The notes below the pieces were generated by a model. The model made no database searches, was not told the origin of the DNA, and saw only the letters and a list, made by a program, of their open reading frames with translations. Of a DNA stretch of 64,000 bases, positions 1 to 64,000 are shown in pieces. Positions within the stretch are counted from its first letter, which is position 1. Each line of letters begins with the position of its first letter. Source of the stretch: Fibrobacter sp. UWB4 (GTDB lineage Bacteria > Fibrobacterota > Fibrobacteria > Fibrobacterales > Fibrobacteraceae); assembly GCF_002210345.1 (NCBI RefSeq), contig NZ_MWQI01000004.1, forward strand, positions 124,001 to 188,000, written 5' to 3'. The translations under genes were made by a program, and so were the position numbers.

Positions 1-546
1 GCGGTCGGTGTGGATTTTGCAGCTCTTATTGAAAAAATCCAGCCGCTCACGCTCCCGTTGAAGCTCCCGTCAAGCGAGCACGTGAGCCACATTTTCTCGG
101 AGCTCTACAGGCTCCCGAAAAACATCCGCTTGCCGTATTTTAAAATCAAGGTGCTTGAGCTTATTCTCTTCTTGAGCCGCCTCGATTCCGAAGCCAAGTA
201 CGAAACAGCGGCGCAGATTCCGAGTGTGTACAAAGACAAAATGGAACTCCTGCGAGAAATCCTCCGCGAAAATGTTGAGGAACATTTGACGCTCGAACAG
301 CTCTCCAAGCAAATCGAGATGAGTCCGACGCAAATGAAGAAGTATTTCAAGCTGGCGTACGGCGATTCCATATATTCGTACCTCAAGACGTACCGCATGA
401 AAAAAGCCACCCAGCTTTTGCTGGAAGGAAAATTCAATGTTGCGGAAGTAGCGAGCCGTGTGGGCTATACAAACTCCAGCAAGTTTGCGCAGGCGTTCAA
501 GGAATACACCGGCTGCTCGCCTAAGGAATACAAGAACAGGACCTGA
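1..546 (+). CDS. AraC-family transcriptional regulator, C-terminal part (5' end outside window)
   Basis: The reading frame is open from base 1, so the gene begins upstream of the window. The last 95 or so residues form the double helix-turn-helix DNA-binding domain of AraC/XylS regulators: a LTLEQLSKQIEMSPTQMKKYFK helix-turn-helix, the connecting helix with YLKTYRMKKATQLL, then NVAEVASRVGYTNSSKFAQA and the closing FKEYTGCSPKEYK signature. The preceding 80 residues are helical and of the kind that joins a sensor domain to the DNA-binding domain. The GTG at base 10 is only an internal codon. The effector cannot be inferred because the sensor half is missing. Confidence 0.88.
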   Translation, partial: AVGVDFAALIEKIQPLTLPLKLPSSEHVSHIFSELYRLPKNIRLPYFKIKVLELILFLSRLDSEAKYETAAQIPSVYKDKMELLREILRENVEEHLTLEQLSKQIEMSPTQMKKYFKLAYGDSIYSYLKTYRMKKATQLLLEGKFNVAEVASRVGYTNSSKFAQAFKEYTGCSPKEYKNRT

Positions 547-585
547 TTTGCGGCGAGTCTCGTCGGCATTTCGCGCGTATTTCGT

Positions 586-2238
586 TTAAGCGTCGCTTTT
601 ATCCGAATGCCCTTCACTTGCCGCATGTCTTGCTTCGTGCATTTGTTCGTCGCGGCTGAGCGGTCTGTGTTCTGCAATCTTGATTGCCCGCTTGTTCTTG
701 TACATGTCGCTATCTGCCTTGTTGAACGTGTCTGCAATCGTCGTTGCTTTTGCGTAGGTGGCAATCCCGATCCCGCATGCAATCGAAATCTGTTTCCACG
801 GGAAAGAGGCTTTCTTGGTCAAGTCCATGCTTTCCTTGAGCTGCTTTAAGAGATCGTGATGGTTGTCCAGGTCTTCGTCGAGAAGGATGACTAAAAATTC
901 ATCGCCGCCGATTCTAAAGACAGGACTGTGCGCAAAAATCTGGCAAATCAGCTTGCAGGAGTTCACGAGATAGGCGTTCCCGTTTTCGTGGCCATAGGTG
1001 TCATTGATTTCCTTGAGGTTGTTCGTATCAAGAATGGCGATACCGTAGGATTTTATTTCGCCGTTTTCAATACGGCTTTTGAGCTCGGCAATGTAATTGT
1101 CGTAAGCCATCTTGTTGCGTACACCAGTGAGCGAATCCAAGAAAGCAAGCCCTTGCATCTGCTTCATGTGCTGACTGATATGGAATTTTGCCGCTGCAAA
1201 GCTCTTGGCGAGTTCGCCAATTTCATCGTTTTGCTTGATGTTGAATTCCGCATTCATGTCACCAGTGATCATTTTCTTTGCTTCCGTGGTGAGCTTCTTG
1301 AGCGGCTTTGTGATGCTTCGTGCAAAGAATATCGTGATGGCGGTTGTAAATGACAGCAAAATTAAAATGAAAATGATGCTTTGCTTAAGATGCTTGTTCC
1401 TTTCTGCGTTAATCTCAAGTACGGGCGCTACGGTGACGAGCGTCATGCCGTTGTTTAGTGGAACGGAGATCTTGACCTGGTCATCTTCGGGCTTGAACGT
1501 GAGGCCGTTGGGGAGTGTCGGGTGGTAGACGACTAAGCCTTCGGAATCTTCCAGAAATGCAAAACCGCTCCTCATGAAGTGTACTTGTGAAAGCTGCTTC
1601 GTTAAAAGTTCAAAGTCAATATCGACTCCTGCAACGCCGATTTCCTTGTTGTCAACAAACATTGGAATGACGTAGGAAATGATGTATGAATTGAAATTTT
1701 TGTTGTAGTAAGGCGGCAGCCAGACCGGGTTCCCACTCATGATGGGCCTGTAGTACCACCCAACATGTTCCATGTCAGATGGGCTGTATTGCTTGACGTT
1801 GGTGATCGTGTGCTGCTTGAATATGCTTTCTGGAGTATCTCTGACGAGTAGAACGCCCTTGCTTGCGCGTGTAATTTCAGGATTGAATATTACATAGACG
1901 CTTTTTGTGTTTGTGAGGTTGTAGATGGTTGAACTGAGGCGTTCTTTGATCCCTTCGATGTTCTTGATAAAACTACTTGAATCCGTCAAAAATGTAGAAT
2001 CTTCGTTTATCTGAGAGTAAATGCCAGCGGCTACAGCCATTGTATATTTTTCGTGTGATTCGAATAAATGGTTTAGCTTTGCGGCTTCATAATCGGCTTG
2101 GTCCTTCATGTATTGCATGGAGTTCCGCTGGGTAGTTCTGCTGATGAACAGTGTGCTGAGAACTCCAAGAGAAAGAGTGCCGATGAGTGTACTCGATAAT
2201 GAAAGGATTAAAATTTTTGACTGGATTGAAAGTCTCAT
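586..2238 (-). CDS. Membrane diguanylate cyclase with Cache sensor, HAMP and GGDEF domains
   Basis: A 550-residue inner-membrane signalling protein predicted to make cyclic di-GMP. An N-terminal membrane helix (about residues 9-31) is followed by a periplasmic double-Cache-like sensor with the usual GWYYRP and VIPMF..KEIGVAGVDIDF motifs. A second membrane helix (about 288-308) leads to a HAMP linker and a GGDEF domain near the C-terminus. The active-site motif is intact (RIGGDEF), but the inhibitory-site RxxD expected five residues before it reads FAHS, so product inhibition through that site is probably absent. It starts 3 bases after the stop of its paralogue at 2242 and is the last gene of the 4557-586 operon. 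The first residues mirror the neighbour's start, which supports ATG at 2238. Confidence 0.9.
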   Translation of the reverse strand: MRLSIQSKILILSLSSTLIGTLSLGVLSTLFISRTTQRNSMQYMKDQADYEAAKLNHLFESHEKYTMAVAAGIYSQINEDSTFLTDSSSFIKNIEGIKERLSSTIYNLTNTKSVYVIFNPEITRASKGVLLVRDTPESIFKQHTITNVKQYSPSDMEHVGWYYRPIMSGNPVWLPPYYNKNFNSYIISYVIPMFVDNKEIGVAGVDIDFELLTKQLSQVHFMRSGFAFLEDSEGLVVYHPTLPNGLTFKPEDDQVKISVPLNNGMTLVTVAPVLEINAERNKHLKQSIIFILILLSFTTAITIFFARSITKPLKKLTTEAKKMITGDMNAEFNIKQNDEIGELAKSFAAAKFHISQHMKQMQGLAFLDSLTGVRNKMAYDNYIAELKSRIENGEIKSYGIAILDTNNLKEINDTYGHENGNAYLVNSCKLICQIFAHSPVFRIGGDEFLVILLDEDLDNHHDLLKQLKESMDLTKKASFPWKQISIACGIGIATYAKATTIADTFNKADSDMYKNKRAIKIAEHRPLSRDEQMHEARHAASEGHSDKSDA

Positions 2239-2241
2239 ATT

Positions 2242-3813
2242 TTACTCGATTTCTTTTCGATCTTTCAGCATGTCGTTTTCTGCAATGACGAGCTGTTCGG
2301 ACAATGAAGAGCTTTGGGCGTCTTTGCAAATGGACGTGCCTATAGATAACATTACCTGTTCCCACGGATTTTCTGCGGAGGCCGTTTTCTGTGCGCTTTC
2401 TTTTAGCTTTTTCTGTAGATTCTCGTGATCGTTCAGGTCGTTGTTCATGAGAATGATGACAAATTCATCGTCGTTGACTCTGAATACGGGGCTGTGGTCG
2501 AAAGTGCTACAGATAAGCTTGCTTGCGGTTTGCAAAAGTGTAATGGCTTTGGGATTTCCAAATTTGTTCTTGATCTTGAAAAGATTGTCGATGCTTGTGA
2601 CGAGAACTCCGTAGGATCCGATTTCGCCGGAGGACACTTTTATATTGAATTCGTTGATGTAATGATCAAGGGAATTCCTGTTACGCACATTTGTAATGGG
2701 GTCTCTGAATGCAAGGCCCTTGATTTCTCCCATCGTCTCGGCGAGGCGTATCTTTGCATTGACAAAGCTCTTTGCGAGATCTCCGATTTCGTCGTTTCGC
2801 TTGATGTTTAATTTGATGCCCATTTTCCCGTCGATGAGACGGTTGGCGTAGTCGGTTAAAAGTTTGATCGATTTGGTGAGTGTGCTTGCGAAAATGGACG
2901 ATGCGAAAATGAAGGCGACCAGAATCAGCATCGTGATGAGGATGAGATTCTTGATGAGGTTGTCACGGTTTGCGGAAATAGACGTCTTGGGAATGACGAA
3001 GGTCAAGTCCATTCCGTTTGCAAGCCTGTTATGGATGATAAGGCTGTTGTCGGGAGGTGTAAACTGATGGCCTTTGGGAATGCTTGGGTGGAAAAGGATG
3101 TTGCCGAATCTGTCTGCAAGAAAGGCATAATCGTTGTCGAAAATCCGGATGGCCGCAATTTCACGAGTCAGGTAATCGAAGTCGATATCCACGCCGACAA
3201 CGCCAATTTCCTTGTCGAACTTGAAAATCGGTATGACGTAAGAAATCATGTATATGCCGATGTTCTTGTTCAAGTAGGGCTTCATCCACATCGGCCTTTT
3301 GGTCCTGATGGGGTTGTAATACCAGCCGACGTGCTCGGTGTCTTCCGGACTGTATTTCGAGAAATCTGTGGGTTCTGTAAATCTGAGTTCATGGTCTGTT
3401 GCGGTCATTGCCATGAAGACGCCCGAAGTCGGCGGCGCGAGCTTCGGGTTGAATCGCAAGTAGGCCGATACTGCTTTTTCGGTGTTCCCTATTGTAAGGC
3501 GGATCAGCTCACGGCTTTTTTCGGTGAAATCAGCGAGTAGTTTTTCGTCAGTCAGTTGCTCGATGCTGTCTAGCATGCCGGTGATGGCTATGTTCAGTGT
3601 GTTGACATATTGCTCGACGCTTTTTAGTCTGTTGTTAAGCTTGATGGTCTCGATGCTTGTTAGACTGTGCAGGTTCTTTTCTGTACCTTCGTAAACAACT
3701 TTGTCTGTGGTGTGCAGACAAAGTCCTCCAAAAGCGAGTGTGCAAATAATTAAACCGGCGATGGCAAGCCCTAGGATCTTTGCCTGAATGGTTGCTCTTA
3801 ACTGACGTTTCAT
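2242..3813 (-). CDS. Cache-HAMP protein with degenerate GGDEF domain (paralogue of the next gene)
   Basis: A 523-residue tandem paralogue of the 586-2238 gene with the same order: membrane helix, Cache-like periplasmic sensor (GWYYNP, SYVIPIF, KEIGVVGVDIDFDYL), second membrane helix, HAMP, GGDEF-type domain. The catalytic loop reads RVNDDEF in place of GGDEF and other nucleotide-binding positions also differ (IDNLFKIKNKFG). The domain is therefore likely inactive as a cyclase and may act as a GTP or c-di-GMP sensor or as a partner of its neighbour. The start is ATG at 3813: a GGGG ribosome site sits in the last codons of the DUF167 gene, one base separates the two genes, and MKRQLRATIQAK matches the paralogue's N-terminus. 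A longer frame upstream only reads through the DUF167 gene. Confidence 0.87.
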   Translation of the reverse strand: MKRQLRATIQAKILGLAIAGLIICTLAFGGLCLHTTDKVVYEGTEKNLHSLTSIETIKLNNRLKSVEQYVNTLNIAITGMLDSIEQLTDEKLLADFTEKSRELIRLTIGNTEKAVSAYLRFNPKLAPPTSGVFMAMTATDHELRFTEPTDFSKYSPEDTEHVGWYYNPIRTKRPMWMKPYLNKNIGIYMISYVIPIFKFDKEIGVVGVDIDFDYLTREIAAIRIFDNDYAFLADRFGNILFHPSIPKGHQFTPPDNSLIIHNRLANGMDLTFVIPKTSISANRDNLIKNLILITMLILVAFIFASSIFASTLTKSIKLLTDYANRLIDGKMGIKLNIKRNDEIGDLAKSFVNAKIRLAETMGEIKGLAFRDPITNVRNRNSLDHYINEFNIKVSSGEIGSYGVLVTSIDNLFKIKNKFGNPKAITLLQTASKLICSTFDHSPVFRVNDDEFVIILMNNDLNDHENLQKKLKESAQKTASAENPWEQVMLSIGTSICKDAQSSSLSEQLVIAENDMLKDRKEIE

Positions 3814-3814
3814 C

Positions 3815-4039
3815 TTATATCCCCAATATTTCGATGACTTTTTTGTTATTTGTTGATCCCATAACAACCGAAACGTCTCGCTTATGAACGTGAAAGTGCT
3901 TTGCAACGAGTTCGCAGATGGCCTCGTTCGCAGCTCCATCGACCGGCGGCGCCTTGACTTCGACTTTGAAGCTCCCGTCGGGCTGCTGCGTTATGCTTTC
4001 ACGTTTGCTGCGTGCATGTACTTTGATATTTATTCTCAT
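3815..4039 (-). CDS. DUF167 (YggU-like) family protein
   Basis: A 74-residue protein that matches the small DUF167/UPF0235 family end to end: basic strand INIKVHARSKRE, then the hallmark VKAPPVDGAANEAICELVAKHF segment and a final strand-helix (VSVVMGSTNNKKVIEI). The family is widespread and of unknown biochemical role, often located next to division or YggT genes. Here it follows a DivIVA-type gene by 8 bases, a common neighbourhood for the family, and precedes the degenerate GGDEF gene by one base. Confidence 0.9.
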   Translation of the reverse strand: MRINIKVHARSKRESITQQPDGSFKVEVKAPPVDGAANEAICELVAKHFHVHKRDVSVVMGSTNNKKVIEILGI

Positions 4040-4047
4040 GACATGCG

Positions 4048-4557
4048 CTAGGTGAGGGCGATGCCGTCGTTTTGCGGTGCGACGGGTGCCTCGAAATCTC
4101 TTTGCTGGTCGTTTTCCATGGCGGAGAGCAGCTCGTCCTGGCTGTGGATGAGCGCGCGGCAGCGGATGAAATAGTTTGTACGGAGCTGGCGGAGCTGCTC
4201 GATTTCTGTGCGCAGGTTTTCGCTTTCGCGCTTGATGCTCTCGACTTCACGCATGGCGCGTGCCTTTGCTTCAGCGATGATAATCTCGGCTTCCTTTTCG
4301 GCTGATGCCTTGACTTCGTTAATCGTGCGCTGCATCGTGACGACGGCGTCCTGGATAGTCTTTTCGATTTGGCGGTAGTAGTTCACGCGTTCTTCGGCGA
4401 CTTTCAGGCGCTCAGTCAAGTTCGTGCGGTCGCGGAACATGTTTTCGAACGCTGTTGCCGTGGTCTCCAGAAAAGCTTTCACTTCTTCTGGATCGTATCC
4501 GTTGAGTGTTTTCTTGTGAAAAGTCTGGTTTCTGATATCAAGCGGAGTGAGTTCCAT
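4048..4557 (-). CDS. DivIVA-domain coiled-coil protein
   Basis: A 169-residue protein beginning with the DivIVA membrane-binding motif (LTPLDIRNQTFHKKTLNGYD followed by PEEVKAFLE), then a long coiled coil to about residue 135 and a short acidic, Pro-containing tail. DivIVA-like proteins bind curved membrane at poles and septa and organise cell division or growth. The name divIVA is not assigned because Gram-negative homologues vary in role. First gene of the minus-strand operon with DUF167 and the two GGDEF-type genes. Confidence 0.88.
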   Translation of the reverse strand: MELTPLDIRNQTFHKKTLNGYDPEEVKAFLETTATAFENMFRDRTNLTERLKVAEERVNYYRQIEKTIQDAVVTMQRTINEVKASAEKEAEIIIAEAKARAMREVESIKRESENLRTEIEQLRQLRTNYFIRCRALIHSQDELLSAMENDQQRDFEAPVAPQNDGIALT

Positions 4558-5123
4558 AAAATCCTGCTTTTACGCTATTGTCTATGATGTAATTAAAAGA
4601 TATAAAAGGAATTGTGTGTTGTTGGCTGTTAGTCGTTAGTTATTGGTCAATAGTTGCTAGTTATTAGTTAAATCTTGCTTGAAAATGCCTTTGCTTTGTC
4701 ATGCCCCTCTTAATATCATGCCCCTCTTGATGTCATGCCTCACTTGATGAGGCATCTCCTTGTAATAGAGAATGGAGATTCCCTCCCCATACGCGGATCA
4801 TGACTACTAAGCAGCATATCTGCAAGTAGTCAAAGAGCTCAAGGCGGGAATGACATGTTACTGACCTCTGACCAACCACTAGGCAAATTCTAGTAACTAG
4901 TAACTTAGATCTAGTAACTTGAATCACGTAACCGCGGTTCCGCCACTAAAAAATATCTGTTTACATCTTGTGAATACATTGTGCTTTCATTGAACGCTTT
5001 CTGTTTGAGTCCCGTTAGGGGTGAAAAAATACCCTTTACGGCGCTAGTAACCCCTTGATAAATACCGACTTTTTACTAAATTTGAGTCTCAAAAAATTCT
5101 GTTTTCATAGAAAGGTTTTTATC
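4558..5123. other. 566-bp intergenic region between divergent divIVA-like operon and rpmH
   Basis: No gene is supported here. The stretch has AT-rich leader sequence, three closely spaced copies of an ATGCCYCWCTTGAT-like unit (4701-4754), an inverted pair GGAGATTCCC/GGGAATGAC with a large loop (about 4785-4855), and short tandem CTAGTAACTAGTAACT-type repeats near 4620-4670 and 4890-4922. It must contain the promoters of both divergent operons. Consensus DnaA boxes, which might be expected beside rpmH, were not seen. Confidence 0.6.
4732..4759. repeat. Dispersed palindromic intergenic repeat
   Basis: GTCATGCCTCA-CTTGA-TGAGGCATCTCC: an inverted repeat with the GTCAT...ATCTCC edges shared with about ten other copies in this window. 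Confidence 0.75.
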
Positions 5124-5279
5124 ATGAAAAGAACATTCCAGCCTCACAATCGTAAGCGCGTTAACAAGCACGGTTTTATGGCCCGTATGGAAGACCGTTG
5201 GGGTCGTGCTGTCTTGAGCCGTCGCCGTGCTAAGGGCCGTAAGGTCCTCACCGTCAGCGACGAAATCTATAAGAAGTAA
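5124..5279 (+). CDS. rpmH: 50S ribosomal protein L34
   Basis: A 51-residue basic protein with the L34 signature ([20 protein letters not shown], then [20 protein letters not shown]). Part of the large ribosomal subunit. ATG at 5124 has an AAAGG ribosome site 6 bases upstream. An in-frame extension back to 5055 has no family support. First gene of the conserved rpmH-rnpA-yidD-yidC cluster. Confidence 0.97.
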
Positions 5280-5386
5280 GTCGGGGCTGGCTTATAGCCA
5301 CTCTGCGTTCTTATCGGCTGCCCAATCAGCCCGCTTACCGGCAAGTAGCCGTCCAAGGGAAGTTCCTCCGTGCGCCTGCTTTTAGC

Positions 5387-5656
5387 ATGCGATGGATTGA
5401 AGCTCCGGACGGTTTTTGTCGTTTCTGCTTCTTAGCTAAGAAGAAGAACGGAAATGCCGTGTATCGCAATAAGTGCCGTAGGATCCTACGTCCACTGTTT
5501 TATGGTATTGTCCCGAACATCAAAAAGCCCGTCTGGGCGATGATTATCGTGAGCGACAATTCCAAGGAAATGTCCTCTGAACGTTTCCGTGAATCCGCCC
5601 AGAAAATATTCCACAAGATGGAATGGGACAAGCAACCGGATGTGGCAGAAGCTTAA
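5387..5656 (+). CDS. rnpA: Ribonuclease P protein component (real start probably upstream, non-ATG)
   Basis: Protein subunit of RNase P, which helps the catalytic RNA cut tRNA 5' leaders. The family hallmark is present as KKKNGNAVYRNKCRRILRPL (the KKxGxAVxRNRxKRxLRE motif). From ATG 5387 the product is only 89 residues, shorter than the usual 110-125. The frame is open upstream to a stop at 5270-5272, and the upstream codons encode LRSYRLPNQPAYRQVAVQGK, which aligns with the conserved N-terminus of RnpA. No ATG, GTG or TTG occurs in that stretch, so a rare start such as CTG 5303 or ATA 5294 is likely, with GGGG at 5283-5286 as ribosome site. It lies between rpmH and yidD, as in most bacteria. 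Confidence 0.88.
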   Translation: MRWIEAPDGFCRFCFLAKKKNGNAVYRNKCRRILRPLFYGIVPNIKKPVWAMIIVSDNSKEMSSERFRESAQKIFHKMEWDKQPDVAEA

Positions 5657-5891
5657 AAATGCTCTGGTGGCGGCTTTGATTGTCCCCATCCGTTTATACC
5701 AACTGGTGCACCCCTATTTTTTCCATGGGGTCTGTAGATTCCAACCTACCTGTTCAAACTACGCAATTGAAGCTTTACGCCTCCACGGGCCCATCAAAGG
5801 TTTCTATCTTGCGGTTTTTAGAGTCTTAAGATGCAACCCCTTCTGCAAGGGCGGCTATGACCCGGTTCCGCCCCCTAAGGATAAAAAATGA
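5640..5891 (+). CDS. yidD: Membrane protein insertion efficiency factor YidD
   Basis: An 83-residue protein with an amphipathic N-terminus followed by the YidD signature: YQLVHPYFFHGVCRFQPTCS, NYAIEALRLHG and LRCNPFCKGGYDPVP, with conserved cysteines. It assists YidC-dependent membrane insertion at the inner membrane. The start at 5640 overlaps the end of rnpA by 17 bases, and its TGA stop overlaps the yidC start (ATGA), which indicates translational coupling. Confidence 0.95.
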   Translation: MWQKLKNALVAALIVPIRLYQLVHPYFFHGVCRFQPTCSNYAIEALRLHGPIKGFYLAVFRVLRCNPFCKGGYDPVPPPKDKK

Positions 5892-7738
5892 ACAAGAATA
5901 CACTCATTGGTTCCATCCTTATCGCGGTCATCGTGATTTGGTGGATGGCTGTCAATAACGCAAATGCCGAGGCGCAGGCCGCAGCCCGTGCCGCACAGGC
6001 AAAGGCAAAAACCGAAAAGCAGGTCGCAGCGGATTCCGCAAAGTCGCTCGTGATTCCGAGCAAGACGCCTGAAATCAAGGCTGCACCGGTTCTCGGTGGC
6101 GCTGAAAACGCTGCTGCACCTGCTATGGCAAACGATAGCGCAGCAGCGGTCGCTCCGAAGGCCGAAATTGCAGAACGCTCTGTGACGGTCGAAACCGACA
6201 AGTTCATCATGACCCTCACCAACAAGGGTGCCAAGGTTAAGAGCGTCATCGTGAAGGCTCTCCCGGATTCTGCCGGCAAGTTCCCGGAGCTCATCCAGGA
6301 TACGACGCTCGGTGCCTTTGACTTGAAGCTCGACAACGCTGACTTGAGCGAAGCGATGTTCGAACTCGGCAACACGCCTGCAAAGATCGTCGTGACCGAC
6401 AGCGCAAAGGTCCAGTTCGCATTCCAGGACGCAAACGGCAACCAGGTCATCCGTTCTTACGGATTCACCAAGGAAGGCCCGGCAGTCCGTCAAGAAAACA
6501 AGTTTGTCGGTTTCCAGCCGAATGCTTATGAACTCGCATGGAAGGGCGGCCTCAAGGAAACTGAAGATATCCCGAAGTCCAAAGGCTTCATGGGCATCGG
6601 CGGTGGCGGCACCTACTACTTCAGCGAAGTCGTCTTTAACGACCGCTATTCTGTGGAACGCGAAATGCCGCGCGAACAGACGTCTTTCAATGCTACTGAA
6701 GGCAAGGTCATCTGGGCAGGTCTGCGTCGCAAGTACGTCGCCATGACGGTCCAGTTCGACGAAGCTGTTCCGGCAGTGCTCAAGACAAAGCCGATGAAGG
6801 TCGAAGATAGCGAAGTCGATCCGGGTACGTACAAGCTTACGATTGCCGACGATTTCCGTGGCGCTCAGTCCCTCAGCTACGATTTGATGATTCTCCCGCT
6901 CAAGTGGGATGAACTCTCCGCTCTCGACAAGGACTACGAAAAGATTATCGTGAGTGGCTGGAGCTGGTGCGGTGCAGACGTCTGGTTCGTCTGGATTTGC
7001 AAGATGCTTCTCAAGCTCTTGAACCTCTTCTACAGCATTATCCCGAACTACGGTATTGCTATTATCCTCGTGACGCTCATCGTTCGCGGTATTACGACTC
7101 CGTTCACCGTGAAGCAGATCAAGTCTACGCGTGGCATGGCTGCTCTCAAGCCGCAGCTCGACGAAATTAACGTGAAGTACCGTACCGACCCGCAGAAGAA
7201 GCAGGCCGCTATGATGGAACTCTACAGCAAGAACAACATCAACCCGCTCGCAAGCTGCACGGGTGGTTGCCTCCCGATGCTCATCCAGATGCCGATTTTC
7301 ATGGGCCTCTTCTTTGTGCTTGGCCGTGCAATCGAACTCCGTGGCGCTCCGGCATTCCTCTGGATTTCTGACCTCAGCCGCAGTGATGTTGTCTGGAGCG
7401 GAATCAGCATTCCTATCATCATGCCGTCTGGCCTTGCCATCCTCCCGTGGCTCATGGTGGCAACGACCTACTTCCAGACCAAGGTGACGATGAGTTCCAA
7501 CGCCGGCATGGACCCTGCACAGCAGAAGATGATGGTGTGGATGATGCCTGCCATGATGCTCTTGTTCAGCGCTGTGATGCCGTCTGGTCTCGTGCTTTAC
7601 TGGATCATCGGTAACATCTGGAGCATTGCCCAGTACAAGTACATCTACAGCAAGTTCCCGCCGGTCAACGGCTCTACTCCGAAGACTTCTTCCAAGCTCA
7701 AGGGCAAGAACGTCAAGGACGCTGAAATCGTGAAGTAA
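5888..7738 (+). CDS. yidC: Membrane protein insertase YidC
   Basis: A 616-residue inner-membrane insertase of the YidC/Oxa1/Alb3 family. TM1 (about residues 7-23) is followed by an Ala/Lys-rich linker and a large periplasmic beta domain typical of Gram-negative YidC (about 90-360). The conserved five-helix core then begins near LLKLLNLFYSIIPNYGIAII, with the cytoplasmic hairpin (TRGMAALKPQLDEINVKYRT), LPMLIQMPIFMGLFFVL and a C-terminal helix followed by a basic tail (SKLKGKNVKDAEIVK). The length is somewhat above the E. coli protein because of the linker. It overlaps yidD by 4 bases. Confidence 0.96.
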   Translation: MNKNTLIGSILIAVIVIWWMAVNNANAEAQAAARAAQAKAKTEKQVAADSAKSLVIPSKTPEIKAAPVLGGAENAAAPAMANDSAAAVAPKAEIAERSVTVETDKFIMTLTNKGAKVKSVIVKALPDSAGKFPELIQDTTLGAFDLKLDNADLSEAMFELGNTPAKIVVTDSAKVQFAFQDANGNQVIRSYGFTKEGPAVRQENKFVGFQPNAYELAWKGGLKETEDIPKSKGFMGIGGGGTYYFSEVVFNDRYSVEREMPREQTSFNATEGKVIWAGLRRKYVAMTVQFDEAVPAVLKTKPMKVEDSEVDPGTYKLTIADDFRGAQSLSYDLMILPLKWDELSALDKDYEKIIVSGWSWCGADVWFVWICKMLLKLLNLFYSIIPNYGIAIILVTLIVRGITTPFTVKQIKSTRGMAALKPQLDEINVKYRTDPQKKQAAMMELYSKNNINPLASCTGGCLPMLIQMPIFMGLFFVLGRAIELRGAPAFLWISDLSRSDVVWSGISIPIIMPSGLAILPWLMVATTYFQTKVTMSSNAGMDPAQQKMMVWMMPAMMLLFSAVMPSGLVLYWIIGNIWSIAQYKYIYSKFPPVNGSTPKTSSKLKGKNVKDAEIVK

Positions 7739-7747
7739 CTAGGTGTT

Positions 7748-7775
7748 GTCATGCCCGCCTTGAGCGGGCATCTCC
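7748..7775. repeat. Dispersed palindromic intergenic repeat
   Basis: GTCATGCCCGCC-TTGA-GCGGGCATCTCCC form of the window-wide palindromic repeat. Confidence 0.75.
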
Positions 7776-7825
7776 CTTCGTTTTTTAAGTGCGCGGGCTC
7801 TCCCGCGCATTTGTCTTCCTGAGTT

Positions 7826-7877
7826 GTCATTCCCGCCAGAGCCTGTCCTGAGCACAGTCGAAGGAAGCGGGAATCTC
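7826..7877. repeat. Dispersed palindromic repeat, long-loop copy
   Basis: GTCATTCCCGCC and GCGGGAATCTCC arms separated by about 27 bases that contain a second short inverted repeat. Confidence 0.65.
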
Positions 7878-7893
7878 CTTCTCGTCATTAAGC

Positions 7894-7925
7894 AAAAAAG
7901 AAGCCGCATCCACGGCTTCTTTTTT
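7894..7925. terminator. Bidirectional intrinsic terminator
   Basis: AAAAAAGAAGCCG-CATCCA-CGGCTTCTTTTTT: a perfect stem flanked by A and T runs, placed between the convergent yidC operon and the decayed gene at 7980. Confidence 0.85.
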
Positions 7926-7944
7926 GTTACAGACTTGCGCGTTT

Positions 7945-7973
7945 GTCATGCCCGCCACCGAGCGGGTATCTCC
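7945..7973. repeat. Dispersed palindromic intergenic repeat
   Basis: GTCATGCCCGC-CACCGA-GCGGGTATCTCC copy. Confidence 0.75.
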
Positions 7974-7979
7974 TTTTTA

Positions 7980-8338
7980 TTATTTCTTTCGCTTGAGCTT
8001 CAAGATCCTCATGACGCTTTCATCAATGCGAGATTCCTTGATTTCGCCTTTTTCGATCGCCTTGACAACGATGTCGAAAACCTGCGTAAATTCTCGCCGA
8101 TTTCTTCCATAAAGAGAATGATGCCGTCATTCTGGAAAACATCGATGTCGCTTGCTCCGATAACCGGCTTGAATCCCCAATCTTTGAGGACATCTGCGGT
8201 CTTTTGAATTGTGGAATCGGCAATCGGTGTATTTTTCAAGTTTGCTGAAGCGCCAGAAGAATTGTCATCGCCGCATGCGATAAAAACTGCGCACAAAGCG
8301 ATGGCGAAAAATGACCATGTATGCCTTTAAAAATCCAT
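7980..8338 (-). pseudogene. Decayed lipoprotein gene with GH3-like C-terminal end
   Basis: ATG at 8338 has a good AAGGGGAGC ribosome site but reads ATG GAT TTT TAA. After this stop the same frame continues as a perfect lipoprotein signal (RHTWSFFAIALCAVFIACGDD, lipobox FIAC), so one base change of a sense codon probably killed the start. Near 8090 the frame is lost, and the next frame resumes with VFDIVVKAIEKGEIKESRID, ESVMRILKLKRKK and TAA at 7980. That end resembles the close of the GH3 catalytic domain in NagZ-type beta-N-acetylhexosaminidases. The remnant is far shorter than a GH3 enzyme, so internal deletions are also likely. A TTG-initiated 95-residue product (8296 to 8009) is possible but would lack a signal peptide and end out of frame. 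The GH3 assignment rests on short motifs only. Confidence 0.55.
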
Positions 8339-8421
8339 AGTGCTCCCCTTAGGATAGATTTTAAATGACCTTTATGAAGAGAAGTATATATCTGTTTTTT
8401 AGAAAAGTAAACTTTTCGTAT

Positions 8422-10515
8422 CTACATCGTTCCTGATTCAAGTCCCTTGACGGGGACGTAACGCACGGAGCCGTCGGCGGAGATGATCATCGCAACGCCC
8501 GAGAGGTAGTTGACCCAGCGCCATTTCTCGTAGTATCGCACGTTCGCGTGGCCGTTGGTGGTGTAGGCGAGGAGCGGCACGACCAAGTAATCGTGTGTGC
8601 ACATGATGCTTACGCGATTCATGGCCGGGAGGCTTGCGAGAATGTTTTTCTTGAGGAGTTCTTCGCTGCGGGTTTCCAAGTCGTAGAATGCGTCTTCGTA
8701 GGCGCCTGTAAAACCGTACTTGGAAAATACGACCCAGCCGCCTTCGGCATTGATATAGTTGTTCGCGATGGTCTCGTCCTTGATGTACCAGGCGCCGTCC
8801 ATGTAGGGGAGGACGTTGAGCGTATAGCCTGTTTGGCCTTTGCCGATTGCGATTTCTTCGCAGGTTTCCTGTGTACGCGTGTAGCCCGAGTAACCGTAGT
8901 AAAAATCTTCCTTGGCGACGGCTGCAAGGCGCTTGCCCAAATCGCGGGCGTATGTTTTACCGTTGCTGGTCAAGTGGCCTTTCGCGCCGGTGTCATCGGT
9001 GCGTTCGCTGTGGCGGATGATGAAGATCGCTTTTTCGTTGGGCTTGAGGTTGGCGTAAACTTCGGCAATGTCCGTGAATCCGTCGGCTTCTTGCGGGGTG
9101 GCGATACGCCATGCATTCGTTGCCGTCTCGAAGATGTAATAGCTGTCATGGTTCACGCGGCCTTCACGGACTTCCTTGTCGTATTCGCCGGGGCCGAACC
9201 CTGCCGTGTCTTTTTCGATGGGCTGTGCAATGCGCCATTCCTTGGAATTAGCATCGCAGATGAATCGGACTCTGGAATGGTCGGCGTGTTCGTAGTCGTT
9301 TGCGAAAAGGGCGCTTTGGCCTTGATTGACGTACGTGACCTGTCCTGCGTTTGCGTCAGTGCATGGCCCGAATCCGTAAGCGACGGGGATAAACGCGCGC
9401 ATGTAGCGTTCAAAGTTCGGAATGTTCATGCCCCACGATGAAACGTTGTTGCGGATGTCGTTGTATTTCCAGAGTGTGTCGAGACCTACAATCCAGTCGG
9501 CAATCTGGATTTTCCAGTTCTGGTCGTTCCAAGTGCCGTCGCCCTTGAGGTCTTCGGCGAGATTGTTCGCGAGGTTCATCATGTCGTTCTCGCTGCGATT
9601 GCCTTGAATCATGGCGGAGATGGCTAGAAGTGCTGCACTGTATTCGCTGTTCCCAAACATGTCCAGATCTTCGGCAACGGGCCTTTCGGTGCGCCCGTTG
9701 GTGAAATACGGTTGCGAATAAAGCTGGACCGTGTCGATTCCGAATGCGGCAAATGCTTCGCGCTCCGCCTGTGTCTTGGCTTCGGCGAAATCGATGTGGT
9801 TCATCGTGAGCTGCTCGATGCGCGGGATGGTGATATGCGTGAGAATGTTCACGTTCGCGTGTTCGGGCGAGCAAGTCTTTGCGGCAAGCGTAATGGGGTT
9901 GTTCGAAACTCTGCCTGTCACTTCGTTGCGGTAAAAACCGGTCGCCCTGATTTTCACGCAGTTGGCATTCGAATGGACTTCGTTGAATGCATAGTGCCCG
10001 TCATTGGTGAGAATGCAGCCTTCTGCTTTTTGGAAAGTCTCGTTGTTGAATTCCTTGTTTGCTTCGGTGACGGTAACGCTAGAGCCAAAGACGAACGGCC
10101 CTTTTTGCGCAATGCCGGAAATCGGCGAGACGAATCCTTCGATAAAGACCGTGTCCAGGCTACCGGCAATTGTTCCGTTTGGCAGTGACGAAACTTTGTC
10201 AACGGCATGCAGGAACCCGTCGCTGCATGTGATGCTAAAATCTGTGGTGTCTGCTGCACTGCGCCACGAACCTTTCACGCAAAGGTGCGGCAAATTGTCG
10301 CTCTGTACAAAGAACGCACGACCTTCGCGGCTCTCGTCGCAATCGGGCAAGTTCGCTACGCTCGGAACCATCAAGGTATCGAAAAGAGAAATAGGCTGGT
10401 TCAGGTCGGAGTCGTCATGGGCGGTAACGTGGTTCCCGTCAGAACCGCAGCCCATCATCAATGACGAAGCTCCAAGAGCAGCAAAAACAATCGCTGTTAA
10501 ACCAAATTTCTTCAT
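8422..10515 (-). CDS. Secreted lipoprotein with C-terminal histidine-phosphatase domain
   Basis: A 697-residue protein with a lipoprotein signal (MKKFGLTAIVFAALGASSLM, lipobox MMGC, then a Ser/Gly/Asp linker). The first 470 residues or so are Cys- and Asn-rich with no domain I can name. They include ISGIAQKGPFVFGSSVTVTE, found in other fibre-degrader lipoproteins as a Ig/carboxypeptidase-regulatory-like strand pair. Residues from about 500 form a histidine phosphatase (phosphoglycerate-mutase-like) domain: catalytic IFIIRHSER, then GHLTSNGKTYARDLGKRLA, YSGYTRTQETCE, and the second His in IMCTHDYLVVPLLAY. It probably removes phosphate from an extracytoplasmic substrate; phytate or sugar phosphate would be guesses. 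ATG 10515 is chosen because it begins the signal peptide. Confidence 0.8.
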   Translation of the reverse strand: MKKFGLTAIVFAALGASSLMMGCGSDGNHVTAHDDSDLNQPISLFDTLMVPSVANLPDCDESREGRAFFVQSDNLPHLCVKGSWRSAADTTDFSITCSDGFLHAVDKVSSLPNGTIAGSLDTVFIEGFVSPISGIAQKGPFVFGSSVTVTEANKEFNNETFQKAEGCILTNDGHYAFNEVHSNANCVKIRATGFYRNEVTGRVSNNPITLAAKTCSPEHANVNILTHITIPRIEQLTMNHIDFAEAKTQAEREAFAAFGIDTVQLYSQPYFTNGRTERPVAEDLDMFGNSEYSAALLAISAMIQGNRSENDMMNLANNLAEDLKGDGTWNDQNWKIQIADWIVGLDTLWKYNDIRNNVSSWGMNIPNFERYMRAFIPVAYGFGPCTDANAGQVTYVNQGQSALFANDYEHADHSRVRFICDANSKEWRIAQPIEKDTAGFGPGEYDKEVREGRVNHDSYYIFETATNAWRIATPQEADGFTDIAEVYANLKPNEKAIFIIRHSERTDDTGAKGHLTSNGKTYARDLGKRLAAVAKEDFYYGYSGYTRTQETCEEIAIGKGQTGYTLNVLPYMDGAWYIKDETIANNYINAEGGWVVFSKYGFTGAYEDAFYDLETRSEELLKKNILASLPAMNRVSIMCTHDYLVVPLLAYTTNGHANVRYYEKWRWVNYLSGVAMIISADGSVRYVPVKGLESGTM

Positions 10516-10541
10516 TCCGTACCTGCTTTGATGAGCTGTTT

Positions 10542-11738
10542 TTATTCTTGGTGGAAAACGGCTTTTATGGCACACGCTAATTTATATGCTAATAAAGGCG
10601 GTACAGCGTTCCCGACCTGGGTAAATTGACGAGCATTTGCTCCTGTAAATTCATAGCTGTCTGGAAATGTTTGCAGCCGGGCACATTCTCTTACAGACAA
10701 AGTTCTTGGATGGAATGGGTGCAAATGAGAACGGCCGCCGCCTTTTGTCCCGCCCGCAATTACAGTTTTAGAAGGCTCTCTTGGGTCTAACCTGTCAACG
10801 CGTCCCAATTTATCCCGCTGGCCGTAGCTCAGAAGCATATATCGCTTGATGGATTCTGCGGTGTGTTCTCTAGTGATATGGCTTGTTGTTGATTTCAAGT
10901 CGCGCATAAAGACAGGGCCGCAAGGCGTCTGTTTTTTTGCTGGTTCGGGTAGAACAACAGCGTCTTCTGTACGTGAACCAATCACGATAAAGCGTTTTCT
11001 TTTTTGGGGAACTCCGTAATACGAGGCATCAAAGATCCGGGGACCTGCTATTTTATATCCGAGTTTTTTCAAATCGTCCAGCGCCTTTTTTATTTTGCCT
11101 GTAGAATCGCATTCCAAAATGCCTTCCACATTTTCAATCAAAAAAGCTTTGGGCTTGAATTTTTTGATGAACCAGATATAATCAAAGATTAGCATTCCCT
11201 TTTCTTCGTCGTCAAAGCCTTTTCTCTTGAAATTTTCACCCTCCTTGTTGAACCTTTGGTTTGCGGCAATGCTAAACGACTGGCAAGGAGGACCTCCGTG
11301 AAAAACACCCTCGAAATTTTCACTTATGCCATTTTCAGCAAGAATCTTTGCTAGTTCTTCTCTTTTGCTGATATCGCCGCTGTAATTGGGCGGACCGATC
11401 ACAATTTTTGAAGGGTCGTTTTTTCTCAGGGTATTGCAAAATGTTTCGTTGAATTCAATGGAAATTTTCGTCTGTATTCCTGCGTAGCTAAAGCCGATAT
11501 CTAGGCCGCCCGCTCCAGAAAAGAAACTGACCGCAGGTATATTGTCCTGCGCTTTGGGGATGTCATCCAGACATTCTATTTTCTCTAAACATTCTTTGGG
11601 AATATAGTCGTCTTGCGTGTAAGACAAGTCGTCATAAGAAAGTTCCTGATCATTTAGCAACTCTGAAAAATCGAGATGCTGCTCGATAGATTTGTTTAGA
11701 AGATTTTCTTGTTTATCGATCGTTAGTTTCTTTTTCAT
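10542..11738 (-). CDS. DNA (cytosine-5-)-methyltransferase of a type II restriction-modification system
   Basis: 398 residues with all main C5-methyltransferase motifs in order: I (VSFFSGAGGLDIGF), IV with the catalytic Cys (GGPPCQSFS), VI (FLIENVEGI), VIII (PQKRKRFIVIGSR), a short target-recognition region with THITREHTAESIKRY, IX (RLDPREPSKTVIAGG, RECARLQTFPD) and X (QVGNAVPPLLA). It carries an extra 65-residue N-terminal segment. It methylates one strand cytosine in the site cut by its partner nuclease. It overlaps the upstream HNH nuclease by 4 bases (ATGA), so the pair is co-translated. The AT-rich codon use differs from the flanking housekeeping genes, suggesting transfer. The recognition sequence cannot be read from the protein. 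Confidence 0.93.
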   Translation of the reverse strand: MKKKLTIDKQENLLNKSIEQHLDFSELLNDQELSYDDLSYTQDDYIPKECLEKIECLDDIPKAQDNIPAVSFFSGAGGLDIGFSYAGIQTKISIEFNETFCNTLRKNDPSKIVIGPPNYSGDISKREELAKILAENGISENFEGVFHGGPPCQSFSIAANQRFNKEGENFKRKGFDDEEKGMLIFDYIWFIKKFKPKAFLIENVEGILECDSTGKIKKALDDLKKLGYKIAGPRIFDASYYGVPQKRKRFIVIGSRTEDAVVLPEPAKKQTPCGPVFMRDLKSTTSHITREHTAESIKRYMLLSYGQRDKLGRVDRLDPREPSKTVIAGGTKGGGRSHLHPFHPRTLSVRECARLQTFPDSYEFTGANARQFTQVGNAVPPLLAYKLACAIKAVFHQE

Positions 11739-12922
11739 GCGTTCTTTATTGCAGATAATGCAGATGAGAATATTTCTTTAGCTTCTTCTTTTGTGCTGAA
11801 ATCAGATTTGTTATGTTCTTTTAACCAGTTTCGATAATATATGTGAATGGCCTTATGGCAGGAAGGGCACAAGCCTATGACATCATCCAGGGATGTCCCG
11901 CTAGTTGAAATTTTTATCGTAGATGCCAAAGGTAGTAAATGATGAATCTCTAGCATGTAGTCTGTCCACGGATAAACCCCTCTCATATCTTTTTGACATA
12001 ATTGGCATTTGGCTTCAGGGTTTTTGTCTCTATAATATTTCCGCAACAGGGAGCTTCTTTCAATTCTAAAGTGCTCAACCTTCTTCCGGTCGCCTTCGAT
12101 GAATTCAAGGTCTAAAGGCGCGTCTGTAAAGGCTTCTATTTCTGGCGTAACAGATTTAGAGTCCAGACGAGTCATTTGCATAAACTCATCTAGTGCGTCG
12201 CTTGCTGGATCCCGGTTTTCGGGAACCAATACCGTATGGAGAAGGTCTTTCTTGGTGGACTTGGATAATGGTTCGAGATATAAATGTTTGTTGTAATACT
12301 TCAGAATGCTTAGCTGGCTAAAAAATATAAGCATTTCTCTAACTTGTCTAAGATCCTCATCACAGTCGTTTGGAGTGAGATTTTTATAAAAGTCCAAATC
12401 TTCTTTGCCTGTGCATTTGTTTGCTACAATATATCTGGCGACTTCGTCAAGAGAAATTTTTGACTCTAGACCAAGCTCTTGCCGTGCAATAAGAAATTTT
12501 AGAATGGCGCAAAACGGATATGTTCTTGTCTCGTTCGGATTGTAGCCGTCAAAAGCAGGGAATGGAAAACTGAATTTTGGAATGTATCTCAAAAAATAGT
12601 CATCTACATTTTTGATCAGCCCGTTGTCGGATGCCAAATCTCTACAAAAATCAGTGATGAAAAGGGTGTTTTCCTGGGGACCTTTGGTAGGGAATGTAGC
12701 AAGAAACGCACACTGGAAAACACGTTTGTAATTTCGCTTGATCGGGTAATCTTTTCTGTCGGGTGCAAAAGGCATCCCGGTGTCGGCCATTATGTTTTGC
12801 CTAAACTTGTCTTCAATGGATCCCAGATTAAGATGATCGAATTTTACGAGAACCTTTGCGATTTCCCGTAATGTATCGAACTGAAAATATTTTAATCTGC
12901 CCTGGTCCCAACGCCACATCAT
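11735..12922 (-). CDS. HNH restriction endonuclease partner of the C5 methyltransferase
   Basis: 395 residues. The C-terminal third holds an HNH nuclease domain: CQLCQKDM, then the HH of MLEIHHLLPLAS, and CPSCHKAIHIYYRNWL with the four zinc-binding cysteines. The N-terminal 250 residues (RYIPKFSFPFPAFDGYNP and others) match no domain I can name and probably give sequence specificity. Gene order is nuclease first, methyltransferase second, with a 4-base overlap. This supports a functional type II restriction role rather than a homing nuclease. Start codons ATG at 12922 or 12919 are equally possible. Confidence 0.82.
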   Translation of the reverse strand: MMWRWDQGRLKYFQFDTLREIAKVLVKFDHLNLGSIEDKFRQNIMADTGMPFAPDRKDYPIKRNYKRVFQCAFLATFPTKGPQENTLFITDFCRDLASDNGLIKNVDDYFLRYIPKFSFPFPAFDGYNPNETRTYPFCAILKFLIARQELGLESKISLDEVARYIVANKCTGKEDLDFYKNLTPNDCDEDLRQVREMLIFFSQLSILKYYNKHLYLEPLSKSTKKDLLHTVLVPENRDPASDALDEFMQMTRLDSKSVTPEIEAFTDAPLDLEFIEGDRKKVEHFRIERSSLLRKYYRDKNPEAKCQLCQKDMRGVYPWTDYMLEIHHLLPLASTIKISTSGTSLDDVIGLCPSCHKAIHIYYRNWLKEHNKSDFSTKEEAKEIFSSALSAIKNA

Positions 12923-12997
12923 GTACCTTAGTCTCCTTTCATAAGATAAAAAAAAGAGATGTCAGCAAATTGTCAATTTTAAACTTTTTTTCGTTTT

Positions 12998-13909
12998 TTA
13001 TTTTTTCAGCTTGTCAATCAGCCGTTTGGCGGGGTAGCCGACGAGCTGGAAACCTTTTTCCCAGATGAAATCCTTGATGCGCTCGGTGCGGGTTTCATTG
13101 CTCTGGGGGAGCCAGCTCTTGTCAAAGTCTGCATCTATCCCTGCGTTGAGAATGAGGGTTGTGTAGTCCTTGTTGAGGGCGTCGTAGGCGTGATGGCGTA
13201 CGAAGTGCTTTTTTTCTTCGTAGTTGAAACGGCGTTCCAGGAGCTTGCGCTTCACGAACCCAGCACCTTGTGCAATCAGTTCGTCGTAGGCGAAGAACAC
13301 GGGGCGTTCCGTGTGGTAGAGCGATTCCATGATGACTTCGGCTTCGGTGAATTTTTCGCTCAAGCCGACTTCGAGCTTACGCGTGACATCGTAGAATTCG
13401 GTCTGTTCGGGAGTCTCGAAAATGTGCAAGAAGAACACGCCGAGTGCGGCGGGCTTCATGTACAAGAAGAATGATTGCAGATGCGGTGCAAACTCGTCAT
13501 TGCTCGTGAGCGAGACGACATCGGCATTGCTGTTTTCGGCGCGTTCAAAGAATTCCTTGAACTTGTTCTGGTAATAGACGATGGAATCGTTGATGAGCAG
13601 CAAGCGTTCCACGTCACGCGTGATGAGACCGGGAACGTAGTTGCCGGCAACGTCTGTGCGGTTCGCTTGCAGCTGCAAATAACGCCGCCACATGCCAAAG
13701 TCAAATCCGCGATTTTCGGTGAGGAAAAGTTCAATGTGGTTTTCTTTCAGAAAATCGTAGGTGTCGTTCGAAAGCGTTCGGCGATTTGTGAGGAGAACGA
13801 TCTTGAAGTCGGTCTCCGCAAGATGCTTGAGCGCAAAGCGAACATAGCCGGGGAGGTCTTCCCCGGTTTGGTAACTGGCGTAGAGGGCGACTTTATTGCA
13901 TGCGTCCAT
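12998..13909 (-). CDS. Rhamnan synthesis protein F (RgpF)-like glycan biosynthesis protein
   Basis: About 303 residues resembling the RgpF family (PF05045), which acts in synthesis of rhamnose-containing cell-surface polysaccharides. Visible features are the N-terminal strand VALYASYQTGEDLPGYVRFA, IVLLTNRRTL, the NRGFDFGMWRRYL segment (family NxGxDFGxW motif), LLLINDSIVY and DVVSLTSNDEFAPHLQSFFL. The family is a probable glycosyltransferase of GT-A type but the donor is not certain. ATG 13909 follows the rnr stop closely, with AGGGGAAG in the rnr tail as ribosome site, so it is translated from the rnr/plsC operon. Confidence 0.78.
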   Translation of the reverse strand: MDACNKVALYASYQTGEDLPGYVRFALKHLAETDFKIVLLTNRRTLSNDTYDFLKENHIELFLTENRGFDFGMWRRYLQLQANRTDVAGNYVPGLITRDVERLLLINDSIVYYQNKFKEFFERAENSNADVVSLTSNDEFAPHLQSFFLYMKPAALGVFFLHIFETPEQTEFYDVTRKLEVGLSEKFTEAEVIMESLYHTERPVFFAYDELIAQGAGFVKRKLLERRFNYEEKKHFVRHHAYDALNKDYTTLILNAGIDADFDKSWLPQSNETRTERIKDFIWEKGFQLVGYPAKRLIDKLKK

Positions 13910-13912
13910 CAA

Positions 13913-16372
13913 CTATCTTCCCCTGCGGCCTCCGCGACTGCTGCGCCCGCGACCTTTTTCGCTCGATCTGCGGCCGCGTCTTGCTTCGCGCGGTTCGCTG
14001 GCTACATGGAATCCTTCGCCGAAATCACGGGTTCCGCGCTTTTCAAAGTCACGTTTTTCAGAACTGCGTTTCCCACGCTTGTCGGAGCGGCGACCTTCAT
14101 CGAATTCGTCACGGCCCTTGCGGAAACTGCCACGTTCACGAGAATCGCGACCGGTGCGTTCGAAAATCGGACCATCGAAATCGCGACGTCCACGGCGACC
14201 GCGAGAAACGTATTCCGGTTCGTAATCGTCGTCTTCGTCTGGCTGGCTCACATAGCCGAGTGCTTCGGCGGCCGCAGCGCGGTCAGCTCTTTCATTGAAA
14301 TTGCGAATGTCGCGTTCGGTATCTTCGCGGGTACGGCGCTTCTTCGGTTCAGGACTCAGCTTTTCGGTGATGCTGAAGTCAGCCTGACCGCGCAATGGGT
14401 CAACTCTGAGGAGTTGAACCATCACCTTGTCGCCACGGCGGAAGGTGCGGCCGCTACGCTTGCCAAATGCAAGACCCTGATCCGGATTGAACACGTAGAA
14501 GTCATCGCCCGTGATATCGCGGTAGCGCACAAGACCTTCGGCAATCGGATCGTCGATGGAAACATAGATGCCCCATTCTTCGATGCCCGTAACGCTTGCT
14601 TCGAAGCTATCGCCAATGCGGCTCTTCAAAATCCAGCAGCTGCACACCTTGATAGAGATGCGTTCCACCTTCATGTTCTTGATTTCGTTTGCTGAAATCA
14701 AGTCGCAGACTTCGATCACGCTGTTCACGCGTTCGGCGTCAATTTCCTTACCCTTGCGGGCGAGTTCACGATGGCACCAAAGGTCCGCGTAACGGCGGAT
14801 CGGCGAAGTGAAGTGGCTGTAATCCTGCCAGTTCAAGGCGAAGTGCCCGAAGCTGTTGGAGTCGTAGTGAGCCTTCTGCATACTGCGCAAAATGCGGTTT
14901 GTGAGCGTCTCGTCGCCAGCGGCGCGCTTGACCAAGTGTTCGTAAAGCTTGAAGGCTACCGGGTTCAAGTTTGTATCGCCACTGCGCGGCTTACCCAAGT
15001 CACGCAACATCACCGGAGCGTCCTTGAACAGGTCCGGGTACATGTAATAGAGTTCCATGATGTCCTTCGTGTCCGGAGCTTCATGGATACGGTAAATGCC
15101 TTGCAGCTTGCGCTGCTTGAGTTCCTTGGCGCAGCAATTGTTCGCGATGAGCATGCACTCTTCCACCCAGGAATTCGATTCATCGTGTTCGCGCGGGAAA
15201 ATCTGGACCGGTTCACCGTTTTCGTCAAACTTGCAACCGTATTCAGTTGTCTGGAATTCGAGCAAGCCATCCTTAGTGCGGTTCCTCTTGAGGAGCGCGG
15301 TCACTTCGGCAAGAGCCTTGATGGAATCGTCGCCTTCTTCCATCATCTTCACGGCCTGCTGGTACGTGATGCCCTTCGTGATGTTCACGACACTGCGATG
15401 GAAATCCCAACCGAGAACGTTTGCTTCCTTGTCCAAGTCGATCATGCAGGTGAATGCGCAACGGTCCACACCTTCGTGCAAGCTGCAAACGCCGCTTGAA
15501 AGCTTTTCCGGGAGCATCGGCACTGCGGTCCACGGCAAGTATTGCGTATAACTTCTTTCAAGAGCTTCTTCGTCGAGGTCAGATCCTTCAGGCACGTAGT
15601 AGCTCACGTCGGCGATGTGTACGCCGAGCTTGTAACCACCATTCGGCTTGCGTTCCACGCTGATAGCATCGTCGTGGTCCATGGCGCCTTCGGGGTCAAT
15701 GCAAAGAATGTCAAGCTTGCGATAATCCACGCGGCCCTTGAAATCCTTTTCGGTCGGTTCTGTAATGGAGGCCACGTACTTTTCAATAGCGGGGCTAAAG
15801 CCTTTCGGAAGATTGCTCTCTTCCATAAACTTTGTCTTGACTTCGTCCCAAGTCACGTTCATGATTTCGGCAGAGCGGTCCACCTTTGCCAAGTAGCTGT
15901 GCTTGAGCTTCGGGTGCGGATAAAGCGTGAAGCTGATGGTCTCGCCTTCCTTGCCCGGCGCCTGCCTGCGGTGGCACATCTCGTACACCTTGCCGGTATC
16001 GATTTCGGTCACCTGCCAGTCTTCGTCACCGGTCTGGTGCAGAATGCCGCGCTTGACGCGTGTGCCGGAATCCTTTTCGGTCTGACGGCGGCTACGTGCG
16101 CCCGGACGGCGATTGTCTTCGACTCCCTGCTCTGCAAGTTTCTTGCGGCGCTTCTCGCGCTTGTCTTCGAGCGGTTCGCCATCGCCCAGTTGGTATTCCT
16201 TGTGGGCAGAACGCTTGAGAACGCCACGCTCGATCATGTCGGCGAGGAGTTGCTTAAAAGCCATCTTCTGTTTTTTCGGGAGGCCGAGAGCGCTGCGGAG
16301 CTGGCTCCCTACCATAGGTTCGTCACGAAGGATTGCAATAATTTGTTCTTCGCTCGGTAATTCCTTAGCCAT
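13913..16372 (-). CDS. rnr: Ribonuclease R
   Basis: An 819-residue 3'-5' exoribonuclease of the RNase II/R family. An N-terminal winged helix (about 1-65) is followed by cold-shock RNA-binding domains and the RNB catalytic domain with the active-site Asp cluster (ILCIDPEGAMDHDDAISVER) and the DYSHFTSPIRRYADLWCHRE signature. An S1 domain follows (about 590-680, GDSFEASVTGIEEWGIYVSI). The last 110 residues are a low-complexity tail of Arg, Gly, Asp, Ser and Lys ending SSRGGRRGR, longer than the basic tail of E. coli RNase R. It lies 2 bases downstream of plsC. Confidence 0.95.
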   Translation of the reverse strand: MAKELPSEEQIIAILRDEPMVGSQLRSALGLPKKQKMAFKQLLADMIERGVLKRSAHKEYQLGDGEPLEDKREKRRKKLAEQGVEDNRRPGARSRRQTEKDSGTRVKRGILHQTGDEDWQVTEIDTGKVYEMCHRRQAPGKEGETISFTLYPHPKLKHSYLAKVDRSAEIMNVTWDEVKTKFMEESNLPKGFSPAIEKYVASITEPTEKDFKGRVDYRKLDILCIDPEGAMDHDDAISVERKPNGGYKLGVHIADVSYYVPEGSDLDEEALERSYTQYLPWTAVPMLPEKLSSGVCSLHEGVDRCAFTCMIDLDKEANVLGWDFHRSVVNITKGITYQQAVKMMEEGDDSIKALAEVTALLKRNRTKDGLLEFQTTEYGCKFDENGEPVQIFPREHDESNSWVEECMLIANNCCAKELKQRKLQGIYRIHEAPDTKDIMELYYMYPDLFKDAPVMLRDLGKPRSGDTNLNPVAFKLYEHLVKRAAGDETLTNRILRSMQKAHYDSNSFGHFALNWQDYSHFTSPIRRYADLWCHRELARKGKEIDAERVNSVIEVCDLISANEIKNMKVERISIKVCSCWILKSRIGDSFEASVTGIEEWGIYVSIDDPIAEGLVRYRDITGDDFYVFNPDQGLAFGKRSGRTFRRGDKVMVQLLRVDPLRGQADFSITEKLSPEPKKRRTREDTERDIRNFNERADRAAAAEALGYVSQPDEDDDYEPEYVSRGRRGRRDFDGPIFERTGRDSRERGSFRKGRDEFDEGRRSDKRGKRSSEKRDFEKRGTRDFGEGFHVASEPREARRGRRSSEKGRGRSSRGGRRGR

Positions 16373-16374
16373 AA

Positions 16375-17133
16375 TTAAGCCTCCTTGTTTTCAGTTGCCG
16401 CTTCTTTTGCTGCGGCAAGTTCCGCCTGCTTGTACGGCATAGCGGATTCAATCAAATCATGGGTTTCGTCGCGCAGATCGGCCATCGGCTTGTCGGCGTA
16501 ATCTTCATAACGGATCAGCGGGTGAACGACCATCTCGACGGTGCCGGAATAGACTGCCCACTTGACCTTCGGGAGAATCTTTCCGGTGTTAATAAATGTA
16601 ACTGGTAAAATCGCAAAATGCTGTTCTTTTGCCAAGCGGAAAATTCCATTTTGGAACTTGAGCATGTGGCCGTCTTCGGTGCGGTGGCCTTCAGGGAACA
16701 CGACGATGTTGTAGTTGCTTTCGAGGCGCTTCTTGAGGATTTTGCCGAGGCCAGCGTTCTTGCGCGGGTTCTTGTGGATAGGAATGTTGCCGGAACGGTT
16801 CAGAACCCAGCCGAACACGGGAGCCTTCCAGAGGCTTGCCTTCGCCATGAACGAAGCCGTCGTGATGGAGTGCCAGATGACGTTGATGTCCAAAAAGCTC
16901 TGGTGGTTTGCAACGATGACGTAGTTGATGCCCTGCGGGATGTTTTCGGCGCCCTTGACCGAAACCTTGATGCCGAAAAGCTTGAAAATGATCTTCTGGA
17001 ATGAAAAAGAGCAAATCTTGGTGCAGTCTTCCCAGTGCCCGCGGATACCGCAATAGAGGGTATAGGGGATACCCGCGACAACCATAATGGTGAAAACGAC
17101 GATGTAATAAAAGAGTGCAAGAATAGCGCGCAT
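16375..17133 (-). CDS. plsC: 1-acyl-sn-glycerol-3-phosphate acyltransferase
   Basis: A 252-residue membrane-associated enzyme that acylates lysophosphatidate to phosphatidate. It has an N-terminal membrane helix (ILALFYYIVVFTIMVVAGIP), the catalytic NHQSFLD (HX4D) motif, the substrate-binding FPEGHRTEDG motif, and a following ILPVTFINTG strand. The C-terminus is Ala/Glu-rich. First gene of the plsC-rnr-rgpF-like unit. ATG 17133 begins directly at the membrane helix. Confidence 0.92.
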   Translation of the reverse strand: MRAILALFYYIVVFTIMVVAGIPYTLYCGIRGHWEDCTKICSFSFQKIIFKLFGIKVSVKGAENIPQGINYVIVANHQSFLDINVIWHSITTASFMAKASLWKAPVFGWVLNRSGNIPIHKNPRKNAGLGKILKKRLESNYNIVVFPEGHRTEDGHMLKFQNGIFRLAKEQHFAILPVTFINTGKILPKVKWAVYSGTVEMVVHPLIRYEDYADKPMADLRDETHDLIESAMPYKQAELAAAKEAATENKEA

Positions 17134-17257
17134 GTTCTCTACTTGTTAAATGTGAACTGAAGCCTACTCAATATAAATAGGTCCCTATGGGCTTAATGTA
17201 TATTTTTTGAGCGGAGTAAATCGGTTGTTTTTGTTACATACGCATAAATACGCACTT

Positions 17258-17285
17258 GTCATTCCCGATTTAATCGGGAATCTCC
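17258..17285. repeat. Dispersed palindromic intergenic repeat
   Basis: GTCATTCCCGATT-TA-ATCGGGAATCTCC copy, between divergent plsC and glk. Confidence 0.75.
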
Positions 17286-17339
17286 TATTTCCTTGAGAAA
17301 AAACTATATTCCTGAACGTAAAACATGGAGTTTTAAATT

Positions 17340-18407
17340 ATGGAAATTAAATGGCTTAATCCCGATGCTAAGTTTGACCGTCTCGTTTTGGCGGGTGATA
17401 TCGGTGGTACGAATACGAACCTTGGTCTTGTGGGCTACAAGGATGGCAAGTTTACGCTCATTCTCGAAACCGTTTGCCCGAGCCAGTGCATTGAAGGACT
17501 TGACACCCCGATCTGTGAAACGCTCAAGGCAGCAGTCGAAAACCGCGCGGATTTGAAGCCGTCCCACATCTGCATCAGCGCCGCAGGTCCGGTGGCAAAC
17601 AACAAGTGCGTCATGACCAACCTCCCGTGGTGCGTCGACGGCGATGCCATCACGAATGCAACCGGCATTCCGACCCTCGTGATTAACGACTTTATGGCCA
17701 TTAGCTATGGCATCCCGACCCTCGACGTCGATGACCCGAAACAGATCCTCAAGTTCAAGCACACCGACGGTAGCGAACCGAAGCCGCAGGCTGCAACGAA
17801 GGCTGTGATTGGTCCGGGTACGGGCATGGGCGTTGGCTTCCTCGCATTTGACGGTCAGAAGTACATCCCGGCTTGCTCCGAAGGCGGCCACTCCACATTT
17901 GCTCCGTTCGACAAGGAAACTCAGGACTTCCGCGACTACATGGAAAAGCGCATCGGCACGGTGCCGGGCGTTGAACCGCTCGTCTCTGGTATGGGCCTTG
18001 CTCATCTCTATGAATGGTGGCGCGACACGAAGGGCGTTCCGCAGAACGATGCCTTCAAGAAGATTGAAGAAACCGATTGGCATAACCGTCCGAAGTACAT
18101 CAGCCGCGCAAGTGATACCGATCCGGTCGCTGCCGAAATGATGCGCATGTTCGTGAAGATGCTTGCCCGCTTCGCTAGCGACGCTTGCACGTTGTTCCTC
18201 CCGCTCGGTGGTTTCTACCTCGCAGGTGGAACGGTGCAGAAGGACCTCCGCTGGCTCGAACGCGATAACTTGTTCATGACCTGGTTCGAAAAGAACTACA
18301 ATCCGAACATCCGCCCGCTCTTGAACAAGATCCCGGTGTACCTCATCAAGGATTATAGCATTAGTTTGTACGGTGCTGCTAATGCAAGTTTGAATTTGCA
18401 GAAGTAA
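17340..18407 (+). CDS. glk: Glucokinase
   Basis: A 355-residue ATP-dependent glucokinase of the bacterial Glk family (PF02685). It phosphorylates glucose at C6, which fits an organism living on cellulose-derived glucose. It shows the N-terminal phosphate-binding loop LAGDIGGTNTNLGLV, the glucose-binding TLVINDFMAISYG with catalytic Asp, the adenosine motif VIGPGTGMGVGFL, and the sugar-binding EGGHSTFAPFD. The end VYLIKDYSISLYGAANA is also typical. GGAG lies about 11 bases before ATG. Monocistronic, with the terminator at 18500. Confidence 0.93.
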   Translation: MEIKWLNPDAKFDRLVLAGDIGGTNTNLGLVGYKDGKFTLILETVCPSQCIEGLDTPICETLKAAVENRADLKPSHICISAAGPVANNKCVMTNLPWCVDGDAITNATGIPTLVINDFMAISYGIPTLDVDDPKQILKFKHTDGSEPKPQAATKAVIGPGTGMGVGFLAFDGQKYIPACSEGGHSTFAPFDKETQDFRDYMEKRIGTVPGVEPLVSGMGLAHLYEWWRDTKGVPQNDAFKKIEETDWHNRPKYISRASDTDPVAAEMMRMFVKMLARFASDACTLFLPLGGFYLAGGTVQKDLRWLERDNLFMTWFEKNYNPNIRPLLNKIPVYLIKDYSISLYGAANASLNLQK

Positions 18408-18415
18408 ACGTATTT

Positions 18416-18440
18416 GTCATGCCCGCCTCCGAGCGGGCAT
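18416..18440. repeat. Dispersed palindromic intergenic repeat
   Basis: GTCATGCCCGC-CTCCGA-GCGGGCATCAC copy directly after glk. Confidence 0.7.
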
Positions 18441-18499
18441 CACTTTATCGGCGGAGGCGAATGGAAATGCGCTGAAGTCGATGGGTCTAGAGCTTTGTT

Positions 18500-18529
18500 A
18501 ATCCCGGCCGCAAAGGCTGGGATTTTTTT
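18500..18529 (+). terminator. Intrinsic terminator between glk and hsdM
   Basis: AATCCCGGCC-GCAAA-GGCTGGGATT followed by a run of seven T. It separates the glucokinase transcript from the restriction locus. Confidence 0.85.
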
Positions 18530-18560
18530 ATATTGCTTTCAAAAGAAAAGGCTTTAATAC

Positions 18561-20090
18561 ATGGCACGTATCTCGAAATCGGCAAAATCGTCGCAATCCT
18601 CGGCGACTCTCGGCTTTGAACAGCAAATCTGGAACGCCGCTTGCGAACTCTGGGGGCACATCCCTGCAGCGGACTACCGCAAAATTTTCACCGGGCTCAT
18701 CTTCTTGCGCTACATTTCGGCCGCATTCGAAAAACGCTACAACGAACTAGTCGCCGAAGGTGAAGGTTTCGAAGAAGATCTTGACGAATACGTGAGCGAA
18801 AACATCTTCTTTGTTCCACAAAACGCCCGCTGGTCCGAAATCGCGAAAGCCGCCCATACTCCCGAAATCGGCAAGATTCTCGACCAGGCGATGATCGAAG
18901 TCGAGAAGAACAACAAGGCGCTCAAAGGCGTGCTTCCCAAGAACTACGCGGCCCCCGACCTCGACAAGCGCGTGCTCGGCAATGTGGTCGATGTGTTCAG
19001 CAACATGGACATGAGCGACACCGAGGCAAGCAAGGATTTGCTCGGCCGCACCTACGAATACTGCATCGCACAATTCGCAAGCTACGAAGGCGTCAAGGGC
19101 GGTGAATTCTACACCCCCGCAAGCGTTGTGAAAACCATCGTCGAAATTCTCAAGCCGAGCGAAGGCAAACGCGTCTATGACCCCTGCTGCGGTTCCGGCG
19201 GTATGTTCGTGCAGAGCATCAAGTTTATCCAGGATCACAGCGGTAACCGCAACAACGTAAGTGTTTACGGCCAGGAGGCCAACGCCGATACCTGGAAAAT
19301 GGCGAAAATGAATATGGCCATCCGCGGCATCGACGCGAACTTCGGCGAACACCACGAAGACACGTTCTTCCACGACCTGCACGCCAACGAACGCTTCGAC
19401 TTCATCATGGCGAACCCGCCCTTCAACCTTAAAAACTGGGGTCAGGAACAACTGCAAGAAGACCCGCGCTGGCAATACGGCCTCCCGCCTGCAGGCAACG
19501 CGAACTTTGCATGGATCGAACACATGATCTACCACCTTGCACCCGGCGGAAAAATCGGGCTCGTACTTGCGAACGGCGCGCTCAGCACGCAAACCGGCGG
19601 CGAAGGCGAAATCCGCAAACGCATCATCGAAGCGGACCTCGTCGAAGGCATAGTCGCCATGCCCACCCAGCTCTTCTACAGCGTCACCATCCCCGTCACG
19701 CTCTGGTTTATAAGCCGAGGCAAAAAGCAGAAAGGCAAGACGCTCTTCATTGACGCCCGCAATATGGGCCACATGGTGGACCGCAAGCACCGCGACCTCA
19801 GCGAACAGGACATCGAACGCCTCGCGAGCACCTTCGAGAAATTCCAGAAAGGCAAACTCCAAGACGAAAAAGGCTTCTGCGCCGTAGTCGAAACCGCAGA
19901 CATCGCCAAGCAGGACTACATCCTCACCCCCGGCCGCTACGTCGGCATCGAAGACACCGTGCAAGATGACGAACCCTTCGAGCAGAAAATGGTCCGCCTC
20001 ACCGGCGAACTCTCCGAAATGTTTGCGAAAAGCCACGACCTCGAAAAACAAATCAAGAAGAACCTGGAGGGTCTCGGATTCAAGATGTAA
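18561..20090 (+). CDS. hsdM: Type I restriction-modification system methyltransferase subunit
   Basis: A 509-residue N6-adenine methyltransferase. A helical N-terminal HsdM domain is followed by the SAM-binding motif I (VYDPCCGSGGMFV) after the GEFYTPASVVKTIVEIL motif, and the catalytic motif IV (FIMANPPFNLKNW). The C-terminal coiled-coil that contacts HsdS is present. Base composition is GC-richer than the genes that follow, and the usual hsdM-hsdS overlap is missing. The partners are hsdS at 20293 and hsdR at 31000. Confidence 0.95.
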   Translation: MARISKSAKSSQSSATLGFEQQIWNAACELWGHIPAADYRKIFTGLIFLRYISAAFEKRYNELVAEGEGFEEDLDEYVSENIFFVPQNARWSEIAKAAHTPEIGKILDQAMIEVEKNNKALKGVLPKNYAAPDLDKRVLGNVVDVFSNMDMSDTEASKDLLGRTYEYCIAQFASYEGVKGGEFYTPASVVKTIVEILKPSEGKRVYDPCCGSGGMFVQSIKFIQDHSGNRNNVSVYGQEANADTWKMAKMNMAIRGIDANFGEHHEDTFFHDLHANERFDFIMANPPFNLKNWGQEQLQEDPRWQYGLPPAGNANFAWIEHMIYHLAPGGKIGLVLANGALSTQTGGEGEIRKRIIEADLVEGIVAMPTQLFYSVTIPVTLWFISRGKKQKGKTLFIDARNMGHMVDRKHRDLSEQDIERLASTFEKFQKGKLQDEKGFCAVVETADIAKQDYILTPGRYVGIEDTVQDDEPFEQKMVRLTGELSEMFAKSHDLEKQIKKNLEGLGFKM

Positions 20091-20292
20091 TGCCCCAGGT
20101 GGGGGAAGCCTCCCCCTCGGCAAAGCCTGTAGTCTTTTCCTACCCCCTCGCCTAGGGGCTCCGCCCCTAAAACCCCGAAAGCAAACAGAGACGCATCGAC
20201 ACAACAAACGTCATTGCGAGGAGCGAAAGCGACAAAGCAATCCAAGAAATTACGAGGATCTAAAGCCTTAAAGATTTTGAAGAGAACAGAGA
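20091..20292. other. hsdM-hsdS spacer with hairpins and a dispersed repeat
   Basis: 202 bases where type I systems normally overlap. It holds two perfect GC-rich hairpins (GGGGGA-AGCC-TCCCCC at 20101-20116 and TAGGGGC-TCC-GCCCCTA at 20153-20169) and a repeat beginning CGTCATTGCGAGGAGCGAAA (20209-20245). Base composition changes from GC-rich to AT-rich across it. Confidence 0.75.
20209..20245 (+). repeat. GTCATTGCGAGGAGCG-type dispersed repeat
   Basis: This sequence (start CGTCATTGCGAGGAGCG, end AAGCAATCC) resembles a repeat type seen between genes in many bacterial genomes. Only one copy is visible in this window. It sits at the composition junction of the type I locus. Confidence 0.5.
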
Positions 20293-21468
20293 ATGAGCAA
20301 AACGGAATGGAAAGAATATAAACTCGGTGAAATCTACGAAGTTCACAACGGCTTATCCAAAGGACGAGAATTCTTTGGATCCGGTTATCCATTCATTTCA
20401 TTTTCTACAGTTTTTAACAAATGGTTTATTCCCGAAATAATAACAGATCTAGCTCAAACAACAGAATCCGAGCAAGAAAGTTATTCCATTAAAGCAGGCG
20501 ATATTCTTGTTACAAGAACTAGCGAAACTGCCGATGAATTGGGGATGAGCTGTGTTGCCTTGAAAGATATTCCTAAAGCAACTTATAACGGATTCTGCAA
20601 AAGGATGCGTCAATATAATAAAGATATTGATGTTGATCCGAAATATGTTGGCTACTATATGCGAAATCCTGAATTCAGAAAGAACTTTCAGGCTTTTGCA
20701 GGATCAATGAGCACACGAGCAAGTTTAACGAATGACGCATTGCTTGGATTAACTATAAAATTACCCCCACTAGCAGAACAGCAACGCATCGCCAAAATTC
20801 TATCATCCCTTGATGACAAAATCGAACTCAACAATGCGATAAACAGGAATTTAGAGGAACAAGCCCAAGCAATCTTCAAAAACTGGTTCATTGATTTTGA
20901 ACCATTCGGCGGTGAAATGCCGGAGGATTGGAAAATGGGAACGGTAGCAGATATCATAGTATCGCATGATTCTAAAAGAATCCCTCTTTCCAGCATGCAA
21001 CGCGATTCCATGAAAAAGATATATCCCTATTATGGTGCTACATCATGCATGGATTATGTTGAAGATTATATTTTTGATGGAATTTATCTTTTGCTGGGGG
21101 AAGATGGAACCGTTGTTGACAAGGATGGTTTCCCAATTTTGCAGTACGTTGAAGGAAAATTTTGGGTAAATAACCACGCACATATTTTAACAGGAAAAAG
21201 TGGATACTCTGTAGAAATGCTTTATCTGTTCTTTTCAATGACAAAAGTTCAGGAAATCGTTACGGGAGCTGTCCAGCTTAAGATCAGTCAAGGACGTTTA
21301 AATGGATTGACGGCAATCATTCCTAATGAGAAAACATCAAAAGCTTTTGATGAAATTATTCAGCCGATGTTTCGTCAGATACGCCTTATTCGACAACAAA
21401 ATCAAAACCTGACCATCCTCCGCGACACCCTTCTCACAAAACTCATGTGCGGGGAATTTGGAGTATAA
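20293..21468 (+). CDS. hsdS: Type I restriction-modification system specificity subunit
   Basis: A 391-residue DNA-recognition subunit with two target-recognition domains (about 1-165 and 215-365), each followed by a conserved helical repeat: PPLAEQQRIAKILSSLDDKI after the first and a related QIRLIRQQNQNLTILRDTLL at the end. HsdS sets the bipartite recognition sequence of the methylase and the translocating nuclease. It is AT-rich compared with hsdM. Its stop lies 1 base before the ATG of the SEFIR gene. Confidence 0.93.
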   Translation: MSKTEWKEYKLGEIYEVHNGLSKGREFFGSGYPFISFSTVFNKWFIPEIITDLAQTTESEQESYSIKAGDILVTRTSETADELGMSCVALKDIPKATYNGFCKRMRQYNKDIDVDPKYVGYYMRNPEFRKNFQAFAGSMSTRASLTNDALLGLTIKLPPLAEQQRIAKILSSLDDKIELNNAINRNLEEQAQAIFKNWFIDFEPFGGEMPEDWKMGTVADIIVSHDSKRIPLSSMQRDSMKKIYPYYGATSCMDYVEDYIFDGIYLLLGEDGTVVDKDGFPILQYVEGKFWVNNHAHILTGKSGYSVEMLYLFFSMTKVQEIVTGAVQLKISQGRLNGLTAIIPNEKTSKAFDEIIQPMFRQIRLIRQQNQNLTILRDTLLTKLMCGEFGV

Positions 21469-21469
21469 A

Positions 21470-22555
21470 ATGGTCTTTATAAGCTATAGTCATGATTCCG
21501 ACAGTTTTTGTGATCAGGTTTTAGAATTATCTGACTATCTAAGATCGCAAGGAGTAGATTGCAATATTGACCAATATGAGGAAAGTCCTCCTGAAGGGTG
21601 GCCGAAATGGATGGAAAAACAGATTAGAGAGGCGGAGTATGTCTTGGTTGTCTGTTCTGAGCCTTATCTGCAAAAAGCTTCCTTGCAAACGGCTCCATCT
21701 GTCGGTTTGGGTGTTAAATGGGAGACTTCGCTAATAGAAAATCTTCTTTATGAAGAAGGTTGCGTTTCCAATAAGTTTATACCGATTGTTTTTTCTGTTG
21801 AAGATGAAAAACATATATTAACGCCGTTGAAGGGATTTACATTCTATAATCTTAAATATCCCCTAAAAAAACAAGATTTGGTAAATCGTCTTTTAGGAAT
21901 AAAAAAACATAAGAAACCTCCTTTAGGAAAACGTCCAAGTTTGCCCCCGAAAAATACAAAGGAAGGTGCAAGACTTCTTGTCACAAGCGTTATTGATGTT
22001 GAACTTTGGAATAAGGCTTCCTGGAATTATGTTGGCTATGCAAGTTATGAAGACGAATCGCAACCACCACTTTTGGGATTAGCATTTAATAATCAGCAGG
22101 AAGGACTAAAAATATTTTCTGATTGGAAAAAACGATTTGGCGATGAAGATGTCAATGATGAGATATCCATTCATATAATAGAAGATGATGATTCAGATTC
22201 CTATTGCGTCTGTTTATGTTCAGATTTAGACGCCGTGAAGCAACGTTTTCAAACATCTGGAATGAGCGATGATTATAGTATTTATATAGATGATCAGCGA
22301 TGGCATAGAATGGACGTTGTAAATTCCAAATTTAAAGATTTGTTTAAAAGAGACTTTGAAAAGAACAAATGCTTTGACTTCGTTCCTTTCGTATTGACAG
22401 CAAATGGAATTCAGCCTATTATGGATCTTGCCATTCGAAAAAAGAAAATCACTTTTAGAAAACTGAGCGAAGTGAAAGATGAAAAAGATATAGATTGCTT
22501 TGTTCATACGGTTATAAAGGAACGCGAAGCGAATAAAAGAAAAGTGAATTCCTAG
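21470..22555 (+). CDS. SEFIR-domain protein, probable antiphage effector or sensor
   Basis: 361 residues from ATG 21470 (GGAG 7 bases upstream; a TTG 12 bases earlier would overlap hsdS). Residues 1-150 form a SEFIR domain, a TIR relative: VFISYSHDSDSFCDQVLELS, then LRSQGVDCNIDQYEESPPEG, WPKWMEKQI and YVLVVCSEPYL. Residues 170-361 are an acidic region with no family I can name. Bacterial SEFIR proteins are known single-gene antiphage proteins that act by depleting NAD. Whether this one does so is inferred. It directly follows hsdS and is co-transcribed with it. Confidence 0.82.
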   Translation: MVFISYSHDSDSFCDQVLELSDYLRSQGVDCNIDQYEESPPEGWPKWMEKQIREAEYVLVVCSEPYLQKASLQTAPSVGLGVKWETSLIENLLYEEGCVSNKFIPIVFSVEDEKHILTPLKGFTFYNLKYPLKKQDLVNRLLGIKKHKKPPLGKRPSLPPKNTKEGARLLVTSVIDVELWNKASWNYVGYASYEDESQPPLLGLAFNNQQEGLKIFSDWKKRFGDEDVNDEISIHIIEDDDSDSYCVCLCSDLDAVKQRFQTSGMSDDYSIYIDDQRWHRMDVVNSKFKDLFKRDFEKNKCFDFVPFVLTANGIQPIMDLAIRKKKITFRKLSEVKDEKDIDCFVHTVIKEREANKRKVNS

Positions 22556-22815
22556 AATGATTGTCAATCAGTTTGTAATCAGAATGACGAATTACAGTCA
22601 AGCAAGACATCTTTCAGCATAAAAAAGCTCTTGTTTAGGTTTTGAACGACGTTGAGAACCCGTTCAAGAGTATACCGCTCTCTAAAACGCACTGGATATA
22701 AGAAAAATTAAGAAACAAAACAAGATAAAGACTTGATTTTTCGTTTTCTTTAGAGTATACTTGTATGCAAGTTAAATAAGCTAACCGATTGCGTTAGTGA
22801 AAAAAAACGTATTAT
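22556..22815. other. 260-bp AT-rich spacer with minus-strand hairpin
   Basis: No gene. A structured stretch at 22621-22670, read on the minus strand, has TTGAACG/CGTTCAA and CTCTTG/CAAGAG arms that share bases and end in six T. The rest is AT-rich and probably carries the promoter of the membrane-protein pair. Confidence 0.5.
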
Positions 22816-23604
22816 ATGCTTAATTTTCTTTATTATGAATCACAAAGAAGAATGATCTTTAGCAAGATTTTTCCCTTGTTTATCTTTTTAAGTGATTTTG
22901 TCATTTATGTGCATTTATTTTACTTGTTTGGGACAAATAAGAGTTTTAATGAAAACGAGACTTTTTTTCTTTTTTTTGTAATGATTTTTGTTCTACTATT
23001 CGATTGGCTCCTATGGGGGACGAAAAAATTTTCTTGGGTGCAAATAATCAAATTTTCCCTCGCATCTTTAAGCTCAAATTATCTTGCTGTTGAAATACAG
23101 TCATTTTTCTTACTGAGTTTTGATCTATTTTACTCAAGTATTTTTCGAAAAGGGGAAAAAGATGACAAAATACTCACGAGTGCTGTGATGTTTTTGTTCA
23201 GTTTCTTCGTTTTATTTCGCTTTTATGTGAAGGGATTGACGAATAGCCTGATTATAGTAGGCGAAAACATTCTTTTTCTATTTCCGTTGCTTGTTATGCG
23301 CACCTGTAATGAAATTTCGTTTTTTGAAAAGATTCCAACTAACAAATGGCAATTATTTTGCCAAAACAAATATGAAATTCCTGTATCATTAATTTCTTGG
23401 TTCCTGCCATTTTGCTTAGCATATCTTATTTTATTTGATGTACCTTTTTTTTGCGTTGTTTTATTTGGGATAACCATTCCATTCTGTTTTATTTATGATT
23501 TCTTTAAAATAAAAAAAGAAAATGAATCCACGATTCTCAGCTACACCCTAGAAATGGTGTATAAATTCGGGATAATCATTCTATTACTAAATATAAAGGA
23601 TTAA
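22816..23604 (+). CDS. Polytopic membrane protein of unknown function in defence island
   Basis: A 262-residue, Phe-rich, strongly hydrophobic protein with about seven membrane helices (near residues 16-38, 49-66, 85-105, 122-138, 144-162, 193-208, 210-228 and 242-258) separated by short charged loops. No family is recognised. It ends 1 base before the next membrane protein, so the two form an operon. Very AT-rich. Given the setting between hsdS and hsdR, a role in membrane perturbation or anchoring during defence is a guess. Confidence 0.6.
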   Translation: MLNFLYYESQRRMIFSKIFPLFIFLSDFVIYVHLFYLFGTNKSFNENETFFLFFVMIFVLLFDWLLWGTKKFSWVQIIKFSLASLSSNYLAVEIQSFFLLSFDLFYSSIFRKGEKDDKILTSAVMFLFSFFVLFRFYVKGLTNSLIIVGENILFLFPLLVMRTCNEISFFEKIPTNKWQLFCQNKYEIPVSLISWFLPFCLAYLILFDVPFFCVVLFGITIPFCFIYDFFKIKKENESTILSYTLEMVYKFGIIILLLNIKD

Positions 23605-23605
23605 T

Positions 23606-25204
23606 ATGGATAATAATTTTATTTTTCTTATTACTTTTTTTTCTCCGCTTTTCATCTTTAATTTTACATCATTGTTCATCTTAGCTCAAGAAAATTTTCA
23701 CAAATTCAATTCAATTAAGTTGTTGAAAATGGTGCTTTCACCATTGGTAATTCTATTCTGCATCATTGTTCCTGCAGGAATCATTTTGTTGACACTCACA
23801 AATGCAATACCTGAATCAGGAAAAAAATTTTATTCAGCCTGCGGTATCGTCTATGGAATAGCAACATCCATTTATCTATTGCAACGTTTGAAAAAAATGT
23901 TGGACCCTATATATGCCGCAAAAAAAATCATTTCTGAAATTAAAGAGAATGAGTTTCTTTCATACAAAAAAGGGGAGATTCCAAAGGGAGAAAGTAATTT
24001 TGATGATTTGTTAAGATTGTGCTGTGGAGTTGTTGAACGAAATGATGAATTTGAATCGGCATGTATTTTTGATTTTATATTTGACTGGTTTTACTTACAT
24101 ATTAGTCAAGTAAAACCCCATTCTAAATGTTATCGAGATCAAGACGAAGATAAATTCAATAGATTTTTCGTAAGCGTTTGCGAAAAAATAAATCAAAAAG
24201 ACAATTCTGTCATAAAAATCAATTATGTTAATGCGATATACAAAAGTTTTTTAACAAAAATAGATTATTGTGATTTTGACAAGAATCTCTTCCAATTAAA
24301 CTCTTTAAAGATGTTAGCAGGGGTATTGATTGAAAGAGGACTCAGTCAAGATAACGCAGTCGCAGCCAACATATTTCACGCTATAATAGACCCTTCTAAA
24401 AATATTCTTAATAAGATCCAAGCTTCTCCCTATGAAGGATTTTATGTTGAAAAATCTGATGGTTATAAAGGTTTTAAGGAAACCATTTTAGGTAGCATCT
24501 TATACCTTTACGATACAGCTATAAAATATGAAAATATTGATTTCATAAGTCATACTTTTATTGCTTGCCGTTTATTTAATTCTCATCATGATTCTTGTGA
24601 ATTTATTTCTTGGAATGGCAATTATCTCCAATGCTATTTTGATATTTCGTCAACTTACAAAAATATTTACAGGCTCAAACATTACGATAGAAAGTGTATT
24701 CAATTCATATTGCATGAATACCGACTCATCCTTGATGCAATAAAGTATCAAGATGCCAGCAGAACTGTAATAAAGCATTTGTTCAATGCTTGCATGAATG
24801 ATTTGACAAGAATATTCACAGATTTAATTGAAAATACGAATATTTTAAAATCTAACGACTTTGATCTTTATTATGATTTATTTATGTGGAATGATATTTC
24901 TGACGATTATCAAGCGGAAACTTATCTAAAGTATTTTTCTTTTTTGTTAGAGAAAATCCTTGCAAAGCCCAAGGAATGCGAATGTAATCGCATCGCCTGC
25001 GAATTGTGGGGACGAACTGAACAGATTTCAAAAAAATTGAACGAGCTGAATAAGCCTTATGCAGTATTTTGGAATGAATGTTGTAACAACCTTCAGAAAA
25101 AATTTCCAAATACCTATGATGATTACCAAAAGTACATAAATGCCGTTAACGATGAAATAAAGCAATTCAAAAAAATGGTGTCTGAAGAAGTGTTTAAACC
25201 TTGA
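23606..25204 (+). CDS. Membrane-anchored protein with large helical cytoplasmic domain, unknown function
   Basis: 532 residues. Three membrane helices at the N-terminus (about 7-28, 43-66 and 78-95) are followed by some 430 soluble residues that look all-helical, with aromatic and Asn/Lys-rich stretches and scattered cysteines. No family is recognised. AAAGGA precedes ATG 23606 and the gap to the preceding membrane gene is 1 base. The caspase-like gene follows after 178 bases. The architecture (membrane anchor plus helical domain beside a protease) would fit a protease target or scaffold, which is inference. Confidence 0.6.
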   Translation: MDNNFIFLITFFSPLFIFNFTSLFILAQENFHKFNSIKLLKMVLSPLVILFCIIVPAGIILLTLTNAIPESGKKFYSACGIVYGIATSIYLLQRLKKMLDPIYAAKKIISEIKENEFLSYKKGEIPKGESNFDDLLRLCCGVVERNDEFESACIFDFIFDWFYLHISQVKPHSKCYRDQDEDKFNRFFVSVCEKINQKDNSVIKINYVNAIYKSFLTKIDYCDFDKNLFQLNSLKMLAGVLIERGLSQDNAVAANIFHAIIDPSKNILNKIQASPYEGFYVEKSDGYKGFKETILGSILYLYDTAIKYENIDFISHTFIACRLFNSHHDSCEFISWNGNYLQCYFDISSTYKNIYRLKHYDRKCIQFILHEYRLILDAIKYQDASRTVIKHLFNACMNDLTRIFTDLIENTNILKSNDFDLYYDLFMWNDISDDYQAETYLKYFSFLLEKILAKPKECECNRIACELWGRTEQISKKLNELNKPYAVFWNECCNNLQKKFPNTYDDYQKYINAVNDEIKQFKKMVSEEVFKP

Positions 25205-25382
25205 AAAATTGAGGACTATTTGAATCGAAAATAGTTACAAAGTAAATTTTTGTTTATGTTGACGCGGAATTGAATCAATTATTGTGCTATTTTATTTTTA
25301 CAAGTTGTTCTTTTGATTATCATGTTGTTTTAAATAATATAAATTAAAACAAATTTGTAAATAACCGCAAGGAAATTCTTAA

Positions 25383-26678
25383 ATGATAAGAAAAGCTATT
25401 CTTGTATATCCCGAAGATAACGGATTCATAAGTCCGCTAAAAGGGCCTATAAATGACGTCAAAAATTGGAAAGAATATCTTAATTCTCCGTTAGGAGGAT
25501 CTTGGAGCGATTCGGAAATTAAAATATTGCCCACATCTAATTCCGCAGTATTGCATCATTACTTAGCCGAGGAAATTAAAGACGAATGCGATTATATATT
25601 TTTCGTTTTTTCAGGGCATGGTGGATTTGACACGTCAATCGACGAGAGCATGTCTCCTAAGGGGGATTTCATTTATTGCAGTTCATACTCATCAATGTAT
25701 TTAAGTGAAATTACTGAATTGCTCAAAGGTGTTACAAAAAAAGCGTTAATGTTTGTTGATTGCTGTCGATCAAATGTATCGTTTGCACCTCGATTTCACG
25801 ATTATACAACTGTACAAGGTTATGACCGATTTGTTACTACGCAACAACCCAAGCCTGAGATTTTACAACTTTCAGAATCAGTCCAACGAAAACAAATCAA
25901 TTTGAAGGGCTTTAAAATTTTCTTAGAAGGCGCCACACATAAAGGAATTCTGCTTGAATCTAGGAAAATTAATTCTGAAGACGCCAAGAAAAAATGGTGG
26001 GATAACATGCCCCAGGAGGACGGCATAGAGATAATCCACTCTTGTTCACAAAACGAATATGCTTATGAATGCGAAATAGATGGAGAAGTGGTTGGCCTTT
26101 TTTCCTATTTATACATTAACTCATCAAGTGAATTCATTCACAGAGACTGCCTTACCATAAATGAAGCCTTTGAGTTGACAAAGGGCAAACCTAACGAATT
26201 CATCCAATCGAATGGATATGCAGAAAAACAGAATCCCTTAAAAGATGACCCTTGCTTAAATTTTCCGTTCGCAGTTTACCCTTCCAAAGGGGAAACATTG
26301 CTAGAATACTTGGATGAAGAATGTTTCAAAAAAATAGAAAAGTGCCCTTATGTCTACAACAACGAAAAAGCTTTATTTGAAAGTTATGATTTAATTCCGG
26401 GAACCAATCAATCATATGCTATTCATAAGGCGGATACATTATCGAACACCGTTAAACACGCACATGTTTATGCAAAACCCAAAGGGAAAGGCGGACAGCT
26501 TTATTCTGTTCGTGTAGACGGCAAAGGGCATGATGGATCTTCAGGATATCAAATGCCTAAAAAACACCGAGAGCATTTTGAAAAATTAGGTTTTAAAATT
26601 CCTGAAACCGGAATTTTAGAATGTCGATTATATTTAATAGACCCAGAAAAATACATTTTAGAAATACTGAATGAATAA
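25383..26678 (+). CDS. Caspase-like (peptidase C14) cysteine protease
   Basis: 431 residues. The first 250 form a caspase-haemoglobinase fold: KAILVYPEDNGF at the first strand, the catalytic His in YIFFVFSGHGG (His79) and the catalytic Cys in ALMFVDCCRSN (Cys128), the metacaspase-like DCC form. A region matching EIIHSCSQNEYAYE follows, as in other bacterial caspase-like proteins. The C-terminal 90 residues (VKHAHVYAKPKGKGGQLYSV and onward) are a separate small beta-rich domain of unknown function. Caspase-like proteases are effectors in several antiphage systems. It sits downstream of two membrane proteins and is AT-rich like them. AGGA lies 9 bases before ATG. Confidence 0.8.
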   Translation: MIRKAILVYPEDNGFISPLKGPINDVKNWKEYLNSPLGGSWSDSEIKILPTSNSAVLHHYLAEEIKDECDYIFFVFSGHGGFDTSIDESMSPKGDFIYCSSYSSMYLSEITELLKGVTKKALMFVDCCRSNVSFAPRFHDYTTVQGYDRFVTTQQPKPEILQLSESVQRKQINLKGFKIFLEGATHKGILLESRKINSEDAKKKWWDNMPQEDGIEIIHSCSQNEYAYECEIDGEVVGLFSYLYINSSSEFIHRDCLTINEAFELTKGKPNEFIQSNGYAEKQNPLKDDPCLNFPFAVYPSKGETLLEYLDEECFKKIEKCPYVYNNEKALFESYDLIPGTNQSYAIHKADTLSNTVKHAHVYAKPKGKGGQLYSVRVDGKGHDGSSGYQMPKKHREHFEKLGFKIPETGILECRLYLIDPEKYILEILNE

Positions 26679-26713
26679 ACTATATATTTTGTCCCTGATA
26701 AAAATATTTTTCG

Positions 26714-26740
26714 AAGTCAAGCGCATCAATCGCTTGACTT
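26714..26740 (+). terminator. Probable terminator hairpin after caspase-like gene
   Basis: AAGTCAAGCG-CATCAAT-CGCTTGACTT: a perfect 10-bp stem 36 bases after the stop codon, followed by T-rich sequence without a clean T run. Confidence 0.5.
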
Positions 26741-26902
26741 TCTGATTTTAGTAAAACATTTGCCATACGCTCATTCAATGGTTCGAAAAAGTCGCCTCCT
26801 TGGCAATGTGAATTTTTATTTTTTACAAACAAAAAGATCCATCTTTTAATAAAAATAGTATTATGTCACAGTTTGTCATTTAAGTGAAAGTATATTTACT
26901 AT

Positions 26903-27892
26903 ATGACCAAAATCAAACTTCTTTATACATCAGCATTAGATTCAAAGAATTCTCTTGTTACCGCATTACAGGCAGAAAAGGGTGGTAAATTTTCATGTCC
27001 GCTTTGCCAGGGAGAAATGATTCTCCGAAAAAGTGGCAAAGAAGGTCCTGGCAGCAGAAGACCTCATTTTGCTCATAAAGCGCTTACTCCTAATTGCACT
27101 CCCGAAGGCGTATTACATCACTCCTTTAAAATGATGCTCGCGAATATTCTAGAAGCCAAAGTGGCTAATAATGAGCCATTCCCATTATCTTTTACATGTG
27201 GGCATTGCGGCGAAGTGCACGAAGCAAATCTTTTAAAGATTACAAAAGAAATTGCCGTTGAGAAGAATCTAGGAACATGTATTCCAGATATCACCTTAAT
27301 AGATAAAAACGGAAAGCCTTATCTCGCCATAGAAGTAGTTGTAACGCATCCGCCAGAAGAAGAAACGCTGGAATATTATCGAAAAAATAACATTTCTCTT
27401 TATCGCCTGAACATTAATTCTGAAGCCGATTTAGACAACATTGAAGATCGTGCTAAAAAGCCGGACGAATTTTGGTTCTGCAAGAATCCTAAATGCCCGA
27501 CCTGCGGTTCCTTTATGGATACCAAAGTTATGGCCATTGGAAATATAGAATGCCATCGTTGCGGCCAACCAATGAAAATAGCCCTGATTGTCAGCTCCGC
27601 CTGGCTAAAGAAAAAACACTACGATCCCAAAACTCCAATCAGTTTTGACGAACACGAAAGATCCTTTGCAAAAGAACATGGGGTTATCGTGCAGCAACGA
27701 TTTAGTAAAACTAGAGGAGAGTACTATCAGGCAAATGTTTGCCCACATTGCAACGCGTTCATTGGAGAACATTTCTTAATTGATTACATCATGGAGTTGT
27801 TCTATGATGACGAGAACAAGGGGTCTAGCATGTTCGAAAAGATCAAAATGGGATGGTTTTGCCCCAAATGCGAAATGGGAATAGAGGAATAA
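26903..27892 (+). CDS. CoiA-like nuclease-fold protein with multiple zinc ribbons
   Basis: 329 residues related to the competence protein CoiA family: an N-terminal zinc ribbon (CPLCQGEM), the RRPHFAHK motif, HHSFKMMLANILEAK, and the nuclease-like core PDITLIDKNGKPYLAIEVVV with Asp and Glu in positions typical of PD-(D/E)xK enzymes. It carries six CxxC-type pairs in all (for example CGHCGE, CPTCGS, CHRCGQ, CPHCNA, CPKCEM), more than ordinary CoiA. It is followed after 2 bases by a PIN-like gene, so the two form a unit. A nucleic-acid cutting or binding role is inferred from the fold. Confidence 0.65.
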   Translation: MTKIKLLYTSALDSKNSLVTALQAEKGGKFSCPLCQGEMILRKSGKEGPGSRRPHFAHKALTPNCTPEGVLHHSFKMMLANILEAKVANNEPFPLSFTCGHCGEVHEANLLKITKEIAVEKNLGTCIPDITLIDKNGKPYLAIEVVVTHPPEEETLEYYRKNNISLYRLNINSEADLDNIEDRAKKPDEFWFCKNPKCPTCGSFMDTKVMAIGNIECHRCGQPMKIALIVSSAWLKKKHYDPKTPISFDEHERSFAKEHGVIVQQRFSKTRGEYYQANVCPHCNAFIGEHFLIDYIMELFYDDENKGSSMFEKIKMGWFCPKCEMGIEE

Positions 27893-27894
27893 AT

Positions 27895-28932
27895 ATGAAT
27901 CAGTTTACGCCGGTTTTATTCGATACCTCAATTTGGGTTAAGCTTATAAAAGAGAATATCTCCTATAAAGAGTGGGAGGCATGTGGCGTAGTTCCCTTTT
28001 TGCCTTTAGAAGTTCTTTTAGAATTGGTTGATGTTGATGAAAGTAATCGACTTAAACGTTTAACCTACCTTTCTCAACTTCCACAAATAGCTACTTTGCC
28101 ACTCCATTCAGAACCGGAACTAGGAAGTATCCCTTATTTGATATCCTTAGAATATCTTCACAAGTTATCAAATTCCAAAGACTCCTTAAGTGATTTTCTC
28201 AAAGATAAAATTAGAATTGAGACGGGCTCTGTTTTGTTCGGTGATACAACTGATATTACAAACTATTTGAACACCTTTGATTCTTATTTGGAAAAGAGTA
28301 AGAGAAAAAATGCAGTTCTTGCAAATCCAATGCTATTTGATCCGCGATTAAGGAAAATGAAAATTTCTGATTTTCCGATAGAGAAAGTTTTTATGGAATC
28401 CCAAATAGAAAATATTGGTAAACTTTTTGAATCGCGTTCATATAAAAAATCATTTGAAAACGAGCCTTCTTACGGCAAAGAACTGTTTATAGACAAAGCT
28501 AGGAATATGGTGAATCAGGGCCATTTTGACCATATAAAGGATTTGCAATCAAAATTGCCACAAAACATGCCTATTTTAGACTTTTTGCGGCTAGTTGAAA
28601 TCAAAAACCTTCTAAAGGATATCTCGGAGAATTTGAATATTCCATTAAATACACTAGAGACAATAGATTCTCGCGATATCACCATATTGAACATCCTAGA
28701 TGCATATAAAGAAGAATATTGCAAAGAATTGTGGCGAGATAAACAAAGAAAGATTGAATCCAGTTCTTATGTGGATGGACAATTAGTTGCCTTCTCGTAC
28801 TTCATGCCTGTTATGGTTGATGTTAGAACCGCATTATTCGTTGAACGAATGAATAAACGAGGTTTCCAATTAAATTGTTTCCAGGCAAGTAATGTGGATA
28901 TATTCCTTGAAAAATTGACTACTTTATCATAG
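27895..28932 (+). CDS. PIN-like domain protein, partner of the CoiA-like protein
   Basis: 345 residues. The N-terminal strand VLFDTSIWVKLIKE matches the first acidic motif of PIN-type ribonucleases. The second may be PLEVLLELVDVDE, and the C-terminal SSYVDGQLVAFSYFMPVMVD matches the late PIN motif (DxxLxAxA...VTxD). Between them lies a long helical insertion (about residues 60-290) that ordinary 130-residue PIN toxins lack. GAGG in the CoiA-like gene's last codons is the ribosome site for ATG 27895. Probably an RNase-type effector of a two-gene system, by inference. It ends tail-to-tail with the TOPRIM gene, overlapping by 6 bases. Confidence 0.6.
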   Translation: MNQFTPVLFDTSIWVKLIKENISYKEWEACGVVPFLPLEVLLELVDVDESNRLKRLTYLSQLPQIATLPLHSEPELGSIPYLISLEYLHKLSNSKDSLSDFLKDKIRIETGSVLFGDTTDITNYLNTFDSYLEKSKRKNAVLANPMLFDPRLRKMKISDFPIEKVFMESQIENIGKLFESRSYKKSFENEPSYGKELFIDKARNMVNQGHFDHIKDLQSKLPQNMPILDFLRLVEIKNLLKDISENLNIPLNTLETIDSRDITILNILDAYKEEYCKELWRDKQRKIESSSYVDGQLVAFSYFMPVMVDVRTALFVERMNKRGFQLNCFQASNVDIFLEKLTTLS

Positions 28933-29697
28933 TAGCAAATTCTGCATTTTCCCCGCTCCCAAGTATTCCAGCAAGAAGAATGGGAACGCACTGAGGGTAG
29001 CGACAACACCCTCATTCTTTATCAAGACTTGTTGGTGCTGTAAAATGGTTGGCTGCTGCATTTGTTCGAGCGATAAGGTCCCAGTTGGCAATTTCATTAG
29101 CCACTTGGCTTTTTCGTAATTTGCCTTGCTGATGATTAGCCAATTTTCTCGGCAATTTGCTCTGCAGATTGTTTTTGAATCACGGTTCAAATCATTCACA
29201 AAATGTTTGAAACCGTCTTCTTCGCAATCACAAATTTTAAACAGTTTTCTGTCTTCGGGCAAAAGGCCGTTTGATTGGTCGCATATATTGACCACTTCGA
29301 CCATCGGATAGCTCAAAAACAATTTGCCGTTTTCGGTTTCGTTATTAAAGAATTTAACCAATTCGCAGAGTTGTTCGCAAGACTGCTCAATCGATTGGGC
29401 TAGCCCATGGATATCCAAATCAAAGAACAGGAATACCTGAGAAACTGATTCCCTATCCAAATCCTGGAGTTCCTTATCTTCCTTATGCTGTTCTTTTATG
29501 ACCTCTACAACATCTAAAAAGCCATCATCGTCTTTTAACTTACCATAAAGGCTATAGATGTTGGACGAGAAAACAATTTTCACCAAATCGCTAGACAAAT
29601 CGGCTAGTTCTTCAGGGAAAGCCTTTTGCAATCGGGCGACTATGTTCCCTTCGGGCTGTTCACCCTCCAATACAAAAAGGACCTTTGCGGAACTCAA
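28927..29697 (-). CDS. TOPRIM-like nuclease partner of the AAA ATPase
   Basis: 256 residues with the features of a TOPRIM fold: an N-terminal strand and glutamate (KVLFVLEGEQPEG, Glu11/Glu13) and a later DxD on a hydrophobic strand (VFLFFDLDIHG, Asp93 and Asp95). It overlaps the upstream AAA ATPase gene by 4 bases (ATGA). ATPase plus TOPRIM pairs are known antiphage modules (AbiL, PARIS, Gabija and related OLD-like systems). The short length and gene order fit the AbiL/PARIS kind best, but the exact type cannot be fixed by eye. Confidence 0.72.
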   Translation of the reverse strand: MSSAKVLFVLEGEQPEGNIVARLQKAFPEELADLSSDLVKIVFSSNIYSLYGKLKDDDGFLDVVEVIKEQHKEDKELQDLDRESVSQVFLFFDLDIHGLAQSIEQSCEQLCELVKFFNNETENGKLFLSYPMVEVVNICDQSNGLLPEDRKLFKICDCEEDGFKHFVNDLNRDSKTICRANCRENWLIISKANYEKAKWLMKLPTGTLSLEQMQQPTILQHQQVLIKNEGVVATLSAFPFFLLEYLGAGKMQNLLL

Positions 29698-30824
29698 TCG
29701 AAAGCTCCTGCACGGAACATTTTGGGAATGTTGAGAGCCTGGCGCAATTCCTTCTGCGTCCTAGACGAAAGCGGGCCCATCACATAGGAATCAGAATCCT
29801 TGTATTCGGGCAACATTTTGAAGGCACAGTCTGGGCGAATCAAATCGTTTGTCAGCAAAGTAGAATCATGCGTAGTCAACAGAACCTGGCTTTGGACGTT
29901 CCGCAACATTTCCACGACTTTCGCAGCCGTTTTCTCGTGATAGAAAGCGTTGAATTCATCAAGGTAAACAAAGCTGGGCGTGGTCGATGCATTCCCTTGC
30001 ATTTGCATGTACCAGAAAAAGAAGAATACGAGTGCTTGAGTTCCTGTAGAAGCATTCTCCCAGAAATCAATAATGTGGTTACCGCCAAAATCAAAGAACA
30101 GCTTTTCCTGCCCATATATTTTTAGGCTTTTCAACTTGCAGTCAACATCAACAGAATTAAGGAAATCTTCAAGTTCCTTGAGTTTTCCTTTCCGTATAAT
30201 CTCAACATCAACTTGTGTGCTGCCAACAGCAAAACCTTGATAATAATTTTGTCGAAGGTGCGAAAACATAAGCATACGATCAACAAAATCAAAAAAATCC
30301 TTGACGACTTTATTCGTCGCGTTGTCAGCAAGAACTGCATTTGCCCTAATAAAGCGCATTGCAGAAATCTTTATGTCAAGCTTGTTTCCATTAAGCGTTT
30401 CAGCCCCTTGTAAATCCGTATGAAAATCATTCCAACTACGAGATACAACCTGGACATCATCTACAAAGAATTTTTCTTCCAAAATATCTTCATAAGAAGG
30501 CTTGCTATATTCGTATCGAACACGGGATGAACCAAAAACGAATTCATATACAAATTCGGCATTATTCTCTAAATGCATTGCATTTGTATAGGACATGTAC
30601 AGCATCGGATTTCGCTGCTTGTCCGTCAGGTTCTGCACTATATCAAAAATCGCCTTTCCGAGATTAGATTTTCCAATGCTGTTCGGTCCGTAAATCAAAC
30701 CGGTCTTGACAATACCGTCCTTTACGCAAGCTTCCGAAAAGGCGTATTGCTTGGTTTGAGACAGGTCAATTGTGAACTTTTTTTCGAAGTTCTTAAAATT
30801 TTTTACGGAAAATTTCGCTAGCAT
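29694..30824 (-). CDS. AAA15/OLD-like ATPase of an abortive-infection module
   Basis: A 376-residue SMC/ABC-like ATPase. It starts with the typical LAKFSVKNFKNFEKKFTIDL strand. The Walker A motif is GLIYGPNSIGKSNL, the signature-like region is FWENASTGTQALVFFFFWYM, Walker B is SFVYLDEFNAFYHEK, and the switch His is in VLLTTHDSTLL. This is the AAA15 layout found in RloA, AriA and AbiLi proteins, which sense infection and control a nuclease partner. That partner is the TOPRIM gene overlapping by 4 bases. Transcribed divergently from hsdR. Confidence 0.82.
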   Translation of the reverse strand: MLAKFSVKNFKNFEKKFTIDLSQTKQYAFSEACVKDGIVKTGLIYGPNSIGKSNLGKAIFDIVQNLTDKQRNPMLYMSYTNAMHLENNAEFVYEFVFGSSRVRYEYSKPSYEDILEEKFFVDDVQVVSRSWNDFHTDLQGAETLNGNKLDIKISAMRFIRANAVLADNATNKVVKDFFDFVDRMLMFSHLRQNYYQGFAVGSTQVDVEIIRKGKLKELEDFLNSVDVDCKLKSLKIYGQEKLFFDFGGNHIIDFWENASTGTQALVFFFFWYMQMQGNASTTPSFVYLDEFNAFYHEKTAAKVVEMLRNVQSQVLLTTHDSTLLTNDLIRPDCAFKMLPEYKDSDSYVMGPLSSRTQKELRQALNIPKMFRAGAFD

Positions 30825-30886
30825 TCGTAAAACCTACCTTAAATCGCTATAAATATACCTAAATATTTAAACAAAAACAGCACCTG

Positions 30887-30903
30887 CCGTAAAATTTTTA
30901 CGG
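30887..30903. promoter_or_regulatory. Perfect 17-bp palindrome between divergent ATPase and hsdR genes
   Basis: CCGTAAAA-T-TTTTACGG, centred in the 175-base divergent promoter region, is a candidate operator for either gene. No regulator gene was seen next to it. Confidence 0.45.
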
Positions 30904-30999
30904 ATGTACACGCAGAATGCCGTTTTTCGGGAAAAAAACGCAATTTTGGGGTGTTCGGTCGCATTTTTTGATTAAATTTCTCACAAAGGATTTAGTCAA

Positions 31000-33900
31000 A
31001 TGCCGTCAATCTACAACGAAAACGCCTACGAGCAATGCCTTATTGAGTTGTTCAGGGAAACCCTGGGCTGGGATTATTGCTATGGGCCCGATGTAGAGAG
31101 GGATTTTCGAGACCCGCTTTACGAGCCGGTTCTTGAAGAAGCGATTTGCCGAATTAACCCGAAGGCGGATTCGCATGCCATTGCAGAGGCGTTGAACAAG
31201 ATTCGCCATTTTGAAAATAACGACCTTGTAAAACAGAACGCCTTGTTCATGGATTATATCCAGAACGGCGTCGAGGTCACTTATTCAAAGAATGGCGAAA
31301 CAAAGGCCGACATTATTTACCTGGTCGATTACAAGAATGTCGGGAACAATTCCTTCATTTTTGCGAACCAGTGGACGGTTGTCGAGAAGTCCAACAAGCG
31401 GCCCGATGTTCTGCTGTTTTTGAACGGGCTGCCGATTTGTCTGTTTGAGCTCAAGTCTCCAAGCCGCGAAGAGACTGATGCAAGCGAAGCCTACTTGCAG
31501 ATTCGTAATTACATGCAAGAAGTCCCGAGTCTGTTCATTTACAACTGCATTTGCGTGATGTCGGATCAGCTTGTTTCTAAGGCGGGTACGATTACGAGCG
31601 GCGACGACCGCTTTATGGAATGGAAGACGAAGGACGGCGACAAAGAAACGACTGCGCTTGCCGATTTCACGACTTTCTTTGAAGGAATTTTCCAGAAAGA
31701 ACGGCTGCTGGACATCATCAAGAATTTTATCTGCTTCAACAACGAAGGGCTGAAAAGTTACAAGATTCTGGCTGGGTACCATCAGTATTTTGCAGTCCGC
31801 AAGGCGATTGTCCGCACGGAACAGGCCGTGCAGGGCGACGGTAAAATCGGCGTCTTCTGGCATACGCAAGGCTCGGGTAAATCGCTCAGCATGGTGTTTT
31901 ATGCGCACTTGCTACAATCGACGATTGAAAGCCCGACGATTGTGGTGATTACCGACCGCAACGACCTTGACAATCAACTTTACACGCAATTTGCCAACTG
32001 CAAGGATTTTCTGCGACAGGTTCCTGTTCAGGCGGAATCGCGCGAACATTTGAAATCGCTGCTGAACGGGCGCAAGGCGAACGGCATCATCTTTACGACG
32101 ATGCAAAAGTTCGAAGAATCGAACGAGCCACTTTCTGACCGCCGCAATATCATTGTGATTGCGGACGAAGCGCACCGTGGTCAATACGGCTTGACTGAAA
32201 AAATCAAGACAACGAAGGATGACCAGGGCAATTTGATTGCGCATAGGGTCAAGGGTACTGCTCGCATTATCCGCGATAGCCTTCCGCACGCCAGTTTTAT
32301 CGGATTCACGGGAACGCCTATCAGCCGCGACGACCGCAACACTACCGAAGTGTTCGGCAACTATATCGACATTTACGATATGACGCAGGCGGTCGAAGAT
32401 GGTGCGACTCGTCCTGTCTATTACGAAAGCCGCGTTGTCAAACTCAAGTTGGACGACAAGGTCCTCAAGCAAATTGACGATGAATACGATTTGCTCGCCG
32501 GTAATGCAGACCCGGAAGTCATCGAAAAGAGTAAGCGAGAATTGGGCCAGCTAGAAAGTGTCCTCGGGAACGGCAAGACGATTGCTTCGCTGGTGGATGA
32601 TATTCTTGAACATTACGAAGAACATCGCGAACACCTTTATACGGGCAAGGCGATGATTGTAGCATACTCCCGCGACATCGCAATGAAAATTTACGAGCGA
32701 ATTTTGGAACTGCGCCCTGAATGGGCGGGGACAACATCGCAAGTGACAATCGGCTCGAAGTTGGTTACAGTCCCCGGTGACGACGCAAAGGTTGCCGTGG
32801 TCATGACGGAAAGCAACAAGGATCCGGAAGAATGGCGACCGATTGTCGGCAATAAATCGAAACGCCAAGAACTTGCTGTCCGTTTCAAGGATAACGAAAG
32901 CCCTTTGAAGATTGTCATTGTCGTTGATATGTGGCTTACAGGATTCGATGTGCCGTCGCTTGCCACGATGTACGTTTTCAAGCCGATGGAAAGCCACAAC
33001 TTGATGCAGGCCATTGCCCGTGTGAACCGCGTTTATCAGGACAAGGAAGGCGGCCTCGTTGTTGATTACATCGGAATTGCAAGTGCGCTCAAGCGCGCAA
33101 TGAACGACTATACCGTTCGCGACAGGAAACGCTACGGTGATATGGATATTGCCAAGGATGCGTTCCCCAAGTTCCAAGAAAAACTGGAAATTTGCCGCAG
33201 TCTGTTCCACGGATTCGATTACTCCAAATTCTTTACGGGTTCCGCACTACAAATTGGCATGTGCATTACCGATGCACTAAACTTTATTCTGGACCCGAGC
33301 CGCGAAGAGCAGAAAAAATCGTTTATCAAGGAAGGGTTGATGTTGCATCAATCGCTTTCGCTGTGTTCTTCGATTGTGCCAAAGAACATGCAGGCCGAGG
33401 TGAACTTTTTCGAAGCGGTCCGCGTGCAAATTATGCGTTTTCTCTACGGCCGCGGCGACAAAAAGTTCAGCCTAAAGGATGTCAACGAGCGCATTAACGA
33501 ACTCTTGAAACAGAGCGTTAAATCAGATGGCGTACTGAACTTGTTTAGCGATGTTGGTGAAAAGTTCTCACTGTTCGATCCGAAATTCCTTGAAGATATC
33601 GCCAAGATGAAGCAGAAGAACATCGCGGTTGAAATCCTGAAAAAGTTGATTGCAGAGCAGGTCAAGGTTTATTCGCGCACGAATGTGGTAAACGCGCAGA
33701 AATTCTCTGAACTTTTCCAAGGGGCGATGAACCGTTACTTGAACGGAATGCTGACTAACGAACAAGTCATTCAAGAAATGCTCAATTTGGCACAGCAAAT
33801 TAAGGAAGCCGCATTCTCTGGCGAAAAGCTTGGCTTGACAAAAGAAGAAGTCGCGTTTTATGATGCGCTCACCAAGCCCGAAGCCGCAAAAGATTTCTAT

Positions 33901-34221
33901 AGCAACGATCAGTTGGTCGCCATGACCCGCGAACTAACGGAACTCCTCCGCAAAAATAGAACGATCGACTGGCAGCGCAAAGAAAGCGCCCGTGCCAACA
34001 TGCGCAGGCTCATTAAACGCCTGCTGAAGAAATATAAGTATCCGCCCGAAGGCCAGGAAGATGCCCTAAAGACCGTCATCAGCCAATGCGAAATGTGGAC
34101 GGATAACATGGATGATTTCGAAACGACTGAAGAAAATGCCGCAGTCAACAACCTGCTGTATTTTGCGCCTGAAATGCAATACAAAAATGTAGCTGAAAAG
34201 CAGGCTGATTATAAGGCGTAA
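31000..34221 (+). CDS. hsdR: Type I restriction-modification system endonuclease/translocase subunit
   Basis: A 1073-residue motor and nuclease subunit. The N-terminal PD-(D/E)xK nuclease is seen as RPDVLLFLNGLPICLFELKS. Two RecA-like helicase domains follow: Walker A (FWHTQGSGKSLSMVF), DEAH box (IVIADEAHRGQYG), motif III (FIGFTGTPI) and the motif VI region (MQAIARVNRVYQDKEGG). A helical C-terminal domain follows for binding the HsdMS core. Composition returns to the genome-like value. Its hsdM and hsdS partners lie 9.5 kb upstream across the defence cargo. AAAGGA precedes ATG 31000. Confidence 0.95.
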   Translation: MPSIYNENAYEQCLIELFRETLGWDYCYGPDVERDFRDPLYEPVLEEAICRINPKADSHAIAEALNKIRHFENNDLVKQNALFMDYIQNGVEVTYSKNGETKADIIYLVDYKNVGNNSFIFANQWTVVEKSNKRPDVLLFLNGLPICLFELKSPSREETDASEAYLQIRNYMQEVPSLFIYNCICVMSDQLVSKAGTITSGDDRFMEWKTKDGDKETTALADFTTFFEGIFQKERLLDIIKNFICFNNEGLKSYKILAGYHQYFAVRKAIVRTEQAVQGDGKIGVFWHTQGSGKSLSMVFYAHLLQSTIESPTIVVITDRNDLDNQLYTQFANCKDFLRQVPVQAESREHLKSLLNGRKANGIIFTTMQKFEESNEPLSDRRNIIVIADEAHRGQYGLTEKIKTTKDDQGNLIAHRVKGTARIIRDSLPHASFIGFTGTPISRDDRNTTEVFGNYIDIYDMTQAVEDGATRPVYYESRVVKLKLDDKVLKQIDDEYDLLAGNADPEVIEKSKRELGQLESVLGNGKTIASLVDDILEHYEEHREHLYTGKAMIVAYSRDIAMKIYERILELRPEWAGTTSQVTIGSKLVTVPGDDAKVAVVMTESNKDPEEWRPIVGNKSKRQELAVRFKDNESPLKIVIVVDMWLTGFDVPSLATMYVFKPMESHNLMQAIARVNRVYQDKEGGLVVDYIGIASALKRAMNDYTVRDRKRYGDMDIAKDAFPKFQEKLEICRSLFHGFDYSKFFTGSALQIGMCITDALNFILDPSREEQKKSFIKEGLMLHQSLSLCSSIVPKNMQAEVNFFEAVRVQIMRFLYGRGDKKFSLKDVNERINELLKQSVKSDGVLNLFSDVGEKFSLFDPKFLEDIAKMKQKNIAVEILKKLIAEQVKVYSRTNVVNAQKFSELFQGAMNRYLNGMLTNEQVIQEMLNLAQQIKEAAFSGEKLGLTKEEVAFYDALTKPEAAKDFYSNDQLVAMTRELTELLRKNRTIDWQRKESARANMRRLIKRLLKKYKYPPEGQEDALKTVISQCEMWTDNMDDFETTEENAAVNNLLYFAPEMQYKNVAEKQADYKA

Positions 34222-34282
34222 GTGATATCTTTTATTTATCCTTGATGACGGTATAACTTTCCCTATTAAATTAGGTAGTTCC

Positions 34283-34909
34283 ATGTTCACCTTCATTCGC
34301 AATTTTTTTGAACGCCGCAAGGCCCTTGCTGCTGAACGGAATCGCTTATGTCACGATTTGCTACAACGGGTTTCTTGGGCGCTGTCGGATTATATTGATG
34401 CGAGCAAGACGAAGGAAACCCTTCAAAAGTGGATTGACGATAAAAGTAAGTTGCTTGTTGAACTGAACGATATCAGCGAATTTAAAAGGTCGTCTTACTA
34501 CAAACAATTAAAGCTGCAAAGAAAAATTTTTGATGAATTCTATGCGCAGGCGCCCAATAAGATTAAGGCTTTTATTGCAGAAGAGCAACAAAAGCGTGCT
34601 GATGCCGAGTATGTTTCAAAGAAAGTGAATCAGTGGGCTTCGGAACAAAAGTCACAAAAGATTAAAGCGTCAAAATCGAAGGATTTGGGTCGGAAAATAG
34701 CGAAGTTGGCGGTGAATGCGGAGGAATCTATTCCTGCAAATGACATGTGTACTTGTTGCGGAAAAGATGGTAAAAGAAAGATGTTGTATCCAACAGAGGG
34801 TGAGGCGCTTATTGTCGCGGAACATCGTTCTAAACAAAGTGGGATTCCGTTGCATGTTTATCCATGCCCCAATGGTTGTGGATTTCATATTACAAGCAAT
34901 CAGGGATAA
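34283..34909 (+). CDS. Coiled-coil protein with C-terminal zinc ribbon, unknown function
   Basis: 208 residues. Lys/Glu-rich helices with coiled-coil character (about 20-150) are followed by a zinc-ribbon-like domain with CTCCGK and YPCPNGCGFH. This C-terminal domain resembles small ribbons often seen in phage- or plasmid-linked hypothetical proteins. It is 61 bases downstream of hsdR on the same strand and may be further cargo of the island. No function can be given. Confidence 0.6.
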   Translation: MFTFIRNFFERRKALAAERNRLCHDLLQRVSWALSDYIDASKTKETLQKWIDDKSKLLVELNDISEFKRSSYYKQLKLQRKIFDEFYAQAPNKIKAFIAEEQQKRADAEYVSKKVNQWASEQKSQKIKASKSKDLGRKIAKLAVNAEESIPANDMCTCCGKDGKRKMLYPTEGEALIVAEHRSKQSGIPLHVYPCPNGCGFHITSNQG

Positions 34910-35046
34910 TCGTTTAATGCTGATTACTGCATGATGTGATTCTCTGTCAAATGGAGAATTGCGTCTTTTGCGTTTATAACGCAACGCATTTCGCCTCGGC
35001 ACCCTCGACAGAAGTATTTACTCACGGCAAAGGGCGTCGCTGTTTA

Positions 35047-36099
35047 TCACGGATGACGGTCCACAAGCTTATATCGCATGCTGCGGCCGCCTTTTTTGTT
35101 TGTCTCGAGGATTCCTTTGTCCATGAGACTCTGGATTTCGCGGAGGGCGGTGTCGTGGCTTGCATTGAAAAAGGCGGCCGCTTCTTTTGCGGTGAAGGGT
35201 TGCGCGAGACGGCCTGCCATGATTTCATCGATGAGCTGTTGTTCGCGGGCGCTGAACGTGTCGTTTGCGTGGGCGCTGCGGAACTGGATGCGGCTGATTG
35301 CAGAGGCGAAAAGTTGTTCGCTGTCCTTGATGGCGTCTCGCATCATTTGCAGGAACCATAAAATCCATTCGGTGAGATCGCCGCTAGCGGCTTGCGTTCG
35401 TGCGAGAATCTTGAAGTAGTCGCTTTTGTGAATGTTAATTTGTTTGTTTAGCGCGTATTGGCAATGAGTCGTGTTCTCGGTGCGTGCAAGTTGCATGGCC
35501 GTGATGGCGCGGGCGAGTCTTCCGTTTGCGTCGGCGAAGGGGCGAATCGTGATGAACCAGAAATGTGCAATTGCGGCTTTAATCACCCCATCTATATTTG
35601 CGCTTTCGAACCACGATAAAAAGTTTTCCATTTCGCTTTGGAGGCGTTCCGGGTTCGGGCCTACAAAATGGAGCGTCTTGGGAGCGAAATCGGGGGCGGT
35701 CGCGTCGATGGTCGTTTGCACTTCGCTGGGTGATTCGCGGAACTTTAAGACTTTGTTCTGACCCATCGCGGAATGCCAGTTGAATAGGCGTTCTTCGGTG
35801 AGGGGCTGCGAGGCGTTCTGGATGGCGCCTAGATAGTTCTTGATGTAGTTTTGCGAACCTTTGCTTTTGAGTTCCACTTCGGCTAGCGTGTTCGTGGGGT
35901 CGAGCGTGTAGCCGTCGATGGCGTAGTTGGCGACGATGTCTTCGGCGAGGAGCTTGGCTTCGATGTCCTTCAATCCGCAGATCTGCATGATTCCGATGAG
36001 CTTGCCTTCTTCAAGGCGTGTCTGCCCAAGCGCTTGGAGCACCTTGGGAGAATCGAAGCGGAATCGCGTCCAGTCTGGGAATTGGTGGATGTAAAGCAT
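35047..36099 (-). CDS. Fic-domain protein with N-terminal DUF4172, catalytic His replaced by Arg
   Basis: 350 residues. An N-terminal DUF4172-like region (MLYIHQFPDWTRFRFDSPKV) precedes a Fic domain and a C-terminal winged helix (RLAQPFTAKEAAAFFNASHD). Fic enzymes transfer AMP or related groups to proteins using HxFx(D/E)GNGRxxR. Here the motif reads IRPFADANGRLARA: Arg (codon CGC, one change from CAC) stands where His should be, and Ala replaces the first Gly. AMP transfer is therefore doubtful. Otherwise the gene is intact, so it may work as a regulator through its winged helix. It lies at the edge of the defence island. Confidence 0.85.
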   Translation of the reverse strand: MLYIHQFPDWTRFRFDSPKVLQALGQTRLEEGKLIGIMQICGLKDIEAKLLAEDIVANYAIDGYTLDPTNTLAEVELKSKGSQNYIKNYLGAIQNASQPLTEERLFNWHSAMGQNKVLKFRESPSEVQTTIDATAPDFAPKTLHFVGPNPERLQSEMENFLSWFESANIDGVIKAAIAHFWFITIRPFADANGRLARAITAMQLARTENTTHCQYALNKQINIHKSDYFKILARTQAASGDLTEWILWFLQMMRDAIKDSEQLFASAISRIQFRSAHANDTFSAREQQLIDEIMAGRLAQPFTAKEAAAFFNASHDTALREIQSLMDKGILETNKKGGRSMRYKLVDRHP

Positions 36100-36487
36100 G
36101 GTTATTCGACGTTGTTAGTCTAAATATATTCTTTTTTAATCTCTAGCTTTTGAATAGTCACTTTGTTGAATATACTATGATGTGAAAACATAAAAAGCTA
36201 GTTTAAAAGTAAAAACAGCTTCAAAACGAGAAAAACGTTAATTATTTAGAATTGATAGATATTCGTGTTGAGAATGGGAGCGTCGGCCAAGGTATTGTCT
36301 TCGCAGTAGCGTGCAAAACGAGAGTCGCGGGCGACTGCTTGCAGGCGCACATGACCGAGTGAAGCCGCTGACGCCGTAGGCGTCAACTCCGAGCTGGGGC
36401 CCCGCCCGCATGAAGATCTTTCTTGAATTATGGTTATAAAAATTCGAAAGCTAGGCGGCGAGCCTTTAATTTTCATAAATTTAAACT
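36100..36487. other. 388-bp intergenic region between divergent fic-like gene and prmA
   Basis: No convincing gene. An AT-rich half (36100-36270) is followed by a GC-rich half with a TGACGCC-GTA-GGCGTCA hairpin at 36369-36385. A 76-codon minus-strand frame here has no family features. Confidence 0.55.
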
Positions 36488-37330
36488 ATGCAGAAAATTG
36501 AAACTTGGTACAAGGCTGAGGGCAACTGCCCCGATGAAGAATATGAAATTGCAAGCTACCTGCTTTTCGAGGCGGGTGTTGCGACGCTCGAAGAACTCGA
36601 CCCGGTGACCGCTGGCCGCACGGAGTTCTGTTTTTACACGGGCGACAAGGCGGAACGCGACCGCATCGTGGCGGAATTTCCGCAGTACAATTTCAAGGTC
36701 ACCGAAGAGCCTGCAAAGGATTGGGACAAGTGGTGGCGTGACCGTGCGCAGCCTGTGGCTGTGAGCGAGCACCTTTGGGTGCGCCCACCTTGGGTGGAGT
36801 TTACGCCGGAAGATCCTGAAGCGGTTGTCTTGGAACTTGAGGCAAAGACTGCATTTGGAACGGGCGAGCACGAAACGACTAGTAGCTGTGCTGCGCTTAT
36901 GGAAAACGTTGATTTCAAGGGCAAGACTGTTCTCGACATTGGAACGGGTACGGGCATCTTGGCGATGTTTGCTCGTCGTAAGGGCGCAAGCCTTGCTGTG
37001 GGTACGGAAATTGATCCGCTTACGATTCCTTGCATTGCGGAAAACTTTGAACGCAATGGCTTTGGCGAAAGCGACTGTGTGCTTGGATTCCTGGATGCGT
37101 TCAAGGACGGAACGAAGTTCGACGTGATTCTCTGCAACATGATCCGCAGCGAACTTTGGCCGCTTCGCGACGACATCGAAGACTTGCTCGCCGAAGGTGG
37201 TGAACTTATTATTAGTGGACAGCTCGTCACAGAAAAGGATTACATCCTCAAGTGGTTCGAAGAAGCCGGCTTCAAAGTCTCCGTTGAACGCGAAAAAGGC
37301 GAATGGTGGAGTGTGCTTGCGCACTCCTAA
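36488..37330 (+). CDS. prmA: Ribosomal protein L11 methyltransferase
   Basis: A 280-residue SAM-dependent enzyme that trimethylates ribosomal protein L11. The N-terminal recognition domain (EEYEIASYLLFEAGVATLEE) is followed by the linker WRDRAQPVAVSEHLWVRPPW, FGTGEHETTSSC, SAM motif I (VLDIGTGTGILAMFA) and the ILCNMIRSELWPL segment in place of the usual NILANPL. It ends WWSVLAHS. The last bases are duplicated 200 bp downstream. Confidence 0.9.
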   Translation: MQKIETWYKAEGNCPDEEYEIASYLLFEAGVATLEELDPVTAGRTEFCFYTGDKAERDRIVAEFPQYNFKVTEEPAKDWDKWWRDRAQPVAVSEHLWVRPPWVEFTPEDPEAVVLELEAKTAFGTGEHETTSSCAALMENVDFKGKTVLDIGTGTGILAMFARRKGASLAVGTEIDPLTIPCIAENFERNGFGESDCVLGFLDAFKDGTKFDVILCNMIRSELWPLRDDIEDLLAEGGELIISGQLVTEKDYILKWFEEAGFKVSVEREKGEWWSVLAHS

Positions 37331-37543
37331 ATGAGCCGTAAGGGCGACAAACGCATAAGGCGAGTGTTGCAGCCAAGAGTGTGCAAATTTATCAAGCATA
37401 AACCATTTATGGTTTTATATTTGATAAATGAAGCCACGGACGCGAAGCGTCAACCTCGCTTGGCTATAACCGAGCCGCGCGTTTGGCAAAATCACTTCGT
37501 GATTTTGCAATGGTGGAGTGTGCTCGCACACTCCTAAATGAGC
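37300..37543 (+). repeat. Duplication of the prmA 3' end plus hairpins
   Basis: The 3' end of prmA with its stop and following bases (about 37303-37335, ATGGTGGAGTGTGC...CTCCTAAATGAG) recurs at 37511-37543 with only two or three differences. Each copy contains a near-palindrome (GAGTGTGC-TC-GCACACTC in the second). Between them lie GCAAAATCAC-TTC-GTGATTTTGC (37486-37508) and smaller hairpins. No independent gene is supported here. Confidence 0.75.
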
Positions 37544-37553
37544 GAATGTAAAT

Positions 37554-38345
37554 TCAGGTAAGTTCTTTCCACTTGAAGAATAGCTTCTTCAGCTTCTGGA
37601 AATAGAACTTACTCTCTTCCGTATCGATAAAGAATGTGGCAACGCACACCACGAGGTGTACGCTGAAAACTATGCTCACGATAGCACTGGCGATGTAATA
37701 TGCGCCAAACATATTTCCGTGAACAAATTCAATGTGATTCCATAGAAGCCAAGCTAGCGAACATACTGCGAAGGCTTTCAGGACTTGCGTGTTGTTCTTG
37801 ACAAGAGCGAAAATGCTTGCCGAAATCGATGCTATGGTCATAACCACGACAGGTACAGAATGGTCGTGCCCAATATGTACCAAAAATCCCAATCCGTCTA
37901 TCAAAAAGGCTACGGCGCAGAATCGGAGCAGGCCCAGGTTCACACGGTTCCCTTCCGGAAATTTCATTCGCCCTATAAACAACGAGACGACATAGATAAC
38001 CATAAACAAATTTATAAAGTGGTCGGCAAGCCATTGTAATAGGAACCCGATTCCCGGTGACACAGAAAGATTTAAATACGCATGTGCATAAGTTATACTA
38101 CCGACAATAATCACTATTATCATAATGACGGAATAGACCATCAGGAGTCTAGTGTTCTTCTTTACGAAGACGATTATCCCCACAAGAGCAACAATGGTAC
38201 TTATGAGAATCATTGGAATGAAGTCTGCAAATGACTCGCCTTCTTCGAATTCTCTCATAGTAATTCGCAACAATAGCCCCGCGACTGAATTCAGCGAGTT
38301 TACTGCAATCAGGATAGAGAATAGTCTAAGTAGGGCGAGATTCAT
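37554..38345 (-). CDS. Polytopic membrane protein of unknown function
   Basis: 263 residues with about seven or eight membrane helices (for example FADFIPMILISTIVALVGII, LLMVYSVIMIIVIIVGSI and AIVSIVFSVHLVVCVATFFI) and a short basic cytoplasmic end. No family is recognised. It converges on prmA across the duplicated hairpin region. Confidence 0.65.
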   Translation of the reverse strand: MNLALLRLFSILIAVNSLNSVAGLLLRITMREFEEGESFADFIPMILISTIVALVGIIVFVKKNTRLLMVYSVIMIIVIIVGSITYAHAYLNLSVSPGIGFLLQWLADHFINLFMVIYVVSLFIGRMKFPEGNRVNLGLLRFCAVAFLIDGLGFLVHIGHDHSVPVVVMTIASISASIFALVKNNTQVLKAFAVCSLAWLLWNHIEFVHGNMFGAYYIASAIVSIVFSVHLVVCVATFFIDTEESKFYFQKLKKLFFKWKELT

Positions 38346-38406
38346 TAGTGTTACAAGTGCGGGGTGATAAAGAGCCTGGGATGACTGCTCGGCGGCGGTC
38401 CCGCTG

Positions 38407-40806
38407 CTACTTCTTAAACGTCGGTTTCTTGAAGCCCTTGCCGTGTGAGCGGCGGCTGGCGAGGTTTATTTCGCCGCTGTTGAAGCGGTTCTTGTCTTCT
38501 ACATTGCGGTGCTCGCGGAACGGTGCATTCTGCTGGTTCCCGCGGCGATCCCCATTGCGATCGAAGTCTCGGCGGTCTTCGAACACATTGCCACGGCGGT
38601 CAAAGTCGCGGCGATTCTCGTTACGATCGAAATCTCGGCGGTCATCGAATCGGCGGTCGCTGTGGAATCCGCGACGTTCTTGGCGTTCTCCATCTCGTTC
38701 AAAGCGGTCGCGACTCTCGCTGAATCCGCGATTCTCGCCAAAGCGGTTCCCGCGACTTTCACTAAAGCGTTCTTCGCGGAACTGAAATTCGCGCGGTTCC
38801 CTTTGCGGCTCGCGTCCTTCGTTAAAGCCACGACCTTTGTACCCTTCGTCTCGCCAGCGGTTCTTGACTTTCTCTTTTTTCGGGCGCAAAGCTTGCGTGC
38901 GTTCGTCGCGCTTTTGCATTTCGCGATTGCGGAAGTCTTCGTTTTCTTCGCGTTCCTTGCTCGGGAAGTATTCCTTGCCCTCCGCCATTGCTGTACGGCT
39001 CAGCAGCAGGCGGCTGACCTTACCCATCTTGAGTCGTTCCAAAACTTCTCGCAGGTGTGGGCGGTTTGCAGGAATGTACCAGAAGAAGAACTGCTTCTGG
39101 TTCGCTTTTTCTTCGGGCGTTTTTGCGACAAAGAGTGGCTTTCCGTCCGGCGTCATTTCGGCGTAGAACATCTCGGTCGCAATGGTCATCGGCGTTGGTG
39201 TAAAGTCTTGAACTTGTTCCAACTGGAAACCCAATTGCTTTGTTTCGAGTGCAAGTTCAGCCATGTCCGCTTCGGTGCATCCCGGATGGCTACTGATAAA
39301 GTACGGAATCAGCTGTTGCTTTTTGCCGATGCGCTTACATTCGTCGTCAAAGAATTCCTTGAACTTGTGGAACAGCGTAAAGCTCGGCTTGCGCATCAGT
39401 TTCAAAACGGCGTCGCTCGTATGCTCCGGTGCGACCTTCAAGCGTCCGCTCACGTGGTAGTCGATGAGTTCGCGGGCGTATTCTTCGTGGTCCTTGCGGA
39501 GTTCTTCGTCATCGGTCTCCTGCAAGAGCATGTCGTAACGAACGCCACTTCCGATGAACAGATGCTTCACTTTCGGATGGTTGCGCACTTCGCGATAAAG
39601 GCTCAAGATTTCGGCGTGGTGCGTGTCCATGTTGTCGCAAATCTTGGGCGTAAGGCAACTTGCACGGGCGCACTTTTGGCAACGGCTCGGGTCGCGGCCA
39701 CGCATGTTGTACATGTTTGCGCTGGGGCCGCCGAGGTCTGTAATCGTTCCGGCAAAGCCTTCCATATTCGTCACGATTTCGACTTCGCGCAGAATGCTTT
39801 CGCGGCTACGGCTTGCGATGAACTTGCCCTGGTGTGCGTTGATGGCGCAGAAACTGCAACCGCCAAAACAGCCACGGTGCGTGTTGATGCTGAACTTGAT
39901 CATGTCAAACGCCGGAATGTTGCCGCGTTTCTTGTAACGCGGGTGCGGTTCACGGGCGTAGGGGTATTCAAAACTTTCGTCGAGCTCGCCGTATTCGAGC
40001 GGCGGGTACGCGGGGTTAATCACCACGGTTTGTTCGGCGACATCTTGCAGAATGCGGTGCTGGAACCACTTGTTGCATTCGATGTCCACCCTGCGGCAGT
40101 TCTCGATTTGGTTTCGCTTGCTTTCTAGACATTCTTCGTAGCTGTAGAGTCGCAAGTCTTCCCACTTGCTGTTCTTCGGGACATTTCCCTTGGGCGCCAA
40201 GTAGGCAGTTTGCGGAACAGAATTCAGGCTTGAGAACGGAACGCCTTTTTTGAGCAAACGAACGATTTCTTTGAGTGGCTTTTCGCCCATGCCGTAAACG
40301 AGAATGTCGGCTTGCGTATCGAACAGAATGCTCGGCTTGAGTCTGTTGCTCCAGTAGTCGTAATGCGTCACGCGACGAAGGCTCGATTCGAGACCGCCAA
40401 TGAGGAGCGGCACATCGGGGTAGAGCTTTTTCAAAATTTTTGCGTACGTGTATGTCGCGTAATCGGGGCGGAATCCGGCCTTGTTCCCTGGCGTAAAGGC
40501 GTCGTCGCTGCGGAGGCGCTTTGCGGCGGTGTAGTGGTTCACCATGGAATCCATGCCGCTCGAAATCGCAAAGAAAAGCCTCGGCTTTCCAAGCTTCTTG
40601 AAATCGCGCAAGTCATCGCGCCAGTTCGGCTGCGGCAAAATCGCTACGCGCAAACCCTCATGTTCCAAAAGTCGCCCGACAACCGCATGCCCAAAGCAAG
40701 GGTGGTCCACGTAAGCGTCGGCGCTGATGATGATCACGTCAACGTAATCCCAACCGAGTTCGTCCAGGTCTTCTTTGCAAATGGGTAAAAATCGAGGATC
40801 GTACAT
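38407..40806 (-). CDS. YgiQ-family radical SAM protein with long Arg/Asp/Phe-rich tail
   Basis: 799 residues. An N-terminal YgiQ domain (about 1-280) is followed by the radical SAM core with the iron-sulphur cluster motif in NTHRGCFGGCSFCAINAHQG, HLFIGSGVRYDML and LKVAPEHTSDAVLKLMRKPS. YgiQ/UPF0313 proteins are presumed SAM-radical enzymes of unknown reaction. The last 150 residues are a low-complexity tail of repeated RRDFDR/RRFDDRRDFDRN units, which at DNA level is an imperfect minisatellite (38560-38760). Such RGG-like tails usually bind RNA, which is inference here. Confidence 0.9.
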   Translation of the reverse strand: MYDPRFLPICKEDLDELGWDYVDVIIISADAYVDHPCFGHAVVGRLLEHEGLRVAILPQPNWRDDLRDFKKLGKPRLFFAISSGMDSMVNHYTAAKRLRSDDAFTPGNKAGFRPDYATYTYAKILKKLYPDVPLLIGGLESSLRRVTHYDYWSNRLKPSILFDTQADILVYGMGEKPLKEIVRLLKKGVPFSSLNSVPQTAYLAPKGNVPKNSKWEDLRLYSYEECLESKRNQIENCRRVDIECNKWFQHRILQDVAEQTVVINPAYPPLEYGELDESFEYPYAREPHPRYKKRGNIPAFDMIKFSINTHRGCFGGCSFCAINAHQGKFIASRSRESILREVEIVTNMEGFAGTITDLGGPSANMYNMRGRDPSRCQKCARASCLTPKICDNMDTHHAEILSLYREVRNHPKVKHLFIGSGVRYDMLLQETDDEELRKDHEEYARELIDYHVSGRLKVAPEHTSDAVLKLMRKPSFTLFHKFKEFFDDECKRIGKKQQLIPYFISSHPGCTEADMAELALETKQLGFQLEQVQDFTPTPMTIATEMFYAEMTPDGKPLFVAKTPEEKANQKQFFFWYIPANRPHLREVLERLKMGKVSRLLLSRTAMAEGKEYFPSKEREENEDFRNREMQKRDERTQALRPKKEKVKNRWRDEGYKGRGFNEGREPQREPREFQFREERFSESRGNRFGENRGFSESRDRFERDGERQERRGFHSDRRFDDRRDFDRNENRRDFDRRGNVFEDRRDFDRNGDRRGNQQNAPFREHRNVEDKNRFNSGEINLASRRSHGKGFKKPTFKK

Positions 40807-40882
40807 AATGGAACTTATGGGGTTAAAAAGTTTATAAACCTAAAGATAGAAAACGCGAGTGCGGGCGAAATTTATTTTCGTC

Positions 40883-41920
40883 TTACTCGGCGGCCCCTTT
40901 GACGCAACGGACGGATAGCCCGGAGTTTGGTTTTGTCAATACGAATCTTGTGTAATCTTCGTTATATTCAAATATGACTAGGGTTGCGAGTGATTCATAT
41001 TGTGATGTTGAGGCCCACAGGTAGCCCGTTATACCCTTGTTCCTGAAGGTCTCTGAGTTTACGATCCCTGCGGCAACGATAGAAAATCCGTATTCGTTTG
41101 TGTTTTCGAGGCCGTTTCCCCAGCTGTCAATTGCTTTCAGCGATGTTCCTGCGCAACGGTATACGGGTGGATTTCCGTCTTTTATCACAATATCGCAAGA
41201 GTGCTCTGCGATGAGTTCCTGCCATTCATCTTCGGTGGGTAAATGCCAACCTTCAGGACAAACTTTTTTTGCCGCTTCCCAAGTGTAGAGCCTGCCGAAT
41301 TTTTTACAGTTTTCAGGTTTGTCGTCGTAACACCAGCTAGTTACATCTTCGTTCTCTTCGCTCTCAATTTCATAGTTCATGTTTTGCGCGGTCCACACAT
41401 GGTTACTGATGACGAGGGTTCGGTAAACCTGGTCATCGCGCTTGTCTAAAAATTCGCCATAAGAAATGTCTGGATTCAGGTATTCCATGGTGACGCAGTC
41501 GTGCTCTTCGCAATCGTAAAAGCGGAGTTCGGCGCTGGACTTTGGCATCTCGGAACTGGAACTTTCAGCGATGCTTGAACTGGTTTCGGGCCGTTTTGAA
41601 CTAGATGACTTTGGCTGTGAACTGGACGATTTCGGGGCAGACTCTGAACTGTTTGATGCCTTTGTCTTGCTGGAAGAAGATTCCGATTTGTCAGATGATG
41701 AAACTTTAATTTCGACGTGATTGGAAAAGTAAATGTTCTTCTTGGTTGGGCGTAAATAAGAGCTGGAGGAACTTTCGCTTGAAGAATCGATAATGATCTC
41801 GATGACTCTAATGGAACTTGAAGTCCTGTCTTCGTCGTGCGCATTGGTTGTACTATCGCTGCAAGCACTTGCGACGATTCCCCCGAAAAAAGCCAATACG
41901 TATAACCAGATCTTGATCAT
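40883..41920 (-). CDS. FISUMP-domain lipoprotein with Ser-rich linker
   Basis: 345 residues from ATG 41920 (a TTG start 10 codons earlier is less likely). It has a lipoprotein signal with lipobox ASAC, then a low-complexity Ser/Lys linker (about 20-140, runs such as SSSSQPKSSSSKRPETSSS). The C-terminal Fibrobacter succinogenes major paralogous domain follows (WTAQNMNYEI, GRLYTWEAAKKVCPEGWHLP, TEDEWQELI, YLWASTSQ, LSVRCVKG). Surface-exposed lipoprotein of unknown function, of a family expanded in Fibrobacter. Confidence 0.88.
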   Translation of the reverse strand: MIKIWLYVLAFFGGIVASACSDSTTNAHDEDRTSSSIRVIEIIIDSSSESSSSSYLRPTKKNIYFSNHVEIKVSSSDKSESSSSKTKASNSSESAPKSSSSQPKSSSSKRPETSSSIAESSSSEMPKSSAELRFYDCEEHDCVTMEYLNPDISYGEFLDKRDDQVYRTLVISNHVWTAQNMNYEIESEENEDVTSWCYDDKPENCKKFGRLYTWEAAKKVCPEGWHLPTEDEWQELIAEHSCDIVIKDGNPPVYRCAGTSLKAIDSWGNGLENTNEYGFSIVAAGIVNSETFRNKGITGYLWASTSQYESLATLVIFEYNEDYTRFVLTKPNSGLSVRCVKGAAE

Positions 41921-41953
41921 CCTATAAAAGTATATATAATTGCGCTTCAAATG

Positions 41954-42607
41954 TCACGCTGTTTTGTTGGCTTCGCGTTCCTCCGCTTCGCGCATGGAGT
42001 AGACGCAGCCGCAGAAATTCTGGCGGTAGAGGTTGTATTCGTGCGACAGCTGTATGGAACGCTTGTAACCGCCCTTCTTCTTGAAATCGCTCGGGAGGCG
42101 TTTGATGCCGTAGATGTCACATTGTTCCTGCACGACCTCGTTGAGCACCTGTGCGTCCTTCATCGGGCTTATGGTGAGCGTTGTCGTGAAGTAGTCGCAG
42201 TTCAGTTCTTTCGCAAGTTTCGCTGATTCAGCAAGGCGCAGTTCAAAGCACTTGCGGCAGCGCTTGCCCCCTTCGGGTTCTTTCTCGAGCCCGCGCGCGA
42301 CATCGTAAAACTTTTTCGGATCGTATTCGCCCTCGACAAGCGTGACGGGATACTTTGTCTTGAACTCGGCGACGAAACGCTTGATCTCGTTTACGCGATG
42401 CTGGTATTCTTCGGCGGGAGCGATGTTCGGGTTGTAATAGAAAAGAGTTATCTTGAAGTACTGCGAAAGGTATTCGATCGTGTAGCTGCTGCACGGCGCG
42501 CAACAGGCGTGTAACAAGAGTGTCGGCACTTCGCCCGTGCGCTCAAGCCTGCGGATGATGCGGTCTAGGTCAACTTGGTAATTGTGCTTTTGTGCAACCT
42601 TATCCAT
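41954..42607 (-). CDS. queH: Epoxyqueuosine reductase QueH
   Basis: A 217-residue member of the QueH (former DUF208) family, which converts epoxyqueuosine to queuosine in tRNA without cobalamin. The N-terminal LLLHACCAPCSSY and the later KRCRKCFELRL give the two cysteine pairs, and ITLFYYNPNIAPAEEYQHRV is typical. ATG 42607 has a GAGA ribosome site. A longer frame upstream lacks family support and runs through a repeat. Confidence 0.9.
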   Translation of the reverse strand: MDKVAQKHNYQVDLDRIIRRLERTGEVPTLLLHACCAPCSSYTIEYLSQYFKITLFYYNPNIAPAEEYQHRVNEIKRFVAEFKTKYPVTLVEGEYDPKKFYDVARGLEKEPEGGKRCRKCFELRLAESAKLAKELNCDYFTTTLTISPMKDAQVLNEVVQEQCDIYGIKRLPSDFKKKGGYKRSIQLSHEYNLYRQNFCGCVYSMREAEEREANKTA

Positions 42608-42645
42608 TTTCTCTCGCCTACTGTCTACTTCTAACTTCCAACTGT

Positions 42646-43035
42646 CTACTGAACCGTTCCCACTGCGACAATCCAGAAGCAAATGGTCGATGCTGCGGCG
42701 AGCGGCCCCATCACATGGCGTTCTTTTGCACTTAAGCTAAAAAAGACGGTTGCCGTGTAAAAAGTCAGGTAAACAGCAAAGAAAAAGGCGAGGATGCGCA
42801 CAATCCCGAACGGAACCGTCTCCGGGAGCACATGCCCTGCGCTCAGGAGCGTAAAAAGTGCCACGAATTGCATAATAATTGGCATTATGAATGCCCGGCG
42901 GACTTCCTGCGGAACGACTTTGTGGCGACCATTCATGGCGTACATGCCGAGCGGTGCACCGAGCGCAAGCGCGATGTTTAATGCGATGGAGGGCAGAAAA
43001 AAGACGGATCCGATGATAGCTGCGATATAGAACAT
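42646..43035 (-). CDS. Small membrane protein of unknown function
   Basis: 129 residues with four membrane helices (about 1-30, 47-68, 78-98 and 110-128). The loop MNGRHKVVPQEVRRAFIMPI separates the first two. No family is recognised. It lies just upstream of queH on the same strand. Confidence 0.6.
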   Translation of the reverse strand: MFYIAAIIGSVFFLPSIALNIALALGAPLGMYAMNGRHKVVPQEVRRAFIMPIIMQFVALFTLLSAGHVLPETVPFGIVRILAFFFAVYLTFYTATVFFSLSAKERHVMGPLAAASTICFWIVAVGTVQ

Positions 43036-43226
43036 ACCATTAAAATAAAAAAATACAATAAAAAAAGGACTCCTTCAGGCAAAGGAGGTAACCTAAAGGA
43101 GTCTGAGAGTGTTTGGGTACTATTAATTATAGATTTCTTCTTGTCTCTAAATGTGGTTATTTTAAAAAATAGTGGTTACAGGAGTGTCCAGACTTGTTTG
43201 AAACTGAATTGGCGGGAATAAATGTC

Positions 43227-44582
43227 TCATTTTTTCAGAAAAAATTGGATATGAGCGAAATTTGGCCTGAATGGCTTAGTCTTTGTCTTTTTAAATGCGA
43301 ATACAAAGTTGCAGCCGAGCGTTTCTCCGTCGAATTTGATCTCGTTTTGGACTGAAATGGCTTTAGCAGGGCTTGTTTCGGGCAACGAAAGAGCGAGTCT
43401 CGCAAATGCGCTTTTGGTGCGGTAAGCTGCTCCGAACTCGATTCTTGGCGGTTTAAAATGGTGATTGTGGCGCAGTAATAAACTGGCATTGAACGAGAAC
43501 GGTTCCCATGCAGATGTAATGATGCTTTTCCATTCGGTGTTGCTACAGTTGTCGCTTGCTTCGCGGCAAGTTACGCTAAGGCTTGGACGTAGGCGCTCTG
43601 GGCCGGATTCTATGGAAAGCTTGAATCGGGCGCTAATGGAGTCTGTGGCGACGGGACTCAGAATTCGCGCCTTGAAGGAGAGGCTTGTATTGTATGTAGG
43701 CCACTTTGCGTTCACGGTTTGCGATGCCCAGAACCAGTTTTCGACGATGCCCTTGCTCAGGTTCAGCCCTTGCGGAATGCTGTCGCCGTGAATGTAGGCG
43801 GTTGTTTTCCATGAAAGGTGCGTTTGTTCACTTTGTAATTGGATTTTTACGAGTGGGCAATCTTGTCCGAATTGATACCAGGTGGAAATTTGTCCGAGCA
43901 TCGTGCGTAATTGAACGGCCAAGGCGCCTGCATCGGGAAACTTCCAGAATGTGGCGCGAATTTCGTTGGAACGGTTCGCTTGGAATGCCATTTGCGCGTT
44001 GAACGTCCTTGTGCTGTCGAGAAATGTTCCCAGTTTAAATTTGCCGATGGGGTAGAGGAGTGCGGTTCCCCATAATGTATCGACTGGAATGTGGCTGTGA
44101 AATTCCGACGTAGAAACTTGTCCAAAATGCGCTTCGAATCCGTCACGCCGGTAAGACAGGAGTTCCTGCGATCCAAGGTGTAATTTGAAGTAGTAAAATT
44201 GGAGTTGCAGTTCTGCGCGGTGGCTTTTCAGGTGCCCATCGGAATCGTACCTGCCTTTCCAGGATATGCGCCCATGCGGAATGACCGAGGGGCTGTATGG
44301 AGGTTTGCTTTGCCTGGCCTCTTGCTTGGTGGCGCATGGCTCTTGGGCGTATACTTCGGCGAGCAGGCAGGCTTCGCTGTAGTTTTCTTCTTCAAGTTTT
44401 GAAAAAATTTCGTCTGCTTCTGCGGGGGTGATGATACCGTCGTCCCACCATTCAAAAACTTGCGAAACGTCAAAGGGTGCCTGCGCAAAATCCTCCGCTG
44501 GGGATGTCGGGGCGCTTTCTTGGGCTGGCGTTGCCGAAGCTGTAATTAAAGTGAACGTCAAAAAGAGAAGTAATTTTTTCAA
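43227..44582 (-). CDS. Secreted protein, probably outer-membrane beta-rich, unknown function
   Basis: 451 residues starting with TTG 44582 behind a strong GGAGG site. Signal peptide KKLLLFLTFTLITASATPAQ. Residues 30-90 contain an acidic helical segment (WWDDGIITPAEADEIFSKLE), then alternating-pattern beta strands to the C-terminus (HRAELQLQFYYFKLHLGSQE, KFKLGTFLDSTRTFNAQMAF). This resembles the helix-hairpin/beta-barrel ComEA-associated outer-membrane proteins of related bacteria. The match is weak and the function unknown. Confidence 0.6.
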   Translation of the reverse strand: MKKLLLFLTFTLITASATPAQESAPTSPAEDFAQAPFDVSQVFEWWDDGIITPAEADEIFSKLEEENYSEACLLAEVYAQEPCATKQEARQSKPPYSPSVIPHGRISWKGRYDSDGHLKSHRAELQLQFYYFKLHLGSQELLSYRRDGFEAHFGQVSTSEFHSHIPVDTLWGTALLYPIGKFKLGTFLDSTRTFNAQMAFQANRSNEIRATFWKFPDAGALAVQLRTMLGQISTWYQFGQDCPLVKIQLQSEQTHLSWKTTAYIHGDSIPQGLNLSKGIVENWFWASQTVNAKWPTYNTSLSFKARILSPVATDSISARFKLSIESGPERLRPSLSVTCREASDNCSNTEWKSIITSAWEPFSFNASLLLRHNHHFKPPRIEFGAAYRTKSAFARLALSLPETSPAKAISVQNEIKFDGETLGCNFVFAFKKTKTKPFRPNFAHIQFFLKK

Positions 44583-44663
44583 TAGGAGCCTCCACTATAT
44601 ATACACGCACGAGCGAAGATGTTGACCCCTATTTTTATTGAAAAACTTTTCTAACTTTTGGCT

Positions 44664-45431
44664 ATGGCAAATTCATCTTGGTCAAAGAATTCCAAACCAC
44701 GCAGTGGCGCGAGCGCGCTTGGTAAGGACTTTATCCCGCACATGAAAGCTCCGCGCACCGAATTTCCGCTTTTTAACGGAAAACGTGTCACTCCCTCGCT
44801 TGCAGGGCTCGACAAGCTATTGCATTACTACGGTGTGGAACTCCAGGAGCCGACGCTCAAGCAGATTTGGGAATTCCACCAGCTGCTCCGAGCGAACAAT
44901 GACGACCAGGATTTGACACGCCTCAATGCTTTTGAAACGATGGTGGAGCGCCATTATGCCGACTGTACGCTCATCAACGCTTACGTGCCAAAGTGGCCTG
45001 CCCGCATGATCGATGTCGGCAGCGGCGCCGGTTTCCCGGGAATCCCGCTCAAGATTGTGAATCCGTCGATTAGGCTTACATTGTGCGAACCGCGTCCGAA
45101 CCGCATCAACTTTTTGAACATGGTCATCGAAAAGATGGGACTCAAGGGCATTGACGTTTTCGGCCATAAGGTCACGAGCCGCAGCATGACGATCCCTGTC
45201 GATGGCGTGATTAGCCGCGCTTTTGAACTCATGGAAAAGACGCTCCCGCGCATCGCAAATTCCCTCAAGGTGGGTGGTCGCGTGTACTTCATGAAAGGCC
45301 CCGCCGTCGCTGACGAACTCAAGACGTTCTATCCTGAAGATTTCGGTTACAAGTTTATCGGGAAGCATTTCTACACCATCCCGAACAGCACACAGGACCG
45401 TGCGCTGATTATTCTCGAACGCGAAGAATAG
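44664..45431 (+). CDS. rsmG: 16S rRNA (guanine527-N7)-methyltransferase
   Basis: A 255-residue SAM-dependent enzyme (GidB/RsmG) that methylates G527 of 16S rRNA. SAM motif MIDVGSGAGFPGIPLKIVNP, LTLCEPRPNRINFLNMVIEK and GVISRAFELMEKTLP are characteristic. A basic 40-residue N-terminal extension (SSWSKNSKPRSGASALGKDF) precedes the family domain. ATG 44664 is preferred over TTG 44658. Followed by a terminator at 45482. Confidence 0.93.
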   Translation: MANSSWSKNSKPRSGASALGKDFIPHMKAPRTEFPLFNGKRVTPSLAGLDKLLHYYGVELQEPTLKQIWEFHQLLRANNDDQDLTRLNAFETMVERHYADCTLINAYVPKWPARMIDVGSGAGFPGIPLKIVNPSIRLTLCEPRPNRINFLNMVIEKMGLKGIDVFGHKVTSRSMTIPVDGVISRAFELMEKTLPRIANSLKVGGRVYFMKGPAVADELKTFYPEDFGYKFIGKHFYTIPNSTQDRALIILEREE

Positions 45432-45448
45432 GGCTGTTTTAAAATAGC

Positions 45449-45472
45449 GATGCCGGCGGAGTCCGGCATGAC
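45449..45472. repeat. Dispersed palindromic intergenic repeat
   Basis: GATGCCGGC-GGA-GTCCGGCATGAC variant after rsmG. Confidence 0.6.
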
Positions 45473-45481
45473 TTTTAAATG

Positions 45482-45512
45482 AAAAAAGTCAGGCTCAATA
45501 CCTGACTTTTTT
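45482..45512. terminator. Bidirectional intrinsic terminator
   Basis: AAAAAAGTCAGG-CTCAATA-CCTGACTTTTTT between the convergent rsmG and 45620 genes. Confidence 0.85.
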
Positions 45513-45528
45513 CGTTGCTTAAAAAAAA

Positions 45529-45553
45529 GATGCCCGCGATAGCGGGCATGACA
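45529..45553. repeat. Dispersed palindromic intergenic repeat
   Basis: GATGCCCGC-GATA-GCGGGCATGACAAG copy. Confidence 0.7.
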
Positions 45554-45619
45554 AGTTTTTACTAATGACCAGTGACTAATAACTAGTAGCTAGTAACTAG
45601 TAACTGCGCCTTCGGCGCT

Positions 45620-47788
45620 TTAGAACTTGAACAGCATTCCAAAGCGCATCTGTCCGTCGCGAACGCCATCGGCACGGCCTACGTTCTTGATGGTTGCCCA
45701 GTCGAACTGCAGAACGTCGGAGAGCATCACGCCTACGCCGAAGTCCACTTCGTTGCGCTTGCCCATGCGGTCGTACAGATAACCTAAGCGAAGAGCGATG
45801 GTGTTGGAATAGATGAATTCCGTACCGACATTGAACACGCCCTGAAGGAAGGAATTCGTATCATCGTCTGGGTCAAAGAGGTCTTTCCAGCAGGCAATGT
45901 AGAATGGTTCAGGATTGCCTTTGTCGTCGTCAATCACGACTTCGCGGTTGTAGTCGAATGCGACCGTCCACTTGTAGTCCGCCATGCTAAGAATTTCATA
46001 AGAAAGTCCGAGACGCCAGGTCAAGGGGATCGGGTCTTCGATGGTCTTGTCCACGTAGTACACGCTCGGACCGATGTTTGCAAGGACCAATGCGAAATTC
46101 AGTTTCGGGATGAACAGGTTCTTCTTCAAGACGCCGATATCGAATGCGTAACCAAACGTGGTAGCTTCTTCTTCGCCTGCTGAAGCGCCGGAACTCAAGT
46201 CGGAGTAGAAGAACTTGATGGAGAGGCCGAGGCCCCAGTCGTTCGGGAAGCGGGTGCCATAGCTTACGCCACCGACGATTTCAGAACTGTTGTAAGCTAC
46301 GAGATCATCAGCATCGAGGTCGCCAGAGACAACGGTCGAACCGAACGAGACGAAGTTCACATGCACACCGAGCGTTCCCCAGTCGTTGAGAGGAATGGTC
46401 ATGCCGCCGTAAAGGTGGTAAAGGTCAGGGATGTTGAGGACCGGCAAAAGCTTTTCGTAGAAGGCCGTGAGCTGGTAGTCGGCGTCCTTGTACTGTTCCA
46501 TGCCATTTGCCGTGCTGAACCACACGTCGTTGCCTTCCGGGAGGACTGCCCAGACCTTGTTGGTCGAAAGGCCGTTACCCTGGTGGTAGTGCATCCATTC
46601 GTCATCGCGTTTCGTGATTTCGGGATCTTCCTTGGAGCTGCGTTCGAGTTCTGCCTTACGACCGCTTGCCGTGGCGTAGTCTGGCAGGTGGCGCCAGACG
46701 CCGAGGTCGGTTGCGATCCAGATGGCGCCCTTGCGGTCCACAGAAACGTCGTTTACAGTGTTGTTCGCGAACTGCACCTGTTCCCACTTGCGGAGCGTGA
46801 AGTGCGAGAGACCGCCCTTGTGCGTTGCCCAGACGTGGTCAGAGCTATCGACTGCGAGGGCTGTCGGGTTTAAGTCCATGATGCCGTCTTCCTGGTTGAA
46901 CAGGCTCCAGCGGTCTTTGTCGTTTGCACTCTTTTTCGGGGTAAGGCGGGCAACGCCTGCTCCATCGACTGCCACGTAAAGTTCCTTGCGGTTTTCGGAC
47001 CACACGAGAGCGTTGATCTTTTGGCTCGGGAGAACCTTGCCCTTCTGTTCGAAGGCGCCGTTGCGGTAGACGAAAAGTCCGTTGTCCGTACCGATCCAGA
47101 GGGAGGCGCCTTGCTTGGCCAGAGCCGTGATGCGGCGTTCGCCGAGTTCTGATTCAAAGGACTTCCAGCTCTTGCCGTCAAAGCGGTAGAGGCCCTTCGG
47201 GGTACCGACCCAGAGCTTTTCGGTGAGGCTTTCGTAGAGGATTGCCGTGATGGTGTCCTTGACGACGAGGTCCCAAGGCATTTTTACTTCGACCACATGC
47301 GATTCGTCATCGGCGTTCTTCACGTCGTTAAAAGCCTTCACGATACGGGTGTATTCGTCGAGACCGCGTTCGGAACCAACGTACGTGCGTACGGCGTCCT
47401 TGATCTTGGCGTTCCCTTGCAAGGTGACGGAGTAGTAGTTGACCCACTGTTCACCGTCGAACTTGAGAATGCCCTGGGTCGTGCCTGCCCAAAGTTCGCT
47501 CTTGTCGAAAAAACCGTTTTTGGAACGGGATGCCATGTGCGTAAAGAACGGGGTCTTCTTTGCATCTGCCTTGTAGGAACTGCGCCATTCGTCGGCGAGC
47601 GGTCCGAATGCAAGCCCTGCCGGGTTGTAATACATGGCGGTTGCGTCATCGGCAAGTGCGGCTCCGACTTCGCCCATACCTAGCTGGCGGGCGCCAACGG
47701 GCATTTGAAGGGTGATGATGGCCGAACCTGTGGCGAGCGCCATGGCAGGTGCCAAAAGAATAGCTGATAATAATGACTTACTACGCAA
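45620..47788 (-). CDS. PorV/PorQ-like outer-membrane barrel with inserted seven-blade propeller
   Basis: 722 residues from TTG 47788, with a GGAGG site inside the upstream gene; a longer ATG-type frame reads through that gene. A signal peptide (SLLSAILLAPAMALATGSA) is followed by the PorV-type N-terminus VGARQLGMGEVGAALADDAT and AMYYNPAGLAF. Residues 85-430 carry seven propeller repeats of the ligand-binding type (LWAGTTQGILKFDG, LWVGTPKGLYRFDG, LWIGTDNGLFVYRNG, LYVAVDGAGVARL, VWATHKGGLSHF, IWIATDLGVWRH, VWFSTANGMEQY). The barrel resumes at GGMTIPLNDWGTLGVHVNFV and ends RFGMLFKF. PorV-like proteins act with type IX secretion. The propeller could bind a surface ligand or shuttle cargo, which is inference. 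Confidence 0.82.
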   Translation of the reverse strand: MRSKSLLSAILLAPAMALATGSAIITLQMPVGARQLGMGEVGAALADDATAMYYNPAGLAFGPLADEWRSSYKADAKKTPFFTHMASRSKNGFFDKSELWAGTTQGILKFDGEQWVNYYSVTLQGNAKIKDAVRTYVGSERGLDEYTRIVKAFNDVKNADDESHVVEVKMPWDLVVKDTITAILYESLTEKLWVGTPKGLYRFDGKSWKSFESELGERRITALAKQGASLWIGTDNGLFVYRNGAFEQKGKVLPSQKINALVWSENRKELYVAVDGAGVARLTPKKSANDKDRWSLFNQEDGIMDLNPTALAVDSSDHVWATHKGGLSHFTLRKWEQVQFANNTVNDVSVDRKGAIWIATDLGVWRHLPDYATASGRKAELERSSKEDPEITKRDDEWMHYHQGNGLSTNKVWAVLPEGNDVWFSTANGMEQYKDADYQLTAFYEKLLPVLNIPDLYHLYGGMTIPLNDWGTLGVHVNFVSFGSTVVSGDLDADDLVAYNSSEIVGGVSYGTRFPNDWGLGLSIKFFYSDLSSGASAGEEEATTFGYAFDIGVLKKNLFIPKLNFALVLANIGPSVYYVDKTIEDPIPLTWRLGLSYEILSMADYKWTVAFDYNREVVIDDDKGNPEPFYIACWKDLFDPDDDTNSFLQGVFNVGTEFIYSNTIALRLGYLYDRMGKRNEVDFGVGVMLSDVLQFDWATIKNVGRADGVRDGQMRFGMLFKF

Positions 47789-48344
47789 GTTGCCTCCAAT
47801 CCGGGACGTTGTAAGTGTTTCCGTGTGTCGGGATAACTGCCTTCCATCCAGATTTACTCGGGTTTTCCCAAGGTTGTTTAGGTAGAAGTTTGCAGTCGCA
47901 GCCCAAAACATAGGGGGGTAAGATTTCCGCGTGATTGCGAATCTGTTCGCGGGTGATGAAATTTTCCTCACTGACGAATTTACAATAATTCTTGCCTTTG
48001 GGACCAATCACAATTCTGTAAGTTGCGACGCCTTGCTTGTCCCCTTCGTCAATAGTCCTGATAGTTTCTTCGAGCGTCTTGTTCCACTGCTCGATGTAAG
48101 CTTGTCTTTGCTCCGGCGTGAGTGGCTGCGTTTCGAGCCATGCCCTGATCGATGCTTCGGAAGGCTTTACGGCGGTGAGCGTTTCGCGGGCGGGCCGTCC
48201 GATGGCGGCGTATTGCCCCGATACGTCGATAATTGGTTTTGCCGTTTCTTTTTCGTCGGTATTGTGTGTGCCCACGTAAATTCCGATTCCGGCGAGGACG
48301 ATGGACAATAGCACAATCGCTATGACGATGATGATTGATAGCAT
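47781..48344 (-). CDS. Membrane-anchored protein of unknown function, upstream of PorV-like gene
   Basis: 187 residues. One N-terminal membrane helix (IIIVIAIVLLSIVLAGIGIY) precedes a soluble domain with IVIGPKGKNYCKFVSEENFI, CDCKLLPKQPWENPSKSGWK and three cysteines. No family is recognised. Its last codons hold the ribosome site and TTG start of the PorV-like gene (8-base overlap), so the two are co-translated and probably work together in the envelope. Confidence 0.7.
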   Translation of the reverse strand: MLSIIIVIAIVLLSIVLAGIGIYVGTHNTDEKETAKPIIDVSGQYAAIGRPARETLTAVKPSEASIRAWLETQPLTPEQRQAYIEQWNKTLEETIRTIDEGDKQGVATYRIVIGPKGKNYCKFVSEENFITREQIRNHAEILPPYVLGCDCKLLPKQPWENPSKSGWKAVIPTHGNTYNVPDWRQLA

Positions 48345-48416
48345 ATTTAAATCCGTTTACGATAAATCCTTACTCTCAAAAACTAGCATTTTCTATTTTA
48401 TAAGGCAGGAGATATT

Positions 48417-49607
48417 ATGTCAAAATTAAAGTTTTTTCTTGTGTTACTTGCTTCTAGTGTTGCCTTTGCGGTTCCTTTCAAGGCCGAAACTCTCAAAGAT
48501 GGCAGCGGGGAACCCATTCGTGCGGGTCAGCTGATTAAAGTTCATTACAAAGGATACCTGGCTGTGGATAGTGCTCTTGTGAACAAATCTGCAACGGATT
48601 CGACAGTCGAGGCTCCCTATTTTGCAAACTCATATTACAGTGGTGAACCGCTTGAATTCACGATTGGCGTAGGCCAGGTGATTGAAGGCTGGGACAAGGG
48701 ACTTGTGGGCATGAAGGTTGGCGAAGTGCGCAAGCTTTCGGTCCCTTCCGTGATGGCTTATGGCGATAATTCTCTCGAGGGCATTCCGCCTAATAGCGAC
48801 TTGATGTTTGTTGTTGAACTTGTTCATGCTGAAAAGCCTCTGGATGCAGATAAATTTCCTGCTGATGTGGACAAACTCAAGTGGCGCGACATGGGTCGCG
48901 GGCTCAAGGTCTATGATGAAAAGGCTGGCAGCGGCAAGCTGAACGCTGCGGGTAACGTAATAAAGGTTCATTACACGGGCTGGCTCCTCTCTGGCCGCAA
49001 GTTCGGTAGCTCCAAGGACCTGGGCAAGCCGCTCGAAGCTGTGATGGGTGCTGGCAAGATGATCAAGGGCTGGGAAACGGGCCTTGAAGGGATGCGCGAA
49101 GGCGGTGTCCGCTGGTTGCGCGTGTCGCCTGCGATGGGCTATGGCGCTACGGCGTTCTCGATGATCCCGCCGAACTCTACGCTTTTGTTCCGCGTCGAGA
49201 TGGTCTCCACCGATGTGGATCAGGAACTTGCAAAGCATATGGACTTTTTCCCGGATACGACGCTTCTCAAGTATGAAAACGGTCCGGAAGGACTTCGCTA
49301 TGCTGTCGTGAAACAGGGCGAGGGCGAACCGGCCCGTGCTGGTCACCGCGCGATTGTGCATTACACGGGCTGGATGGTGAACGGCTACAAGTTCGACAGC
49401 TCCCGCGATCGCGGACAGCCGTTTGCATTTGAACTTGGCGCAGGCAACGTGATCCGTGGCTGGGAACTCGGTGTGCAGGGCATGCTTCCGGGCGAAAAGA
49501 GAATCCTCGTGGTTCCGCCTGGCCTTGGTTACGGCAGCCGCGGCGCAGGCCCGATTCCGGGCGGCGCAACGCTCATCTTCGCTGTGGAATATCTCGGGGA
49601 AGAGTAG
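48417..49607 (+). CDS. Secreted peptidyl-prolyl isomerase with three FKBP domains
   Basis: 396 residues. A signal peptide (KLKFFLVLLASSVAFAVPF) is followed by three tandem FKBP domains (about 22-140, 150-265 and 280-396). Each has the VHYKGYL/VHYTGWL, VIEGWDKGL/MIKGWETGL/VIRGWELGV and IPPNS/IPGGA motifs. The third is the most canonical (KFDSSRDRGQPFAFELGAGN, VPPGLGYGSRGAGPIPGGAT). It catalyses proline isomerisation in periplasmic protein folding. Triple FKBP architecture is unusual outside eukaryotes. The first domain has an insertion and diverged active-site residues. GGAG precedes ATG. Confidence 0.92.
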   Translation: MSKLKFFLVLLASSVAFAVPFKAETLKDGSGEPIRAGQLIKVHYKGYLAVDSALVNKSATDSTVEAPYFANSYYSGEPLEFTIGVGQVIEGWDKGLVGMKVGEVRKLSVPSVMAYGDNSLEGIPPNSDLMFVVELVHAEKPLDADKFPADVDKLKWRDMGRGLKVYDEKAGSGKLNAAGNVIKVHYTGWLLSGRKFGSSKDLGKPLEAVMGAGKMIKGWETGLEGMREGGVRWLRVSPAMGYGATAFSMIPPNSTLLFRVEMVSTDVDQELAKHMDFFPDTTLLKYENGPEGLRYAVVKQGEGEPARAGHRAIVHYTGWMVNGYKFDSSRDRGQPFAFELGAGNVIRGWELGVQGMLPGEKRILVVPPGLGYGSRGAGPIPGGATLIFAVEYLGEE

Positions 49608-49683
49608 CGGCGGGCGCCTTCGGCGAAGGCCGCAGTAGACAGTAGGAAGTAGACAGGATTACCGCTGTCGAAAAATGTTTGGA

Positions 49684-49709
49684 AAAGTCCGCCACGGCGG
49701 ACTTTTTTT
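49684..49709 (+). terminator. Intrinsic terminator downstream of the FKBP gene
   Basis: GTCCGCC-ACG-GCGGAC followed by seven T. Confidence 0.8.
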
Positions 49710-49715
49710 ATACCC

Positions 49716-49732
49716 ATTGACAAAATATCCAT
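49716..49732 (+). promoter_or_regulatory. ATTGAC-N5-ATCCAT dyad element upstream of TIGR02147 gene
   Basis: Same 17-bp dyad as those ahead of the GH43 and GH30 genes, but 57 rather than 95-98 bp from the start codon. Confidence 0.5.
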
Positions 49733-49788
49733 ACCAAATGTTTACATTGTGGGTCCTCGGTGTTGTGTTTTAAATATTTTAGATATTG

Positions 49789-50655
49789 ATGGTTACTTTT
49801 TCTGACATAGCGGATTACCGCGACTTCTTGAAGGAATTCTACGACAGGCGCAAGGTCGAGATGCCCTTCTACAGCTACCGCATGATGGGTGATAAGCTCG
49901 GGCTAGACTCCAGCTATCTCTATCGCGTATTGCAAAAGAAGCAGCACTTGCCTGCTCATGCATTACCTGCGGCAAAGGAAATCCTTGCGCTGAGTGGTCG
50001 CGAGGCCGAATACTTCGACCTCCTGTATTCTGCTGCTGTCAGCAAGGATAAGACTAAGCGCGAAGAACTCATGGCGAAAGCACTGTCGCTGCGCGACGTG
50101 GAACGCCATTCTTTGCAGGCTGCTGAACTTAAACTCCTCGAAAACTGGTGGATTCCTGCGGTACGCGCCTACCTGGAATTGAACGGTGGCGTTGTAAACG
50201 TCAAGCAGATCGCTAAAGACATCTGCCCGCCGATCACTGAGGAACAGGCTCTCGAAGCCATTGAAACTTTGAAGAGCGTCGGTCTCGTGAAGAAGCTTGC
50301 ATCGGGCAAGCTCGCACTTACCGAAGCCCATTTGACAGTAGGGGGCCCTGAAAAGGCGAAGGCCGTGCGCAATTTCCAGCGCCAGGTGCTGAGTCTTGCG
50401 AGCGATGCGCTTGAAAACGTCCCCGTCAATGAACGCAATATTTCTACACTGACTCTATCTGTAGACCAGTCCTGCTTCGAGGATTTGGGCGACATGTTGA
50501 GGGAATTCCGCCGTTTAGTCCAAAAAAGAGTAGACGGAGCCAAGAATCCTGATCGTGTTATGCAGCTTTCTATGGCATTTTACCCGGTAGCCCGTAAAGG
50601 AGGGGCTTCGGAAAATACTATAATAAAAGGGGAAGGTGCAGGAGATAAAAAATGA
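49789..50655 (+). CDS. TIGR02147-family protein (putative DNA-binding regulator)
   Basis: 288 residues of the TIGR02147 family, found almost only in Fibrobacter and some delta-proteobacteria/Bdellovibrio-type genomes: N-terminal FSDIADYRDFLKEFYDRRK, the helix-turn-helix-like FYSYRMMGDKLGLDSSYLYR, NISTLTLSVDQSCFEDLGDM and KNPDRVMQLSMAFYPVARKG. The family looks like a winged-helix regulator that usually precedes a lipoprotein gene, as here (ATGA overlap). It is a plausible regulator of the nearby lipoprotein or xylanase genes, but that is inference. Confidence 0.85.
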   Translation: MVTFSDIADYRDFLKEFYDRRKVEMPFYSYRMMGDKLGLDSSYLYRVLQKKQHLPAHALPAAKEILALSGREAEYFDLLYSAAVSKDKTKREELMAKALSLRDVERHSLQAAELKLLENWWIPAVRAYLELNGGVVNVKQIAKDICPPITEEQALEAIETLKSVGLVKKLASGKLALTEAHLTVGGPEKAKAVRNFQRQVLSLASDALENVPVNERNISTLTLSVDQSCFEDLGDMLREFRRLVQKRVDGAKNPDRVMQLSMAFYPVARKGGASENTIIKGEGAGDKK

Positions 50656-51872
50656 TTAAACGGGCGTGGACATATGGGTTGGCGACGTTGGCACTTTGCT
50701 ATGTCGCCTGCGATAGCGGTCGTACCGCTGGATCGTCGATGGAAACGGAAAACTCCATCGCGTTGCTTGCTCAATTGGCCGATGGCACGCCTGCTGCACG
50801 TATGGACGTTATTGTTCGCCCTGAATCTTATTTGTCGGGTGCAACCGAACTGGGTTCGGACTCCCTTTACCAGTTGCATTTCGAAACAGACGAGTGGGGC
50901 CGAGTGGTTCTGTCTGATGTCCCGACGGGCTCTTATGTCATCGAAGCCCGCAATGATTCCTTGAATTTGAAGGGCTTTGTAAAGATTGCCTATGTGGAAT
51001 CAGATTCCACGACTCCTTTGACAGTCGAAGTTTCTGAACCGACCAAGGTCTCCGGTCGTGTCGGTCTTCCGCAGTTGGTCCGCCGTTCTGCAACCGTTTC
51101 TGTGCAGGGCTTGGACTACCAGGTCCCGATGGATTCTACGGGTTACTTTGAATTTGAATCGCTCCCGAACGGCAATGTTGAGATTGTTGCATTTGTAAAT
51201 GAATCTGGCGCAGACTCGGTTACGGAATATGGCCGCATTGAGGCTGACGTCGGTACTCAGTCTGGTGAAGGCGGTCTTTACCTCGGTGACTCTGCATACG
51301 TCAAGAACTATTTTGTATTTGACGACTTTGAAAATGGCGCCGGCGCGTGGGAAGCTACTGCATCGCTCAACGCGGAGGTCTCCTTTAACATTGAATCGGC
51401 TGGTCTTGGTCGCGAAGGCATGGCGGCACACTTTATCTGCAAACGCGATTCTGCGGCTCAGTGGGACTGGGCCCTTATCGGTCGTGAACTGGGTGGCTAT
51501 GTCAACATGAGCGATTTGGATTCTATCCGCTTCTGGGTCCGCGTCTCGACTCCGTCGAGAATTTCGTTCTCGTTCGACAGGTTCGTGAATGACGATTCCG
51601 TGACGAGTTCCGATAATATCAAGTCTTGGCGCCATTTCGAGGCGGATACGGTCTGGACGCAGTTTACCGTGATTCCGGCGGAACTGGATACGGCCGACAG
51701 CAATGGCGGTAACTACGGCTGGGAAGCGGTGAAGGACAGTGTCACAAAGATTGGCATCTTCGGCGCTATGGATACGGAAGTCTGGGTGGACGATATCGAA
51801 GTCTTTGGCTACGGTATCTTTGACCCGTACGCCCCGGTTGTGAAGAAGAGCGTTGTCCGGAAAGAAGAGTAG
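50652..51872 (+). CDS. Lipoprotein with carboxypeptidase-regulatory-like and galactose-binding-like domains
   Basis: 406 residues. Lipoprotein signal with lipobox YVAC. Residues 35-115 and 125-205 look like two beta-sandwich repeats of the carboxypeptidase regulatory type (TPAARMDVIVRPESYL, RVVLSDVPTGSYVIEARND; KVSGRVGLPQLVRRSATVSV, FEFESLPNGNVEIVAFV). Residues 220-395 resemble a CBM11/galactose-binding fold (YFVFDDFENGAGAW, DLDSIRFWVRVSTPSRISFS, VWVDDIEVFG). Probably a surface glycan-binding lipoprotein. It overlaps the TIGR02147 gene by 4 bases (ATGA), a pairing recurrent in Fibrobacter. Confidence 0.8.
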   Translation: MIKRAWTYGLATLALCYVACDSGRTAGSSMETENSIALLAQLADGTPAARMDVIVRPESYLSGATELGSDSLYQLHFETDEWGRVVLSDVPTGSYVIEARNDSLNLKGFVKIAYVESDSTTPLTVEVSEPTKVSGRVGLPQLVRRSATVSVQGLDYQVPMDSTGYFEFESLPNGNVEIVAFVNESGADSVTEYGRIEADVGTQSGEGGLYLGDSAYVKNYFVFDDFENGAGAWEATASLNAEVSFNIESAGLGREGMAAHFICKRDSAAQWDWALIGRELGGYVNMSDLDSIRFWVRVSTPSRISFSFDRFVNDDSVTSSDNIKSWRHFEADTVWTQFTVIPAELDTADSNGGNYGWEAVKDSVTKIGIFGAMDTEVWVDDIEVFGYGIFDPYAPVVKKSVVRKEE

Positions 51873-51883
51873 ATTTATCCACT

Positions 51884-51900
51884 ATTGACATTTTATCAAT
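51884..51900 (+). promoter_or_regulatory. Conserved dyad element upstream of first GH43 gene
   Basis: ATTGAC-ATTTT-ATCAAT, ending 95 bp before ATG 51995. The matching elements at 54392, 57627 and 60404 have nearly the same spacing. Confidence 0.65.
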
Positions 51901-51901
51901 G

Positions 51902-51930
51902 GACCTGCATTGCTTTGCAGGTCTTTTTTT
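51902..51930 (+). terminator. Intrinsic terminator or attenuator hairpin in GH43 leader
   Basis: GACCTGCA-TTGCTT-TGCAGGTC plus seven T. It can terminate the lipoprotein transcript, but it also lies directly behind the dyad element, as does the hairpin at 57645. Confidence 0.75.
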
Positions 51931-51994
51931 GTTGTTTGAAGGTAGATTAATAATGGATGGATTGGCGGTGTATGGCTGGTCCGAAGGAGTGTGT

Positions 51995-54226
51995 ATGAAC
52001 ATGAAATGTTTGGCTGCACTGGGCTTACTTGCGGGCTTTGGTGTAAGTGCGCTTGCTGATAACCCTATTTCTAGCTATCATTATCTGGCGGACCCTTCTT
52101 GCGCCTCTGACGGTGATACCTTCTACATCTTGACCGATGTGGATGACTACAACAACCAGACAAACTGGAACTACGACATTGTCGGCCTTTACGCCTTCAC
52201 GTCCGAAGACATGAAGAACTGGACTGATCACGGCATGATTTTCCGCTCCAGGCGTGAATTCGGGAACTATCCGAACAACACCTGGGCTTCGGGCATTGCC
52301 GTGAAAAACGGCAAGGTTTATATCGTCTACCCTGATGGCGCAAGCGGCGTGGGCATGATTACGGCCCCCGCGATTGACGGCCCGTATACCGACCCCGTCA
52401 AGGAAACGCATGGAGTCAATAGAATTGCGGGTGGCGGTAGCCTTATCAATGGCTGCGACGGCATTGCGCACTGTTTTGATCCGGGCATCTTGATCGATGA
52501 CGATGGTACGGGTTACGTGATTTTCGGTGGTGGCGAAAGCTCTAGCCGCCCGTATGGCAACAACTTCGACATTATCAAGTTTACCGAAAGCAATGGCAAG
52601 ATTACTTTCGACAAGAATTCCTTGAAGAAGGTTTCTTTGCCGAACTCTTTCGAAGCCCCTTACTTGCACAAGAAGGGTAGCACTTATTACTTGAGCTTCA
52701 ACAACCGTAGCCAGATTATTGACTATGGTATGTCGAATAACATCTGGGGGCCTTATACCTTCGTAGGTACGGTTATTCCGGGAATTGGCTCCGTGCCTGA
52801 TGCGCACGGCGAAGGCGGTAACAACCACCAGGGATTTGCTCCGTTCAAGGACAAGTGGTATGCCGTGTATCACGACCGTCGCTTGGTGACTTCCGATAAC
52901 CACCCGGCCGCAACGACTCAGGCGGGCGTGCGTTCCGAAAATCCGAATTACGAGAACCACAGAAGCGTGTCCATCGATGAACTCACCTGGAATGGCGACA
53001 AGATGAACAAGCTGACCTTCACTCGTGAAGGCCCGAAGCAGATCAAGAACTTTGACCCGTACAGGACCTACAAGGCGACGACTAGCTCCAAGCAGATGAA
53101 CATCCGTAGCCGTACCGACTGGACCAAGGGACAGCCGGTGAAGCATGTGCTCTTGCCGCTCACGAGCCGTAGCGAATCCTGGATCCGCGTCTCGGGCGTG
53201 GATTTCGGTAACGGCGCGCAGAATCTCCGTATCAAGGCTGCAAGCGTGGCCGATGGCAATACGATTGAAATCCATAAGGGAAGCGCAAGCGGAACGCTCG
53301 CCGGTACATGCAAGATTGCAAAGACCAGCAACAACATGACCTTTACCGATAACGATTGCGAAATGACGGGCCTTACGGGCGTTGTCGATCAGCTGTTCTT
53401 TGTGTTCAAGGGTTCCAAGGATTCGACCATGGGCATTCTTGAATGGGAATTTCAGGGCACGAAGCGCGAACCTGAACCGCAGACGCCGTTTGGCGGCAAG
53501 GCTTGGGCAATCCCTGGCAAGATCGAAATGGAAAACTTCGATGAACCGGGTTATGGCGCAGGTAACGATTCTTACGCTGATAACGATTCTGATGACCACG
53601 GTGCCGAAAGCAATGGTGGCAAGAGTTACCGCGAAGGCACTGGCGTAGATATCTACAAGAAGGCTACGGGCTATGTTGTGGGTTACAACCAAACGGATGA
53701 ATGGCTGGAATACACTGTGGATGTGGCTGCCGAAGGCGACTACACGATGTTTGCGGCGGTGGCTTCTGCCAATGCGACCTCTGGTTTTAAACTCTCCATC
53801 GATGGTGACGATATCACGGAATCGATTGCCGTTCCGAAGAACGATGGCGAAGAGAATTATGACGACTACAGCAAGGTGAAGGCGAACGTGAAGCTCCCGG
53901 CTGGTAAGCATATTCTCCGCTTTACCGTGACTGGCGACTGGATGGACATTGACTACATCCAGTTTGCAGCGGGCAAGGATGCTAAGGATCCGGATGAAGG
54001 TAGCGAAGTGGCTATCCGTCAGAAGATCCGCATGAATGCGATTGCCGCTGCAACTTACGACGTGTTCGACTTGACGGGCAAGAAGATGGCTAGTTTCACG
54101 GCCCGCAATATGAACGAAGCGAAGAGCCTTCTGCGTGATGGCACCTATGCTAAGAGTGTGCAGGGCGTGTGCCTCATCCGTAACCGTAGCACGGGCATGA
54201 TGGCAAAGGTCCGCACGACGCGCTAG
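51995..54226 (+). CDS. GH43 glycoside hydrolase with CBM6 modules (arabinofuranosidase/xylosidase type)
   Basis: 743 residues from ATG 51995 (AAGGAG upstream). Signal peptide CLAALGLLAGFGVSALA. The GH43 five-blade propeller (about 23-340) has the base Asp33 in YHYLADPS, the modulating Asp in CFDPGILIDDDGTGYVIFGG and the acid Glu220 in FEAPYLHKKGSTYYL. A first CBM6-like beta-sandwich (about 360-500) precedes a clear CBM6 (about 515-690: IPGKIEMENFD, YREGTGVDIYKKATGYVVGY, DEWLEYTVDV, DWMDIDYIQFA). A basic C-terminal module follows (TYDVFDLTGKKMASFTARNM, ending VRTTR). It cleaves arabinose or xylose from xylan. The exact substrate is not determined by sequence. Confidence 0.92.
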   Translation: MNMKCLAALGLLAGFGVSALADNPISSYHYLADPSCASDGDTFYILTDVDDYNNQTNWNYDIVGLYAFTSEDMKNWTDHGMIFRSRREFGNYPNNTWASGIAVKNGKVYIVYPDGASGVGMITAPAIDGPYTDPVKETHGVNRIAGGGSLINGCDGIAHCFDPGILIDDDGTGYVIFGGGESSSRPYGNNFDIIKFTESNGKITFDKNSLKKVSLPNSFEAPYLHKKGSTYYLSFNNRSQIIDYGMSNNIWGPYTFVGTVIPGIGSVPDAHGEGGNNHQGFAPFKDKWYAVYHDRRLVTSDNHPAATTQAGVRSENPNYENHRSVSIDELTWNGDKMNKLTFTREGPKQIKNFDPYRTYKATTSSKQMNIRSRTDWTKGQPVKHVLLPLTSRSESWIRVSGVDFGNGAQNLRIKAASVADGNTIEIHKGSASGTLAGTCKIAKTSNNMTFTDNDCEMTGLTGVVDQLFFVFKGSKDSTMGILEWEFQGTKREPEPQTPFGGKAWAIPGKIEMENFDEPGYGAGNDSYADNDSDDHGAESNGGKSYREGTGVDIYKKATGYVVGYNQTDEWLEYTVDVAAEGDYTMFAAVASANATSGFKLSIDGDDITESIAVPKNDGEENYDDYSKVKANVKLPAGKHILRFTVTGDWMDIDYIQFAAGKDAKDPDEGSEVAIRQKIRMNAIAAATYDVFDLTGKKMASFTARNMNEAKSLLRDGTYAKSVQGVCLIRNRSTGMMAKVRTTR

Positions 54227-54251
54227 ATTTTCCTCACTCACACCTCCATCT

Positions 54252-54282
54252 AAAAGGGCTTCTCGAAAGAGGAGCCTTTTTT
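54252..54282 (+). terminator. Terminator after first GH43 gene
   Basis: AAAAGGGCTTCTC-GAAA-GAGGAGCCTTTTTT, imperfect stem with T run. Confidence 0.75.
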
Positions 54283-54292
54283 ATACAAGAAG

Positions 54293-54320
54293 GAGATTCC
54301 CGCTCGGAGGCGGGAATGAC
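54293..54320. repeat. Dispersed palindromic intergenic repeat
   Basis: GGAGATTCCCGC-TCGGA-GGCGGGAATGAC, reverse-orientation copy. Confidence 0.75.
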
Positions 54321-54353
54321 AAAACAAACGTGTCTTGCCCGACTGTCTATAAT

Positions 54354-54382
54354 GTCATGCCCCACTTGATGGGGCATCTCCT
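54354..54382. repeat. Dispersed palindromic intergenic repeat
   Basis: GTCATGCCCCA-CTTGA-TGGGGCATCTCC copy. It lies 10 bp before the dyad element at 54392. Confidence 0.75.
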
Positions 54383-54391
54383 TTTTCCCTC

Positions 54392-54408
54392 ATTGACGTT
54401 TTGTCCAT
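54392..54408 (+). promoter_or_regulatory. Conserved dyad element upstream of second GH43 gene
   Basis: ATTGAC-GTTTT-GTCCAT, ending 95 bp before ATG 54503. Confidence 0.65.
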
Positions 54409-54502
54409 AAATCTTTTGGCGTGTTCAGGGCTGTTTTGTTTTTTTGGAGGTACTTTTAGATTGGATGGATTGACGGTGTATGGTCGATCCTAAGGAGTGT
54501 TC

Positions 54503-56725
54503 ATGAAACTGCTTAAGAAAGCAACGATGTTTGGATTGATGGCGGGCTTTGGAGTAAGCGCTCTCGCTGACAACCCGATTTCTACTTACCACTACTTGGC
54601 TGACCCGGGTGCAGCCGCTGACGATGATTACTTCTACATCATCACGGACTCTGATGACCCGGCTCCGTACAATTCCGATGGCTACAAGATTTACGCCCTT
54701 TATGCATTCCGCAGTAGGGATATGCAGAACTGGACAGACTACGGCATTATTTACGATGCCCGCAAAGTAAATGGCATTAACGACATTTGGGCTTCTGGCA
54801 TTGCTGTCCACAACGGCACGTTCTATATTGTGTTCCCGGATGGCGGTGGCGGCGGCATTGGCTACATCAAGGCGCCTGCGATTGAAGGTCCTTGGACAAA
54901 CGCTGTGGGCCAGGGCAAGGATAAGCTTGTCGGTGGTCGCGGCATCATCGGTTGCGATGGCGTTTCCTGGTGCTTTGACCCGGGTATCTTTATTGATGAC
55001 GACGGCACGACTTACGTGACGTGGGGCGGTGGTGAAAGCAATAGCCGTCCGAATACGGACAACTTTGATATTGTCAGGCTGAACGATGCGAAGGATGCTC
55101 CGGTGGGCAACGGTTCTCACGTGAAGGTGAATAACTTGCCGACCCGCAAAATGCTTGAAGCTTCTTACATCCACAAGCACAAGGGAACTTACTACTTCTC
55201 TTACAGTACTGGCTGGCAGCAGGGCGCTCCGACGATTGACTACGGTATTTCGAGCAACGTCATGGGGCCGTATACCTGGAAGGGCACGATTCTCGGTGAC
55301 CCGAGCATGAACGGACGTAGCATCAATGGTAACAACAACCACCATGGTATTGCCGAATTCAAGGGCCATTCTTACGTTGTCTATCATGACCGTCGAATTG
55401 CCAAGGGCCACAACGGCTTGGAAATTATCCCGGCTGATGACGGCAAGGCAAAACCGAACGAAGGTTACCACCGCAGCGTTTCTGTAGACGAAATGTTCTA
55501 CAATTCTGATGGAACTATTAAGACCGTTACGGTGACGGATGAAGGCCCGGCACAGATTGAAAACTTTGATCCGTACGATTGGTATCCGGCACTCACGAGT
55601 TCCAAGCAGAAGGGCATCCGTAGCCGTTCGAACTTTGTGCAGGGCAAGGCTGCCGATCATGTGTTGCTCCCGCTTTCTTCCAAGGAAGCTTGGCTCCGTG
55701 TTTCGGGAGTTGACTTTGGCGCTGGTGCAACGGGCTTTACGGTTGAAGCCGCAAGCGCTGCCGATGGCAACAAGATTGAAATCCGCTCGGGTTCTGCAAC
55801 GGGTACGCTCGCTGGTACTTGCACCCTCAAGAATACCGGCAACAAGAGCGTTTTTGCCGAAAACAAGTGCGATGTCGAAGGGCTTTCGGGCGTCGTAAAG
55901 CAGCTGTTCCTTGTGTTCAAGGGTTCTCAGGACTCTACCATGGCCGTCAAGGCTTGGGGCTTCGAAGGCAGCGGCACGACTCCGCCGGAACCGCAGAAGC
56001 CGTTTAGTGGCAAGGCTTGGGAAATTCCGGGCAAGATCGAAATGGAAGACTTCGACATTCCGGGTTCTGGCCGCGGTAGCGAAATCAAGTCTTACAGCGA
56101 AAATGATTCCGAAGACCATGGCATTGAAAATGGTGGCAAGAGCTACCGCGAAGGCACGGGCGTGGACATTTACAAGAAGGCTACGGGCTACGTTGTTGGC
56201 TACAACCAGTCCGGCGAATGGCTCGAATATACCGTGAATGTCAAGGAAGCTGGCGACTACACGATGTTTGCTTCTGTGGCGACGGACAATTCGACGGCAA
56301 GCTTTACGCTCTCCATTGACGACAAGTCCATTGCTGAAGTTCCGGTTGCAGGTGACAGCTGGGATGACTTTGTCAAGGTCAAGGCCAACGTGACGCTCCC
56401 TGCCGGTGAACATGTGCTCCGCTTCACCATTACGGGCGACTGGTTCGATATCGACTACATGACCTTTGCAGCGGGCAAGAATGCCAAGGACCCGGATGAT
56501 GAACCGATTGCTCTCCGTAAGGGACTTCAGCTGGGTGCATCTTCTGTCGCCACATTTGACGTGTTCGATTTGACTGGCAAGAAGATCACGAGCTTCACGG
56601 CTCGCCACATTCACGAAGCGAAGAAACTCTGGCGCGATAATGCCATGTCCAAGAGCGTACAGGGCGTTTGCATCATCCGTAACCGTCACAACGGTGCAGT
56701 CGCACGAGTAAGAACGATCCGATAG
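54503..56725 (+). CDS. GH43 glycoside hydrolase with CBM6 modules, second paralogue
   Basis: 740 residues from ATG 54503; the GTG two codons earlier is too close to the ribosome site. Closely related to both flanking GH43 proteins. Signal peptide MKLLKKATMFGLMAGFGVSA. GH43 propeller with base Asp34 (YLADPG), modulating Asp (WCFDPGIFIDDDGTTYVTWG) and acid Glu in KMLEASYIHKHKGTYYF. It has a CBM6-like sandwich (IRSRSNFVQGKAADHVLLPL), a CBM6 (IPGKIEMEDFDIPG, YREGTGVDIYKKATGYVVGY, GEWLEYTVNV) and the basic tail TFDVFDLTGKKITSFTARHI. Likely secreted to the cell surface for xylan side-chain or xylooligosaccharide cleavage. Confidence 0.92.
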   Translation: MKLLKKATMFGLMAGFGVSALADNPISTYHYLADPGAAADDDYFYIITDSDDPAPYNSDGYKIYALYAFRSRDMQNWTDYGIIYDARKVNGINDIWASGIAVHNGTFYIVFPDGGGGGIGYIKAPAIEGPWTNAVGQGKDKLVGGRGIIGCDGVSWCFDPGIFIDDDGTTYVTWGGGESNSRPNTDNFDIVRLNDAKDAPVGNGSHVKVNNLPTRKMLEASYIHKHKGTYYFSYSTGWQQGAPTIDYGISSNVMGPYTWKGTILGDPSMNGRSINGNNNHHGIAEFKGHSYVVYHDRRIAKGHNGLEIIPADDGKAKPNEGYHRSVSVDEMFYNSDGTIKTVTVTDEGPAQIENFDPYDWYPALTSSKQKGIRSRSNFVQGKAADHVLLPLSSKEAWLRVSGVDFGAGATGFTVEAASAADGNKIEIRSGSATGTLAGTCTLKNTGNKSVFAENKCDVEGLSGVVKQLFLVFKGSQDSTMAVKAWGFEGSGTTPPEPQKPFSGKAWEIPGKIEMEDFDIPGSGRGSEIKSYSENDSEDHGIENGGKSYREGTGVDIYKKATGYVVGYNQSGEWLEYTVNVKEAGDYTMFASVATDNSTASFTLSIDDKSIAEVPVAGDSWDDFVKVKANVTLPAGEHVLRFTITGDWFDIDYMTFAAGKNAKDPDDEPIALRKGLQLGASSVATFDVFDLTGKKITSFTARHIHEAKKLWRDNAMSKSVQGVCIIRNRHNGAVARVRTIR

Positions 56726-56748
56726 GTTTTCTAAAACACTCCTATCTA

Positions 56749-56783
56749 AGAGAAGCTTCCTGAAAGGGAAGCCTTTCTTTTCT
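56749..56783 (+). terminator. Terminator after second GH43 gene
   Basis: Hairpin AAGCTTCC-TGAAA-GGGAAGC followed by CTTTCTTTTCT. Confidence 0.7.
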
Positions 56784-56834
56784 AATTTTATTTATATGTT
56801 GTTTAAAATATGATAAATTAAGGTTGAGTGAAAT

Positions 56835-57545
56835 ATGAAAAAGTTTTTATTCTGTGCATGTATTTTTGCAGTAATTTCTCTAGCCGCATGCGGTGATAGT
56901 ACTAATCCTTCGGATAGCTCGATTCCTGATCCTGTAGTGGATAAAAACAGTCTTACGGATTCTCGTGATGGTCGAACTTATAGGACTGTTGTAATTGGCT
57001 CTCAGACTTGGATGGCTGAAAACTTGAATTTTGAAACTGCGAATAGTTACTGTTACGATGATAAGCCTAGCAATTGCACGAAGTATGGTCGCCTTTATGC
57101 ATGGGGTGCAGCGATGGATAGTGCGGGGTTATGGAGTGCAAATGGCAATGATTGTGGCAACGATAAGGAATGTTCGCCAACGTATCCTTTGCGCGGAGTT
57201 TGCCCAGACGGTTGGCACTTACCTACAAAAGCTGAGTTCGAAACGTTGATATCTTCAATTGGCGACGAATGGGTGGTTGGGGGAAAACTCAGATCAAAAA
57301 CTGGATGGAATCATAGTAACCGATATCAAAATACGGATGATTATTCGTTTACGGCTCTTCCTGGTGGTAGTAGATTGCCTGGTGGGGGTTACAGTAATGA
57401 AGGCGAAAACGCTTTCTTTTGGAGTTCTACAGAGATCTCTGGTGACATGGCGTACTACATGACTTTATACTATAACATCGATTATGTGAAGCCTGGCTAT
57501 CTATTCAAGTCCAGCGGATATTCAGTTCGCTGTATTAAGGACTAG
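56835..57545 (+). CDS. FISUMP-domain lipoprotein between GH43 genes
   Basis: 236 residues. Lipoprotein signal with lipobox LAAC, a short linker (GDSTNPSDSSIPDPVVDKNS), then the FISUMP domain (RTYRTVVIGSQTWMAENLNF, KYGRLYAWGAAMDS, GVCPDGWHLPTKAEFETLIS, FWSSTE, YSVRCIKD). Much shorter linker than the 40883 paralogue. It shares none of the conserved leader of the GH43 genes and lies between two of them. It may bind glycan or the cell surface, but the function is unknown. Confidence 0.9.
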   Translation: MKKFLFCACIFAVISLAACGDSTNPSDSSIPDPVVDKNSLTDSRDGRTYRTVVIGSQTWMAENLNFETANSYCYDDKPSNCTKYGRLYAWGAAMDSAGLWSANGNDCGNDKECSPTYPLRGVCPDGWHLPTKAEFETLISSIGDEWVVGGKLRSKTGWNHSNRYQNTDDYSFTALPGGSRLPGGGYSNEGENAFFWSSTEISGDMAYYMTLYYNIDYVKPGYLFKSSGYSVRCIKD

Positions 57546-57626
57546 TGCTTGCCAACTTTAATTTGGGAGGCTTGGCTCAGTGAACGATCAACTTCGGACA
57601 TCTTACTGTCTACTTCCAACTAATCT

Positions 57627-57643
57627 ATTGACTTTTTGTCCAT
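57627..57643 (+). promoter_or_regulatory. Conserved dyad element upstream of third GH43 gene
   Basis: ATTGAC-TTTTT-GTCCAT, ending 98 bp before ATG 57741. Confidence 0.65.
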
Positions 57644-57644
57644 G

Positions 57645-57672
57645 AGACCTGCGGTTTTCCGTGGGTCTTTTT
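57645..57672 (+). terminator. Attenuator-like hairpin in third GH43 leader
   Basis: AGACCTGCGG-TTTT-CCGTGGGTCT then T5, lying between the dyad element and the gene, 100 bases after the FISUMP stop codon. Confidence 0.65.
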
Positions 57673-57740
57673 GCTTGTTTGTGGATAGTTTTATAAAAAA
57701 CGGGATGGCGGTGTGTTTGGTCGATCCCAAGGAGTGAACA

Positions 57741-59936
57741 ATGAGATTACTGAAACGTTTAACGATGGCAGGCTTGCTCGCCGGTTTTGGTGTGGGCGCG
57801 CTTGCCGATAACCCGATTTCGGCTTATCATTACTTGGCCGACCCGGGTGCTGCTTCTGACGGCACTTATTTTTACGTCATCACGGACTCGGACGACCCGG
57901 CTGTGGCTAACGCCAACGGCTACGATATCAAGGCTCTTTACGGTTTTCGCACCAAGGATATGAAAAACTGGACCGACTTCGGTATCATTTACGATGCCCG
58001 CAAGGTCGATGGCATTGGTGATATTTGGGCCTCCGGTATTGCGGTAAATCCCAACGACCACAGACTTTACATTGTGTTCCCGGATGGCGGTGGTGGCGGT
58101 ATCGGCCTCATTGGCGCTGACAGCATTGCGGGGCCGTGGACAAACCCAGTCTCTGGCAACAAGAAGCTCATCAACAACTGGGGTGGCGGCCTTGCGGACT
58201 GTGATGGCATTGGCTGGTGCTTTGACCCGGCAATCTTCTTCGATGACGATGGTACGGGTTACTTTACGTTTGGCGGTGGCGAAAGCAATAGCCGCCCGGC
58301 AGCGAATAACAACAATAACATTTTCAATATATACAAGTTTAACAAGGATATGAAGGGCTTCGATGTGAGTTCCAAGACCCAGCTGAAAATCGGCGGTCCG
58401 AAGGCGATGGAAGCTTCTTACATCCACAAGTATAAGGGTAATTACTATCTCTCTTACAGTACGGCTGACTTGCGCATTGCTTACGGCATGTCCAAGAACC
58501 CGATGGGTCCTTACGAATACAAGGGTATCTTCATGGGGAACCCAAACATTAATGGCCAGAACATCAACGCCAATAACAACAACCATCATGGCATTGCCGA
58601 ATTCAAGGGCCACTGGTACGTGGCTTACCATGACCGCCGCATTGCAAACGGCTATGATGGTTTGGAAAAGATTCCTGCTGACGACGGTCGCCCGAATCCG
58701 GTGCCGGCATTCCACCGCAGCGTTTCGGTCGATGAATTTACTTACAATTCCGACGGCACGATGAAGGAACTGACCTTCACGAAGGAAGGCCCGAAGCAGA
58801 TTGAAAACTTCGATCCGTATGACTGGTACCCGGCTCTCACGAGTTCCAAGCAGAAGGGCATCCGCAGCCGTTCGAACTGGGCCCCGGGCAAGGTTGCTGA
58901 ACACCTTTTGCTCCCGCTTTCCACGAAGGAATCATGGATCCGCGTTTCGGGTGTGGACTTTGGCACGGCGGCGACGGGCTTGACGGTTCAGGCCGCAAGC
59001 ACGGATGATGGCAACAAGATTGAAATCCGCACGGGTTCTGCAACGGGAACGCTTGCGGGCACTTGCTCGCTCAAGAATACCGGCAGCAAGAATACTTTCG
59101 CCGATAACTCTTGCGAAGTCGAAGGTCTCAAGGGCATTGTCGAACAGCTGTTCTTTGTGTTCAAGGGTTCCAAGGATTCTACGATGGCGATCAAGGCTTG
59201 GGGCTTTGAAGGCAGTGGCACGACTCCTCCCGAACCGCAGAAGCCGTATGGCGAAAAGGCTGTGACGCTCCCGGCTAAGATTGAAGCGGAACACTTTGAC
59301 ATTCCGGGCGTTGGCCGCGGTGGCGATGTCGATTCTTACAGCGACGCCGATTCCGAAAACCAGGGCGATGCAGAATTCCGCACAGACCTGGGCGTGGACA
59401 TTGTGCTTGGCGGTACGGGCAAGGCGGTTGGCTACACGGCTTCTGGCGAATGGCTCGAATACTCCGTTGTGGTCCCGGAAGATGGCGACTATGCTATTGT
59501 GGCCTCGGCTTCTACCGGGATGGAAAATGGCGCGAGCTTCTGCTTCTTGGTTGATGGCAAGGCCGTTGGCGATACTGTCAAGGTCCCGCAGACCGGCGAA
59601 GACTGGAGCGTCTATAAAGAATTTGAAGGTGGCAAGGCGAAGCTCACCAAGGGCGAACACATTATCCGTCTCGTGATCACGGGCAACAACGTGAACGTGG
59701 ACTGGTTCTCGTTTGGCGATGTGGAAAAGGTTGGCATCAAGCCCTCTGTGAAGTTCCAGGCGAATGCTTCTCGCGTCTACCGCGTGTATGGCGTGAGCGG
59801 TAAGCTGCTTGGCATTGTGGACCTCGCCGGAAAGAAGGCTGGCGAAGCTCTTCAGAGTGCAGGATTCACCAAGGGCGTTTACATGCTCAAGAGCGTTGAC
59901 GGTCACAAGACCTTCATGACATCTGTCGCAAGATAA
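57741..59936 (+). CDS. GH43 glycoside hydrolase with CBM6 modules, third paralogue
   Basis: 731 residues. Signal peptide MRLLKRLTMAGLLAGFGVGA. GH43 propeller with base Asp34 (YLADPG), modulating Asp in WCFDPAIFFDDDGTGYFTFG and acid Glu in KAMEASYIHKYKGNYYLSY. A CBM6-like sandwich (YPALTSSKQKGIRSRSNWAP) and a diverged CBM6 (LPAKIEAEHFDIPGVGRGGD, FRTDLGVDIVLGGTGKAVGY, GEWLEYSVVV) follow. The final module (RVYRVYGVSGKLLGIVDLAG, GVYMLKSVDGHKTFMTSVAR) is closer to a standard type IX secretion sorting tail than those of the other two GH43 proteins. GGAG lies 8 bases before ATG. Confidence 0.92.
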   Translation: MRLLKRLTMAGLLAGFGVGALADNPISAYHYLADPGAASDGTYFYVITDSDDPAVANANGYDIKALYGFRTKDMKNWTDFGIIYDARKVDGIGDIWASGIAVNPNDHRLYIVFPDGGGGGIGLIGADSIAGPWTNPVSGNKKLINNWGGGLADCDGIGWCFDPAIFFDDDGTGYFTFGGGESNSRPAANNNNNIFNIYKFNKDMKGFDVSSKTQLKIGGPKAMEASYIHKYKGNYYLSYSTADLRIAYGMSKNPMGPYEYKGIFMGNPNINGQNINANNNNHHGIAEFKGHWYVAYHDRRIANGYDGLEKIPADDGRPNPVPAFHRSVSVDEFTYNSDGTMKELTFTKEGPKQIENFDPYDWYPALTSSKQKGIRSRSNWAPGKVAEHLLLPLSTKESWIRVSGVDFGTAATGLTVQAASTDDGNKIEIRTGSATGTLAGTCSLKNTGSKNTFADNSCEVEGLKGIVEQLFFVFKGSKDSTMAIKAWGFEGSGTTPPEPQKPYGEKAVTLPAKIEAEHFDIPGVGRGGDVDSYSDADSENQGDAEFRTDLGVDIVLGGTGKAVGYTASGEWLEYSVVVPEDGDYAIVASASTGMENGASFCFLVDGKAVGDTVKVPQTGEDWSVYKEFEGGKAKLTKGEHIIRLVITGNNVNVDWFSFGDVEKVGIKPSVKFQANASRVYRVYGVSGKLLGIVDLAGKKAGEALQSAGFTKGVYMLKSVDGHKTFMTSVAR

Positions 59937-59947
59937 TTCCTTATGAG

Positions 59948-59974
59948 GGAGACGCCCGCGAAGGCGGGCATGAC
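59948..59974. repeat. Dispersed palindromic intergenic repeat
   Basis: GGAGACGCCCGC-GAA-GGCGGGCATGAC copy. Confidence 0.7.
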
Positions 59975-60006
59975 AAAAAGAGAAGCACACGTGCTTCTCT
60001 TTTTTC
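59975..60006 (+). terminator. Terminator after third GH43 gene
   Basis: AAAAAGAGAAGCAC-AC-GTGCTTCTCTTTTT, perfect stem with T run. Confidence 0.85.
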
Positions 60007-60016
60007 GTTACATCTC

Positions 60017-60033
60017 GTTACCAAAATGTCAAT
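60017..60033 (+). promoter_or_regulatory. Orphan copy of the dyad element
   Basis: GTTACC-AAAAT-GTCAAT. 98 bases downstream is an ATG (60131) that runs into a stop after three codons. Confidence 0.55.
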
Positions 60034-60203
60034 GATAAAAATTGGGGAAAGTGTGTTTTTGGGTGGAAGTAAACCTAAATTCTTAGGTGGAAAGTTTTGC
60101 AGTTTTGCAAAGGGTATTATGGGATGTTGCATGAGCGCTTAAAACGGTTCGCTTTAGCATTTTCCCAAAATTCCCCAAAAGATCCTCCTAAACCACACAC
60201 CCT

Positions 60204-60278
60204 AATGGCGCTGAATGGTGCCATTTCACCTCGGGATGAATGTCCCGAGGTGTTTGCATTTGCACTATGTGCAAATGC
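60204..60278. repeat. Three consecutive hairpins
   Basis: AATGGC/GCCATT (60204-60225), then the perfect 10-bp stems CACCTCGGGA-TGAATG-TCCCGAGGTG (60227-60252) and GCATTTGCAC-TAT-GTGCAAATGC (60256-60278). No T run follows, so a simple terminator is unlikely. Confidence 0.75.
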
Positions 60279-60403
60279 CAGTTGCTAGGCTCGGATATAG
60301 GCTTGCGAGCAATCCTGCATCACTCGCCTTACGCAACTGTGTGCATCCGCGACGCTCGGCCTACGCATTTGTTGTATTTACGGTTGCGGCTCTCGACCTA
60401 CGC

Positions 60404-60420
60404 ATTACCAAAGTGTCAAT
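60404..60420 (+). promoter_or_regulatory. Conserved dyad element upstream of GH30 gene
   Basis: ATTACC-AAAGT-GTCAAT, ending 98 bp before ATG 60518. Confidence 0.6.
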
Positions 60421-60517
60421 GGAAAATTTTCTGCGTTTCGGGCGGTTTTTGACCCTGGGATATAAATTTAGAATGTACCCTCATGCAAAGGGCATGGGAT
60501 AACTATGGGAGATTTTT

Positions 60518-62590
60518 ATGAAGTGTATGGGTGATGTCCTGAAAATTGCCTCGTTTGGTTTGGTTTTGGCAATTCCCTCGCTTGCCTCGACGGTCAATGT
60601 TGACGTGACTGAAGAACATCAGGTCATTCGCGGTTTCGGCGGCATGGTGCATAACCAGTGGCAGGGCGGTGGAGGCCTTTCCGAAGCCGATGCGAAGATC
60701 GCTTTTGGTACGGGCGATGGCACAATCGGCCTCAACACGCTCCGTATTCCGGTGTATGCAAGTTCTAACGACTTCAATAAGGAAGTTCAGGCTGCAAAGT
60801 ATGCCAAAAAGTACGCCGGCGATGACTTTATCCTTTATGCGACTCCGTGGACATCGCCGTACGCAGGGGCGAACCAGCACATGGCTTCTTCGAATTACCA
60901 GAAGTATGTGGACCACCTGAATAGCTTTAACGATTACATGAAGAATCAGGGCGTTCCCCTGTATGCTATCTCCATCAGTAACGAACCGGACTGGTGCGGT
61001 GAATGGGCCTGCTGGAGTGCCGACGAAATCTACAACTTCACCAAGGGCTATGCCGACAAGATGCGCAAGAATGGCGCGAAGGTGATTTCTACAGAATCCT
61101 TCCGTTATGACAAGAACCTCTACAATAAGGTCTTGAACGATGCCAATGCCCTCAAGAACTGGGACATTCTCGGCGCGCATTTTTACGCGAGTGACCGAAG
61201 GACTGGGGACAACTTCTTCCAGTACAGCCTTGCTGACCAGAAAAAAGTCGAACGCTGGATGACGGAACACTACACCGAAAGCCAGGGAAGCGGTAACTAC
61301 TGGCGCACGATTACGAATACGGGTGACCAGGCGAACCAGAACAAGCGCGATACTGTGAACGCCATGGATGTGGCTTACGAAATTCACCGCGCCATGGTCG
61401 TGGGCAACTTCAATCAGTACACCTGGTGGTACATCCGTCGCTGCTATGGCTTGATTATGGAAAAGGACTTTGGCAACAAGCTCCAGATTCCGCAGAACGA
61501 AATCGGCAAGGTCTCGAAGCGCGGCTATGTGCTGAGCCAGTTCGCACGCTTTGTCCGCCCGGGTGCGGTCCGCGTGGGTGCAACGGCAAATCCCGAAAAG
61601 GAAGTCTTTGCAAGTGCTTACAAGAGTGCCGATGGCGACTCCGTGATTGTGGTGCTCGTGAACCGCGACTATAAGAATAGCAAGACTGTAACCGTGAAGG
61701 TGCAAGGCGCCGATGTTCAGACCTTCCACATGTACACCACCAGCGAAGCAAAGAACGCCAAGGATGAAGGCGAAGTCGAGGTCAAGAATGGCTCCGTGAC
61801 GATTACGATGGATGCTGGTAATGCAAGCAACAAGGACTGCATTGTGACGCTCGTGGGCGTTGGCACTCCGGCGGACCCTGTTCCTCGTGAACCGTTTGGT
61901 GGCAAGGTCGCTGAAATTCCGGGCAAGATTGAAGCCGAAAACTTCGACATCCCGGGTACGGGCAAGGGCAACAAGTCTTATAGCGAAAACGATTCCGAAG
62001 ACCGTGGCGAAACCAACTACCGCGAAGGTACGGGCGTTGACATTTACAAGAAGGCTACGGGCTATGTGGTCGGCTATAACGAAGAAGGCGAATGGCTCGA
62101 ATACTCTGTGAATGTGAAGGAAGCCGGTGATTACACAATGTTTGCTTCTGTCGCTACGAGTAATTCGACGTCTGGTTTCTCGCTCTCCTTGGATGGAAAA
62201 ACTCTTGTAGAAAATGTCGCACTTTCGGGAACGAGCTTCGATGACTTTGTGAAGGTCAAGGCCAACGTAACGCTCCCGGCTGGCGAACATATTCTCCGCA
62301 TGACGGTGACGGGTTCCTGGTTCGATATCGACTACTTCAACTTTGCAAAGGGCAAGGATGCCGCCGATCCGGACGATAAGACGATTGGTTTGCGCAGTGC
62401 TAATTTCCGCTTGCCGACCGAAGCCGAAAATTACAGTGTCTTCGACGTGAACGGCGTGCTCGTGGGCAAGTTCCTCGCTACGACCAAGGCCGATGTCCAG
62501 CGCATGACCAAGAGCGTGGTGCGTCAGAATGGCATTTACTTTGTGAAGTCGCTGGGTGGCAAATCCTACCGCATTTCTGTGGCTAAATAA
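60518..62590 (+). CDS. GH30 xylanase (subfamily-8-like) with CBM6 and secretion tail
   Basis: 690 residues. Signal peptide (IASFGLVLAIPSLAS). GH30 (beta/alpha)8 barrel plus side beta domain (about 25-440): IRGFGGMVHNQW, FILYATPWTSPYAGANQHMA, acid/base Glu156 in ISISNEPDW and nucleophile Glu250 in WMTEHYTES, with HFYASDRRTG and QYTWWYIRRCYGLIMEKDFG. These motifs are typical of endo-acting glucuronoxylanases. A CBM6 (about 455-600: IPGKIEAENFDIPG, YREGTGVDIYKKATGYVVGY) and a type IX-like sorting tail (YSVFDVNGVLVGKF, GIYFVKSLGGKSYRISVAK) complete it. Works with the GH43 and CE6 enzymes on xylan. Confidence 0.92.
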   Translation: MKCMGDVLKIASFGLVLAIPSLASTVNVDVTEEHQVIRGFGGMVHNQWQGGGGLSEADAKIAFGTGDGTIGLNTLRIPVYASSNDFNKEVQAAKYAKKYAGDDFILYATPWTSPYAGANQHMASSNYQKYVDHLNSFNDYMKNQGVPLYAISISNEPDWCGEWACWSADEIYNFTKGYADKMRKNGAKVISTESFRYDKNLYNKVLNDANALKNWDILGAHFYASDRRTGDNFFQYSLADQKKVERWMTEHYTESQGSGNYWRTITNTGDQANQNKRDTVNAMDVAYEIHRAMVVGNFNQYTWWYIRRCYGLIMEKDFGNKLQIPQNEIGKVSKRGYVLSQFARFVRPGAVRVGATANPEKEVFASAYKSADGDSVIVVLVNRDYKNSKTVTVKVQGADVQTFHMYTTSEAKNAKDEGEVEVKNGSVTITMDAGNASNKDCIVTLVGVGTPADPVPREPFGGKVAEIPGKIEAENFDIPGTGKGNKSYSENDSEDRGETNYREGTGVDIYKKATGYVVGYNEEGEWLEYSVNVKEAGDYTMFASVATSNSTSGFSLSLDGKTLVENVALSGTSFDDFVKVKANVTLPAGEHILRMTVTGSWFDIDYFNFAKGKDAADPDDKTIGLRSANFRLPTEAENYSVFDVNGVLVGKFLATTKADVQRMTKSVVRQNGIYFVKSLGGKSYRISVAK

Positions 62591-62606
62591 TTTCATATTC
62601 CTAAAA

Positions 62607-62638
62607 ACGGGAGCCGAGCAATTGGCTCCTGTTTTTTT
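62607..62638 (+). terminator. Terminator between GH30 and CE6 genes
   Basis: GGAGCC-GAGCAATT-GGCTCC followed by TG and seven T, 20 bases after the GH30 stop. The CE6 gene starts 27 bases later, so read-through or an internal promoter is needed. Confidence 0.75.
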
Positions 62639-62664
62639 AAGAGTTTGTTAAAAGGGAGATAGAT

Positions 62665-64000
62665 ATGAGTGTGGAAATGAGCTTCAAAAAGCTGATGGGC
62701 ATTGCAGGTGTTGCTGCTGGCCTCTCTATGTTTGCGGTAACGGGTGCAAATGCGGCTCCGGACCCGAACTTCCATATTTACATTGCCTATGGGCAGTCGA
62801 ACATGGAAGGCAACGCGAGGAACTTTACGGATGTCGATAAGAAGGAACATCCTCGCGTGAAAATGTTTGCAACAACGTCTTGCCCGAGTCTTGGCCGCCC
62901 TACGGTCGGTGAAATGTACCCGGCAGTGCCGCCAATGTTCAAGTGCGGTGAAGGCCTTTCTGTCGCTGACTGGTTTGGCCGCCACATGGCAGATTCCTTG
63001 CCGAACGTGACGATTGGCATTATTCCGGTGGCTCAGGGCGGTACGAGTATCCGCTTGTTTGACCCGGACGATTACAAGAATTACCTCAATTCTGCGGAAA
63101 GCTGGCTGAAGAACGGAGCCAAGGCTTACGGTGACGATGGCAATGCCATGGGCCGCATTATTGAAGTCGCCAAGAAGGCTCAGGAAAAGGGCGTCATCAA
63201 GGGAATCATCTTCCACCAGGGTGAAACCGATGGCGGCATGAGCAACTGGGAGCAGATTGTCAAGAAGACTTACGAATACATGCTCAAGCAGCTTGGCCTG
63301 AATGCCGAAGAAACTCCGTTTGTCGCTGGCGAAATGGTCGATGGTGGTTCTTGCGCGGGCTTTAGCAGTCGTGTGCGTGGGCTTTCCAAGTACATTGCGA
63401 ATTTTGGCGTGGCAAGCTCCAAGGGCTACGGCAGTAAAGGTGACGGCCTCCACTTTACCGTAGAAGGCTACCGCGGCATGGGTGAGCGTTATGCCCAGCA
63501 AATGCTCAAGCTCATCAACGTGGCGCCTGTTGACCCTGTCCCGCAGGAACCGTTCAAGGGTGCTCCGATTGCTATTCCGGGCAAGGTCGAAGTCGAAGAT
63601 TTTGACAAGCCGGGTATCGGCAAGAACGAAGACGGTACGAGTAACGCCTCTTACAGTGACGAAGATTCCGAAAACCATGGCGATAGCGATTACCGCAAGG
63701 ATACGGGTGTAGACCTGTACAAGACAGCCGATGGCGTCGCTCTTGGTTACACGCAGACTGGCGAATGGCTCGAATACACGGTCGAAGTCAAGGCCGATGG
63801 CGAATACAACGTCGAAGCTAGCGTGGCCGCAGGCAATTCCACTTCTGCGTTCAAGCTCTACATGGATGACAAGGCGATTGGCGATGAAGTCTCCGTGCCG
63901 CAGACTGCCGATAATTCTTGGGATACCTATAAGACGATTACAGTCAAGGAAGGTGTCAAGCTCACGGCCGGTAAGCACGTGCTCAAGCTCGAAATCACCG
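62665..64000 (+). CDS. CE6 acetyl xylan esterase with CBM6 (3' end outside window)
   Basis: The frame is open from ATG 62665 to the window edge (445 codons), with GGGAG 8 bases upstream. Signal peptide FKKLMGIAGVAAGLSMFAVT. SGNH-type esterase of family CE6: catalytic Ser45 in YIAYGQSNMEG, the oxyanion Gly/Asn blocks (PVAQGGTSI, IIFHQGETDGG) and catalytic His263 in GDGLHFTVEGY. A CBM6 starts near residue 295 (IPGKVEVEDFDKPGIG, YRKDTGVDLYKTADGVALGY, GEWLEYTVEV) and is cut by the window end. It removes acetyl groups from xylan to open it to the GH30 and GH43 enzymes. Confidence 0.92.
   Translation, partial: MSVEMSFKKLMGIAGVAAGLSMFAVTGANAAPDPNFHIYIAYGQSNMEGNARNFTDVDKKEHPRVKMFATTSCPSLGRPTVGEMYPAVPPMFKCGEGLSVADWFGRHMADSLPNVTIGIIPVAQGGTSIRLFDPDDYKNYLNSAESWLKNGAKAYGDDGNAMGRIIEVAKKAQEKGVIKGIIFHQGETDGGMSNWEQIVKKTYEYMLKQLGLNAEETPFVAGEMVDGGSCAGFSSRVRGLSKYIANFGVASSKGYGSKGDGLHFTVEGYRGMGERYAQQMLKLINVAPVDPVPQEPFKGAPIAIPGKVEVEDFDKPGIGKNEDGTSNASYSDEDSENHGDSDYRKDTGVDLYKTADGVALGYTQTGEWLEYTVEVKADGEYNVEASVAAGNSTSAFKLYMDDKAIGDEVSVPQTADNSWDTYKTITVKEGVKLTAGKHVLKLEIT

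Follow-up and report, generated by a model that had tools for sequence, protein, structure and literature searches.

The window analyzed here is a 64,000-nt stretch of the genome of Fibrobacter sp. UWB4 (G000, contig C4, positions 124001 to 188000), and coordinates refer to it unless a contig is named. Around the orphan stretch that concerns us, the genes follow one another in the order GH43-CBM6 (51899), GH43a (GH43-CBM6; 54497), a FISUMP-domain protein (Fib_succ_major; 56835 to 57545), GH43b (GH43-CBM6; 57741 to 59936, plus strand), the orphan stretch itself, GH30-CBM6 (60518 to 62590, plus strand), and a SASA-type esterase with CBM6 (62665). The FISUMP gene lies between GH43a and GH43b in the window; in G043, G075, and G033 a different protein of 611 to 616 amino acids is encoded there. 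The listed start of the first GH43 ORF (51899) overlaps an operator, and its likely start is the ATG at 51995, after AAGGAGTG. The leaders of GH43a (54470 to 54503) and GH43b (57700 to 57741) have in common a CGGTGT.T..GGTCGATCC(C/T)AAGGAGTG-like sequence directly before the ATG.

An inverted repeat 3' of GH43b (59975 to 60004, plus strand) is a probable terminator between GH43b and the orphan unit. A repeat containing GCCCGCGAAGGCGGGCATGACA lies at 59938 to 59979, also 3' of GH43b, and has further copies in this genome and in relatives; dispersed intergenic repeats, with many copies genus-wide and several in this genome, occupy 60272 to 60335 and 60347 to 60372, between the orphan cassette and the GH30 operator. 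The intergenic region as a whole (59937 to 60517) is a mosaic in which the orphan leader is closest to G046 and the GH30 side is closest to G044, a sequence pattern that we take as a sign of recombination inside the CAZyme cluster.

The orphan unit begins with the operator GTTACCAAAATGTCAAT (60017 to 60033, plus strand), an imperfect copy of the palindrome ATTGACAWWWTGTCAAT, and a second operator, ATTACCAAAGTGTCAAT (60404 to 60420, plus strand), lies 98 bases 5' of GH30. The dyad that a preliminary description of this DNA had placed at 60017 is thus real and has a twin; a 22-base pattern that fits both operators, and was derived from these two, has two matches in the window and none in 100 shuffles. 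Genome-wide, ACCAAANTGTCAATG occurs exactly at two places and with a mismatch at one more, compared with 0 places for a control pattern. In 132 kb of contig, the working consensus is found at seven sites when up to one mismatch is allowed (51884, 54392, 57627, 60018, and 60405 in the window; C4:188359 and C4:214859 beyond it) and all seven are upstream of a probable CAZyme start, in a scan whose consensus came partly from the same sites, whose shuffle control was limited to one strand, and which had two extra places with two mismatches. By hand count, the ATTGACAWWWTGTCAAT palindrome stands 83 to 98 bases upstream of these starts, and its placement suggests that the genes behind it may form a regulon. 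Exact matches to the operator core in G017, G025, and G028 were set aside, as they seem by eye to lie within coding sequence.

The distance from the last operator base to an ATG is 98 bases in both cases (60033 to 60131 and 60420 to 60518). At the orphan site this ATG opens the series ATG AGC GCT TAA (60131 to 60142, plus strand), exactly as first described. Between operator and ATG, an A/T-rich stretch, CTAAATTCTTA (60075 to 60085, plus strand), may be the -10 region of a promoter of the orphan unit, and TAAATT is found at its place in 12 of 12 cassettes of the gene-less kind described below; TTTGCA-gttt-TGCAAA (60096 to 60111, plus strand) was picked out by eye and could form a small leader hairpin. 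Sigma-70 consensus promoters showed no excess (3 found, 3.7 expected from shuffles), and our promoter claims are not based on them. The preliminary description had also likened this leader to that of GH30. What we found is one short match (TGCAAAGGG...ATGGGAT) with a score of 20 (mean of the shuffles, 16.1); 86 of 1,000 shuffles reach that score, and we therefore rejected the GH30 leader as the origin of the orphan leader. Its homologs are instead the leaders at the orthologous place in other genomes (0 of 300 shuffles for each of G005, G018, G044, G046, G052, and G068; 1 of 300 for G026), and the operator is present wherever the contig extends to it, at 16 of 16 loci, with 14 exact copies and 2 with one mismatch.

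To find these loci, we searched 61 genomes of the genus with the operator core, with GH30, with the DNA between the genes, and subsequently with the GH43c protein; a later covariance-model search of 80 genus genomes brought the total to 18 loci. Six carry a gene that is missing from the window, which we call GH43c, and 12 are gene-less and have deletion scars. GH43c is, by its Pfam domains, a GH43-CBM6 gene (710 to 726 amino acids) that lies complete between operator and terminator in G026, G043, G018, and G005 and is cut by the contig end in G038 and G070. Its start is found 106 to 111 bases after the operator in G026, G043, and G018; in G026 the ATG is 111 bases after the operator ACC, identical to the spacing in the window. 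In the 99.99% complete window genome, the best match to GH43c is its paralogue GH43b, at 56%. A GH43c-like gene of G017 (75%, on another contig) was discarded, as it has no conserved element (see below) 3' of it.

The scars at the gene-less loci retain different pieces of this gene. In G068, G075, and G077, a 23-residue ORF, MSLKQNALATVFGYGAAALAVFI followed by a stop, is the GH43c signal peptide only, with the 3' untranslated region (UTR) directly after it; the scar of G074 fuses signal-peptide codons to the last codons of GH43c, and that of G037 consists of the last codons only. G052 reads ATG AGA GTT TAA and resembles a frame-shifted descendant; G046 and the window share the broken start, and their scar is shorter. 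Another scar, starting from TTG AGT TTG CGA TAG, is common to G044, G013, G001, and G050. In the window, ATG AGC GCT TAA thus represents the broken first codons of GH43c, and the deletion scar (60143 to 60178, plus strand) stands at the place of the GH43-CBM6 coding sequence in relatives; coding pieces are clear in G068, G075, G077, G074, and G037, while those of the window, aligned by way of G046 and G052, are limited to first codons in a decayed state. The gene-less label changes five times on the GH30 tree (three changes forced by well-supported branches) and three times on the GH43b tree (one forced). Because recombination blurs both trees, we give no exact count of losses and claim only that at least two of the deletion structures are clearly distinct, namely, the signal-peptide stub and the loss of leader and start with the last codons kept; the number is probably three or more. 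That a hydrolase gene was lost at the orphan locus is, in our judgment, highly probable. The preliminary description is therefore supported in taking the stretch for what is left of the 5' end of a hydrolase gene now lost, as GH43c follows the same operator in relatives and pieces of it persist in gene-less ones. The comparison of strains for an extra gene that it proposed finds one at 6 of the 18 loci; the GH30-like leader on which it also relied is the part that did not survive.

Directly after the scar lies the 3' UTR of the lost gene (60179 to 60255, plus strand; 103.8 bits with covariance model R1), and this element is kept at all 18 loci, gene-carrying or gene-less. In the gene-carrying form, it stands between the stop codon and the intrinsic terminator. 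It consists of a C-rich unpaired core of 19 bases, CCTCCTAAACCACACACCC (60184 to 60202), that does not vary among the 18 genomes, a covarying hairpin 1 (60204 to 60225), and an intrinsic-terminator-like hairpin 2 (60227 to 60252), all on the plus strand. In the 61-genome scan, CCTCCTAAACCACACACCC had a single occurrence in each of 13 genomes and none, even at one mismatch, in the other 48; a scan of named genomes for the exact core gave 11 records, all from Fibrobacter and several of them F. succinogenes metagenome-assembled genomes. The 13 elements aligned first (12 distinct) extend over 77 bases with no gap. Across the alignment, 99.1% of cells are paired in the element structure compared with 39 to 51% in slid controls, and in hairpin 1 the value is 100%, with two pairs changed on both sides. 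Such double-sided changes affect only 2 of 19 pairs, a count matched by 46 of 500 shuffles, and the covariation score is reached by 5 of 500. The fold of the window element has a z score of -6.04, and none of 200 shuffles is equally stable. No Rfam family reached its gathering threshold in the window (best match, 20.6 bits, below gathering).

Synonymous sites in the neighboring genes give a measure of this conservation. In the gene-less genomes, 36 of 182 fourfold-degenerate sites are invariant in GH30 (11 genomes) and 48 of 249 in GH43b (12 genomes), or about 20%. Conservation of the 3' element far exceeds that of nearby synonymous sites, and the scar between operator and element varies widely over the same genomes. 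In G077, other genes split the cassette from both GH43b and GH30, and in G068 they split it from GH30, which implies that the cassette is more than a piece of the GH30 promoter or a trailer of GH43b. We considered whether the cassette had relocated in G075 and G077 and rejected this; in G077 other genes are inserted on both sides, and the G075 contig ends just past the element. Selection on both ends without the gene appears to be a simpler reading of these sequences than protection by recombination.

The genus can do without the element, as 42 of 80 genomes have no model match. Weaker matches (36 to 39 bits) in G028, G054, and G033 occur between GH43b and GH30, immediately 3' of GH43b, and retain CCCTAAACCACACATCC and a terminator-like hairpin, and the element therefore seems older than GH43c; it looks like an ancestral piece of the 3' UTR of a GH43 gene, predating GH43c itself. 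A related 3' UTR motif is found directly after the stop codon of other genes (GATTCTAATCCATACTCCCC and ATCCTAATCCATAACTCCCC; G000:C4:214491 and C4:216794).

The core is complementary to two stretches of the GH43b leader, GGTGTGT (57710 to 57716) and AGGAG (57730 to 57734; both on the plus strand), of which the second would be the Shine-Dalgarno sequence. The strength of this pairing varies among genomes. In G018, the leader sequence GGTGTGTGGTCTTAAGGAG faces the core complement GGGTGTGTGGTTTAGGAGG in a duplex of -30.6 kcal/mol (0 of 200 shuffles), and 10-base perfect matches exist in G018, G043, G054, G075, and G077. Over all 18 genomes, the z score of the seed against the GH43b leader is at or below -1.56 (mean, -2.81), compared with means of -0.97 for GH30 leaders (n = 20), -0.67 for GH43a (n = 11), and -0.33 for the esterase (n = 11); four related GH30 leaders with TTTAGGAG (G001, G013, G046, and G050) have scores of -2.1 to -3.6. 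Five leaders were scored as GH43c; that of G000 (a 29.5% match) does not belong to a GH43c gene and is disregarded. G054 departs from the succinogenes form in both partners, with UCCCU in the core in place of the CUCCU found elsewhere and AGGGA in the Shine-Dalgarno stretch, and its leader pairs better with its own seed (z = -4.1) than with those of G018 (-2.3) or G000 (-2.6).

The pairing is weak in the window genome, where it is equaled by 9 of 200 shuffled leaders, or by 25 of 100 when self-folding is counted. Among 40 gene starts in the window, the GH43b leader was the best target at -20.3 kcal/mol, a value equaled by 27 of 200 shuffled seeds, in a search whose automatic gene list had an antisense ORF in place of GH43a. 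Two of four control GH43b leaders from genomes counted as lacking the element (G048 and G020) also pair well, and G020 has a weak divergent element. Antisense matches to the core in the whole genome are, besides the core itself, limited to G000:C5:204515, with two mismatches. A conserved hairpin in the GH43b leader exposing GGUGUGUGG in its loop was considered and dropped, as the consensus fold gave no support. Hfq (PF17209) was not found in the window genome (5 of 14 control genomes were positive), which makes a classical Hfq-dependent small RNA unlikely. An RNA from the element may thus pair with the GH43b leader and its Shine-Dalgarno sequence, strongly in some genomes and weakly in this one, and we name GH43b as its target tentatively, at somewhat less than even odds.

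Several other explanations would account for part of these observations. The cassette could be a plain relic of recent gene loss, in which operator, leader, and 3' UTR have not yet decayed, their sameness comes from recent recombination among strains, and no RNA functions at all. Recombination is visible here and could inflate conservation, G044, G013, G001, and G050 have a haplotype that is near-identical across the whole cassette including the scar, and the target pairing is weak in the window genome. However, scars and leaders diverge between gene-less groups while the core stays at 19 of 19 bases, only about 20% of fourfold-degenerate sites are invariant in the flanking genes, and the 77 bases are gap-free in the 13 aligned genomes with changes in hairpin 1 that preserve pairing, and we regard mere persistence as unlikely.

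It is also unlikely, to a slightly greater degree, that the element matters only as a conserved mRNA 3' end that stabilizes or terminates GH43 mRNAs and, in gene-less genomes, shields GH30 as a terminator from upstream transcription. The terminator-like hairpin at its end and the related motifs behind other secreted-protein genes would fit such a role, but a terminator does not need an invariant unpaired stretch of 19 bases, GH43b has an inverted repeat of its own upstream of the operator, and two genes in G077 and one in G068 stand between the element and GH30. Those intervening genes likewise separate the operator from GH30 and so weigh against a reading in which the orphan operator serves GH30 or titrates the regulator and the RNA is irrelevant; exact operators at 14 of 16 testable loci (one mismatch at the other 2) and the same kind of site at GH30 speak for it, but it leaves the conservation of the 3' element unexplained, and we consider it improbable. 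The remaining proposal of the preliminary description, a GH30 leader duplicated as an RNA decoy, has the common operator and one short match in its favor but is hardly credible, as the leader similarity is within the range of shuffles and the gene-carrying relatives show that the leader belongs to GH43c. Its broader idea that an RNA is what matters at the locus may still hold, with the likely RNA being the 3' end at 60179 to 60255, downstream of the stretch which that description had singled out.

The anatomy of the orphan unit, its homology to the gene-carrying loci, and its conservation are matters of observation; the reading that best accommodates them suggests a promoter-driven, 3' UTR-derived candidate small RNA that has outlived its mRNA. 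We assign a probability of roughly 0.65 to the joint claim of a lost gene and a functional RNA, and function of the element as a noncoding RNA is, taken alone, just as probable. Under this reading, positions 60017 to 60255 would be the remaining shell of the transcription unit of a secreted GH43-CBM6 hydrolase, GH43c, with its coding part deleted, its operator kept upstream, and its terminator-bearing 3' UTR kept downstream. A regulator of hemicellulase genes would bind the operator and the promoter would fire, yielding an RNA of about 170 bases that ends near 60255; regulator, promoter position, and transcription are all postulated here from the arrangement of the sites. The C-rich core would then act in trans as a small RNA, with CUCCU and CACACACC of the element as the stretches that pair with AGGAG and GGUGUGU(GG) of the presumed target, the GH43b leader. 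Masking of the Shine-Dalgarno sequence would be expected to damp GH43b translation while the regulon is on, if the sign of the effect is as we suppose. We further speculate that a free-standing regulatory RNA gene was born by repeated ORF deletion: a GH43 3' UTR would already have controlled the GH43b leader by Shine-Dalgarno masking, and several lineages would have dropped the enzyme and kept promoter and RNA, the ORF being dispensable cargo and the RNA the selected part. This fuller scenario, in a host in which Hfq was not found, is rather doubtful.

Comparable systems are known in other bacteria. OppZ and CarZ of Vibrio cholerae are described as autoregulatory small RNAs derived from 3' UTRs (PMC7398697), and the proposed Fibrobacter RNA would resemble them as a structured RNA from an mRNA 3' end that base-pairs with an mRNA and inhibits its translation. 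As presented in that article, RNase E releases OppZ and CarZ by cleavage of an intact mRNA (PMC7398697), whereas here the ORF is absent in 12 of 18 genomes and the unit's own promoter could make the RNA directly; they differ as well in that Hfq was not found in the Fibrobacter genome. In icaR of Staphylococcus aureus, a C-rich anti-RBS motif (UCCCC) in the 3' UTR masks the ribosome binding site (PMC7821165), a role for which CCUCCU or UCCCU would be the counterpart here, by complementarity only. The icaR motif targets its own mRNA (PMC7821165), whereas the Fibrobacter element is on a separate gene-less unit, and the divergent elements directly behind GH43b in G028, G054, and G033 would match the icaR-like arrangement. 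IcaZ of S. epidermidis is similar in that its unit lies just downstream of its target gene, icaR, and acts on the target 5' UTR, but no origin by ORF deletion is described for it in the parts of the article we draw on (PMC7821165). For the host group, GH43 and CBM6 genes of Fibrobacter succinogenes S85 are reported to respond to substrate and growth rate, which is consistent with a regulon, and the main text of that paper does not contain the terms "small RNA," "non-coding," "intergenic," or "operon" (PMC6204037). Our searches of a collection of open-access literature turned up no report of this element, nor of any comparable small RNA in Fibrobacter.

Small RNAs from the 3' ends of mRNAs are well known. 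To our knowledge, their transition to genes of their own has mostly been argued from finished examples. In Fibrobacter, intermediate stages stand side by side in one genus, from the full gene through the signal-peptide stub and the frame-shifted stub to the bare scar, with operator and RNA end common to all. Even as a relic, the cassette accounts for the orphan site and shows where many strains have lost a CAZyme gene. Should the RNA prove functional, the passage from mRNA to small RNA could be studied directly at this locus, and the hemicellulase genes of a rumen fiber degrader would have a further level of control.
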